Shown: one piece after another, positions 1-31,130 of the stretch
How the letters are laid out: each line of letters begins with the position of its first letter
Numbering within the stretch: position 1 is the first letter of the stretch
IMG/VR virus record: IMGVR_UViG_3300032086_002943
Coordinates: 1 to 31,130 of that record
Reading direction: 5' to 3' (one strand)
Source: a virus
Length of the DNA stretch: 31,130 nt
Program-made: the position numbers and the translations under genes
Notes under the pieces: generated by a model
Database searches by the model: none
What the model was told of the DNA's origin: nothing
The model's input: the letters and a program-made list of their open reading frames with translations, nothing else

Positions 1-1
1 T

Positions 2-1129
2 AATATATTGCAAGAAGTAAAAGATTTAGCAAAATGGACTAGTCTTTACGGAGGGGGTGGGATGATTATTAATACTCCTAGTCAAAAAGGAGACAAGCCA
101 CTAAATATAAATGCTATAAATAAAAATACAAACTTATCATTTAAGGCGGCAGATTTATGGGAGTTAAGCCCAACCAACTTGCCACCACAAGGAGAGAACA
201 AACCTTATTCATGCTCTGGCTATTTTGATCCGTCTTTTATGTATTACGGAACTAATTTAGACAGATCAAGAATTTTATTATCAAAGGGCAAAATTGCTCC
301 CTCTTTAATAAGGCCAACTTTAAGAGGCTGGGGGATGTCAGTTGCTGAAAAGGTTATTAGGTCGCTGAATCAATACATTAAAAACAACGATTTAATATTT
401 GAAATGCTTGATGAGGCTAAAATTGATGTTTACGGAATTAAAGATTTTAATAGCTCTTTACAGGTAGAAGGCGGAGCGGATAAATTGGCTAAAAACTTGC
501 AAATGATGAACCAAGTAAAAAATTATCAAAACGCCATTGTAAAAGATCAAGAGGACGATTACGAACAAAAACAAATGAACTTCGCAGGATTATCAGAAAT
601 GTTGCAACAAATAAGAATAGGAATTGCGGCAGATCTAAGTATGCCAATGACTAAATTATTTGGCTTATCTTCTAGCGGCTTTAATAGTGGTGAAGATGAT
701 ATTGAGAATTATAATTCAATGATAGAAAGTGAGTATAGGGGCAAATTTGATTACATCATTATACAAATGCTGCAATTAATATGTAAAAAGCTTTTTGATT
801 TTATACCAGATGATTTGCGAATTGATTACTACCCGTTAAGGATTTTAGGCGCAGAGGAAGAAGAAAGAGTAAAAGCTCAGCAATTAAGTTCTATTTTACA
901 ATTATATGATAGGGGTTTAATCACTTCAAGAGAAGTAAAAGAAGAGTTAAACCAATTAAATATTTTTGTAACAGATTTAGAAACAGATAACGAAGAAGAT
1001 TTCCCAATTCCACCATCACAAAAATTTAAACCTGCCTCGCAGGACGGCGTGTTAGTTAGACAAAACTCTCTTAATGTAAAGAATCTTTTTAAAAAGAAAA
1101 AATCTTACGAAGAAATATTAACAAATTAA
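2..1129 (+). CDS. Portal protein, DUF1073 family (5' end outside window)
   Basis: The reading frame is open to the left edge, so the N-terminus is missing; a TTG at 8 is not a credible start. The family forms the dodecameric ring at the capsid vertex through which DNA enters and leaves. Visible hallmarks are the aromatic/glycine stretch WTSLYGGGGMII near the truncated start, and the later MPMTKLFGLSSSGFNSGEDD followed by an ENY segment, matching the family pattern of a P-x-T-x-LFG loop and a G-(E/D)-D-x-x-NY helix. The remaining 375 or so residues are somewhat shorter than usual for this family, which fits truncation. Head genes follow directly, so the large terminase probably lies just to the left. 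Confidence 0.88.
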   Translation, partial: NILQEVKDLAKWTSLYGGGGMIINTPSQKGDKPLNINAINKNTNLSFKAADLWELSPTNLPPQGENKPYSCSGYFDPSFMYYGTNLDRSRILLSKGKIAPSLIRPTLRGWGMSVAEKVIRSLNQYIKNNDLIFEMLDEAKIDVYGIKDFNSSLQVEGGADKLAKNLQMMNQVKNYQNAIVKDQEDDYEQKQMNFAGLSEMLQQIRIGIAADLSMPMTKLFGLSSSGFNSGEDDIENYNSMIESEYRGKFDYIIIQMLQLICKKLFDFIPDDLRIDYYPLRILGAEEEERVKAQQLSSILQLYDRGLITSREVKEELNQLNIFVTDLETDNEEDFPIPPSQKFKPASQDGVLVRQNSLNVKNLFKKKKSYEEILTN

Positions 1130-1141
1130 AATATTAAATAA

Positions 1142-1462
1142 ATGACACTTAAAAATTATCAAGCATCAATAGATATTAATAAATTATATTCTTCTATCAT
1201 AAAAGTACCCTCTGGCTTAAGTGAAGCATTAAAGCCAAGAATTACAAGTATTGGCGCAACTGTCAATGTTTATGGCTCTGAAGAAGAACCTACAGGCTTA
1301 ACCCTTGCTAATATCAATGATAAAATGGCCTTAATATCCGCTGAAGTTTCTCTTGAGGTCTTTGATGGCATACCAAATTATCTTGCTTTTACTAGTAGCG
1401 GCACGCCGACTGAGTTAGTAATTAGCTGTATAGATACTAGTGAGATACAAACAATATCTTAA
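1142..1462 (+). CDS. Hypothetical small protein between portal and head morphogenesis
   Basis: This 106-residue protein was not recognised. It is rich in beta-branched residues, has no signal peptide or membrane segment, and sits 12 bases after the portal; its stop TAA shares one base with the ATG of the next gene, so it is translated as part of the head operon. The position suggests a minor virion or head-assembly protein, but nothing in the sequence proves it. The residues with turn-forming G/S/T stretches in the C-terminal half would suit a beta-sandwich. Confidence 0.7.
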   Translation: MTLKNYQASIDINKLYSSIIKVPSGLSEALKPRITSIGATVNVYGSEEEPTGLTLANINDKMALISAEVSLEVFDGIPNYLAFTSSGTPTELVISCIDTSEIQTIS

Positions 1463-2421
1463 TGAAACAATTTGAACCAATAAAAGACAATCCTGAATTA
1501 ATTGAGAAGCTAGAAGAGCAAATAGAGGTTATTTTATATGATATATTATTTGCTCCTTTGATTAAGTCTATAGAAGAAAATAGAAAAATATTTTTTAACA
1601 ATATAGACAATAGCGCAATTCTTAAAGCTATAAGATCTGGCAGGATTAGATATGGCAATAATATTTTCACTGGTGAATTTAATGCTGCTATATCAAAAGA
1701 GTTTAAACAGCTAGGTATTAAATTTAATAAAAGAATAAAAGGCTACAAAAAAGAGATTAATAATTTACCTGTCAATATACAAGTTGCAATCGCACAAAGA
1801 GAAGATAGCTATAAACAAATGGCAAGGCAACTAGTAATAACAACAGATAAGATTAGCCTAAATATTGACGAGGCAACAAAAAATATTAATTTTGACAATA
1901 CTCTTGAAAAAGTTTTTGCTGATATTAATACTCAATTCAAAGAAACTGTTGCAGATAAAATAGGAATTAATGTTAGTTTCACACAAAGTCAGATTGAATT
2001 CTTATCTAAAGAATATACTAACAATTTAAAATTATATATTAAAAACTTTTCTCAAGAACAAACCCAAATCCTTCGGCAAAAAGCTGAGGATATAGTGTTA
2101 TCAGGCACTCGTGCAAAAGATTTTACCAAAATAATAGAAGAAAGATTTAATGTAAGCCAGAAAAAAGCTAAGTTTTTGGCTAAACAAGAAATTTCGCTAT
2201 TGACTTCTAAATATAAACAGGTAAAATATAATAAGGCAGGTATATCTAAATACAAGTGGTCAATTTCCAATGTTAGAACTAGGCCAGATCATAAAGCTTT
2301 AAATGGTAAAATTTTTAGCTATGATGATCCGCCAATTACTAACATTGAAACTGGGGCTAGAAATAATCCTGGTGAAGATTATGGCTGCAATTGTATAGCT
2401 ATTCCTGTAATAGAACTCTAA
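1462..2421 (+). CDS. Head morphogenesis / minor capsid protein, Mu gpF-like
   Basis: 319 residues. The C-terminal ~80 residues carry the Mu F-like signature: an AKFLAKQEISLLTSKYKQ helix, then the segment RPDHKALNGKIF, a DDPP turn, and a closing NPGEDYGCNCIAIPV motif whose cysteines and proline are typical of the family. The N-terminal two thirds are helical and poorly conserved, as usual. Members are minor head proteins required for capsid assembly and are packaged with the portal. It starts at TAATG overlapping the preceding stop, without a Shine-Dalgarno sequence. It is the last gene before a 134-base gap containing an inverted repeat and a possible promoter. Confidence 0.88.
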   Translation: MKQFEPIKDNPELIEKLEEQIEVILYDILFAPLIKSIEENRKIFFNNIDNSAILKAIRSGRIRYGNNIFTGEFNAAISKEFKQLGIKFNKRIKGYKKEINNLPVNIQVAIAQREDSYKQMARQLVITTDKISLNIDEATKNINFDNTLEKVFADINTQFKETVADKIGINVSFTQSQIEFLSKEYTNNLKLYIKNFSQEQTQILRQKAEDIVLSGTRAKDFTKIIEERFNVSQKKAKFLAKQEISLLTSKYKQVKYNKAGISKYKWSISNVRTRPDHKALNGKIFSYDDPPITNIETGARNNPGEDYGCNCIAIPVIEL

Positions 2422-2451
2422 ATCCAATCTTAAACTTTTTTGTCATTTTTA

Positions 2452-2520
2452 AATTAAAATTAAGTTAATAAATACGGTATTGGTTACTCGTTATTTATAG
2501 TATAATGCTTAATTTTAATT
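2452..2520. repeat. 13-base perfect inverted repeat in the intergenic gap
   Basis: The arms 2452-2464 and 2508-2520 are exact reverse complements (ATTAAAATTAAG core) separated by 43 bases. The right arm begins directly after the TATAAT hexamer at 2501-2506. With such AT-rich arms and a long loop, a protein-binding operator or a start-site feature is more likely than a terminator. No T-run follows. Confidence 0.5.
2480..2506 (+). promoter_or_regulatory. Candidate promoter for the capsid operon
   Basis: A perfect TATAAT lies at 2501-2506, about 50 bases before the ATG of the DUF2213 gene. The best -35 is TTGGTT at 2480-2485 with a short 15-base spacer, so the promoter may be weak or activator-dependent. 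It sits within the inverted repeat described separately, which could tie it to regulation. Confidence 0.35.
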
Positions 2521-2526
2521 GTCAAT

Positions 2527-2555
2527 AAAAAAAGTAATATTTTTTTACATTTTAC
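2527..2555 (+). promoter_or_regulatory. AT-rich leader motif shared with the baseplate operon leader
   Basis: Seven A, then GTAA, a T-rich stretch and TTTTACAT immediately before the ATG at 2556. The same order of elements (A-run, GTAA, TTTTACATT, ATG) occurs at 12454-12480 before the Dit-like gene. Both lie after the only two large gaps of the late region, so they may mark starts of late transcripts or ribosome-loading leaders. Confidence 0.35.
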
Positions 2556-4010
2556 ATGGCAAGGCTAACAGAGCAAGACAAAATCCCCCCTAAATCTGCG
2601 CAATCGGCAGCTAAAAAAGTTCTTGAATGGAAAGAAAAGCACGGAGACGAAGTAAAAGGAATGACCCAAACTGGCTGGACAAGAGCAAGACAAATTGCAA
2701 GCGGCGACCCCTTAAGCCTAGATACAATTAAAAGAATGTCACAATTTAGCAGACACGAAAAAAACAAAACAATCAACCCAAAATTTAAAGATGAGCCCTG
2801 GAGAGATAATGGCTATGTTGCTTGGCTAGGCTGGGGCGGTGATTCTGCTATTCTTACTTGGTCAAAAAGAATCATTGAAAAAGAAACGAAAGAAGAAAAC
2901 TCAATTAAAACAAACGCAATCACTCAAAACTTAACGGCAAAATCCTATAAAACAAGGTTTTTAGAAGCAGGGGTAGTAAACTACCCAGAACAGAATCAAA
3001 TGGTTTACATATCACCAGACAACTTGCCTATGATAGCGCAAAAATTCAAAGGCTGTAAAATAGTAATAGAACACAAAGAAGTATCAAAAGAGCAAGCACA
3101 ACAAGAAATAGTTGGTTATGTTAGCAATATATATATGGAAGACGGCTGGGCGTGGGCTGATTTTACAGTTCACTCACAAGAAGCCATTGATGCCATTAAT
3201 CAAGGTTTCAGTACAAGTTGCGCTTATAGTGCGGTCATGAAAAAAGAGGGCGGTATTAAAAACGCCGTTCAATATGATGACGAAGTTATAGATATTAGAG
3301 AAGATGATGTAATTACACATATAGCTCTAGTGCCTAATCCTCGTTATGATGATTCAATTATTCTTGAAAATTCTATTAACAACAAAATAAAAAATAAAAT
3401 CATGAATATTTTTAAATTTAAATCAGAAAAAACAGATTCTAAAGAACTTACTCTAGAAAATAGCCTATTTGAAATTGACGGCGAAGAAATGCCAGTATCT
3501 GAAATGATTTCTTATTATAAAAACGCAATGGCAGAAAAGAAAGCAAAAGAGGAAGAGGAAAAAGCTAATAAATGTAAATACGCTAATGGCGATGATAAAA
3601 TTGATATTGACGGCGAAGAAATGACTATTAGTGAATTAGCTAATTTTTACAAGAAAAACAAGAAGAAAAACGAAGAAGACAAAAAAGAAAATGAAGAAGA
3701 GAAAAAAGAGAATGAGGACAAAGAGGAAGACAAAAAAGAGAATGAGGACAAAGAGGAAGACAAAAAAGAGAATGAGGAAATGAAAAAAGAGGACAAAAAA
3801 GAAAATGAAGACAAGGAAGAGGACAAAAAAGAAAACGAAGAAGAAGAGAAAAAAGGAAATACTATGAAAAATTCTATTGAGAATGGCAGAGGTGACGATG
3901 TTAATTTAAATAGAATTAAGTATGAAAATGGAAATTCTAACCTTAACAAGCCTAAAAGAATTAGTTTATCTGAAATGCTTGAAAGAGGTCAGAATATGTT
4001 TAGCAAATAA
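2556..4010 (+). CDS. Prohead protease-like DUF2213 protein fused to a charged scaffold-like tail
   Basis: 484 residues in three parts. Residues 1-110 resemble a small N-terminal phage domain with K/R-rich helices, an RH pair and a WLGWGG motif. Residues about 125-275 match DUF2213: a metal- or protease-like core with VIEHK, GYVSNIY, FSTSCAYSAV and HIALVPNPRYDDS, as in prohead proteases. From residue 283 to the end the chain is lysine/glutamate-rich with a repeated motif IDGEEM(P/T)(V/I)SE (near 308 and 350) and a 10-residue repeat ENEDKEEDKK, as expected of an assembly scaffold. It precedes the decoration and capsid genes. The C-terminal part may also be made separately from internal ATGs at 3402 or 3864. 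Confidence 0.82.
   Translation: MARLTEQDKIPPKSAQSAAKKVLEWKEKHGDEVKGMTQTGWTRARQIASGDPLSLDTIKRMSQFSRHEKNKTINPKFKDEPWRDNGYVAWLGWGGDSAILTWSKRIIEKETKEENSIKTNAITQNLTAKSYKTRFLEAGVVNYPEQNQMVYISPDNLPMIAQKFKGCKIVIEHKEVSKEQAQQEIVGYVSNIYMEDGWAWADFTVHSQEAIDAINQGFSTSCAYSAVMKKEGGIKNAVQYDDEVIDIREDDVITHIALVPNPRYDDSIILENSINNKIKNKIMNIFKFKSEKTDSKELTLENSLFEIDGEEMPVSEMISYYKNAMAEKKAKEEEEKANKCKYANGDDKIDIDGEEMTISELANFYKKNKKKNEEDKKENEEEKKENEDKEEDKKENEDKEEDKKENEEMKKEDKKENEDKEEDKKENEEEEKKGNTMKNSIENGRGDDVNLNRIKYENGNSNLNKPKRISLSEMLERGQNMFSK
3402..4010 (+). other. Possible nested in-frame scaffold gene (internal start)
   Basis: An in-frame ATG (codon 283 of the DUF2213 gene) is preceded by ACAAAATAAAAAATAAAATC, very like the leaders of ordinary genes here, and opens the scaffold-like half beginning MNIFKFKSEK. 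It would give a 202-residue product, comparable to lambda C/Nu3, where a scaffold is encoded within the protease gene. A second in-frame ATG at 3864 has AAAGGA six bases upstream and would give 48 residues. This is inferred from sequence layout only. Confidence 0.35.
3708..3845 (+). repeat. 30-base tandem repeat encoding ENEDKEEDKK
   Basis: Two perfect 30-base copies at 3708-3737 and 3738-3767, followed by diverged copies to about 3845. The strand is almost pure purine. At the protein level it makes a long charged helix or disordered linker. Copy number is likely to vary between relatives through slippage. Confidence 0.75.
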
Positions 4011-4030
4011 TAATTAAATTAAAATAAATT

Positions 4031-4474
4031 ATGACTCAAAATGTAAACCAGTTCGGGATGTCTCTTGAGAAGGGTGTTCTAGCTCTATCAAAAGAAAATA
4101 TATTTAATGCAAAAATTAATCCAGGATATGTCGGAACTTTGACTAACGCAAGCGCAGTCAAACTTGCCCCAAGTGTTGCTGGCTCTGATATAATAGTTAA
4201 TGGAGCAACTTCTAATACTGATGATGTTTTCGGATTTATTATTTATGAATCGGCAAAAAATTCTTATAGTGCCGGAGATTTTGTTAGAATTGCCTCTACA
4301 AGTTCAGTAATGCTGATGGAAGCAAAAACAGCCGTTGCAAGAGGCGATAGTCTTGAGATTACAAATGACAACAGAGTTGATCTACTGAGTGCTGGAGGGG
4401 TTTTAATTGGAACTTCTTTAGACGATGCCGCCGCAGGTGGTGACTTAATCAGAGTATTAATTAAAACTAAATAA
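4031..4474 (+). CDS. Capsid decoration / cement protein (DUF2190-like)
   Basis: 147 residues, small, rich in glycine, alanine and valine and lacking helices with heptads. It lies between the scaffold/protease and the major capsid gene, the usual place of the head decoration or cement protein. The pattern NPGYVGTLTNASAVKLAP, then DDVFGFIIYE, SAGDFVRIAS and ARGDSLEI fits the beta-tulip style DUF2190/structural cement families, in which short beta strands alternate with gly/asp turns. Start chosen at ATG after a leader TTAAATTAAAATAAATT. Family assignment is by pattern and context. Confidence 0.7.
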   Translation: MTQNVNQFGMSLEKGVLALSKENIFNAKINPGYVGTLTNASAVKLAPSVAGSDIIVNGATSNTDDVFGFIIYESAKNSYSAGDFVRIASTSSVMLMEAKTAVARGDSLEITNDNRVDLLSAGGVLIGTSLDDAAAGGDLIRVLIKTK

Positions 4475-4501
4475 TTAATATAAACTAAATTTTTAAATAT
4501 T

Positions 4502-5566
4502 ATGGACATAAACAAATTAAAAAATATGATGACTGTTATTGAGAATGGCAGTCATAACGGGATACTTTCCGCTGTACAACCTAGCGGTTCAAAAGAGCAA
4601 AAAGGCAATGTTTTAATGAATGCTGCCCCTGCTGGATTTCAACAAGAAATTGATACTTTAACAGCTGTTAAGCAAGAAGTAACTGAACAAAAATTTTATA
4701 CTTTAGATCCTGCTTTATTTACTCCTATTGTGACTGGTTTTGGCGCTTATCAATCAGAAAGTTTATATTATCAAAACTTTCAATTAGGCGGAAACTTTGA
4801 AGAAGGTATTAGTGGACATGGTGCTTTTGCTAGAAAACCCAAAACTAATGTAGGTTATGATGCGATAAATCTGCCTTTCTATTTCTGGCACGCTGCACTA
4901 GATTACTCTTTAACTGAAGTCAGACAAGCTGCTGCAAATAATGGCGGCGCTATTAGATTAATTGAACAAAAAGAAAGAGCTTCTAAAAAGAACTTTGATC
5001 TCGGAATTCAAAAAGTAGCTCAATTAGGTATATCCGGACTAGATAAAGTTGATGGTATTTTAACTTTAGACAATCAAGGCGCTGCAAATAATACTTCAAT
5101 TATTGTCGGCTCTTTATCTTCTAGAACTGCAACTGAATTAAATGCAATTGCTCGTGATTTAATCGCAGCTTATAGATTAAATTGTGATTACACTGCTTTC
5201 CCTGATACTTTCGTTATTTCGGAGGCAGACAAATTAGGCTTATCAAGTTCTTTTGATTCATCATCCCCTCAACCTCTAGTAACTAAGTTTGAGTTCTTAT
5301 TAAAAGCATTTAGAGAACAAACTAATAATCCTGGCTTCGAGATTCTTGCTAGTGTTTATTGTGATACTACTCAAAACGACTTGGGTGAAACTAGATACGC
5401 TTTATATAATAAAGATATTGATACAATGGAAATGAATGTAAATATCCCTTACACTTCTACTTCTTTTAGTACTGGCAATGGCTTTGACTTTGAAAGCGTA
5501 TGTTATGCACAATTTAGCGGAATTATTGCAAAAAGACCTAAAGAAATGCTATATTTCAGCTATTAA
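4502..5566 (+). CDS. Major capsid protein, DUF2184 family
   Basis: 354 residues. The block FYTLDPALFTPIVTGFGAYQ near residue 75, the NLPFYFWHAALDYSLTEVRQ segment and the long helix with IEQKERASKKNFDLGIQKVA (residues ~155-180) are characteristic of DUF2184 capsid proteins with an HK97-type fold. The C-terminus contains NIPYTSTSFSTGNGFDFESV and ends in KRPKEMLYFSY, again typical. The N-terminal ~50 residues could be an assembly arm. Codon use is AT-rich like its neighbours. The gene stands between decoration protein and connector genes, as expected for the most abundant head protein. Confidence 0.88.
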   Translation: MDINKLKNMMTVIENGSHNGILSAVQPSGSKEQKGNVLMNAAPAGFQQEIDTLTAVKQEVTEQKFYTLDPALFTPIVTGFGAYQSESLYYQNFQLGGNFEEGISGHGAFARKPKTNVGYDAINLPFYFWHAALDYSLTEVRQAAANNGGAIRLIEQKERASKKNFDLGIQKVAQLGISGLDKVDGILTLDNQGAANNTSIIVGSLSSRTATELNAIARDLIAAYRLNCDYTAFPDTFVISEADKLGLSSSFDSSSPQPLVTKFEFLLKAFREQTNNPGFEILASVYCDTTQNDLGETRYALYNKDIDTMEMNVNIPYTSTSFSTGNGFDFESVCYAQFSGIIAKRPKEMLYFSY

Positions 5567-5588
5567 TATTAATTAAACATAAATAATT

Positions 5589-5822
5589 ATGATAACTTTA
5601 CAAAATCAATCAAAGAAGCTTTATGTAGTTTCTAGTAACAGATATTTTAAGCCTAACGATACTATTGCCTTTGAAGAAGCAGAAGCAAAAAAATTATTAA
5701 GGTATAAAGATATTGTTAGCTTAGACGATATTGCAGAAAAAGCTCTTGAGGCTGCTGATAAAGCATCTAAAAAAGCTAAGAAAGCAAAAAAGGCTTCTGA
5801 TAAGGTTGATGATAAGGAATAA
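5589..5822 (+). CDS. Small lysine-rich protein after the capsid gene
   Basis: 77 residues, not recognised as a named family. The first 40 residues form a small beta-like module (YVVSSNRYFKPNDTIAFEEAEAKKLLRY style, with a pocket-like FKPNDTI), and the last 35 are an Ala/Lys-rich helix (repeated KKAKKA). Small proteins of this form commonly follow the capsid gene in myophages and are minor head proteins. The basic tail could contact DNA or a neighbour. The leader is TAAATAATT without Shine-Dalgarno. Confidence 0.65.
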   Translation: MITLQNQSKKLYVVSSNRYFKPNDTIAFEEAEAKKLLRYKDIVSLDDIAEKALEAADKASKKAKKAKKASDKVDDKE

Positions 5823-5839
5823 TTAATTAGTTAGTAATT

Positions 5840-6427
5840 ATGGCTTGCACAGATCCTATCATTACAGCACTTACGCCAGAAGATTTCAAAAGTCAATTTT
5901 GGAATCCAAATCGTGATTTTAAATATATTGCAACTTGGGATATTGCAACTACCTATAATACAGGTGACCAAGTTTTTTATGACCTTAATAAAAGGTTTTA
6001 TCAGTGCTTAAATGATGGGGTCGTGGGAGTTTTACCTACTGATACTAATGATTGGAAAGCTATATCTAATTTTGATTCAGTTTGCGACCTTGACATAACT
6101 AATGCTTATGCAGAGGCTTGTATCAATTTTAACAGCGCTTTATTTAGCAGCGATCAAGACAAGATATTAGCTTACTTATATTTATCAGCTCACTTCGTAG
6201 TAAATGATTTCAGTGCTGGCGGAATTTCTGGAGGGAATGTTGACGCTGGCTTAGTAAATAGTAAAAGTGTTGGCAATGTGTCAGTTAGCTCCACAATACC
6301 AGATCATTATTTAAAATCTGGTAATGTTTTTTATGCAACTACTACTTATGGCAGAAAATATATTGATATGATAAGGCCTAGAACTATTGGTAATATGGAA
6401 GTTATTGCAGGAGGAACTAATGCCTAA
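5840..6427 (+). CDS. Head-tail connector, DUF4054 family, with a CBM-like segment
   Basis: 195 residues. The family core is split: TPEDFKSQF near residue 10, then DITNAYAEACINFNSALF (~85-103), AYLYLSAHFVVNDF, SKSVGNVSVSS and ATTTYGRKYIDMI. These are the hallmarks of DUF4054 head-completion proteins joining portal to tail. Between about residues 25 and 75 lies a module with the spacing ATWDIATTYNTGDQVFYD, then FYQC, PTDTNDW, reminiscent of carbohydrate-binding modules of the CBM5/12 type and also seen in both tail fibres of this phage. The end overlaps the next gene by 8 bases. Confidence 0.75.
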   Translation: MACTDPIITALTPEDFKSQFWNPNRDFKYIATWDIATTYNTGDQVFYDLNKRFYQCLNDGVVGVLPTDTNDWKAISNFDSVCDLDITNAYAEACINFNSALFSSDQDKILAYLYLSAHFVVNDFSAGGISGGNVDAGLVNSKSVGNVSVSSTIPDHYLKSGNVFYATTTYGRKYIDMIRPRTIGNMEVIAGGTNA

Positions 6428-6911
6428 TGCCAATGTTAAAATTGATTATAATATTGAGGGATTAGAAAGGATAAGAAAAAATTTAGAAGAAAGTAAATTA
6501 ACAGCTAAATTAGGGATATTTGGTGATAAAAATAAAAGAGATGATAAAACGGGACAAACAAATGCAGATATTGGGGCGGCTCACGAGTTTGGAGTATTAA
6601 CCAAAAAATTGCCTCGTAGGTCTTTTTTATTAGATCCTTTAACCATAAAAGGAAAGGAACTAACAAAGAAGGTAGGGCAAATAATAGATAAATATATTAA
6701 CGAAGAAAACGGAATTGAAAAAATATTAGAACTAGTCGGAATTTATGGAGAATCAATAGTACAAGAAGCTTTTGAAAGTGGAGGCTTTGGAGCTTGGCAG
6801 CCAATAAAAGAGGCTACTGCTAATAAAAAAGGAAGCTCGCAAATATTGATCGGTAGACCTAGTCAATTAAGGCGCAGCGTAATTAGTAAAGTTGAAAAAA
6901 GAAATAATTAA
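6420..6911 (+). CDS. HK97 gp10-like / virion morphogenesis protein (neck or tail completion)
   Basis: 163 residues from the ATG at 6420. That start is chosen over an ATG 33 bases upstream because a perfect AGGAGG sits at 6409-6414 with a 5-base spacer, and the upstream codons lie inside the preceding gene. The sequence shows LGIFGDKNKRDDKTGQ, IGAAHEFGV, LPRRSFLLDPL, GAWQPIKEAT, KKGSSQILIGRPSQLRRSV: the conserved order of the phage gp10-like/tail-completion family (HEFG, P-x-RSFL, W-x-P, KGS, L-x-x-S). Such proteins sit at the head-tail joint. This is one of very few genes here with a textbook Shine-Dalgarno sequence. Confidence 0.82.
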   Translation: MPNANVKIDYNIEGLERIRKNLEESKLTAKLGIFGDKNKRDDKTGQTNADIGAAHEFGVLTKKLPRRSFLLDPLTIKGKELTKKVGQIIDKYINEENGIEKILELVGIYGESIVQEAFESGGFGAWQPIKEATANKKGSSQILIGRPSQLRRSVISKVEKRNN

Positions 6912-6913
6912 TT

Positions 6914-7249
6914 ATGAGACAGCCTAAAGTTGATTTTGTTTTAAATTGCTGGTCAGAGCCAATAGAGCTTATAAAGATAACGACAAGCGTTGTTGACTAT
7001 CAAAATGTTAGAACAGAAGAAATAATCAATTTTAAGGGGGTTATACAGCCTTTAAAAGCTGAACAAATAAATATAAAGCCTCTTGAGACTAGGAGTTGGA
7101 AATGGTTTATGATACATACAAGGGCAGAAATAGCAATCAATACTAATGATAAAATAGAAATTGATGATAAAAAATATAAAGTTATGGATAAAAATAACTA
7201 TAGTCGTAATGGTTTTTATGAATATCATATAATAGAAAGTTATGAATAG
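6914..7249 (+). CDS. Small neck/connector protein
   Basis: 111 residues, family not named with certainty. Beta-rich: NFKGVIQPLKAEQINIKP, then SWKWFMIHTRAEIAINTN and KIEIDDKKYKVMDKNNYSRN. The pattern of a phage head-closure or stopper protein is visible (a strand with a 'd.i.i.gk.y.V....d' turn followed by a C-terminal strand). It lies between the gp10-like gene and the neck terminator gene, overlapping the latter by 8 bases, so a head-tail joining role is the best inference. Confidence 0.65.
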   Translation: MRQPKVDFVLNCWSEPIELIKITTSVVDYQNVRTEEIINFKGVIQPLKAEQINIKPLETRSWKWFMIHTRAEIAINTNDKIEIDDKKYKVMDKNNYSRNGFYEYHIIESYE

Positions 7250-7736
7250 GAGACCAATATTAATTTTAGCAGATATAATAAAAGATTTTATGGGGCTAAA
7301 TGACGATCAAATATATATTAACAATCAGGATCTTGACCCTAATAATGCGCCTAATCTTTTTGTTACTATCGAGCCTACAACTTCAATAGTAATGAGTAAC
7401 AACAATAGATTTAATCCAGACACAGAACAACAGATTATAAGTACTAATTATAAAGAAAGTTATGCTATAAATATTAGGTCAAAAGATGAAAGTGCAAGTA
7501 TTAGGGAAAAAGAATTAGTAGCAGCTTTAATTTCTGATTTTTCAAGAAACAAACAAGAAGAATATTTTTTCCAAATAGCGTCCGTTCCACCTATTGGAGG
7601 AACTAATACTTCTGTGTTAGAGGGTGAAGGCATATTAACTAGATCTACCTTAAATATTACTATTTTTACACATTATAATCAAGTGAGAGATACTCTTGTT
7701 TATGATAATTTTACTAATCAAATTGAAAGCGAATAA
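7242..7736 (+). CDS. Neck/tail terminator protein (LIC_12616 / gp12-like)
   Basis: 164 residues. The features fit the gp12-like neck terminator domain family: an N-terminal helix that reads ILILADIIKDFMGL, then the motif APNLFVTIEPT, a mid strand YAINIRSKDESASIREKELVAAL with a helix, and a C-terminal strand STLNITIFTHYN. Proteins of this family cap the tail tube at the head-proximal end. The ATG overlaps the previous gene and lacks Shine-Dalgarno; the tail sheath gene starts 3 bases after its stop. Confidence 0.72.
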   Translation: MNRRPILILADIIKDFMGLNDDQIYINNQDLDPNNAPNLFVTIEPTTSIVMSNNNRFNPDTEQQIISTNYKESYAINIRSKDESASIREKELVAALISDFSRNKQEEYFFQIASVPPIGGTNTSVLEGEGILTRSTLNITIFTHYNQVRDTLVYDNFTNQIESE

Positions 7737-7738
7737 TT

Positions 7739-9214
7739 ATGTCTATACCTATTCAAAATATCATTAATGTTTCAGTTACAGGAACTCCAGCTGGCCTGCC
7801 TGCTGCTAATGTAAATAGTGTTGCAATATTTACTACTGAAACTCCTAGTAACATTGACGAATTTAATACTTATGTTACAGCCTCAGCGGTTGAAACTGAC
7901 TATGGCAGCAATAGCGTTACTGCTCAAATGGCAAACAATATTTTTGCACAATCACCGAACATTTTAACAGGCGATGGCCGCCTCGTTGTTATACCTTTAA
8001 TAAATGCAATTAGCGCAATAGAAGGTATTTATGAAAGTACAGATATTACGGCCAATTTATCAAACTTACAAGCTGTTGCTGATGGCGATATTAGGGTTGT
8101 TTTAAATGGCAATAATATTGATCTAACAGGCCTAAATTTCACTAGTGCAAGTTCTTTAGATGATGTCGCAACAATCTTACAAAGAAAATTGACTGATGTT
8201 ATAGTAACTGCAAAAACTACTGGCTTTGATCTGGCTTCTAAAAAGGTTGGCGCTTCTTCTTCTGTTGACTTAGTACAGTTGCCTGCTGGTTCTGGAACTG
8301 ATTTAAGCGTTGCATCATTATTTAATGTAGCGGCTGGAACTGCAACAAGTGGCGCAGACTCACAAGGCGAAACTATATCAGAAGCTATACTAAGAACTGA
8401 AGAGCAAGTAAACTATACAGGACTTATAACAAATCTAGACTTAGAGGATACAGCTATTTCTGCGGTTGCGGCTACTGTTCAAACTAGAAATATGATTTTC
8501 TTAGCCCATGTATGCAGTACGGAAGATTTAGAGCCTACTACTGGTATTGCTTCAATAATTAAAGATGCTACACAAACTAAAACAAGAATTTTATTTTATT
8601 CAGTTAGTCAAGAGTCAGCAAACTTAATGAAAGCGTCTTATTTAGGCAGAGCATTTAGCGTAAATTTCAGCGGTTCTAATACCTCTCAAACTATGCAATT
8701 AAAAGCTCTTGCAAATGTATTGCCAGATCCAGCAATTAATCAAACTATATTTGATAAAGCAGAAACTGCTGGTGTTGATTATTATGGTTCTATTGAAGGC
8801 TTGCCAGTTGTTATTTCAAATGGCGCTAATAAATTCTTTGATTCTGTTTATAATTCTATATGGATTAAATTAGCGGTTGAAGTTGCAGGATTTAATTTCT
8901 TAAAACAAACTAATACAAAAAGGCCACAAACACCAGAGTCAATGACAGCCTATAAAGCAGCTCTTTCTCAACCATTAATACAAGGCGTAAATGCTGGGGT
9001 TATTGCTCCTGGAACTTGGAATGGCGATACTTTTGGCAATCAACAAGATTTCTTAAGAAATATAGAAGATAATGGCTATTATATTTATAGCTTGCCTATT
9101 GCGCAACAAGCGCAAGCGGAAAGAGAAGCTAGAGAAGCTCCAATAGCGCAAATTGCAACTAAAGAAGGTGGAGCGTTTCACTCTTCAAATATTATTATTA
9201 ATATAGAGGCTTAA
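7739..9214 (+). CDS. Contractile tail sheath protein, DUF3383 family
   Basis: 491 residues, the usual size for DUF3383. The start IPIQNIINVSVTGTPAGLPA is a typical opening of the family, followed by NVNSVAIFTTETP and YGSNSVTAQMANNIFAQSPN. The C-terminal part shows GVDYYGSIEGLPVVISNGAN and IWIKLAVEVAGFNFLKQT, and near the end GVIAPGTWNG. The inserted region at residues ~105-215, with many Ser/Ala/Asp, resembles an extra surface domain. The sheath contracts to drive the tube through the envelope. It is followed by the tube gene at 9240, the standard order. Confidence 0.9.
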   Translation: MSIPIQNIINVSVTGTPAGLPAANVNSVAIFTTETPSNIDEFNTYVTASAVETDYGSNSVTAQMANNIFAQSPNILTGDGRLVVIPLINAISAIEGIYESTDITANLSNLQAVADGDIRVVLNGNNIDLTGLNFTSASSLDDVATILQRKLTDVIVTAKTTGFDLASKKVGASSSVDLVQLPAGSGTDLSVASLFNVAAGTATSGADSQGETISEAILRTEEQVNYTGLITNLDLEDTAISAVAATVQTRNMIFLAHVCSTEDLEPTTGIASIIKDATQTKTRILFYSVSQESANLMKASYLGRAFSVNFSGSNTSQTMQLKALANVLPDPAINQTIFDKAETAGVDYYGSIEGLPVVISNGANKFFDSVYNSIWIKLAVEVAGFNFLKQTNTKRPQTPESMTAYKAALSQPLIQGVNAGVIAPGTWNGDTFGNQQDFLRNIEDNGYYIYSLPIAQQAQAEREAREAPIAQIATKEGGAFHSSNIIINIEA

Positions 9215-9239
9215 TTATTAACTTTAAATAAAATATAAA

Positions 9240-9689
9240 ATGACAATAGCATTAACAGGAAATGACTCAATCATAATTGACGGCTTGCCTTTGGTTGACT
9301 TAGCTAATGGCGATGTTGGAACTCTAACCTTTCCAAATGATATAACTTCAGCAACAACTGGTAAAAATGGTAATTCTATAATTGCCCTTAATGAAACTGG
9401 CAAGATTGCAGAATTAAGCATAAGAGTTTTAAGAGGTTCAAGCGATGATAAAACTTTAAATTCAAAGTTTAAAACTATGGAAGCTGATTTGCCTTCTTTT
9501 ACTTTATTGACTGGCTCAATAGTTAAAAGAATTGGCGATGGTATTTCAAATGTTGTAGACGATACTTACGCTCTATCAGGTGGCACTTTCTCAAAAAGAG
9601 TTGAAACAACCTCTAATGTAGAAGGCGATATTGAACAAGGCGTATCAGTTTATAATATCAGATTTACTAACTCATCTAGAAACTTATAA
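9240..9689 (+). CDS. Tail tube protein, DUF3277 family
   Basis: 149 residues, typical length. The segments LTGNDSIIIDGLPLVDLANG, GDVGTLTFPND, KNGNSIIALNETG, then SIRVLRGSSDDKTLNSKF follow the DUF3277 pattern (G-x-D-x-I-x-I, ND, 'K.GN.I.A.NE.G', R-x-x-G-S-x-D). The protein builds the inner tail tube around which DUF3383 sheath subunits pack. The stop TAA shares one base with the ATG of the next gene. Confidence 0.88.
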   Translation: MTIALTGNDSIIIDGLPLVDLANGDVGTLTFPNDITSATTGKNGNSIIALNETGKIAELSIRVLRGSSDDKTLNSKFKTMEADLPSFTLLTGSIVKRIGDGISNVVDDTYALSGGTFSKRVETTSNVEGDIEQGVSVYNIRFTNSSRNL

Positions 9690-10111
9690 TGACAAATACT
9701 TTTACAACTCCAACAGGAAAAGAATTAGTAGTTAATAAATTAATATTTAAAGAAAGCTCAAGACTGCGTAAAGCGGTCTTGGGTGCTATTAAAGAAAGTA
9801 ATGTTAAAATATCTGATATTGATTTTTCTAATTTACTTTCAGGCAATAAAGATCAAATGGTTTCAGCGGTTAAATCGGGAGCTTTAGATAAATTGATAAG
9901 TGTTTTAATACAATTAGATTTAAACGAAGAAGTAAGCAAGGCTTTAGATATTGCTTTTAAAAGATGCACTTGGAATGGCAAGGCTATTAATACAGATTTT
10001 TTTGATGATAACGAAGAAGCGCAAGGCGACTATTATTTTATAGCTGCAATGTGTTTAAAGGTTAATGTATTGCCTTTTATAGCCCCCCTTCTTTCATCGT
10101 TACAAAAGTAA
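9689..10111 (+). CDS. Tail assembly chaperone, short (G-like) form
   Basis: 140 residues, starting directly at the TAATG overlap with the tube gene. The sequence is helical (LDKLISVLIQLDLNEEVSKA) with an acidic end (FFDDNEEAQGDYYFIAA). It lies between the tube and the tape measure, which is where the G/GT chaperone pair is found in tailed phages. The stop codon is at 10109-10111, but a second frame continues, see the frameshift entry. The protein is expected to coat the tape measure during tail assembly and not to be in the final virion. Confidence 0.8.
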   Translation: MTNTFTTPTGKELVVNKLIFKESSRLRKAVLGAIKESNVKISDIDFSNLLSGNKDQMVSAVKSGALDKLISVLIQLDLNEEVSKALDIAFKRCTWNGKAINTDFFDDNEEAQGDYYFIAAMCLKVNVLPFIAPLLSSLQK

Positions 10112-10329
10112 CGGCAGGAAGTGATACTATAAAGCCAAAGACTAAGATAAGTTGTGGTGATGATGATTTGATTATTTTAAGATTGGCAAAAGCGGGTTAT
10201 GGCGGGGGTAATCCAGAAGTAATAGAAAATATGTCGGTTGATTGGGTTTTAAAAATGTTTCATTATGAAAATTTTTGCAACGATTATGAAAATGAGTATA
10301 TAAATTTAAATAACAAGCAAAATGGCTAG
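9689..10329 (+). CDS. Tail assembly chaperone, -1 frameshifted (GT-like) form
   Basis: The -1 frame is open from 10066 to the TAG at 10327-10329, with no credible start of its own, and fills the otherwise empty stretch before the tape measure. A run of six C at 10083-10088 (zero frame GCC CCC CTT) lets tRNA-Pro in the P site re-pair in -1. The heptamer is not a perfect X-XXY-YYZ. If the shift occurs there the product is about 213 residues, with an added ~80-residue C-terminus ending in WVLKMFHYENFCNDYENEYI, a form (aromatic helix followed by NDYE) typical of GT-type C-termini. TAG overlaps the tape-measure ATG at 10322. Frameshifting here is inferred from the open frame and the position. Confidence 0.7.
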
Positions 10330-11752
10330 TATAGGAGAATTATTTATTAATTTAGGCGTAAAAGGCGACACAAAGAAGCTAGATGAATTTAAAAGTAGCG
10401 TTACAAAATTAAGAAGTAATTTAATTGCTGTCGGCGCTGCTTTCACAGGTGCTATTGTTGGCTTAAATACTTTAATTAATAGCTCTTTGCAGGGTGTAGT
10501 TAGCTTGCAGAATTTAAGCAACCAAACAGGATTAGCAGTTGAGAATTTACAAAAATTACAACAAGCAGGGCAATTATCTAATTTATCTTTATCAGCTGAT
10601 CAAATAGCGCAATCAGTAGGCAATCTACAAAAGAATATTGCGGATATAGAGCTAGGAGAAGGAAATATCGCACCATTTTTAAGATTAGGGCTTGATCCAG
10701 TAGGAAAAGATGCTTTTCAAATAATAGAACAATTAAGAGGAGCAATACAAAATATAGATCCTGCAAAAGTTACTAATTTAATCGGTCAATTAGGATTAAG
10801 CCCAGAGTTTATAAATATATTAAGATTATCAAGAGCGGAATTTAATAAACTTTCTGAAAATGTATTTTTAAACGGCCAGCAAAGAAAAAACATTGACAAG
10901 CTAGGAACTTCAATAAAAGCTTTACAATTAAGATTTATTGCCCTAAAAGATCAAGCAGTTGCAAAGCTAGCGCCAGAATTAGATAAGCTAGTAAACCAAT
11001 TTTTTAAATGGGTTGATGAAAATGGCGATAACATAATACAATTAATAGCAGGTGTAGGCAAATCTTTCGCAGTATTTACAAAGGCAGTTAGTGGAGCATT
11101 TAGCTTAGTTAGTGGCTTTATTAATAAAATATCAGGACTAGAAAACGGAATAACAATTTTAAGCGCTGCAATGGCTGGCCTGCTTTTAACTTTTAGGCCT
11201 TTCTTGTTAGGACTTGGAGCGATTGTTTTATTATTAGAAGATTTTGCAGTATTTAGCGCGGGCGGTGAAAGTGCAATAGGAGATTTAGTAAACGCTTTTA
11301 AAAATATGCCAGATATTGTGAAGTTACTTGGTGGTGGTTTAGCGGTTGGTACTGTTGTTTCAAACTTTACAAAGATAGCAAACGCAATGAAAGTTATGCT
11401 TGCACCTGCTCTTGCTCTTGCTGCTCCTCTGACGGCGATAGTTGGAGGCTTAACTTTCTTGTCAAATGCGCCAGAGATTGGCGAGAAATTAGGCAAAATG
11501 GCCTCTGAAACAGAATACGGAAAACTAGCTGGCGATATTGCTACAGGATTTAAAACAGGCGGCTTTATAGGGGCTGTAGGCGGCTTAATACAGAATCAAT
11601 CACCAGTAAACATAAATAATACTAATACTTATAATATACAAGGCACAGGCGCACAAGAAATAGGGGTTGCGATTGAAGGAAGTCAAAGCTTAAGAGACCA
11701 GGCAACAATTAATCAGATTAATAGTAATATTGAGCCCAATTTTAGACCTTAA
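10322..11752 (+). CDS. Tail tape measure protein
   Basis: 476 residues. The start is MASIGELFINLGVKGDTKKLDEFKSSV-like (a family opening, 'G.L...l...D...l..f'). It is helical throughout, with several hydrophobic membrane-like segments at about residues 35-50, 275-305 and 325-385, e.g. SAAMAGLLLTFRPFLLGLGA, which in tape measures serve in DNA passage across the host membrane. The end reads NINNTNTYNIQGTGAQEIG, a typical C-terminal pattern. By the usual ratio of about 0.15 nm per residue the tail would be near 70 nm, an inference. It is the last gene of the rightward block before the leftward insertion. Confidence 0.85.
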   Translation: MASIGELFINLGVKGDTKKLDEFKSSVTKLRSNLIAVGAAFTGAIVGLNTLINSSLQGVVSLQNLSNQTGLAVENLQKLQQAGQLSNLSLSADQIAQSVGNLQKNIADIELGEGNIAPFLRLGLDPVGKDAFQIIEQLRGAIQNIDPAKVTNLIGQLGLSPEFINILRLSRAEFNKLSENVFLNGQQRKNIDKLGTSIKALQLRFIALKDQAVAKLAPELDKLVNQFFKWVDENGDNIIQLIAGVGKSFAVFTKAVSGAFSLVSGFINKISGLENGITILSAAMAGLLLTFRPFLLGLGAIVLLLEDFAVFSAGGESAIGDLVNAFKNMPDIVKLLGGGLAVGTVVSNFTKIANAMKVMLAPALALAAPLTAIVGGLTFLSNAPEIGEKLGKMASETEYGKLAGDIATGFKTGGFIGAVGGLIQNQSPVNINNTNTYNIQGTGAQEIGVAIEGSQSLRDQATINQINSNIEPNFRP

Positions 11753-12051
11753 TTAATATATGAATATTGATCAAATTTATAGCCAGTTTTATCAAAGAAT
11801 TTAATTGTTGTCATGTTGTTACTTGTTAAACAGAGCTGAATAGTTATAGGTTCATTAATTCTATAAAAAGTTTCTGCTTTATTGCAAGTTTCAGTATATT
11901 GATTGGGATTGTTTTTTATTGTTAATGAGTGAGTAATAAAAGTTTGTTTAACAAATTCTTTTATTAGTCTAGCTGAATTAATAGAAATGGGGTTGCTTAA
12001 ATCATTATATAAATTAATTAATGATATAATATTAATAAAAGTATTAAGCAT
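11749..12051 (-). CDS. Small leftward protein, paralogue of the next gene, two shared cysteines
   Basis: 100 residues on the opposite strand to the tail genes, overlapping the tape measure end by 4 bases. Two cysteines 18 positions apart (ETCNKAETFYR... and ...ITIQLC) and a C-terminal strand (TIKFFDKTGYKFDQYSY) align with the neighbouring gene in the same order and spacing. The first 25 residues are only moderately hydrophobic (MLNTFINIISLINLY), a weak signal-peptide candidate. The ATG shares one base with the stop of the neighbouring gene. Function unknown; family not recognised. It interrupts the tape-measure to baseplate gene order, as a moron would. Confidence 0.7.
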   Translation of the reverse strand: MLNTFINIISLINLYNDLSNPISINSARLIKEFVKQTFITHSLTIKNNPNQYTETCNKAETFYRINEPITIQLCLTSNNMTTIKFFDKTGYKFDQYSYIN

Positions 12052-12383
12052 TAATAATCAAAATTTACTAAATCTAATTGAGTAAATGAGTAAGTTTCCA
12101 TCTTGTTCGTTTTGGTATCTTTTATTGTAATAATACTAATATTTTTATTAGCGGCGTTGCAAAATTTTATTTCATAAGGTTTTGGAGCTTTAAAGTAAGT
12201 TGTTACATCTCGGCAACTAGTTTTAGCATTAAGCAGTGCCGCATAACGTTTATTATTTATATTTTTTTCAGGGGCTATAATTTTTGCTAATTTAATTCCT
12301 AGATCTATTGAATCAACGGAGCTAGCAAAAGAAGAGTTACAAGATACGAAAAAAAAAGTTATAATTAATATAATATATTTCAT
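12051..12383 (-). CDS. Secreted small protein with two conserved cysteines, first gene of leftward pair
   Basis: 110 residues. The N-terminus KYIILIITFFFVSCNSSFAS is a strong export signal; cleavage by signal peptidase I after the ASS/SFA region is likely, while VSC could be read as an imperfect lipobox. The mature part has TSCRDVTTYFKA and YEIKFC, two cysteines 18 apart, matching the partner, and a beta strand IITIKDTKTNKMETYSF. This is consistent with a disulfide-bonded periplasmic protein. It is transcribed leftward from the AT-rich gap 12384-12480. Function unknown. Confidence 0.75.
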   Translation of the reverse strand: MKYIILIITFFFVSCNSSFASSVDSIDLGIKLAKIIAPEKNINNKRYAALLNAKTSCRDVTTYFKAPKPYEIKFCNAANKNISIITIKDTKTNKMETYSFTQLDLVNFDY

Positions 12384-12453
12384 TTTATAAAGATTTAAAT
12401 TAATAAAAATTTTATTAAAAATTAAAAAAATTTAAAAATCAAGTAAAATAATT

Positions 12454-12480
12454 AAAAAAAAGTAAAAAAATTTTACATTT
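12454..12480 (+). promoter_or_regulatory. AT-rich leader with short hairpin before the baseplate operon
   Basis: An A-run, then GTAAAA-AAA-TTTTAC (12462-12476, a perfect 6-bp stem with 3-nt loop), then ATTT-ATG. The elements repeat those at 2527-2555. A TAAAAT at 12444-12449 is a possible -10, without a clear -35. Divergent transcription starts from this 97-base gap. Confidence 0.4.
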
Positions 12481-13296
12481 ATGACAAAAGAAAATATATC
12501 AGCTCAACAAAGATTGACACAAGGCACAGAAAATTTAAACAATCTTGTTAATAGATATGTAGTATCGCCAGTTGCAAGATTAGGAATTGCAGGTTTTGAA
12601 TTTGATATTTTCTCTCAACATAAATCAGAAGCAAGATCAGACATAACAGATCATTATGTAGAAGATAATTCAACAAGACAAGATCATATTGCCCTACCTT
12701 CAAAAATATACACATTACGAGGTCTTGTTGGAGAATTGAAAACTGAGCCAGAAGAAGAACAAAATCAATTTCAAGAAGTAGCTGAAAAATTAACAACATT
12801 AAGTAGCTATTTACCTATTGTTACAGATAGCGCAAAACAAATAAATAATTTATTGACAAGCGAAAAAAACTCAACAGCTCAAACAATAGATCAATCAGTT
12901 GAAGCTGGGATCAATTTATTTCAAGCATATAAACAACTAAATCCCCCAGACACAGAGCAAGCAAGGGCATATAATTTTTTTATGGCTTTAAGAGATGCAA
13001 AGCAATTAGTGTCTATTGATACGCCTTTTGGCTTTATTCCAGATTTAGCCATTGAAAGCATTATAGCGATACAAGATGATAATAAATACATAATGGACTT
13101 CGCAATAAATTTAAAAGAATTTAGGGAGGTATCGACACAGCTTGCAACGTTTGATCCTAAAAAAAATAAATCACAAGGCAGGGCAGAAAATCAAAAAGCA
13201 GAAGAAAGAGAGCAAGGACAAGCAACAGGACTTGTTTCAACTTTAAAAAATTTTAAAGAATCTGGACTTAATACCATTAAATCGCTTATACAATAA
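12481..13296 (+). CDS. Dit-like baseplate protein
   Basis: 271 residues. The N-terminal stretch FEFDIFSQHKSEARSDITDH, followed by VEDNSTRQDHIALPSKIYTLRG, matches the Dit-like N-terminal domain pattern ('S...dIT.H.VE.gs...DHi...p....l.G'), and the C-terminal strand FIPDLAIESIIAI, then MDFAINLKEFREVST, completes the fold. The middle, around 100-170, is a helical insert. Dit-like proteins link the tube end to the baseplate. The last 40 residues are Lys/Glu/Gln-rich. It opens the baseplate operon after the moron. Confidence 0.75.
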   Translation: MTKENISAQQRLTQGTENLNNLVNRYVVSPVARLGIAGFEFDIFSQHKSEARSDITDHYVEDNSTRQDHIALPSKIYTLRGLVGELKTEPEEEQNQFQEVAEKLTTLSSYLPIVTDSAKQINNLLTSEKNSTAQTIDQSVEAGINLFQAYKQLNPPDTEQARAYNFFMALRDAKQLVSIDTPFGFIPDLAIESIIAIQDDNKYIMDFAINLKEFREVSTQLATFDPKKNKSQGRAENQKAEEREQGQATGLVSTLKNFKESGLNTIKSLIQ

Positions 13297-13640
13297 TGAA
13301 ACAAATTACAGAAATTACAGATTATCCAAATCAAAAATTTACAGTAGTTACAGAAACTAATCAGACTTTTGAATTAAAATTGCAATATAGTGATATTAAT
13401 CAAGGCTGGTTTTATTCTTTGAATTATAATGATTTAGTAATTATTAATAATGCAAGAGTAGTTACTAGCGCCAATATGTTAAGAAATTTTAAAAATCAAT
13501 TACCTTTTGGATTAAGCGCCGTTACTAATGATGGAAGCGAGCCAATATTTATTGATGATTTTTTAAGCGAAAGAGTGTTAATGTTTTTACTTAATGAAAG
13601 CGATGTTATAGAGATAGAGCAAGAATTTTATAATAATTAA
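13296..13640 (+). CDS. Baseplate plug protein
   Basis: 114 residues. Pattern NQKFTVVTETNQTFELKLQY, then NQGWFYSLNYNDLVIINNAR and MLRNFKNQLPFGLSAVT fits the baseplate plug / DUF6983-type protein ('W...l.y.d..ii.n.r.v....LL..f....PfGL'), which plugs the tube tip. The protein is purely beta-rich. The start overlaps the previous stop (TAATG). Confidence 0.75.
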   Translation: MKQITEITDYPNQKFTVVTETNQTFELKLQYSDINQGWFYSLNYNDLVIINNARVVTSANMLRNFKNQLPFGLSAVTNDGSEPIFIDDFLSERVLMFLLNESDVIEIEQEFYNN

Positions 13641-14536
13641 TGACTATAAAAAAACTTAACAGGAGATTTAAATTAACATATCAAGTAAACGATGAAGAGG
13701 CTTTGATTATTAGAAGCCCTTTAACGATAGAATTTGATATACAGCGCAATAATGCCAGCAGCCTAAATTCAGCAATAATTAAGATTTATAATTTATCATT
13801 AAAAAATAGAAACTTGCTTTTTAAATCAAGAACTAATGTTAATGATGTAAAAGAAAGAAAAACTATAATATTACAAGCAGGATATGAAACATCTTTAAAT
13901 AAGGATAGTGAAATGTCAGTAATATTTCAGGGTTATGTATTAGAGGCTGATTCATACAGAGAAGGGTCAAATGTCATTACTTTTATTAATGCTCAAGATG
14001 GAGGCCTGGGGGTTTACAATTCTGCTGTGTCTCAAACTTTTGCCGCTGGTTTATCTTTTAAAGATTTATTTAAACAAGTATCGTCACAGATAGAAGGTGT
14101 TAATCTTGGCAAAGTTGGCAATATTGAAGGCAATATAAAGACTAGCGCTGTATTAAATGGAAATGCTTTTTATTTGTTAAGTAATAGATATTTTAACGAA
14201 AAAGTGTTTATTGATTTAAACAAAATTAATTTAATGAATTTAGATGAATATATAAAAACTGCTTTTGTGCCTCTAATCACAACGCAAAGCGGATTACTAG
14301 GAACGCCAAGAAGACAGGGCAGTATTATTGATGTTAATTTAATTTTTGAACCTAGAATACAAATACAACAATTAGTTGAAATAAAATCTAGTATCAATCC
14401 TGTTTGGGACGGACAATATAAAGTAATAGGAATTAAGCATCAGGGTATAATTTCAGGAGCAGTAGGGGGGGACTTGGTTACAAGCCTGCAATTATTTATA
14501 GGTGAAGAAATACTTGGAGAATTAAAAGCTATATAA
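13640..14536 (+). CDS. Baseplate hub protein
   Basis: 298 residues. The opening LNRRFKLTYQV, then IEFDIQRNNASSLNSAIIKI with YNLSLKNRNLLF and ILQAGYETSLNKDSEMSVIF with FQGYVLEAD are characteristic of phage hub proteins (N-x-A-x-I-x-IYNLS; L-x-AGY; F-x-G). The C-terminal IQQLVEIKSSINPVWDGQYK and VTSLQLFIGEEILGELK agree with an OB-like barrel. The hub trimer holds the central spike, which is the next gene. Confidence 0.78.
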   Translation: MTIKKLNRRFKLTYQVNDEEALIIRSPLTIEFDIQRNNASSLNSAIIKIYNLSLKNRNLLFKSRTNVNDVKERKTIILQAGYETSLNKDSEMSVIFQGYVLEADSYREGSNVITFINAQDGGLGVYNSAVSQTFAAGLSFKDLFKQVSSQIEGVNLGKVGNIEGNIKTSAVLNGNAFYLLSNRYFNEKVFIDLNKINLMNLDEYIKTAFVPLITTQSGLLGTPRRQGSIIDVNLIFEPRIQIQQLVEIKSSINPVWDGQYKVIGIKHQGIISGAVGGDLVTSLQLFIGEEILGELKAI

Positions 14537-14538
14537 TC

Positions 14539-15240
14539 ATGACAAATCAATTATCAAAAATAGATCAAGCAGACTTATTTTTTAACACAATTAAGAATAT
14601 TAATTTTAATCTTAATTGTCACAGGGTAGGAATTATACAATCTTTTGATGCTTCAAAGCAACTAGCTAATGTTTCTATAGTTGATAAAAGCATTAAGCTA
14701 ACAGGTATATCAAGTGAAGAGTTGGTTGATATGCCTTTACTTGAAAATTGTCCAGTTATGGTTGCAAAAAATATTAATGGCGGCCTGACTATTCCAATTA
14801 ATACTGGCGATGCGTGCCTAGTGTGTTTTAATGATAGAGATCTTGATAATTGGCTTGAAAGTGGATTAATACAAAGACCTAATACAGATAGAACACACGA
14901 TTTTTCAGACGGAATTATTATTGCAGGTATAAGAAATGATTTAAACAAAATAGATAATTTTAACAACCTTGCAACAGAATTAAATTACTTAAATAATTTA
15001 ATTTCTATTGATAGTGAAAAAATTAACTTGATTAATCAAAATGGCGGCTCTATTATTATAAATGATAAACTAGAGCTAAAAAACACAGCGGATGACCTCA
15101 AATCGATATTAGAAGAACTTGTCAATATCATAACCAATTTAAAAACTGTAGATCCTGTCAGCGGAAACTTGCCTATTGATTCTGGTACTGCTTCGGCTTT
15201 ATCTTCTTTAACCTCAAGAATAGGAGGGCTTTTAAAATAA
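14539..15240 (+). CDS. Central spike (Gp138 N-terminal domain)
   Basis: 233 residues. The N-terminal OB-type domain reads CHRVGIIQSFDASKQLANVS, followed by VDMPLLENCPVMV, NGGLTIPINTGDACLVCFND, RDLDNWLESG and HDFSDGIIIAGIR, the full signature of the Gp138 domain. Residues ~165-233 are a short beta segment with repeats GGSIIINDKLELK (spike needle) and a final helical region. It punctures the outer membrane. Confidence 0.85.
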   Translation: MTNQLSKIDQADLFFNTIKNINFNLNCHRVGIIQSFDASKQLANVSIVDKSIKLTGISSEELVDMPLLENCPVMVAKNINGGLTIPINTGDACLVCFNDRDLDNWLESGLIQRPNTDRTHDFSDGIIIAGIRNDLNKIDNFNNLATELNYLNNLISIDSEKINLINQNGGSIIINDKLELKNTADDLKSILEELVNIITNLKTVDPVSGNLPIDSGTASALSSLTSRIGGLLK

Positions 15241-15593
15241 TGACTATTAGAGCAATAGACCAAGACAAAGACTGGACTTTCGGAAGCGGAAGAGGTTCTT
15301 ATAAACGAGATCAATTATCACTAATTCAAGACTTAGAAACAAAATTAAAAGAATTCAATAATGATTGTTTTTTTAATATTGAGGCTGGCATTGATTGGTA
15401 TAATAGAATTGGAACAAACAGAAAAAAAGAATTACAACAAGATATAAAAGTTTTAATACTTCAAATAAACGGAGTGACCTCAATACAAGACTTGCAATTA
15501 GATTTCAACAACACAAGCAGAAACTTAAATTTAACTTATAGTATAACTACTATATATTCTAACGAAACAATCACTAATAATATAGTAATATGA
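15240..15593 (+). CDS. gp25-like baseplate wedge protein
   Basis: 117 residues. It has the signature of the gp25/DUF2634-type wedge family: RAIDQDKDWTFGSGRGSYKR, then SLIQDLETKLKEFNNDCFFN, GIDWYN, and the strand LNLTYSITTIYSNETI. The family attaches the wedges to the baseplate center and helps start sheath contraction. Start at TAATG overlapping the spike gene. The next gene starts 4 bases before its stop. Confidence 0.82.
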   Translation: MTIRAIDQDKDWTFGSGRGSYKRDQLSLIQDLETKLKEFNNDCFFNIEAGIDWYNRIGTNRKKELQQDIKVLILQINGVTSIQDLQLDFNNTSRNLNLTYSITTIYSNETITNNIVI

Positions 15594-16786
15594 GTGTATT
15601 AGATGCAAATGGACTAACTATAGACAGTTTAGAAGAAATTATAACAGCTTTAGAAGTTGGTTATAAAGAAATTTATGGCAATGATATTAATGTTGCAAGC
15701 AATACGCCAGACGGCCAACAAATAAATATATCAGCTCAAAACATATTTGATTTATTAGAAGTATTAAAACAAATAAATTCAGGCTTTGATTTAGAGCAAG
15801 CAATAGGAATTGTATTAGATCAAAGAGTAAGCTTACTAGGTATTACAAGGCAAGGCGCAACATTTACACAACAACAAATAGAAGTTACAACAGATAGAGC
15901 CTTAACGCTAGAGGGTCTTGATGCGGCTGCAACTGATCCAGAAGGCACAGGCTATACAGTAGCAAGCGATTCAGGGGTTGAATTTATATTGCTTGATACT
16001 TTTAATGCTCCTAGTGCTGGAACTTATAACTTAACTTTTAGGGCGAAAGATTTAGGCTCAATCACAACAACACCAAATACAATAACAAATCCAGTAACTA
16101 TTGTTTTAGGTATTACAAATATTAACAATACAACAGGAGCTTTAGAAATTGGACTTGATGGCGAACTGGATTCAACTCTTAGACTAAGGGCAACAAGATC
16201 AAGTGCAAATAGATCCAAAGGCTTTATTGATGGATTAACTGGCCTTTTAGGTGATGTTGCTGGGGTCACTGATGTTAGAGTTTATGAAAACTTTACAAGC
16301 ATTACTGATAGCAACGGAATACCAGCACATTCAATTTGGGCGATTTGCGAGGGTGGCGCTAATACTGATATTGCTAATGTTCTATATACTACTAAAAATG
16401 CAGGAGCAGGAATGAAGGGGGCGGTAACAGTAGATATAACAACTATAAACGGAACTATATTTCAAGCAGCTTTTGACAGGCCTTTATCAAAAGAACTTTA
16501 TATTAGGTTTGATATACAAAGAACAATATCGGGACAGCCTTTTGATGAAGATGCAATAAAGCAATATATAACTGATAACCTAACTTTTACTATAGGTGGA
16601 GCCGCTGAAACTTCAAGTATTACACAAATTGCTTTACAAGGAATTAATGAAAGTTCAGGTGGGGGCGTGCCTTTAAATGTGGAAATATCGGATGATGGTT
16701 TGTCGTGGGTTGACTTTTTAGAGGTCGTAAGCCTAGAAGAAAAGTGGATTGTTGACAATGCAAGAATAACAATAAATATACTGTAG
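15590..16786 (+). CDS. Baseplate J-like protein
   Basis: 398 residues. The opening LDANGLTIDSLEEIITALEV, followed by YGNDINVASNTPDGQQINIS, is the J-like N-terminal pattern; then LEQAIGIVLDQRVSLLGITR and GATFTQQQIEVTTDRALTLEG, and a conserved RATRSSANRSKGFIDGLTG helix near residue 205. C-terminal LNVEISDDGLSWVDFLEV. J-like proteins form the arms that carry the fibres. Typical length; operon coupled with gp25 before and the next gene after. Confidence 0.85.
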   Translation: MSVLDANGLTIDSLEEIITALEVGYKEIYGNDINVASNTPDGQQINISAQNIFDLLEVLKQINSGFDLEQAIGIVLDQRVSLLGITRQGATFTQQQIEVTTDRALTLEGLDAAATDPEGTGYTVASDSGVEFILLDTFNAPSAGTYNLTFRAKDLGSITTTPNTITNPVTIVLGITNINNTTGALEIGLDGELDSTLRLRATRSSANRSKGFIDGLTGLLGDVAGVTDVRVYENFTSITDSNGIPAHSIWAICEGGANTDIANVLYTTKNAGAGMKGAVTVDITTINGTIFQAAFDRPLSKELYIRFDIQRTISGQPFDEDAIKQYITDNLTFTIGGAAETSSITQIALQGINESSGGGVPLNVEISDDGLSWVDFLEVVSLEEKWIVDNARITINIL

Positions 16787-17535
16787 TGGCAATAGATTTA
16801 GAAAATACAATAGAGTATTATAAAAACTTATTAATTATTCAATATAAGAATAAAGAGAAGGCGGCGGCCACTATTGATTTACTTGTTAGGACTGCGTTAA
16901 GTGATAATATAGTTAGTCAAGTATTAGATGGCTATGATTTAGAGGCAGCAATCGGCAAACAGCTTGATGTATTAGGTAAATATATAGGAGCAAACAGGCT
17001 TTACGCAGATATCACAGGGGAGAATTTCTTTAGTATGTCAACCTATAGTACAGTTAATACGGACACAAGTCTTGGCTTTACTGATTATAGCAATTTCAAT
17101 TCTGAAAGTGGCAGCTTCTTAAATTATACTAACGGATCAAGCGCAAAATCTTTGGAGGATGATGATTATAGAATAATTTTAAAATTAAAAATCGTACAAA
17201 ATAATTCAGATCATAGCAATAAATCTATTGATGAAGGGCTCTATAGTTTTTTTGCTCAAGATGTTATTATGAGTGATACTCAAAATATGAGAATATCTTA
17301 TTTTGTAAGCGGAGAAAATAGAAATATTGCAATTATTGCAGCAAGTAAAAATATTTTACCTAGACCAATGGGGGTAAAACTAGAGGGTATTATTGAGAAA
17401 AACAAGAAATTTTTTGGCTTTACTAACTACAAAAAAACAACACAGTCGGACTTAACAACTGGCTTTACTAATTATACTGACGGCTTCACAAAAGAAGGCG
17501 AGATGTTGAATTATGACAAAGTAACTATTTTATAA
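16786..17535 (+). CDS. DUF2612 baseplate/tail protein (GTG start)
   Basis: 249 residues. It starts at GTG 16786, sharing a base with the TAG stop of the J gene. The conserved portion is AAATIDLLVRTALSDNIVSQ then VLDGYDLEAAIGKQLDVLGK and YIGANR, matching DUF2612 ('d.l....fd...A.G.qLD.iG..vG..R'). The family usually follows the J-like protein and precedes the fibre gene. Two copies of a GFT-x-Y-x-x-F/x-x-E-x-G-x-x-LNY motif occur at residues ~99-116 and ~228-243. Exact role not known; expected at the baseplate rim. Confidence 0.78.
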   Translation: MAIDLENTIEYYKNLLIIQYKNKEKAAATIDLLVRTALSDNIVSQVLDGYDLEAAIGKQLDVLGKYIGANRLYADITGENFFSMSTYSTVNTDTSLGFTDYSNFNSESGSFLNYTNGSSAKSLEDDDYRIILKLKIVQNNSDHSNKSIDEGLYSFFAQDVIMSDTQNMRISYFVSGENRNIAIIAASKNILPRPMGVKLEGIIEKNKKFFGFTNYKKTTQSDLTTGFTNYTDGFTKEGEMLNYDKVTIL

Positions 17536-17540
17536 AAATT

Positions 17541-19412
17541 ATGGCAAAACTAACAAGAGTACATCAAAAAATATTTGCAAAAGACGGGGGACAAATTGGC
17601 GTTTTTGGTTCAGCGCAAGCAAACTCGCCAGCAAGCGGAACTTTAACAACTAATCCAGACGATGTTCAATCCTTAGCAGCTTATGAGTTGGGTTGGTCCG
17701 CTGCTTCAATAGGAGGCACAAAAAGACCAACAGAAGAAGAATTTAATGGCATTAATTTTGTAAACACAAGACAGATTGCTTATTTATTTCAAGAAGGTAT
17801 TGCAATTTGGAATACTGAAACAGAATATAACACAGAAAGTCTTGTTAAAGAGGACGGAACAACAAATATTTATAAATCAATAACAGATGCCAATATAGGC
17901 AACCCTTTAAGTGATACTAATAACTGGGAATTTTTAACTAGTTTAGCTTCTGAACAAAACAAAAAAATAATAAATAAATTAGCTAATTTTCCAGGTCCAG
18001 TAGCTGGAGTTATTACTTTGCAAGATAATACAGATTATAGAATTAGCGGCGTAATAAATATTGGAACAAACAGGATAGTTTTTGGCGATAATTGTTCATT
18101 AACAGGGGATAATCCGCAAAATGATATCCTGCAATACGAGGGAACAAATGCGATGTTTACTTCCCTTAATCAAAATGTAGTAATAATAAGACTAGGTATT
18201 AGTTGTGATTCTGGTACTTTGTTTGATGCGACTAACATTGATTATACTATTGACCCTGTAGCTGACCCATTTCAAGGAAGGTCAAAAAGATTTTATGTTT
18301 TTAATTGTAATTTAACAGGCGGAGCGGCTGGCAATGGTAGTTCTTTGGGTGCAGTTGAAGGCTTTGGAACTGTAAATTTTAATGCTAATTTTATTAATGC
18401 TTGGGATACAGGCTTTGAAGTATCAAATGGCTTATCTTTTGAGGGTTTAAATAATAAAGTAGTTTTGTGGAATGGTCAAGGTACAACAATGCTTACCTTA
18501 AGGAATAATAACTGGTCAGGACAAACAGGCGGAGCAGGCAGCTATATACCAACAGGAATAAATGCCTTAAATTTTAATGGAAATATATTGCATCCCAGAA
18601 CTACAGATTATGCTTTAAACATAGAAGAAGGAAGTACTGCTGCTTCTGGCAATATATCAGGAAATATATTTATATCAACAGGAATTACAACAGGCGGCAT
18701 TTTTAATCCTAATAGCTTAGGATATAATGATTTGCCAACATATAACATACAAGGTAATCAAGGCGTATCTGATAACGTGCCAAAAATTCAATTAACTATT
18801 GATAATTTTGTTGGCTCTACAACGTCTCTTACTGCAAATACGCCAACAAAACTGGATTTTAATAATACCATTAAAACTTCAGAAAATCTTTTATTCTCTA
18901 GTAGAATATTAGTAACAGATGCGACCAATTTTGAAGAGGGGCAAATTATAACAGGTGGCACAAGTACTTATACGGCAAAAATTCAATCAATAGATTTACC
19001 AAATAATTATATATATGTTGAGTATGTTATTGATGGAACAGGAGATAATCAATATTTTACAGTCGGCGAAACAATAACAAGCACAACGGCAAGCACAACT
19101 TATAACGGAGTTGACGGGACTTTAAAATATTATGGTGACAAAACTACTTCATCAAGACTTTTTTCAACTCTAACCTTAGTAAAATCACAAGCTGGAGCGG
19201 ATACTTTTAGACTTTTATTTAGAGTAAACGGAATTAATGATAATATTACATCATCTTTTATCGAGATAGATTCAGGCGTAGCATTACAAATCACTTTACA
19301 AGCCTTAAAAGATCTTGAGAAAGATGATATTATAGAAGTTTATGTTGAAAACACAACCTCAGGCGATGACGTAGTATGTGAATCTATTGTGTGGAATATT
19401 ACAGGCTCTTAA
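17541..19412 (+). CDS. Tail fibre protein 1 (beta-helix type)
   Basis: 623 residues. N-terminal ~135 residues form the attachment domain (LTRVHQKIFAKDGGQIGVFG; SLAAYELGWSAASIGGTKRP; EEEFNGINFVNTRQIAYLF) and contain a CBM-like W/Y spacer ending in DTNNWEFL. It continues with a probable right-handed beta-helix (GVITLQDNTDYRISGVINIG and many short Asn/Gly turns) from ~150 to ~420 and a C-terminal beta-rich region. It is the likely receptor-binding or polysaccharide-binding fibre. Paralogous to the next gene in the N-terminus only. Confidence 0.8.
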   Translation: MAKLTRVHQKIFAKDGGQIGVFGSAQANSPASGTLTTNPDDVQSLAAYELGWSAASIGGTKRPTEEEFNGINFVNTRQIAYLFQEGIAIWNTETEYNTESLVKEDGTTNIYKSITDANIGNPLSDTNNWEFLTSLASEQNKKIINKLANFPGPVAGVITLQDNTDYRISGVINIGTNRIVFGDNCSLTGDNPQNDILQYEGTNAMFTSLNQNVVIIRLGISCDSGTLFDATNIDYTIDPVADPFQGRSKRFYVFNCNLTGGAAGNGSSLGAVEGFGTVNFNANFINAWDTGFEVSNGLSFEGLNNKVVLWNGQGTTMLTLRNNNWSGQTGGAGSYIPTGINALNFNGNILHPRTTDYALNIEEGSTAASGNISGNIFISTGITTGGIFNPNSLGYNDLPTYNIQGNQGVSDNVPKIQLTIDNFVGSTTSLTANTPTKLDFNNTIKTSENLLFSSRILVTDATNFEEGQIITGGTSTYTAKIQSIDLPNNYIYVEYVIDGTGDNQYFTVGETITSTTASTTYNGVDGTLKYYGDKTTSSRLFSTLTLVKSQAGADTFRLLFRVNGINDNITSSFIEIDSGVALQITLQALKDLEKDDIIEVYVENTTSGDDVVCESIVWNITGS

Positions 19413-19439
19413 TAATTAATAAAATAAATAATTAAAATT

Positions 19440-20600
19440 ATGGCAAATCCAAACTTAACAAGAGTACATCAAAAAATATTTGCAGAAAATGCAATTACTG
19501 ATGAAATAGGAGTATTCGGAAGCTTACAAGCTGGTACAAAACTAACAAGCTCTAATATAGCAACATTGCAATCTTTAGCGGCTTATGGGCTAGGCTTTAG
19601 TGATGCGACTACATCTGGTGAACAATTACCAAGCCTTGAGGAAGTTAATGGCCTACATAAAACAGAAACAGAACAATTGCAATATTTATTAAATAAAGGT
19701 ATACCAGAATATTCAGCAGACGCGGAATATTATATAGACGATATTCAAAGAGAAGTCGGCGGCACTAAATTATATAAATCAATAACAGATCATAATATCG
19801 GTAATGCTTTAACTGATGCTCTTAACTGGCAAGAATTGGGTGATTTAGCTGATTTAATTAACTTAAATCAAGCGACAACAACAACTTCAGGCTTTTCATT
19901 GCTACCAAAGCAAATAACAATTGAAAACGATTCAGTTGACACAGATCACGATATTTTATTCAATGCAGGTAACTTCCAATTTGATGACGGAAGCGGTCAA
20001 GCGGTATTATCTAGTAATCTTAGAAAACGAATAGATGAGGCTTGGGTCGCTGGTAGTGATCAGGGCGGTTTATTTAGTGGCACGGTAGCGGCTAACTCAA
20101 CTTATCACATGTTTGTTATTAGCAATGATGATGGTTCGCTTGTAGACGCAGGATTTTCTAGTGATGTTAATGCAGCTGATATACCGACTGGCTACACAAA
20201 AAAAAGAAGAATTGCAAGCTTAAGAACTGATGCAAGTGACAATATTAGAGCTGGTCAATATATATTTAATAACGACAGTTCATATAGATTTATTTATGAT
20301 ACTGAGATTATTGAAGGTACATCGATATCATCAACAAATCAGAATTTACCATTAACTATCCCAGATAATATATTTCTAGTTCCTTTATTAACAGTGAGAT
20401 TAAATGTGGGGCCTAGTGTCAGTAGACAATTAATTATAAATGATAAAATTGTTAATATTGCTGAAAATGACTCAAGAGTATCAAACTATCCAAATCACAT
20501 ATTTACATCAACTAGTATTGTTACTTATAGAGTTGATAATACTTTGGGAGTCCAAAGTTTGTCAATAGAAACAAATGGATGGATTGATCATAACTTATAA
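19440..20600 (+). CDS. Tail fibre protein 2, paralogous N-terminus
   Basis: 386 residues. The first ~140 residues align with fibre 1 in the same order (LTRVHQKIFAENAITDEIGV; SLQAGTKLTS; LAAYGLGFSDATT; EEVNGLHKTE; LYKSITDHNIGNALTDALNW), while the rest is unrelated: TTTTSGFSLLPKQITIENDS, then a beta-rich region resembling a phage tail-fibre head with LVDAGFSSDVNAADIPTGYT and KKRRIASLRTDAS, a motif common in small fibre tip domains. A 29-base stretch is identical to fibre 1 (17551-17579 vs 19456-19484), suggesting recent exchange or duplication. Confidence 0.78.
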   Translation: MANPNLTRVHQKIFAENAITDEIGVFGSLQAGTKLTSSNIATLQSLAAYGLGFSDATTSGEQLPSLEEVNGLHKTETEQLQYLLNKGIPEYSADAEYYIDDIQREVGGTKLYKSITDHNIGNALTDALNWQELGDLADLINLNQATTTTSGFSLLPKQITIENDSVDTDHDILFNAGNFQFDDGSGQAVLSSNLRKRIDEAWVAGSDQGGLFSGTVAANSTYHMFVISNDDGSLVDAGFSSDVNAADIPTGYTKKRRIASLRTDASDNIRAGQYIFNNDSSYRFIYDTEIIEGTSISSTNQNLPLTIPDNIFLVPLLTVRLNVGPSVSRQLIINDKIVNIAENDSRVSNYPNHIFTSTSIVTYRVDNTLGVQSLSIETNGWIDHNL

Positions 20601-20611
20601 TTTAAAATAAT

Positions 20612-21181
20612 ATGACACAACAATATAGATATAACACAGAAACAGGACAACTTGTAGAAGATGAGGGCAATCTTGGAATTTCTTTTTATCAAGCCCCATG
20701 GATAGAAGCGACACAAGCGCAAGCAGAAGCCTATGAATTACAAGAAGCCAAAGACTCTAAAGTTGCACAAATGAAAATTAACCGTGATGCTAATATAAGT
20801 AAAGATTATACTTCATCTCAAGGCAATGAATTAATTTATAATCCTAACACAGGAGCATATGATATAGGAGAATTATTTTATTTTCATTTTAGCGTAAAAT
20901 TAACCAGCTTAACTGCCACTAATCCAGAGGTAATATTAAGAGAAGCGCAAGAAAGCGATCTAATGTATTCTTGTGATATAATTGACAGTAGCGCTGAGGG
21001 CGCAATAAGAAAGGGCTATATTAACTTAACTGCCGCCTTATCTGACGAGATAAGTATTCATGTTAAAAATAGAACACAGGATAGTATTATATGGGGAAAT
21101 AATCTTGAAGCTGAGATTAATTCTTGCAATACTATTGCAGAGGTAGATGCTATTGATATTAATTTTGATAATGTTAATTAA
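20612..21181 (+). CDS. Tail fibre-associated protein (DUF4376-like)
   Basis: 189 residues. A short N-terminal domain (QYRYNTETGQLVEDEGNLGI with APWIEATQAQAEAY), a helix with EAKDSKVAQMKINRDANISK and then a beta-rich domain; the end has DSIIWGNNLEAEINSCNTIA, EVDAIDI, which fits the C-terminal ending seen in DUF4376-like and other small fibre-end proteins. It follows two fibre genes and is probably a fibre tip or fibre-assembly protein. Identification is from pattern and place, not a confirmed family. Confidence 0.6.
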   Translation: MTQQYRYNTETGQLVEDEGNLGISFYQAPWIEATQAQAEAYELQEAKDSKVAQMKINRDANISKDYTSSQGNELIYNPNTGAYDIGELFYFHFSVKLTSLTATNPEVILREAQESDLMYSCDIIDSSAEGAIRKGYINLTAALSDEISIHVKNRTQDSIIWGNNLEAEINSCNTIAEVDAIDINFDNVN

Positions 21182-21801
21182 TGAAAAAAGATTTAGTATT
21201 TTTAAAAAACAAAAAAAATATAATTAAAGCTTTTAAAGAAATTGACAGAGATAAACTTCATTTAATTTATTTTGATTACAAATTAAATTGGCATAATTTC
21301 TATCATAACCCACTATTAATAACAACTAAAGCCCTTGCATTTTTAACAGGCAAAAAAGATATTGATCACGCGTGCCACATTAATAGATATAATTATGACA
21401 GATCTCTAAAATGTTATTTACCCATAGTTTTTGAAGCGCAAACAAAGGGCGGCATGATTGAAAATGATTTACTTTCAAGGCTACAAAACTTTCAAGGCAA
21501 ATGCTATATTGAAACTCTAGGAAAGGTAAATAAAACAAAACTTGAAACATTTACACAAAAATATAAAAATGTAAATTATTCAGAAGTTGCGGCGGCTTTT
21601 TCTGGTATAGATTTAAAATATTTTAACAATAAAAAATCTAAGGCTGGCGGTTTCTGCTCTTGGTTAGTTACTTTATGTTTACAAGATCAAGGCTACAATA
21701 TTAAGGCAGAAGATGGCAATCCTTTTGAAGTAACTCCTACTGATTTATGGTACGAAAACAAATCAGACAAAAAACTTTTATATAAATATGAAGATAAATA
21801 A
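21181..21801 (+). CDS. Permuted papain-fold (NlpC/P60-like) cysteine hydrolase
   Basis: 206 residues. The order of catalytic residues is circularly permuted, as in YiiX/YebB-type enzymes: His66 in DHACHINRYNYD, Glu85 in VFEAQTKGG, and Cys159 in GGFCSWLVTLCLQDQG, followed by VTPTDLWYE at the end. That family includes amidases and peptidases acting on cell-wall peptides or lipids. There is no signal peptide or membrane segment, so it acts in the cytoplasm, in the virion, or after lysis. The gene sits between fibre and lysis blocks; the next gene starts inside its last 14 bases. Substrate unknown. Confidence 0.68.
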   Translation: MKKDLVFLKNKKNIIKAFKEIDRDKLHLIYFDYKLNWHNFYHNPLLITTKALAFLTGKKDIDHACHINRYNYDRSLKCYLPIVFEAQTKGGMIENDLLSRLQNFQGKCYIETLGKVNKTKLETFTQKYKNVNYSEVAAAFSGIDLKYFNNKKSKAGGFCSWLVTLCLQDQGYNIKAEDGNPFEVTPTDLWYENKSDKKLLYKYEDK

Positions 21802-22399
21802 ATTAAAATATTCTTTTATTATATTATTGTGTCAATTATCAATAATATATACTGCATACTATTTATTTACAAAGCCTACAGATCACTATAAATATTACAG
21901 AAATATTTCTTTAATAAAGGAAGATATGAAGAAGGCTGTTAAAAGTTGCGGTGAGGGTTATTTTATGTCTTGGCTTGTTATGAAGTCAACAAATTTAAAA
22001 AATAAATTTATGTTTGAAGAGGTTCTAGGGTGCAATAAAGATATGTCTAATAATTGTGTTTTTAGTGTTAAACAATTTAATTTAAATACTTTTTACAATA
22101 AGTCAGATCATGTCATTGATAGAAAAACATATAATTTTTTGCTATCTATTCCAAATGCAGAGGTTGCATATTTTGATAATATAGAAAGCTTAAACAAATA
22201 TGATACGATAAAATATATTAATGATAACACTAATCTTCAAATAAAACAACTTGCATTTTCTGTAATAAAAAACAAAAAAGATGATTTAATATATGTTTTT
22301 TCATTATCTAACACTAATAATCAAGAAATTTGCGCCAGAAAGAAGGTTGTATTACTGCTAAAAGAATTATCGCAAAAAGCTAAAAATAAATTTTACTAA
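21788..22399 (+). CDS. Membrane-anchored protein of unknown function
   Basis: 203 residues. Residues ~8-27 (YSFIILLCQLSIIYTAYYLF) form a transmembrane or uncleaved signal anchor, followed by a ~175-residue domain with four to five cysteines (KSCGEGYFM, LGCNKDMSNNCVF, EICARKK) that would be periplasmic. The pattern VAYFDNIESLNKYDTIKYIN suggests a mixed alpha/beta fold. No family recognised. It starts inside the preceding hydrolase gene and ends with TAATG overlap to the next gene, so these are translated together. Confidence 0.72.
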   Translation: MKINKLKYSFIILLCQLSIIYTAYYLFTKPTDHYKYYRNISLIKEDMKKAVKSCGEGYFMSWLVMKSTNLKNKFMFEEVLGCNKDMSNNCVFSVKQFNLNTFYNKSDHVIDRKTYNFLLSIPNAEVAYFDNIESLNKYDTIKYINDNTNLQIKQLAFSVIKNKKDDLIYVFSLSNTNNQEICARKKVVLLLKELSQKAKNKFY

Positions 22400-22776
22400 T
22401 GGAATTATTTTACGAAAGAAATTTTTATGGAGTTCTAGGGCTTTTAATAGCTGCGTGTATTGCTATGTATAGATTCTTTACAAAAACACAAGTGCAACAA
22501 TTAGAAAATTCAAACCTTAAATTAAAAATAGAATTAACAGAGAATTTTAATAAAAAAATATTAGATAGTGAAAATAGATTAAAAAGAATTATAAAAGAAG
22601 AATTAAAAGAAGTTAGAGAGGATGTTAAAAATGACTTTAAAAAAGACAAAAATCATTTAATTAAAAATATAAAACATACTAACGACTTAATGCAAAAAAG
22701 CCTAGAAATAGAGCATGATAAAATTATGCACACAGGAGAAAAAATTTTAAATAATATAAAAAAAGCAAATGATTAA
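22399..22776 (+). CDS. Inner-membrane coiled-coil protein (possible Rz-like)
   Basis: 125 residues. Residues ~10-27 (YGVLGLLIAACIAMYRFF) are a membrane segment; residues ~35-125 are a long charged coiled coil (e.g. QLENSNLKLKIELTENF, IKEELKEVREDVKNDFKKD). A single N-terminal membrane anchor plus a long helix is the architecture of an inner-membrane spanin (Rz), but a structural role is also possible. It precedes the outer-membrane barrel by an 8-base overlap. Confidence 0.68.
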   Translation: MELFYERNFYGVLGLLIAACIAMYRFFTKTQVQQLENSNLKLKIELTENFNKKILDSENRLKRIIKEELKEVREDVKNDFKKDKNHLIKNIKHTNDLMQKSLEIEHDKIMHTGEKILNNIKKAND

Positions 22777-23302
22777 ATATGTAATAATTATATTTTTTGC
22801 ATTAAGCGCAACAGCAAATGCAAAAATTAGTATTGGTTCTTCTATATTATATTCAAAACAAAATCATCCTACGCTTAAATTTACAAAATATATAGATCAA
22901 TTTAAACCAAGTAGCCTTACTGTTGGTTATATGAAAAAAATAAATAAATTTGCTATTGGTATTTATACTAATAGACTGATTAATATTAAGTTAAAAAGAG
23001 GGGTTACAAATGGAACTAATAACTTTAATTATTATTCATCTACTAGATATAATCTATTACAGGTTGGTTATGTTAGAAAAAATATTATGCCTAATATCTT
23101 TGTTTCAGATGTAATTCTGGATCAAGAACTGTATTTTAATAATTTCAAAATTGAACACAGTAAAGACAGAGTGTATCTTTTTGGATTAGGTGCTAATATA
23201 TTTCTTGATAAACAATTTAACTTAAATCTAAATTATATTATGCCTCGAGAATCAATAGGGCTTGAGGGTGGTTTATCTTTTGGTATTAATTATTTATTCT
23301 AA
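22769..23302 (+). CDS. Outer-membrane beta-barrel protein
   Basis: 177 residues. A signal peptide (IKYVIIIFFALSATANA, cleavage after ANA) is followed by alternating amphipathic strands (SSLTVGYMKKI, KFAIGIYTNRL, NLLQVGYVRKN, DRVYLFGLGANIFL, FNLNLNYIMPR) and a final strand ending in LSFGINYLF, with a terminal phenylalanine as required for BAM insertion. Predicted size suits an 8-stranded barrel. Phage-encoded barrels (lambda Lom is an example) alter the infected cell's surface, for example in superinfection exclusion or host adhesion; which applies here is unknown. Confidence 0.78.
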   Translation: MIKYVIIIFFALSATANAKISIGSSILYSKQNHPTLKFTKYIDQFKPSSLTVGYMKKINKFAIGIYTNRLINIKLKRGVTNGTNNFNYYSSTRYNLLQVGYVRKNIMPNIFVSDVILDQELYFNNFKIEHSKDRVYLFGLGANIFLDKQFNLNLNYIMPRESIGLEGGLSFGINYLF

Positions 23303-23305
23303 GTT

Positions 23306-23551
23306 ATGAAAAAATATGGTTTTTTATATTCTAATTGGGGCAATAAATCTTCAAAAAGATTAGCTGGTTTATTAATGGTATTTGTTGGGGTTATTGCTAA
23401 AATAATGCTTGTTATTTATGGCGGTTTTATTAGAATGGCTGATAACTTCACGATTTTTGATAAATTAGACAGCAGTATTGATAGTTTATTTGTTGCTGGA
23501 TCTGTTTTGTTAGGAATGGGAGTAGCCGAACTTTTAAAAACCAAACGATAA
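23306..23551 (+). CDS. Candidate holin, two membrane segments
   Basis: 81 residues. Two hydrophobic segments (RLAGLLMVFVGVIAKIMLVI and SLFVAGSVLLGMGVAELLKT), with a positively charged N-terminus and a short charged C-terminus (TKR). This size and topology fit a class II holin. Position upstream of the lipoproteins and endolysin supports it. The assignment is not based on a specific family signature. Confidence 0.6.
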   Translation: MKKYGFLYSNWGNKSSKRLAGLLMVFVGVIAKIMLVIYGGFIRMADNFTIFDKLDSSIDSLFVAGSVLLGMGVAELLKTKR

Positions 23552-23554
23552 AAT

Positions 23555-23653
23555 ATGAAAAAAATAAAAAATAAAAACTGGGTTATCTTATTTTTATTAA
23601 CACTTGTAATTGCTGGTTGTTGCAAATATTACTCCTCAGCTCCATCTCTTTAA
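23555..23653 (+). CDS. Very small lipoprotein (32 residues)
   Basis: A short gene 3 bases after the holin candidate. Sequence: basic start KKIKNKNWVI, a hydrophobic stretch, then the lipobox VIAGC with Cys22, leaving a mature tail of 11 residues (CCKYYSSAPSL). A free-standing short lipoprotein next to lysis genes suggests an outer-membrane spanin partner or an entericidin-like peptide. Confidence 0.6.
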   Translation: MKKIKNKNWVILFLLTLVIAGCCKYYSSAPSL

Positions 23654-23665
23654 AATAAAAAAAAT

Positions 23666-23890
23666 ATGAAAGAAATTTTAGTATTTTTAACGACAGCTTT
23701 AACGGCGTTTATAGCTTTTTTCTTTACAGGAAAGAAAAAGGGCAAAGAGGAGGTTATAAAAGAAATAGAAAAAGAAAATACCAAAAAAGCAAAAAAAACA
23801 AAAAAGAAAAAAAATGAAATTAAAAAAATGGATTCTTCTAGCCTTGATCTTGAGTACGCTAAATTGCTCGGCAAAAAATCAAATAGATAG
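23666..23890 (+). CDS. Small inner-membrane protein, candidate i-spanin
   Basis: 74 residues: one membrane segment (EILVFLTTALTAFIAFFFTG), a very basic stretch rich in Lys/Glu (KKKGKEEVIKEIEKEN then KKAKKTKKKKN), and a short tail (SSSLDLEYAKLLGKK). The C-terminus overlaps the next lipoprotein gene by 77 bases in another frame, the classic embedded or overlapping spanin arrangement. Short for Rz, so a holin accessory or i-spanin are both possible. Confidence 0.6.
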   Translation: MKEILVFLTTALTAFIAFFFTGKKKGKEEVIKEIEKENTKKAKKTKKKKNEIKKMDSSSLDLEYAKLLGKKSNR

Positions 23891-24014
23891 TTTTTGTTTA
23901 TGGGCTGATGATGAGCTAGTATCCTTAAAAGAATTTAAAAATCTTTCTACTAAAAGCAAGCAGAAGATTTTATTGTATCAATCTAATTATAATGAATATT
24001 GCGATGAGTTATAA
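23814..24014 (+). CDS. Rz1-like outer-membrane lipoprotein (o-spanin candidate)
   Basis: 66 residues. LILSTLNCSA gives a lipoprotein-like signal, with L-N-C as an imperfect lipobox. The mature part FCLWADDELVSLKEFKNLST then KSKQKILLYQSNYNEYC resembles the small Rz1-like protein found in many phages just before the endolysin ('FC......S..D.LT..T..qIl.hN..y...C'), with the two cysteines at the same ends. The gene overlaps the preceding membrane protein by 77 bases and the endolysin by 23 bases. Confidence 0.72.
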   Translation: MKLKKWILLALILSTLNCSAKNQIDSFCLWADDELVSLKEFKNLSTKSKQKILLYQSNYNEYCDEL

Positions 24015-24399
24015 ATTTAGTAAAAGATCACTTAAACATCTTGAAACTTTGCATCCTGATTTACAAATCTTATTATATACGGTAATTAGACACTATGATT
24101 TTTCTGTTATACAAGGCTTTAGAAGCAATGAAGAACAAGACCAAAGAAAGAAAGAAGGTAAATCTACCCTAGAAGGCGGCAAAAGTAAACATAATATCTT
24201 CCCTAGTTTGGCGGTTGATATAGCGCCCTATCCTATAAACTGGGAAGATATTAGCAGATTTTATCATTTTATAGGCTACGTTAAAGGAACTGCGGATCAA
24301 TTAAACATTAAAATAAGATGCGGTGCAGATTGGAATAATAACAATATATTAAACGATCAAACTTTTAATGATTTAAACCACATAGAATTATTACGATAA
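23992..24399 (+). CDS. Endolysin, M15-family L,D-peptidase-like
   Basis: 135 residues from this ATG; an in-frame ATG at 24004 (MSYKFSKRSLKHL) is the usual start for the family, so the true protein may be 131 residues. It has the M15 pattern with RSLKHLETLHPDL, FSVIQGFRSNEEQ, KSKHNIFPSLAVDIAPYP and DLNHIEL. Zinc ligands would be His67, Asp76 and His130, with Asp127 as the general base. It cleaves the peptide side chain of peptidoglycan. It lies after the holin and spanin candidates, and overlaps the lipoprotein gene. Confidence 0.85.
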   Translation: MNIAMSYKFSKRSLKHLETLHPDLQILLYTVIRHYDFSVIQGFRSNEEQDQRKKEGKSTLEGGKSKHNIFPSLAVDIAPYPINWEDISRFYHFIGYVKGTADQLNIKIRCGADWNNNNILNDQTFNDLNHIELLR

Positions 24400-24400
24400 A

Positions 24401-25234
24401 ATGAAAAATGTATTAAATTCAGCAACTTCAAATGTGCTAAAAAATTTATTTTCTTCCGAAGAAAGTGCAGTTGACAGAGCAAGAAGAGTCAGAGCATTAT
24501 CACCAGTTTCTACATATTCAGATTTAGTGTTATGGTATGATGCAGTTTCGAAAGATGCTTATATATCTGGAGAGGGCATAGTTGATCAATCAAGAGTTAC
24601 AACTTTTAGAGATACAAACCCCCAAGTAGCAGCGGTAGATAAAAATGATGCAAATCAAACTGTATTAGCAGACAAACCTTATTATATAAAAAATGCTTTT
24701 AATGGATTGCCTGCTATAAGGGGCGCTATAGGCTCTATAATACATATGTCTTTATTGTATCCTGATAAATTGCCATCATTCACAAATCAAAGGAGCATAT
24801 TTATTGCTGTTAGTGGCATAAAAAATGTTTCTGGTATTAATAAATCTGTTTTTTATCAAGGGTTTGGTGTATCTGGTGCTGGGACAGCTCTTTCTATCGC
24901 AGTAAGTACAACAAATCTTAGCGCTGATTTAAGAAACTCAAGATGGGGAAATAGTAGCCTGGCAAATCCTTCTAGTATGGTAATAACACTTACTCTACCA
25001 GATGGCGCAAATACTGATGATATAACTATAAGACGAAATGGTTTTGATTTTGGAGCTGCTCTTGATGCTGGATCGATTGTTGCTGTAAATACCTCTGACA
25101 ATGAAACTAGAATAAGAATGGGTCATGATTACGACATTCACGAGATAATTATGTATAGCAGGGAGCTTTCAAGCGCTGAAATAGAAGGGGTTGAAAATTA
25201 TCTTGCGGAAAAGTGGCATATAGCAGCTATATAA
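24401..25234 (+). CDS. LamG/concanavalin-like protein, probable virion or adhesion protein
   Basis: 277 residues. The first ~50 residues are helical, then DLVLWYDA starts a jelly-roll like domain. The end IHEIIMYSRELSSAEIEGVE with NYLAEKWHI is characteristic of the C-terminal end of LamG-like domains of phage proteins. No signal peptide. It follows the endolysin without a gap and is the last rightward late gene. It could be an extra surface or host-binding protein; the place outside the fibre cluster is unusual. Confidence 0.65.
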   Translation: MKNVLNSATSNVLKNLFSSEESAVDRARRVRALSPVSTYSDLVLWYDAVSKDAYISGEGIVDQSRVTTFRDTNPQVAAVDKNDANQTVLADKPYYIKNAFNGLPAIRGAIGSIIHMSLLYPDKLPSFTNQRSIFIAVSGIKNVSGINKSVFYQGFGVSGAGTALSIAVSTTNLSADLRNSRWGNSSLANPSSMVITLTLPDGANTDDITIRRNGFDFGAALDAGSIVAVNTSDNETRIRMGHDYDIHEIIMYSRELSSAEIEGVENYLAEKWHIAAI

Positions 25235-25254
25235 AATCAAAGTGAACAATCCGT

Positions 25255-25560
25255 TTATTTATAATTTTTAGGTTTAAAAATAGGCTTATCTTTTATTCTC
25301 TTATAGGGATATTCTGCCCCATATTTCTCATATTGCAACTTGTATTTATCATAAAATTGCCTTTTAATTCTTAAAGTAGGTAAATCTTTATTTAAAATAG
25401 TAAGAGTATATCTACAAGTTTCTGTTTCTTGAAAATCATATTTTACATTAGAAGGATAGTAATATATATCTACTATAGAGTTGCAGCGGTGCATCCTGTA
25501 TTTAAGATAATCAAAAGGGTTGCAAGCTGGTAATAATAATAAAATAATTAATTTTTTCAT
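25255..25560 (-). CDS. Small lipoprotein, leftward
   Basis: 101 residues. KKLIILLLLPACNPF is a lipoprotein signal with lipobox LPAC (Cys13). The mature part is short and basic with strands (RYTLTILNKDLPTLRIKRQF) and two further cysteines (HRC, ETC). Its ATG shares a base with the stop of the VRR-NUC gene, so the two form an operon running leftward. No family recognised; the gene ends 20 bases from the LamG gene, convergent. Confidence 0.68.
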   Translation of the reverse strand: MKKLIILLLLPACNPFDYLKYRMHRCNSIVDIYYYPSNVKYDFQETETCRYTLTILNKDLPTLRIKRQFYDKYKLQYEKYGAEYPYKRIKDKPIFKPKNYK

Positions 25561-25931
25561 TATTTTAAAATTCCCTCTTTTTTCAATATAGATAAACCCT
25601 CCTCAACTGATCTTGCTATATAATATCTGTTATTTGCTGCAATACATGTATTCTCAAATGCTTTTTGACTAGGTAATTGCTTGCCAGTATCTGTCTTAAA
25701 TTCAATATAAATATGATGACATATATTATCTTCTTTTATTGTTCTAAACTCGTAATCGGCTTTTCCTGGTGTCAATCCTTTGCTTTTAAGCAAAGACCCC
25801 GTAGTTTTATTTCTATGCTCCCCAGAAGCGTCATAGCTCCAAAAAACAGCAGTTAATTTATTCATCCTCTGGTACATATTAATCATAGCAGCAAATTGCT
25901 TGTGAATAATATCTTCTTTTCCTAATGGCAT
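25560..25931 (-). CDS. VRR-NUC domain nuclease
   Basis: 123 residues, nearly all domain. The motif is GKADYEF (Asp59), YIEFKTDTGKQLPSQKAF (Glu77-x-Lys79 as the catalytic ExK), and a final YYIARSVEEGLSIL. This matches the VRR-NUC family of the PD-(D/E)XK superfamily, which cuts branched or flapped DNA and is common in phages. Role likely in recombination or packaging. Unlike the rest of the early genes it is transcribed leftward, from the divergent control region at 25932-26140. Confidence 0.82.
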   Translation of the reverse strand: MPLGKEDIIHKQFAAMINMYQRMNKLTAVFWSYDASGEHRNKTTGSLLKSKGLTPGKADYEFRTIKEDNICHHIYIEFKTDTGKQLPSQKAFENTCIAANNRYYIARSVEEGLSILKKEGILK

Positions 25932-25988
25932 ATAATTATTTTATTCTTTTTGCTAGCAGAACTATTGTATTTTTTAAAATTATAAATA

Positions 25989-26016
25989 ATTTTAAAGCCT
26001 TTATTCTAAAAGTCAA
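25989..26016 (-). promoter_or_regulatory. Leftward promoter candidate
   Basis: On the minus strand TTGACT (26016-26011), a 16-base spacer, and TAAAAT (25994-25989), about 58 bases before the nuclease ATG. It lies back to back with the strong rightward promoter. Confidence 0.45.
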
Positions 26017-26023
26017 ATTATAA

Positions 26024-26070
26024 TAAAATTAAAAAAATTAAAAAAAAAATTAAAAAAATTAAAAAAAGGC
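26024..26070. other. Phased A-tracts between the divergent promoters
   Basis: Four or five A-runs of 6-10 bases, separated by TT or ATT at roughly 9-12 base intervals. A-tracts in helical phase bend DNA and can serve as UP elements for the adjacent -35 at 26071. Confidence 0.55.
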
Positions 26071-26099
26071 TTGACATATTAAATCAATTGTTTTATTAT
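26071..26099 (+). promoter_or_regulatory. Strong rightward sigma-70 promoter
   Basis: TTGACA at 26071-26076, a 17-base spacer, and TATTAT at 26094-26099, i.e. a perfect -35 and a 5/6 -10 at ideal distance. Transcription would begin about 35 bases before the ATG at 26141. The A-tracts just upstream could raise strength further. It is the only consensus-level promoter I found in the window. Confidence 0.8.
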
Positions 26100-26108
26100 T
26101 AATTCACA

Positions 26109-26337
26109 ACCAATTAATTATTAACTTAAATAAAATAACTATGACAAATAAAAACAAAGCAAAACAAAGAATGGCTCAAGTATTATTTGAAAATGAAGCT
26201 TATCCAATGCTAACAAGCGGATTGTTTGATGATATTTTGTTTAATGTCTATAACAATGTTAGATATATTCAAGCGATATATCAAAGACAATCAAAAATAA
26301 GACAACAAGCTACCAATTAATTATTAACTTAAATAAA
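26109..26337 (+). repeat. 26-base direct repeat: duplicated gene leaders
   Basis: Two perfect 26-base copies, 26109-26134 and 26312-26337, each ending a few bases before an ATG that begins ATGACAAATAAA. The second copy starts at the end of the first small gene and includes its stop codon. This suggests leader duplication or a conserved translation signal. Confidence 0.8.
26141..26320 (+). CDS. Small protein, first gene of the early operon (59 residues)
   Basis: 59 residues starting TNKNKAKQRMAQVLFENEAY and ending RYIQAIYQRQSKIRQQATN. It starts about 35 bases after the strong promoter and has the same leader as the next gene. Basic and Gln/Asn-rich helix; no domain recognised. Its first-in-operon position would suit a host takeover or regulatory protein. 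Confidence 0.6.
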   Translation: MTNKNKAKQRMAQVLFENEAYPMLTSGLFDDILFNVYNNVRYIQAIYQRQSKIRQQATN

Positions 26338-26344
26338 TAAAACA

Positions 26345-26695
26345 ATGACAAATAAAATAAACATTTCATCTTTTTACGAATCCGACGAAGATATACAAAG
26401 TGTTATTAATGTATGTAATAAATACTTTTATATTGATGATTATATAAATAAAAAACAATTAGAGTATGTAATAAAAAATAATGAAGTTTATCATTATTTT
26501 GATTATAACAATCACGATAGAAAAATTATTGAAGAATTACTTGATAATATGGAATATGTAAAAATTGATCATTTAGAAGTATCAGAATATAAAGCTAACG
26601 CAAGCCACTCATTAACGAAAGATTTAACTAAAAATATTTTGAATAATAACCAAGAAATAATAATTAAAAATGGAAATTCCCAGAATTACAGCTAA
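26345..26695 (+). CDS. Small acidic early protein
   Basis: 116 residues, highly acidic with many Asp/Asn/Tyr (NKYFYIDDYINKKQLEYVI, YHYFDYNNHDRKIIEELLDN). No recognised domain, no signal, no membrane segment. It is preceded by the second copy of the 26-base leader. Possibly a nucleic-acid mimic or inhibitor, only a guess. The next gene overlaps by 26 bases in another frame. Confidence 0.65.
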   Translation: MTNKINISSFYESDEDIQSVINVCNKYFYIDDYINKKQLEYVIKNNEVYHYFDYNNHDRKIIEELLDNMEYVKIDHLEVSEYKANASHSLTKDLTKNILNNNQEIIIKNGNSQNYS

Positions 26696-26876
26696 TGGCC
26701 TTAAATACATGAATTTACAAGAAAAGAAATTTATATCAATATTAAATGAATTTGATAATAAATATTATGAAGTATTAAAAGAGGAAATTGAAGAAATCAG
26801 AAATGATTATGAGGAATCTTTATTGATGCCAGAAGATTATATCACTATAACAGAAGAATTAAAGAAGTATCTATAA
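26670..26876 (+). CDS. Small helical early protein (68 residues)
   Basis: 68 residues. Acidic, helical (LKEEIEEIRNDYEESLLMPE) without any recognised domain. It starts within the preceding gene, so translation is coupled. The stop is immediately before the A-run and hairpin of the leftward terminator. No functional clue. Confidence 0.6.
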   Translation: MEIPRITANGLKYMNLQEKKFISILNEFDNKYYEVLKEEIEEIRNDYEESLLMPEDYITITEELKKYL

Positions 26877-26911
26877 AAAAAGCCTCTAGAATTAATAAAA
26901 CTCTAGAGGCT
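26875..26911 (-). terminator. Intrinsic terminator for leftward transcription
   Basis: A perfect 10-bp stem (AGCCTCTAGA at 26881-26890, TCTAGAGGCT at 26902-26911) with an 11-base loop. On the minus strand the stem is followed by seven T. On the plus strand no T-run follows, so it should terminate only leftward RNA. No leftward gene lies to the right of it. Confidence 0.75.
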
Positions 26912-27054
26912 ATAACCAATCTTTATTAACTTAATCCTTACAATGAAAACTAAATGCTGCCATAAAAAAGATCTTGTCAATATAAAACTACTAAATTTAT
27001 TTTTGTTTGTCAAGCTTTTTTTTAAAAATATTTTAAAGCTTTTTTTCTTTTTTA
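26875..27054 (-). ncRNA. Possible leftward antisense/small RNA ending at the terminator
   Basis: The terminator demands a leftward transcript. A perfect TATAAT on the minus strand (27066-27061) with TTCATA 17 bases upstream (27089-27084) would start one at about 27054, giving an RNA near 180 bases. No ORF of note is in it. The analogy is lambda OOP RNA, which is leftward and lies beside the replication gene. Candidate only. Confidence 0.3.
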
Positions 27055-27084
27055 AATAATATTATAGTTTATAAGGTATTTTTT

Positions 27085-27192
27085 ATGAAATTTTTTAAAA
27101 ATACTTTGCAATCAATTAAACAAAGGGTTAAGAAATTTTTTTCTTTAAAATTTAATGGCATTATGTTCAAAATGATACAATTTCTTTTGTAA
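27085..27192 (+). CDS. Possible 35-residue basic peptide gene
   Basis: ORF of 35 codons, KFFKNTLQSIKQRVKKFFSL then KFNGIMFKMIQFLL, amphipathic and basic. An AAGG lies about 9 bases upstream. It is within the gap 26877-27314 that otherwise holds only RNA structures. Small size and AT-rich context make chance likely. Confidence 0.3.
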   Translation: MKFFKNTLQSIKQRVKKFFSLKFNGIMFKMIQFLL

Positions 27193-27218
27193 TTCTTTTT
27201 TTCTTTTTTTTGTTGTTT

Positions 27219-27247
27219 TATAATTAATTCTAAATCTAGGGTACAAT
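27219..27247 (+). promoter_or_regulatory. Weak rightward promoter candidates before the replication gene
   Basis: TATAAT at 27219-27224 and TACAAT at 27242-27247 are possible -10 hexamers, but neither has a good -35 at 16-18 bases. Either would place the hairpin 27261-27288 near the 5' end of the transcript. Confidence 0.25.
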
Positions 27248-27260
27248 CAAAATATTTTAT

Positions 27261-27311
27261 GCAGAAGGGTTATCCTAGTCCCTTCTGCGCCAACCAAAAA
27301 AATAAACTAGG
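27261..27311 (+). promoter_or_regulatory. Possible H-type pseudoknot over the ribosome-binding site of the replication gene
   Basis: Stem 1 is a perfect 9-bp pairing GCAGAAGGG (27261-27269) with CCCTTCTGC (27280-27288). Loop bases CCTAGT (27274-27279) are perfectly complementary to ACTAGG (27306-27311), just before the ATG at 27315. Between them is an A-rich strand of 17 bases, the typical third loop of H-type pseudoknots. Formation would mask the AGGA. No T-run follows the hairpin, so it is not a terminator. A CTAGG at 27236-27240 could compete for the same loop. Confidence 0.55.
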
Positions 27312-27314
27312 AAG

Positions 27315-27995
27315 ATGATACGAGAAAAAAAAGGATTTATATTCTACAAGTCTTTTTACGAAGCAATAAAAGAACTTTCCAACGAGCAACAATTAAAACT
27401 CTATCAAGCAATTTTTGAGTATTCTTTTGAAGAAAAAAATAAAAAACTCGAAGGAATTTCAAAAAGTATCTTTACATTAATAAAACCTCAACTAGAAGCA
27501 AATCATAGAAAGTTTTTAAACGGCTGCAAAGGTGCAGAGCATGGAAACAAAGGGGCGGAGCATGGAAAAAAAGGGGGCAGACCTAGAAATGAAAACCCCC
27601 CAGAAAACCCCCCTAATGATGAAGCAAAAAACCCCCCAAAAAACCCCCCCAAAGATAAAGTAAAAGATAAAGATAAAGATAAAGATAAAAAAACTAAAGC
27701 AAAAAAAGATTTTTTTGATTTAGATGTTCCTGATTATGTAAATAAAGAAATTTTAAAAGACTTTATTGATACAAGAAAAAACTCAAGAAGCCCAATGAAT
27801 AAACAGGCTTTTAAGCTATTAATAAAAAAGATTAAAGATTTTAAGGAGCAAGGACAGGATATTGATAAATGCTTAGAAGAGGCAATATTAAGCAACTGGA
27901 AGTCAATATACCCATTAAAAGAAAGCAGGCAATCAAAGCCACCGATAAATATTAACACTAAAGAATACAACTATGGAACAAGCGGTAAATTTTAA
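27315..27995 (+). CDS. Phage replication initiator-like protein (DUF6291-type N-terminus)
   Basis: 226 residues. The N-terminal ~85 residues match DUF6291 (FIFYKSFYEAIKELSNEQQL, YQAIFEYSFE, LIKPQLEANHRKFLNGCKG). A basic linker follows (KGAEHGNKGAEHGKKGGRPR and NPP repeats and KD repeats, residues ~73-135). The C-terminal ~90 residues (VNKEILKDFIDTRKNSRSPM; AFKLLIKKIKDFKEQGQD; ILSNWKSIYPLK) are the pattern of phage O-like replication initiator C-termini, which recruit the helicase loader. It is translated just before the helicase loader, overlapping by 23 bases. An AGGA lies only 2 bases before the ATG. Confidence 0.78.
   Translation: MIREKKGFIFYKSFYEAIKELSNEQQLKLYQAIFEYSFEEKNKKLEGISKSIFTLIKPQLEANHRKFLNGCKGAEHGNKGAEHGKKGGRPRNENPPENPPNDEAKNPPKNPPKDKVKDKDKDKDKKTKAKKDFFDLDVPDYVNKEILKDFIDTRKNSRSPMNKQAFKLLIKKIKDFKEQGQDIDKCLEEAILSNWKSIYPLKESRQSKPPININTKEYNYGTSGKF
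27531..27691 (+). other. Origin-like repeat block inside the initiator gene
   Basis: Two 21-base near-repeats (27531-27551, 27552-27572, sharing GAGCATGGAAA) are followed by four C-runs of 6-7 bases (27596-27601, 27608-27613, 27632-27637, 27644-27650; spacing 12, 24, 12) and then an AT-rich repeat AAAGAT (27651-27691). Iterons inside an O-like gene followed by an AT-rich stretch is the lambda origin layout. The G-rich complementary strand could form a quadruplex. Coding needs (Asn-Pro-Pro repeats) could explain part of it. Confidence 0.4.
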
Positions 27996-28755
27996 TATAG
28001 AACAAAAAGAAGTAATTTATAATTGCGAGATACACGGAGAGCAAAAAAACATTTTAACTGGTCTTAATGGCAAGTTTTCAAATCCTTATTGCGAGATATG
28101 CCTTGAAGAGAAAAAAAACCAAGAAAAGGAGCTGGAAGAACAGCAAAAAAAAATAGAAGAGGAAAGGAAAAGAGAGATTATAAAACAAAGCAGTTTAATA
28201 AACTCACAAATACCACCACGCTTTTTAAAAGCCAGTTTTGATAATTATAAAACCACCACAAAAGAACAGGGTAATGCTAAAAAGATTTGTCTTGATTATG
28301 CTAGCAATTTTGAAAAAAGATTAGAAGCAGGGACAAGCCTTGTATTTGTAGGAACTTATGGAGCAGGTAAGACACATCTTGCTTGCTCAATAGCTCAAGA
28401 AATTATGAGGAAGGGTTATAGCTCGCTTTATGCAAACACTAGCAAAGCATTAAGAAGAGTTAAAGACACTTGGGGCGGAGGCGGCGAAAGAGAGCAAGAA
28501 GCAATGAATTATTTTATCAATCCTGATTTATTAATACTTGATGAAATAGGACTGCAACATGGATCAGAGGCAGAAAAAATAATCTTATTTGAAATATTAA
28601 ATGAAAGATATATGCAATGCAAACCTACAATTTTAATCAGTAATCTAGATATTAAAGACTTAAAAGAATATATTACGGAAAGAGTTATTGACAGAATGAG
28701 AGAAGGCGGAGGGCAAAAAATTGTCTTTAATTGGGAAAGCAACAGGGGGCAGTAA
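27973..28755 (+). CDS. DnaC-type helicase loader (AAA+ ATPase)
   Basis: 260 residues. N-terminal zinc-binding pattern Cys18-x2-His21 ... Cys40-x2-Cys43, a charged helix (residues 45-72), then the AAA+ core: Walker A GTYGAGKT (127-134), Walker B LLILDEIG (186-193), sensor LISN (221-224) and the C-terminal RVIDRMREGG. Matches the DnaC/IstB-like loader proteins that follow initiator genes in phages. It brings host replicative helicase to the origin. ATG lies inside the preceding gene; its stop overlaps the methylase start. Confidence 0.88.
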   Translation: MEQAVNFNIEQKEVIYNCEIHGEQKNILTGLNGKFSNPYCEICLEEKKNQEKELEEQQKKIEEERKREIIKQSSLINSQIPPRFLKASFDNYKTTTKEQGNAKKICLDYASNFEKRLEAGTSLVFVGTYGAGKTHLACSIAQEIMRKGYSSLYANTSKALRRVKDTWGGGGEREQEAMNYFINPDLLILDEIGLQHGSEAEKIILFEILNERYMQCKPTILISNLDIKDLKEYITERVIDRMREGGGQKIVFNWESNRGQ

Positions 28756-29726
28756 TGATAAATAGAGATTTATTTGGACTTCCAATAATACCGCAAGATA
28801 TTAAAAACTTAAGAATGCCTTATATGGGATCTAAAAATAAAATCGCTGTTGACTTAATAAAAAAAATGCTAGAAGTAAAACCTAATGCAAAATATTTTTT
28901 TGATCTTTGCGGTGGTGGTGGTTCAATGTCTTTTACTGCTTCACAAATAGGGCTAAAAACTCACTACAACGAATTACAAACAAGCTTAGTTAAATTTATA
29001 GATTATATCTTTAATAGGCTTGAAAATGGCTTAAAAGGGCAATATGGATTATTTCCAGATGATTTTTATAATTTTATAGATAGAGATGAGTTTATGAAGT
29101 TAAAAAATGAAGATAGTATAAAAGGGCAATTTGCTAGAATATGTTATTCTTTTGGCAATAATCAGAAAGGTTATTTATTTGGAGATATAGAAAAAACAAG
29201 ACATTTAGCTCATGATATAATAATGTTTAGATGTAAAAAGTCTTTGAAAGAGTTTAATAAGCTAAACAAAGTTAATTATGCAATTAGTAATGCTAAAACT
29301 TGGAATGAAAGAAGGTTGCATCATAAAGCTGAATGGCGTCAACATATGAAAATAAAAGATTGCCCAAAACTTGAACTTTTACAAAATATGGAAGGACTGC
29401 AACGACTGAAACAACTGGAACAACTGCAACCTATATTTACAACCTCTAATCTATCGTATAAAGAAGTTAAAATCAATACCCCTATTGAAGAAACTATAAT
29501 TTATTTAGATCCGCCATATAGAAATACTGGCAAATATATTGAGGGTAAAGACTTTAATTATAAAGAATTAGATCAATGGTTTTTAGATAATAAATATACT
29601 TGTTTTATGAGTGAATATAATGCACCGCATGAAGTAATATTTGAGATAGATAAATTAAGTTTATTGAACCCAAAAGAAAAAAAGGAAATAATGCAAGAAA
29701 AATTATACTGGAACAAAAAATTATAA
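28755..29726 (+). CDS. D12-class DNA adenine (N6) methyltransferase
   Basis: 323 residues. The start at 28755 shares one base with the loader's TAA stop and follows GGGGG; an in-frame ATG at 28731 inside the previous gene is less likely. The motif order is MPYMGSKNKIA (AdoMet-binding entrance), DLCGGGGSMSF (motif I, ~50-60), and YLDPPYRNTGKY (motif IV DPPY, ~250-262), typical of Dam-like enzymes. The middle carries a Leu/Gln-rich segment (GLQRLKQLEQLQ) from a 9-base tandem repeat. It probably methylates phage DNA to evade restriction; target site not visible. Confidence 0.85.
   Translation: MINRDLFGLPIIPQDIKNLRMPYMGSKNKIAVDLIKKMLEVKPNAKYFFDLCGGGGSMSFTASQIGLKTHYNELQTSLVKFIDYIFNRLENGLKGQYGLFPDDFYNFIDRDEFMKLKNEDSIKGQFARICYSFGNNQKGYLFGDIEKTRHLAHDIIMFRCKKSLKEFNKLNKVNYAISNAKTWNERRLHHKAEWRQHMKIKDCPKLELLQNMEGLQRLKQLEQLQPIFTTSNLSYKEVKINTPIEETIIYLDPPYRNTGKYIEGKDFNYKELDQWFLDNKYTCFMSEYNAPHEVIFEIDKLSLLNPKEKKEIMQEKLYWNKKL
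29395..29430 (+). repeat. 9-base tandem repeat in the adenine methylase
   Basis: Four consecutive 9-base units of form (G/A)ACTG(C/A/G)AAC encoding the Leu/Gln run. It lies between motifs I and IV, in the region where D12 methylases differ. From memory, other phage D12 methylases carry similar Leu/Gln repeats there. Confidence 0.65.
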
Positions 29727-29730
29727 AATT

Positions 29731-29808
29731 ATGCAAATAAACAATAGCATCATATTTACTTTAATTACAATAATAATAATATTAACTTTTTTCTTAAAAA
29801 ATTTATGA
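29731..29808 (+). CDS. Mini membrane peptide (25 residues)
   Basis: QINNSIIFTLITIIIILTFF then LKNL: almost wholly a membrane segment. Leader TTATAAAATT like other genes; its stop TGA overlaps the ATG of the next gene as ATGA. Could be a small inner-membrane peptide or a leader peptide coupling translation of the following gene. Confidence 0.45.
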   Translation: MQINNSIIFTLITIIIILTFFLKNL

Positions 29809-29960
29809 TTTTAAAAGATTTGATATGCAAGAAATGCCACCATATCTGGAAAGCAATTTGCGAAGAAAACAAAATAAAAGAAATGAAATGCAACAATGAT
29901 AAATGCAATGAAACTGGATCAGTAATACCATTTTTACTGCATGGGAAAAAAGGTTATTAA
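29805..29960 (+). CDS. Small zinc-ribbon protein (51 residues)
   Basis: ILKDLICKKCHHIWKAICEE then KIKEMKCNNDKCNETGSVIP: five cysteines, with CKKC and CNNDKC as two knuckles of a zinc ribbon (CxxC...CxxxxC). Common small phage proteins of this type may bind nucleic acid or support a neighbour. Starts at ATGA overlap with the mini peptide; ends inside the first copy of the 31-base direct repeat. Confidence 0.6.
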   Translation: MILKDLICKKCHHIWKAICEENKIKEMKCNNDKCNETGSVIPFLLHGKKGY

Positions 29961-31014
29961 TCAATTAAATAAATAAAATTATGAAAGTATTATCTTTATT
30001 TGATGGAATATCAGGAGCAAGGCAAGCATTAAAAGAATTAGGTATTGATTGCGAGTATTATGCAAGCGAGATTGACAAATATGCAATACAGGTTGCTAAA
30101 ACTAACCACCCTGATATTGTGCATATTGGAGATGTAAAAGGTATTGCAATTTATAATGACTGGGGTGATACTAGAGCATTTAGAGTTAATGAAGGCTGCC
30201 CTTTTACTGCTTATGATCAAGATGTTTCAGAAATAGATTTGCTTATAGGTGGTTCACCCTGTCAAGATTTATCAATAGCTAAAAAAGATAGAAAAGGATT
30301 AGATGGCGACAGATCAAGCCTATTTTATGAATACTTAAGAATATTAAATGAGGCTAAACCTAAATACTTTATACTAGAAAATGTTGCTAGTATGAGTAAA
30401 GCAAGTAAAGAGCTAATCACAAAAGAATTATTTGATATAGAGCCTATAATGATTAATAGTGCTTTATTAACTGCTCAACAACGCAAGAGGCTTTACTGGG
30501 TCGGCAAGTTAGTTGATGGCAAATATAGGCAAGTAAAGATAGAGCAACCAGAAGATCAAGAAATTTATTTAAAAGACATTATAGAAGATGGGGTTACTGA
30601 TCGCGATAAATCATATTGCATTGATGCCAATTATCACAAGGGAGGTAATTTAAAAAGTTATTTTAAAAAAGGCAGAAGGCAGTTAGTTTTTAATAAACCA
30701 TTAAGAGTAGGACATTTTAACAAAGGCGGACAAGGAGATAGAGTGTATTCTCAAGATGGTAGAACAGAACAGCGACTTGAAACTAGCTATTCAGAAAAAG
30801 CAAACTCCTTAACTACGGTGCAAAAAGACAGCATGCTTTTAAATGATTATAAAATTAGAAAACTAACCCCTACTGAATGTTGCAGACTTCAAGGCTTCCC
30901 TGACAATTATGTGTCAATGGTTAGCAATACACAAGGTTATAAAGCGCTTGGCAATAGCTTTACAGTGCCAGTAATTAAACATATTATTAATCAATTAAAT
31001 AAATAAAATTATGA
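29954..31014 (+). repeat. 31-base perfect direct repeat bracketing the cytosine methylase gene
   Basis: Copies at 29954-29984 and 30984-31014 are identical, the first at the end of the zinc-ribbon gene through ATGA, the second at the end of the methylase gene through the next ATGA. The unit between copies is exactly the methylase gene with one leader. The second copy also encodes the methylase C-terminus (INQLNK and stop). Confidence 0.85.
29981..31006 (+). CDS. C5-cytosine DNA methyltransferase
   Basis: 341 residues, complete. Motif I VLSLFDGISGARQAL, motif IV GGSPCQDLS with catalytic Cys94, motif VI FILENVASM, motif VIII QQRKRLYWVG, motif IX RKLTPTECCRLQGFPD and motif X ALGNSFTVPV are all in order, with the target-recognition region at about 180-290. 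This is a typical phage 5mC methylase; no restriction partner is nearby, so it likely protects phage DNA. It stands between two 31-base direct repeats. Confidence 0.93.
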   Translation: MKVLSLFDGISGARQALKELGIDCEYYASEIDKYAIQVAKTNHPDIVHIGDVKGIAIYNDWGDTRAFRVNEGCPFTAYDQDVSEIDLLIGGSPCQDLSIAKKDRKGLDGDRSSLFYEYLRILNEAKPKYFILENVASMSKASKELITKELFDIEPIMINSALLTAQQRKRLYWVGKLVDGKYRQVKIEQPEDQEIYLKDIIEDGVTDRDKSYCIDANYHKGGNLKSYFKKGRRQLVFNKPLRVGHFNKGGQGDRVYSQDGRTEQRLETSYSEKANSLTTVQKDSMLLNDYKIRKLTPTECCRLQGFPDNYVSMVSNTQGYKALGNSFTVPVIKHIINQLNK

Positions 31015-31130
31015 CAAAATTAACACAAGAAGAAATTTTGGAGGCTCACAAGCTTAGAATTGAAAGAGCAGAACAAGGCCACAAACAAAGATTGAAGCTA
31101 GGAATTAACGCAGAGCAAAGCGAACAATCT
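31011..31130 (+). CDS. Partial gene, runs off the right edge
   Basis: The first 40 residues are visible: TKLTQEEILEAHKLRIERAE then QGHKQRLKLGINAEQSEQS. Charged and helical; not recognised. It has the same leader as the cytosine methylase (second copy of the direct repeat). Confidence 0.6.
   Translation, partial: MTKLTQEEILEAHKLRIERAEQGHKQRLKLGINAEQSEQS

Follow-up and report, generated by a model that had tools for sequence, protein, structure and literature searches.

In plasmid ColIb-P9, a pseudoknot activates repZ in a manner that requires a leader peptide, with an antisense RNA acting as competitor. Judging from titles cited in PMC10724649, the ColIb-P9 repZ pseudoknot involves competition for one loop, and single loop changes shift incompatibility in IncK plasmids (PMC10724649). 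In phage P4, the CI RNA silences the replication genes by pairing with two sites that flank it, seqA on the upstream and seqC on the downstream side, and transcription termination in the lysogen proceeds via a processed, trans-acting RNA (PMC4825925). The pseudoknot of gene 32 in phage T4 lies well upstream of the AUG and is followed by >40 less structured nucleotides, a segment that T4 gp32 binds cooperatively (PMC535899).

The stretch of DNA analyzed here (the window) is a 31,130-base phage fragment carrying head, tail, and replication genes. A first-pass annotation of this stretch had proposed that an H-type pseudoknot overlaps the beginning of a replication gene, and we confirmed the structure as described, at positions 27261 to 27312, ahead of the start of a DUF6291 gene. 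The product of this gene is replication-initiation O-like, and a gene for a DnaC-like helicase loader follows it in the operon (Table 1). The predicted stem (S1) is indeed perfect over 9 bp, and T27260 and G27289 can form a tenth, wobble pair. The six loop bases that had been paired with ACTAGG do so (CCTAGT at 27274 to 27279 with ACTAGG at 27306 to 27311), and U27273-A27312 brings the second helix (S2) to seven pairs. ACTAGG had been placed directly before the ATG; it is close to it, but 3 nt (AAG) intervene. The third loop (L3) is A-rich, as claimed. Two DNA methyltransferase genes, of the D12-class adenine and C5-cytosine types, lie right after the replication genes (28755 to 29726 and 29981 to 31006).

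Table 1. Positions of the leader elements and associated genes in the window, in the relative L001, and in other DUF6291 phages
Feature	Position	Strand	Sequence or remark
Window: S1, 5' strand	27261-27269	+	GCAGAAGGG
Window: S1, 3' strand	27280-27288	+	CCCTTCTGC
Window: hairpin loop, 10 nt	27270-27279	+	TTATCCTAGT
Window: L element, partner of D	27273-27279	+	UCCUAGU; inside the hairpin loop
Window: loop segment pairing with U	27271-27278	+	UAUCCUAG
Window: L3, A-rich, 17 nt (12 nt in L001)	27289-27305	+	GCCAACCAAAAAAATAA
Window: D element, downstream loop partner	27306-27312	+	ACUAGGA; ends 2 nt before AUG (3 nt in L001)
Window: U element, upstream loop partner	27236-27243	+	CUAGGGUA
Window: probable -10 element	27219-27224	+	TATAAT; conserved, L001 2907-2912
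Window: DUF6291 gene, replication-initiation O-like	27315-27995	+	PF19808, E 5.7e-23; phrog_678, E 9.5e-19
Window: DnaC-like helicase loader, second operon gene	27973-28755	+	phrog_50, E 8e-77
L001: U element	2921-2928		GACUAGAC
L001: S1, 5' strand	2949-2957		TGTAGAGGG
L001: S1, 3' strand	2969-2977		CCCTCTACA
L001: hairpin loop	2958-2968		ATCGTCTAGTC
L001: L element, pairs with D	2961-2968		GTCTAGTC
L001: D element	2990-2997		GGCTAGAC; ends 3 nt before ATG
R1/A4 leader loci	L013:2867-2985, L024:2867-2985, L029:2865-2985, L022:2867-2977, L010:141-256		15 or more further loci

When relatives were sought by protein (DUF6291, DnaC-like, a 68-aa ORF, and capsid genes), a 44.6-kb contig, L001, was the only other IMG/VR sequence that spanned the locus; it shares ~85% DNA identity with the window over their common genes. 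Scans of IMG/VR with DNA patterns of the hairpin returned the window and L001 and no third copy. Four further close fragments carry capsid genes only, and one distant DUF6291 gene, found by genome contig search in a gammaproteobacterial MAG, is without the element. Among named phages, Bdellovibrio phage phi1422 comes closest, at 36% in its capsid protein.

The geometry of the pseudoknot is shared by the two phages: the first loop is 3 nt, S2 is 7 to 8 bp, L3 is 12 to 17 nt and A/U-rich, and the loop between the stems (L2) is 0 nt, such that S2 adjoins the 3' strand of S1. Such a geometry is that of a classical coaxial H-type pseudoknot. The window is AT-rich and contains many weak inverted repeats, which speaks for a chance hairpin with chance complementarity. 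A descriptor specifying a stem of at least 9 bp, a loop of 8 to 14 nt, and at least 6 bp between the loop and downstream sequence gave two matches when the + strand of the window was scanned over its 31 kb, namely, the pseudoknot and one reading of the terminator at 26881 to 26911, whereas shuffled windows matched it 0.28 times on average. Only 4 of 3,000 dinucleotide shuffles of the local 131 nt matched it. Together with the three-way compensation in L001 described below, these counts make a chance match very unlikely, and we rate it the least probable of the explanations considered here. The pseudoknot is a real, functional-looking RNA element whose three complementary parts have changed together in L001, so that a switch on the DUF6291 gene is the likely class of mechanism.

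The first-pass annotation had also pointed to a CTAGG at 27236 as an alternative partner for the loop. This sequence proved to be part of a longer element, U, whose CUAGGGUA (27236 to 27243) pairs with UAUCCUAG (27271 to 27278) in the loop over 8 bp, including one G-U pair; the complementarity between U and the loop (U:L) is 8 bp in both phages. U and D were the top two partners of the loop in each phage in a scan of ~1.1 kb around the locus. Calculated as duplexes, which leaves out pseudoknot entropy, the U:L helix has an energy of -9.8 kcal/mol in the window and -12.3 kcal/mol in L001, while the L:D helix has an energy of -9.4 kcal/mol (7 bp) and -11.7 kcal/mol (8 bp), respectively. When the loop and its partner were taken from different phages, the helix energy was only -3.9 to -5.6 kcal/mol. 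Because the upstream CTAGG is conserved as a loop partner equally well as the downstream one, we consider it part of the element and an equal of D. U:L and L:D are mutually exclusive, as one loop serves two partners, and either should be compatible with an intact S1, since the linkers of ~17 to 20 and 12 to 17 nt would suffice. Pairing between U and D was also considered and was dropped, as in L001 it amounts to a CTAG palindrome only.

Changes in relatives that break the pairings without compensation had been named as the observation that would count against the structure. In the one comparison available, L001 instead alters all three elements with compensation. Its S1 again forms nine perfect pairs, with C-G replaced by U-A plus other changes relative to the window. 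Loop positions L-1/-2 change from C,U to U,G, while D+1/+2 change from G,A to A,C and U+1/+2 from G,G to A,C, so that U, L, and D are altered together and pairing is maintained. We compared this outcome with a simple substitution null, restricted to runs with as many changes in stem and loop as observed and modeled without indels whereas the stem has one one-base indel. Under this null, S1 survived in ~0.1 to 0.6% of runs, U:L in ~0.6 to 1.6%, and L:D in ~2%, the latter two being not fully independent tests because U and D are near-direct repeats. All three helices survived together in 0 of >500,000 qualifying null runs. Since the element is known as two distinct sequences only, the covariation is that of one pairwise comparison.

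Our preferred reading of these data, which we hold to be about as probable as its negation, is that the locus encodes a bistable, cis-acting leader RNA whose L element takes either U or D as its partner and thereby controls translation of the replication operon. That the element acts at the level of RNA, as well as its start site and the sign of its effect, is what we infer from the DNA sequence. Transcription would begin just ahead of U, and U would capture L co-transcriptionally as the hairpin emerges, leaving D and the AUG open. L could then switch to D after refolding, after loss of the U-bearing 5' end, or upon binding of a factor, and the candidate triggers are a phage protein, a copy of the hairpin acting in trans, processing of the RNA, or simply time. 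In the L:D state, the RNA would adopt the coaxial H-type pseudoknot 2 to 3 nt ahead of the AUG, which would probably keep 30S subunits from loading on the gene for the replication initiator and so limit replication. The near-equal energies of U:L and L:D fit such a balanced switch. The leader reading is further supported by the position of D, which ends 2 to 3 nt before the AUG in both phages, and by unrelated DUF6291 phages that independently carry a 10-nt-loop hairpin paired to a downstream expression platform (see below).

The first-pass annotation suggested that the pseudoknot hides the ribosome-binding region. It does occupy the bases adjacent to the AUG; however, most genes of the window phage have no Shine-Dalgarno sequence (exceptions are found at 15240 and 28755), and L001 has none before the DUF6291 ATG. 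Given that the Shine-Dalgarno sequence is mostly absent, and absent in L001, the D strand is better viewed as taking up the part of the ribosome footprint next to the AUG, rather than as masking a Shine-Dalgarno sequence. Upstream, the conserved TATAAT would place the 5' end of the RNA ~5 nt ahead of U; no good candidate for a -35 element was found with it. A crude scan detected no minus-strand promoter-like site reading through the hairpin in either phage.

Several other repeats were observed upstream of the leader. An operator-like inverted repeat, TGTTCAAAATNRTACAA, is present in one copy in the window (27168 to 27185) and in two tandem copies in L001 (2829 to 2849 and 2852 to 2872), ~40 to 60 bp upstream of the conserved TATAAT, and is probably a regulator site. 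Two copies of TTGTCAA, 33 bp apart (26974 to 26980 and 27007 to 27013) and conserved in L001, are candidate -35-like or operator sites. The 13-bp terminator-like hairpin at 26881 to 26911, which lies ahead of the intergenic region and has its T-run on the minus-strand side, shows compensated changes in L001 (GCCTCTAGA to CCCCTAGA).

Compared with the described systems, the element resembles ColIb-P9 repZ in principle and matches P4 immunity in layout. As in IncI/ColIb-P9 (and IncB and IncL/M), a stem-loop has a loop complementary to the bases immediately ahead of a replication gene, and competition for the loop, which sets expression in ColIb-P9, is proposed to do so here. The two differ in that the competitor, U, is in cis, with no antisense promoter detected by the crude scan, and in that no leader peptide is conserved. 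The window does contain a 19-codon ORF (ATG 27259, 27259 to 27318; MQKGYPSPFCANQKNKLGR*) whose reading frame spans the hairpin and whose stop codon overlaps the start of the replication gene (ATGA), as might be expected for leader-peptide coupling of the ColIb-P9 repY/repZ or R1 tap type. In L001, however, this position reads ATG-TAG, which breaks the ORF at codon 2 and leaves no leader ORF, and in the window the ORF has no ribosome-binding site in front of it. Because the ORF is broken and the leader has no ORF conserved between the two phages, leader-peptide control is not supported, and we regard it as highly improbable, only a little less so than chance.

The likeness to P4 lies in the order of the elements, U, hairpin (L), and D, within the untranslated leader of a replication operon (DUF6291/O-like and then DnaC-like loader), and in the single loop complementary over 7 to 8 bp to one upstream and one downstream site in both phages. 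The element differs from P4 in that D adjoins the AUG and in that there is no sequence match to P4. P4-like control in trans is the main rival to the bistable leader, although we consider it unlikely. The processed hairpin, with L equivalent to seqB, would act in trans on new transcripts by pairing with their U (seqA) and D (seqC) elements and silence the replication operons of incoming or extra genomes, thereby providing RNA immunity or copy control; the three elements would co-diverge because they set immunity specificity. The layout is identical to that around CI RNA, whose targets are seqA on the upstream and seqC on the downstream side (PMC4825925), the loop matches U and D equally well, and close relatives share the scaffold but not the pairing bases, as in the incompatibility loops of plasmid RNAI (PMC10724649). 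On the other hand, the hairpin as a processed small RNA is hypothetical, there is no match to C4 or another Rfam RNA, and no tyrosine integrase (the only type sought) was found in the 44.6-kb L001 contig, which is possibly incomplete.

A protein could also act on the RNA. If the pseudoknot were an autogenous operator, it would be the landing site for the DUF6291 protein, the DnaC-like loader, or SSB, and the bound protein would then cover the A/U-rich start region in the manner of T4 gp32. The element resembles T4/RB69 gene 32 in that a phage DNA-replication gene is preceded by an H-type pseudoknot together with an A/U-rich start region (PMC535899), and such an operator would be compatible with competition between U and D. 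Nevertheless, the T4 pseudoknot is followed by >40 unstructured nucleotides that include the start, whereas here the pseudoknot reaches to 2 to 3 nt from the AUG. Sequence divergence is also tolerated by gp32, but in the present element each base of U, L, and D is constrained by its partners. An autogenous operator seems to us a doubtful explanation, more so than control in trans.

Alternatively, the conserved unit could be DNA, with CTAG-centered iterons bound by the initiator or another protein, or with a single-strand origin hairpin in an AT-rich intergenic stretch. AT-rich tracts ahead of replication genes are common at origins, and the stretch has 17 to 19% GC; moreover, the concerted change of three CTAG elements could reflect co-evolving protein sites. 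Yet there are three copies only, one of them inverted within the hairpin, and CTAGGA/TCCTAG does not cluster elsewhere. In the 44.6 kb of L001, GNCTAGAC occurs four times, three of them at the locus, and the DNA-site reading is weakened because GNCTAGAC thus occurs only once outside it. A DNA element also leaves the perfect, compensated 9-bp stem and the AUG-adjacent register unexplained, and we judge it improbable.

The first-pass annotation raised a response to a ligand and a resemblance to preQ1-type switches. The resemblance holds insofar as the element, like preQ1-I (RF00522), is a small H-type pseudoknot with an A-rich L3 and a 3' strand that lies beside, and here overlaps, the start region. 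However, Rfam 15 gave no match at the gathering threshold in the window or L001, including to preQ1 and C4, and a relaxed search returned chance matches only, far under threshold. Further, S2 is an ordinary 7- to 8-bp Watson-Crick helix whose sequence changes with its partners, the two phages share no unpaired conserved pocket for a ligand, the specificity bases vary freely as long as they are paired, and no metabolic gene is involved. The proposed ligand response gained no support, there being no match to a ligand-binding RNA in Rfam, and a riboswitch with a preQ1-like small H-type aptamer is very improbable. P1/P7 C4 antisense RNA (RF01695) likewise belongs to a phage leader and has short stretches that can pair with a start region; the element described here differs from it in being a single hairpin rather than the C4 fold, and in having no Rfam match.

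Leader RNAs were also found in other DUF6291 phages. In alignment A4 (14 aligned sequences), a 5' hairpin has a 10-nt loop consisting of an A and a 9-nt segment, X, which pairs with X', and X' lies inside a terminator-like hairpin that ends in a T-run just before the gene. Standard pairs make up 98.3% of the cells of the alignment, and double changes are present in 54 cells, whereas shuffles gave 12.6; within the crossing X:X' helix by itself, four pairs show double changes. A covariance model, R1, found six loci outside the alignment (E of ~3e-18 or better). At these loci the RNA again stands at the head of the operon, which there begins one gene earlier, and X:X' is kept in all six. The R1/A4 leaders stand at the head of the early operon, with Bacteroidetes-type promoters (TTTTG/TATNTTTG) upstream, and match no Rfam family, so they possibly constitute an undescribed RNA family.

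Like the window element, these leaders have a 10-nt-loop hairpin with nearly the whole loop paired to a platform before the DUF6291 gene, and their loop and partner co-diverge. They differ in that they are unrelated in sequence to it, in that the partner lies in an intrinsic-terminator-like hairpin rather than at the AUG, and in that they have no U-like third element. Since R1 matched neither the 27.2-kb region of the window nor L001, we do not claim homology between the two. Further leaders of unrelated sequence were seen by eye in L040, L041, L100, L102, L107, L108, L110, L114, and L003 (for example, GGTAACGTT/AACGTTACC in L108 and TGTCGAATC/GATTCGACA in L003); in these leaders, the DUF6291 gene is directly preceded by a hairpin whose loop can pair with part of a loop further upstream. 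An automated loop-in-hairpin score was too unspecific to count leader types, missing several of those seen by eye, and we therefore relied on the aligned group A4.

Because the window element and the R1 leaders share a design, we give some weight to a more general reading, unlikely though we consider it, in which many phages would have leaders of one design at the head of their early replication operons, with an ~10-nt loop paired almost entirely to a downstream platform and the two diversifying together as a phage-specific code. The platform would be a terminator in most phages and the start codon in the window phage. By analogy with P4 and plasmid incompatibility, such leaders would mediate RNA-based control or mutual exclusion of replication across unrelated phages.

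If the bistable leader reading is right, the locus would be a compact RNA switch on a phage replication initiator, in which one loop serves two interchangeable, co-evolving partners, and P4-like RNA control of replication would extend to environmental tailed phages that so far give no sign of lysogeny. The R1 leader, which is well supported and apparently undescribed, stands before the same gene family in other phages, and with it the notion that phages control replication through an RNA specificity code becomes open to test.

Follow-up and report, generated by a model that had tools for sequence, protein, structure and literature searches.

A candidate replication origin of C-run iterons within the linker of a phage DUF6291 initiator gene

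The window analysed here, the whole of a 31,130-base virus sequence that encodes phage head, tail-sheath and replication proteins, carries within its DUF6291 gene four runs of six or seven C that are constrained at the DNA level; in the related genes that we examined such runs have a common position beside simple repeats and a length that follows the number of heptads in the preceding stretch of protein. Our working hypothesis is that the block is a phage replication origin that lies, as in lambda O, inside the gene of its initiator, in the linker. The AACCCCCC runs would be iterons bound by copies of the initiator, the bound initiator would melt the AAAGAT repeats next to them, and the replicative helicase would then be delivered by the DnaC-like loader that the following gene encodes (Table 1). 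The C-run would be recognized by the short glycine-rich tail that follows the N-terminal domain, with the AT-hook-like GGRP motif probably seated in the A-rich flank while every GxxxGxK heptad before it extends the G:C stretch that is read by about 2 bp, hence a run length of 2 x (heptads + 1). We put the probability of this explanation as a whole, an iteron origin in the initiator gene with a tail that reads the C-run at about 2 bp per heptad, at roughly two in three. That the initiator gene contains an origin-like array of iterons is strongly supported, though not proven, by the sequence comparisons described below, from which we infer binding, melting, loading, use as an origin and the physical mode of reading.

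Table 1. Features of the candidate origin and the adjoining genes (positions in the window)
Feature	Position	Strand	Basis
DUF6291 replication-initiator gene, 226 aa (predicted)	27315..27995	+	PF19808 E 5.7e-23; PHROG_678 E 9.5e-19
N-terminal DUF6291 domain and long helix into tail, residues 1-72	27315..27530	+	AlphaFold
Heptad 1, GAEHGNK, residues 73-79	27531..27551	+	sequence; free third codon positions across relatives
Heptad 2, GAEHGKK, residues 80-86	27552..27572	+	sequence; free third codon positions across relatives
GGRP motif, AT-hook-like, residues 87-90	27573..27584	+	sequence; common to three initiator types
Putative iteron 1, AACCCCCC	27594..27601	+	sequence; synonymous redraw
Putative iteron 2, AACCCCCC	27606..27613	+	sequence; synonymous redraw
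Putative iteron 3, AACCCCCC	27630..27637	+	sequence; synonymous redraw
Putative iteron 4, AACCCCCCC (closest relative: C5)	27642..27650	+	sequence; synonymous redraw
AAAGAT simple repeats, candidate unwinding element	27651..27709	+	83% A+T
C-terminal domain	27710..27929	+	unrelated domain in its place in L052, the closest relative
DnaC-like helicase loader gene	27973..28755	+	phrog_50 E 8e-77; PF01695 IstB-like ATPase E 1.7e-21

The initiator gene and its C-run array

The DUF6291 gene product scores 81.3 bits with the PF19808 profile over residues 7-91, above the curated cut-off of 27.2, and its linker and C-terminal half (residues 57-212) match PHROG_678, 'replication initiation O-like'. AlphaFold predicts helices at residues 12-19, 23-39 and 47-75, with pLDDT above 90 at about residues 11-70; both here and in a second family of such genes a long helix runs into the tail, which is itself modelled with low confidence. 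Foldseek and VIA-align comparisons of the DUF6291 model returned no believable fold, and the model of the second family is weakly like winged-helix regulators (best E 0.014). DUF6291 is named nowhere, and thus has no described function, in the literature searched, a body lacking most subscription journals; replication initiation is now a likely function for it. The end of the gene is overlapped by the DnaC-like helicase loader gene.

The four C-runs start at 27596, 27608 and 27632 (C6) and at 27644 (C7), a spacing of 12, 24 and 12; the AACCCCCC runs, 12 bp apart, have no dyad symmetry. The window is C-poor (13.5% C), and in its remainder C6 occurs just twice and G7 once, always as single runs. 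CCC accounts for 5 of the 15 proline codons in the initiator gene versus 14 of 227 in the other genes counted. When synonymous codons were drawn 200,000 times from the usage of the window with the peptide held fixed, the linker gave on average 0.058 C6 runs and in no draw four, a result on which we reject chance or codon bias as the source of the C-runs. Behind them lies the AAAGAT block proper (27651-27689), part of an A+T-rich stretch that directly adjoins the array, as in lambda. An earlier note on this DNA had pointed to these spaced runs with AAAGAT behind them, to the rarity of CCC elsewhere and to DNA-level selection, all of which the counts and the redraw bear out; its proposal of an origin inside the initiator gene agrees with the iteron-like array now placed within the DUF6291 coding sequence.

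The two 21-base repeats (27527-27568, 90% alike), which that note had also read as iteron-like, are a different matter. They encode GAEHGxK heptads, a peptide that is constant across initiator types while the choice of codons for Gly, Ala, Glu and Lys is free; compared with two-heptad tails from other initiator types, the window uses the identical codon at only 85 of 249 same-residue positions (34%). Because the heptads keep their peptide and the C-runs their length, we assign the 21-base repeats to the protein and the role of iterons to the C-runs; repeats with such free codons are not supported as iterons. A phmmer search of PDB sequences with the 41-residue glycine-rich tail, a weak query, gave no match, nor did tblastn of the heptads alone or blastn of the motif against phage and plasmid records, where the low-complexity filter is the probable cause.

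The only close relative of the window that was found (IMG/VR 3300024581_002496, listed as both L170 and L052) shows about 85% DNA identity around the initiator gene. Synonymous differences affect 1 of 43 same-residue codons in 27564-27707 and 16 of 73 upstream (Fisher p = 0.003). Five residues of the block have changed, yet the C-runs are intact but for the fourth, which has become C5 through a P-to-R change, and the AAAGAT stretch is the same up to 27707. Taken by itself, the pair could also reflect recent recombination of the block. The swap of the C-terminal domain in the relative occurs right after the block, with flanks that are again about 85% identical.

C-runs and heptads across initiator genes

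A viral search with the pattern AAAACCCCCCNNAAAACCCCCC found seven stretches at G+C contents from 0.29 to 0.65, read in three frames (NPPENPP, KTPLKTPL and KPPLKPP); all but one of the seven fall in initiator linkers. The pattern AACCCCCCTTNNAACCCCCC gave 25 viral matches, most of them in initiator linkers and most in genes of DUF6291 or of the PHROG 'replisome organizer', 'primosomal' and 'replication initiation' families, compared with 3 viral matches and none in initiators for a flank-swapped control; one group of the 25 (the L062 group) carries the motif on the opposite strand, as G-runs on the coding strand. Genome contigs scanned with the C6 pattern yielded 6 matches, of which only L082 has a clear initiator-like linker. 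In order to avoid selection on the motif, sets of 80 second-family and 80 DUF6291 members (the latter including the known close relative) were fetched by protein; a first search for relatives, biased by its own KDKDKDKD pattern, was left out of the statistics. Among the 80 second-family members, the stretch just after the N-domain has about 40 times the density of C6/G6 runs that other parts have (0.49 versus about 0.01 per 100 bp), and members without C6 runs have in the same place a AAGGTTAACCTT-like array followed by TTC repeats. In the protein-fetched initiator genes the runs stand in front of simple repeats, and synonymous redraw gave an expectation of 2.0 C6 and 4.1 C4 runs where 52 and 61, respectively, were observed. 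In the corresponding linker of relatives, C6 runs occur in every codon phase and on both strands, and encode NPP, TPL, KPPL or KGGL. Run length is thus constant while phase, strand and peptide vary, which is the persistence under protein change that had been suggested as a check, and a single DNA stretch would serve in every frame as both origin and coding linker. At two further loci (L061 and L075), AACCCCCCTTTTAACCCCCCTTTTAAG with ATAGAA repeats behind it is not part of any long open frame; this may be a non-coding version of the origin.

With a GGRP tail, the iteron is AACC where there is no heptad, AACCCC with one heptad and AACCCCCC with two, spaced 11 bp apart with no or one heptad and 12, 24 or 36 with two. 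DUF6291 tails without GGRP mostly have A[A/G]GC-type iterons (140 versus 25 AACC, at 35 loci), and one such gene (L289), the tail of which is GGYKGKGVKKPR, carries a further type of C-run iteron in the form of ATACCCCC(C)T repeats. We scored loci with a repeated run length, taken from both motif-agnostic sets and from those found by the heptad peptide; seven further loci in which no run length occurred twice were left unscored. At all 100 scorable loci, which are related to each other, the length equals 2(heptads + 1), with 70 C2, 14 C4 and 16 C6, and it does so in three initiator types, namely DUF6291, the PHROG_13246 type and L273, the N-terminal part of which matches neither in Pfam. The agreement was 98 of 100 before the heptad counts of L091, L092 and L100, two of them scorable, were raised by eye to make up for a first regular expression that was too strict. 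Two held-out loci, one in a bacterial genome (L287) and one on a Bacteroides finegoldii plasmid where it adjoins dnaB (L293), each combine one heptad with C4. Moreover, in a supported clade of near-identical N-domains tail and iteron differ together: L196, L197 and L199 have one heptad and C4, L216 and L242 have GGRP and C2, and L204, L211, L213, L215 and L222 have no GGRP. Such genes amount to natural, ready-made swap experiments. The correlation between heptad count and run length is very strong in the sets examined, and suggests that the tail reads the run.

The rule is not universal, since C6 lineages without heptads and C3 iterons exist. Two lineages (L054, L056 and L057; L062, L070, L071, L077 and L078), both selected by the C6 pattern, combine C6 with GGRP and no heptad, and so there are other routes to C6; outside the main sets, heptad-less tails give C2 or C3. 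C3 is found beside several heptad-less GGRP tails, many of which have the form RNKxNGxKGGRP. Tails of this form at L037, L041, L044, L046 and L260 accompany AACCC iterons, perhaps a further step in the rule. An extra set, confined to one order of the class to which the Clostridia MAG genome belongs, contains no heptad tails and so tests heptad-less tails only; its iterons are C2 or C3 and never C4 or longer. No three-heptad tail was found on which the prediction of C8 could be tried. The best trees need 13 changes in DUF6291 (one heptad) and 6 in the second family (two heptads), their forks being weakly supported such that well-supported branches force only 2 changes per family.

Alternative explanations

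The main rival is inheritance as a cassette: an iteron origin without a code, in which the N-domain or another protein binds the C-runs and heptads are linked to run length because both move together between phages. Being adjacent in the DNA, heptads and iterons would become associated by cassette transfer as well; a span of about 120 bp takes in both tail and iterons, just after the block the C-terminal domain has been swapped, and close N-domains carry different combinations of tail and linker. We consider this explanation unlikely, while giving it real weight, as the rule holds in three initiator types and run length is exact despite varying frame, spacing and peptide. The heptad codons of the other types agree with those of the window at no better than 34%, which argues against recent DNA transfer between types. 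A low-complexity linker produced by slippage and codon bias, with no function in the DNA, is very improbable: AAAGAT and TTC repeats do vary in copy number like microsatellites, and the AAAGAT part alone could still be such a product, but the runs are of equal length across different genes, frames and strands, are in excess of the codon redraw and at 11-bp spacing break the reading frame.

The complement of the window has four G6-7 tracts, and four runs at 11-bp intervals are common in the C4 class, so that a G-quadruplex (or i-motif) at the origin, a structure that the earlier note had raised for the complement strand, deserves mention. It does not serve as a unifying explanation, because many relatives have runs in both orientations and the length falls to C4 and C2, with CC at the homologous positions in most relatives; four same-strand G-tracts are accordingly not conserved, and the middle loop in the window would be 18 nt. 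The mixed orientation led us to reject it as the main function, and we regard any such role as highly doubtful. Least probable of all is a role of the C-rich, G-poor stretch in RNA, for example as a Rho-binding (rut) site in the transcript, to which the spaced C-runs on the coding strand of the window would be suited, but not the G-runs on the coding strand of the L062 group or the mixed runs of other relatives.

Related systems and neighbouring features

The preferred reading, an iteron origin read by the initiator tail, has its nearest parallel in the lambda O and Stx phage origins, which lie in the middle of the initiator gene and consist of iterons followed by A+T-rich DNA, with the helicase-loader gene next (PMC5043065, PMC7466680). 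Order and neighbours match ori-lambda, whereas the N-domain does not, Pfam listing DUF6291 only and no lambda O; the iterons here are C-runs at 11-12 bp without a dyad rather than 19-bp inverted repeats, and their length varies with the protein repeats. In iteron plasmids (RepE, RepA and similar), too, an array of initiator sites spaced at close to the helical repeat adjoins A+T-rich DNA, but the initiator differs; here the origin would lie within the coding linker of the initiator and the sites are short C-runs. The RAG1 nonamer-binding domain contacts the minor groove of the nonamer with a GGRPR AT-hook-like motif beside helices (PMC6941560), and the nonamer consensus, ACAAAAACC, is an A-tract plus CC (PMC2666730). 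The GGRP class here has AAAACC-like sites; the resemblance is an analogy only; the weak phmmer query found no sequence relation, and RAG1 has no heptad repeats. By that analogy, GGRP could be an anchor in the A-rich flank from which the heptads extend along the G:C pairs.

How long a stretch of nucleic acid TALE, PUF and zinc-finger proteins read is set by how many repeats the protein has. The units here differ in being short glycine-rich heptads, each apparently worth about 2 bp of G:C and lengthening a run of one base type only. Neither C-run iterons nor a heptad code is described in the literature searched, again without most subscription journals. On balance we favour the view that G-x-x-x-G-x-K heptads and GGRP form a new class of modular DNA recognition, reading G:C runs at 2 bp per heptad, and that phages retune origin and initiator together by gaining or losing heptads. 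If the heptad rule reflects binding, this would be a very small modular DNA-reading device. Candidate origins become readable from sequence in many uncultured phages.

Some other features of the window may be recorded. Genes for D12-type adenine and cytosine C5 DNA methyltransferases (28731-29726 and 29981-31006) directly follow the loader gene. An A+T-rich intergenic repeat is present in several copies in the window and in L052 (26015-26153, about 9192-9249, 12393-12462, 29954-29986 and 30984-31038 in the window). Purine-rich repeats at 3651-3858 encode a stretch rich in Lys, Glu, Asp and Asn within the open frame 2556-4010.
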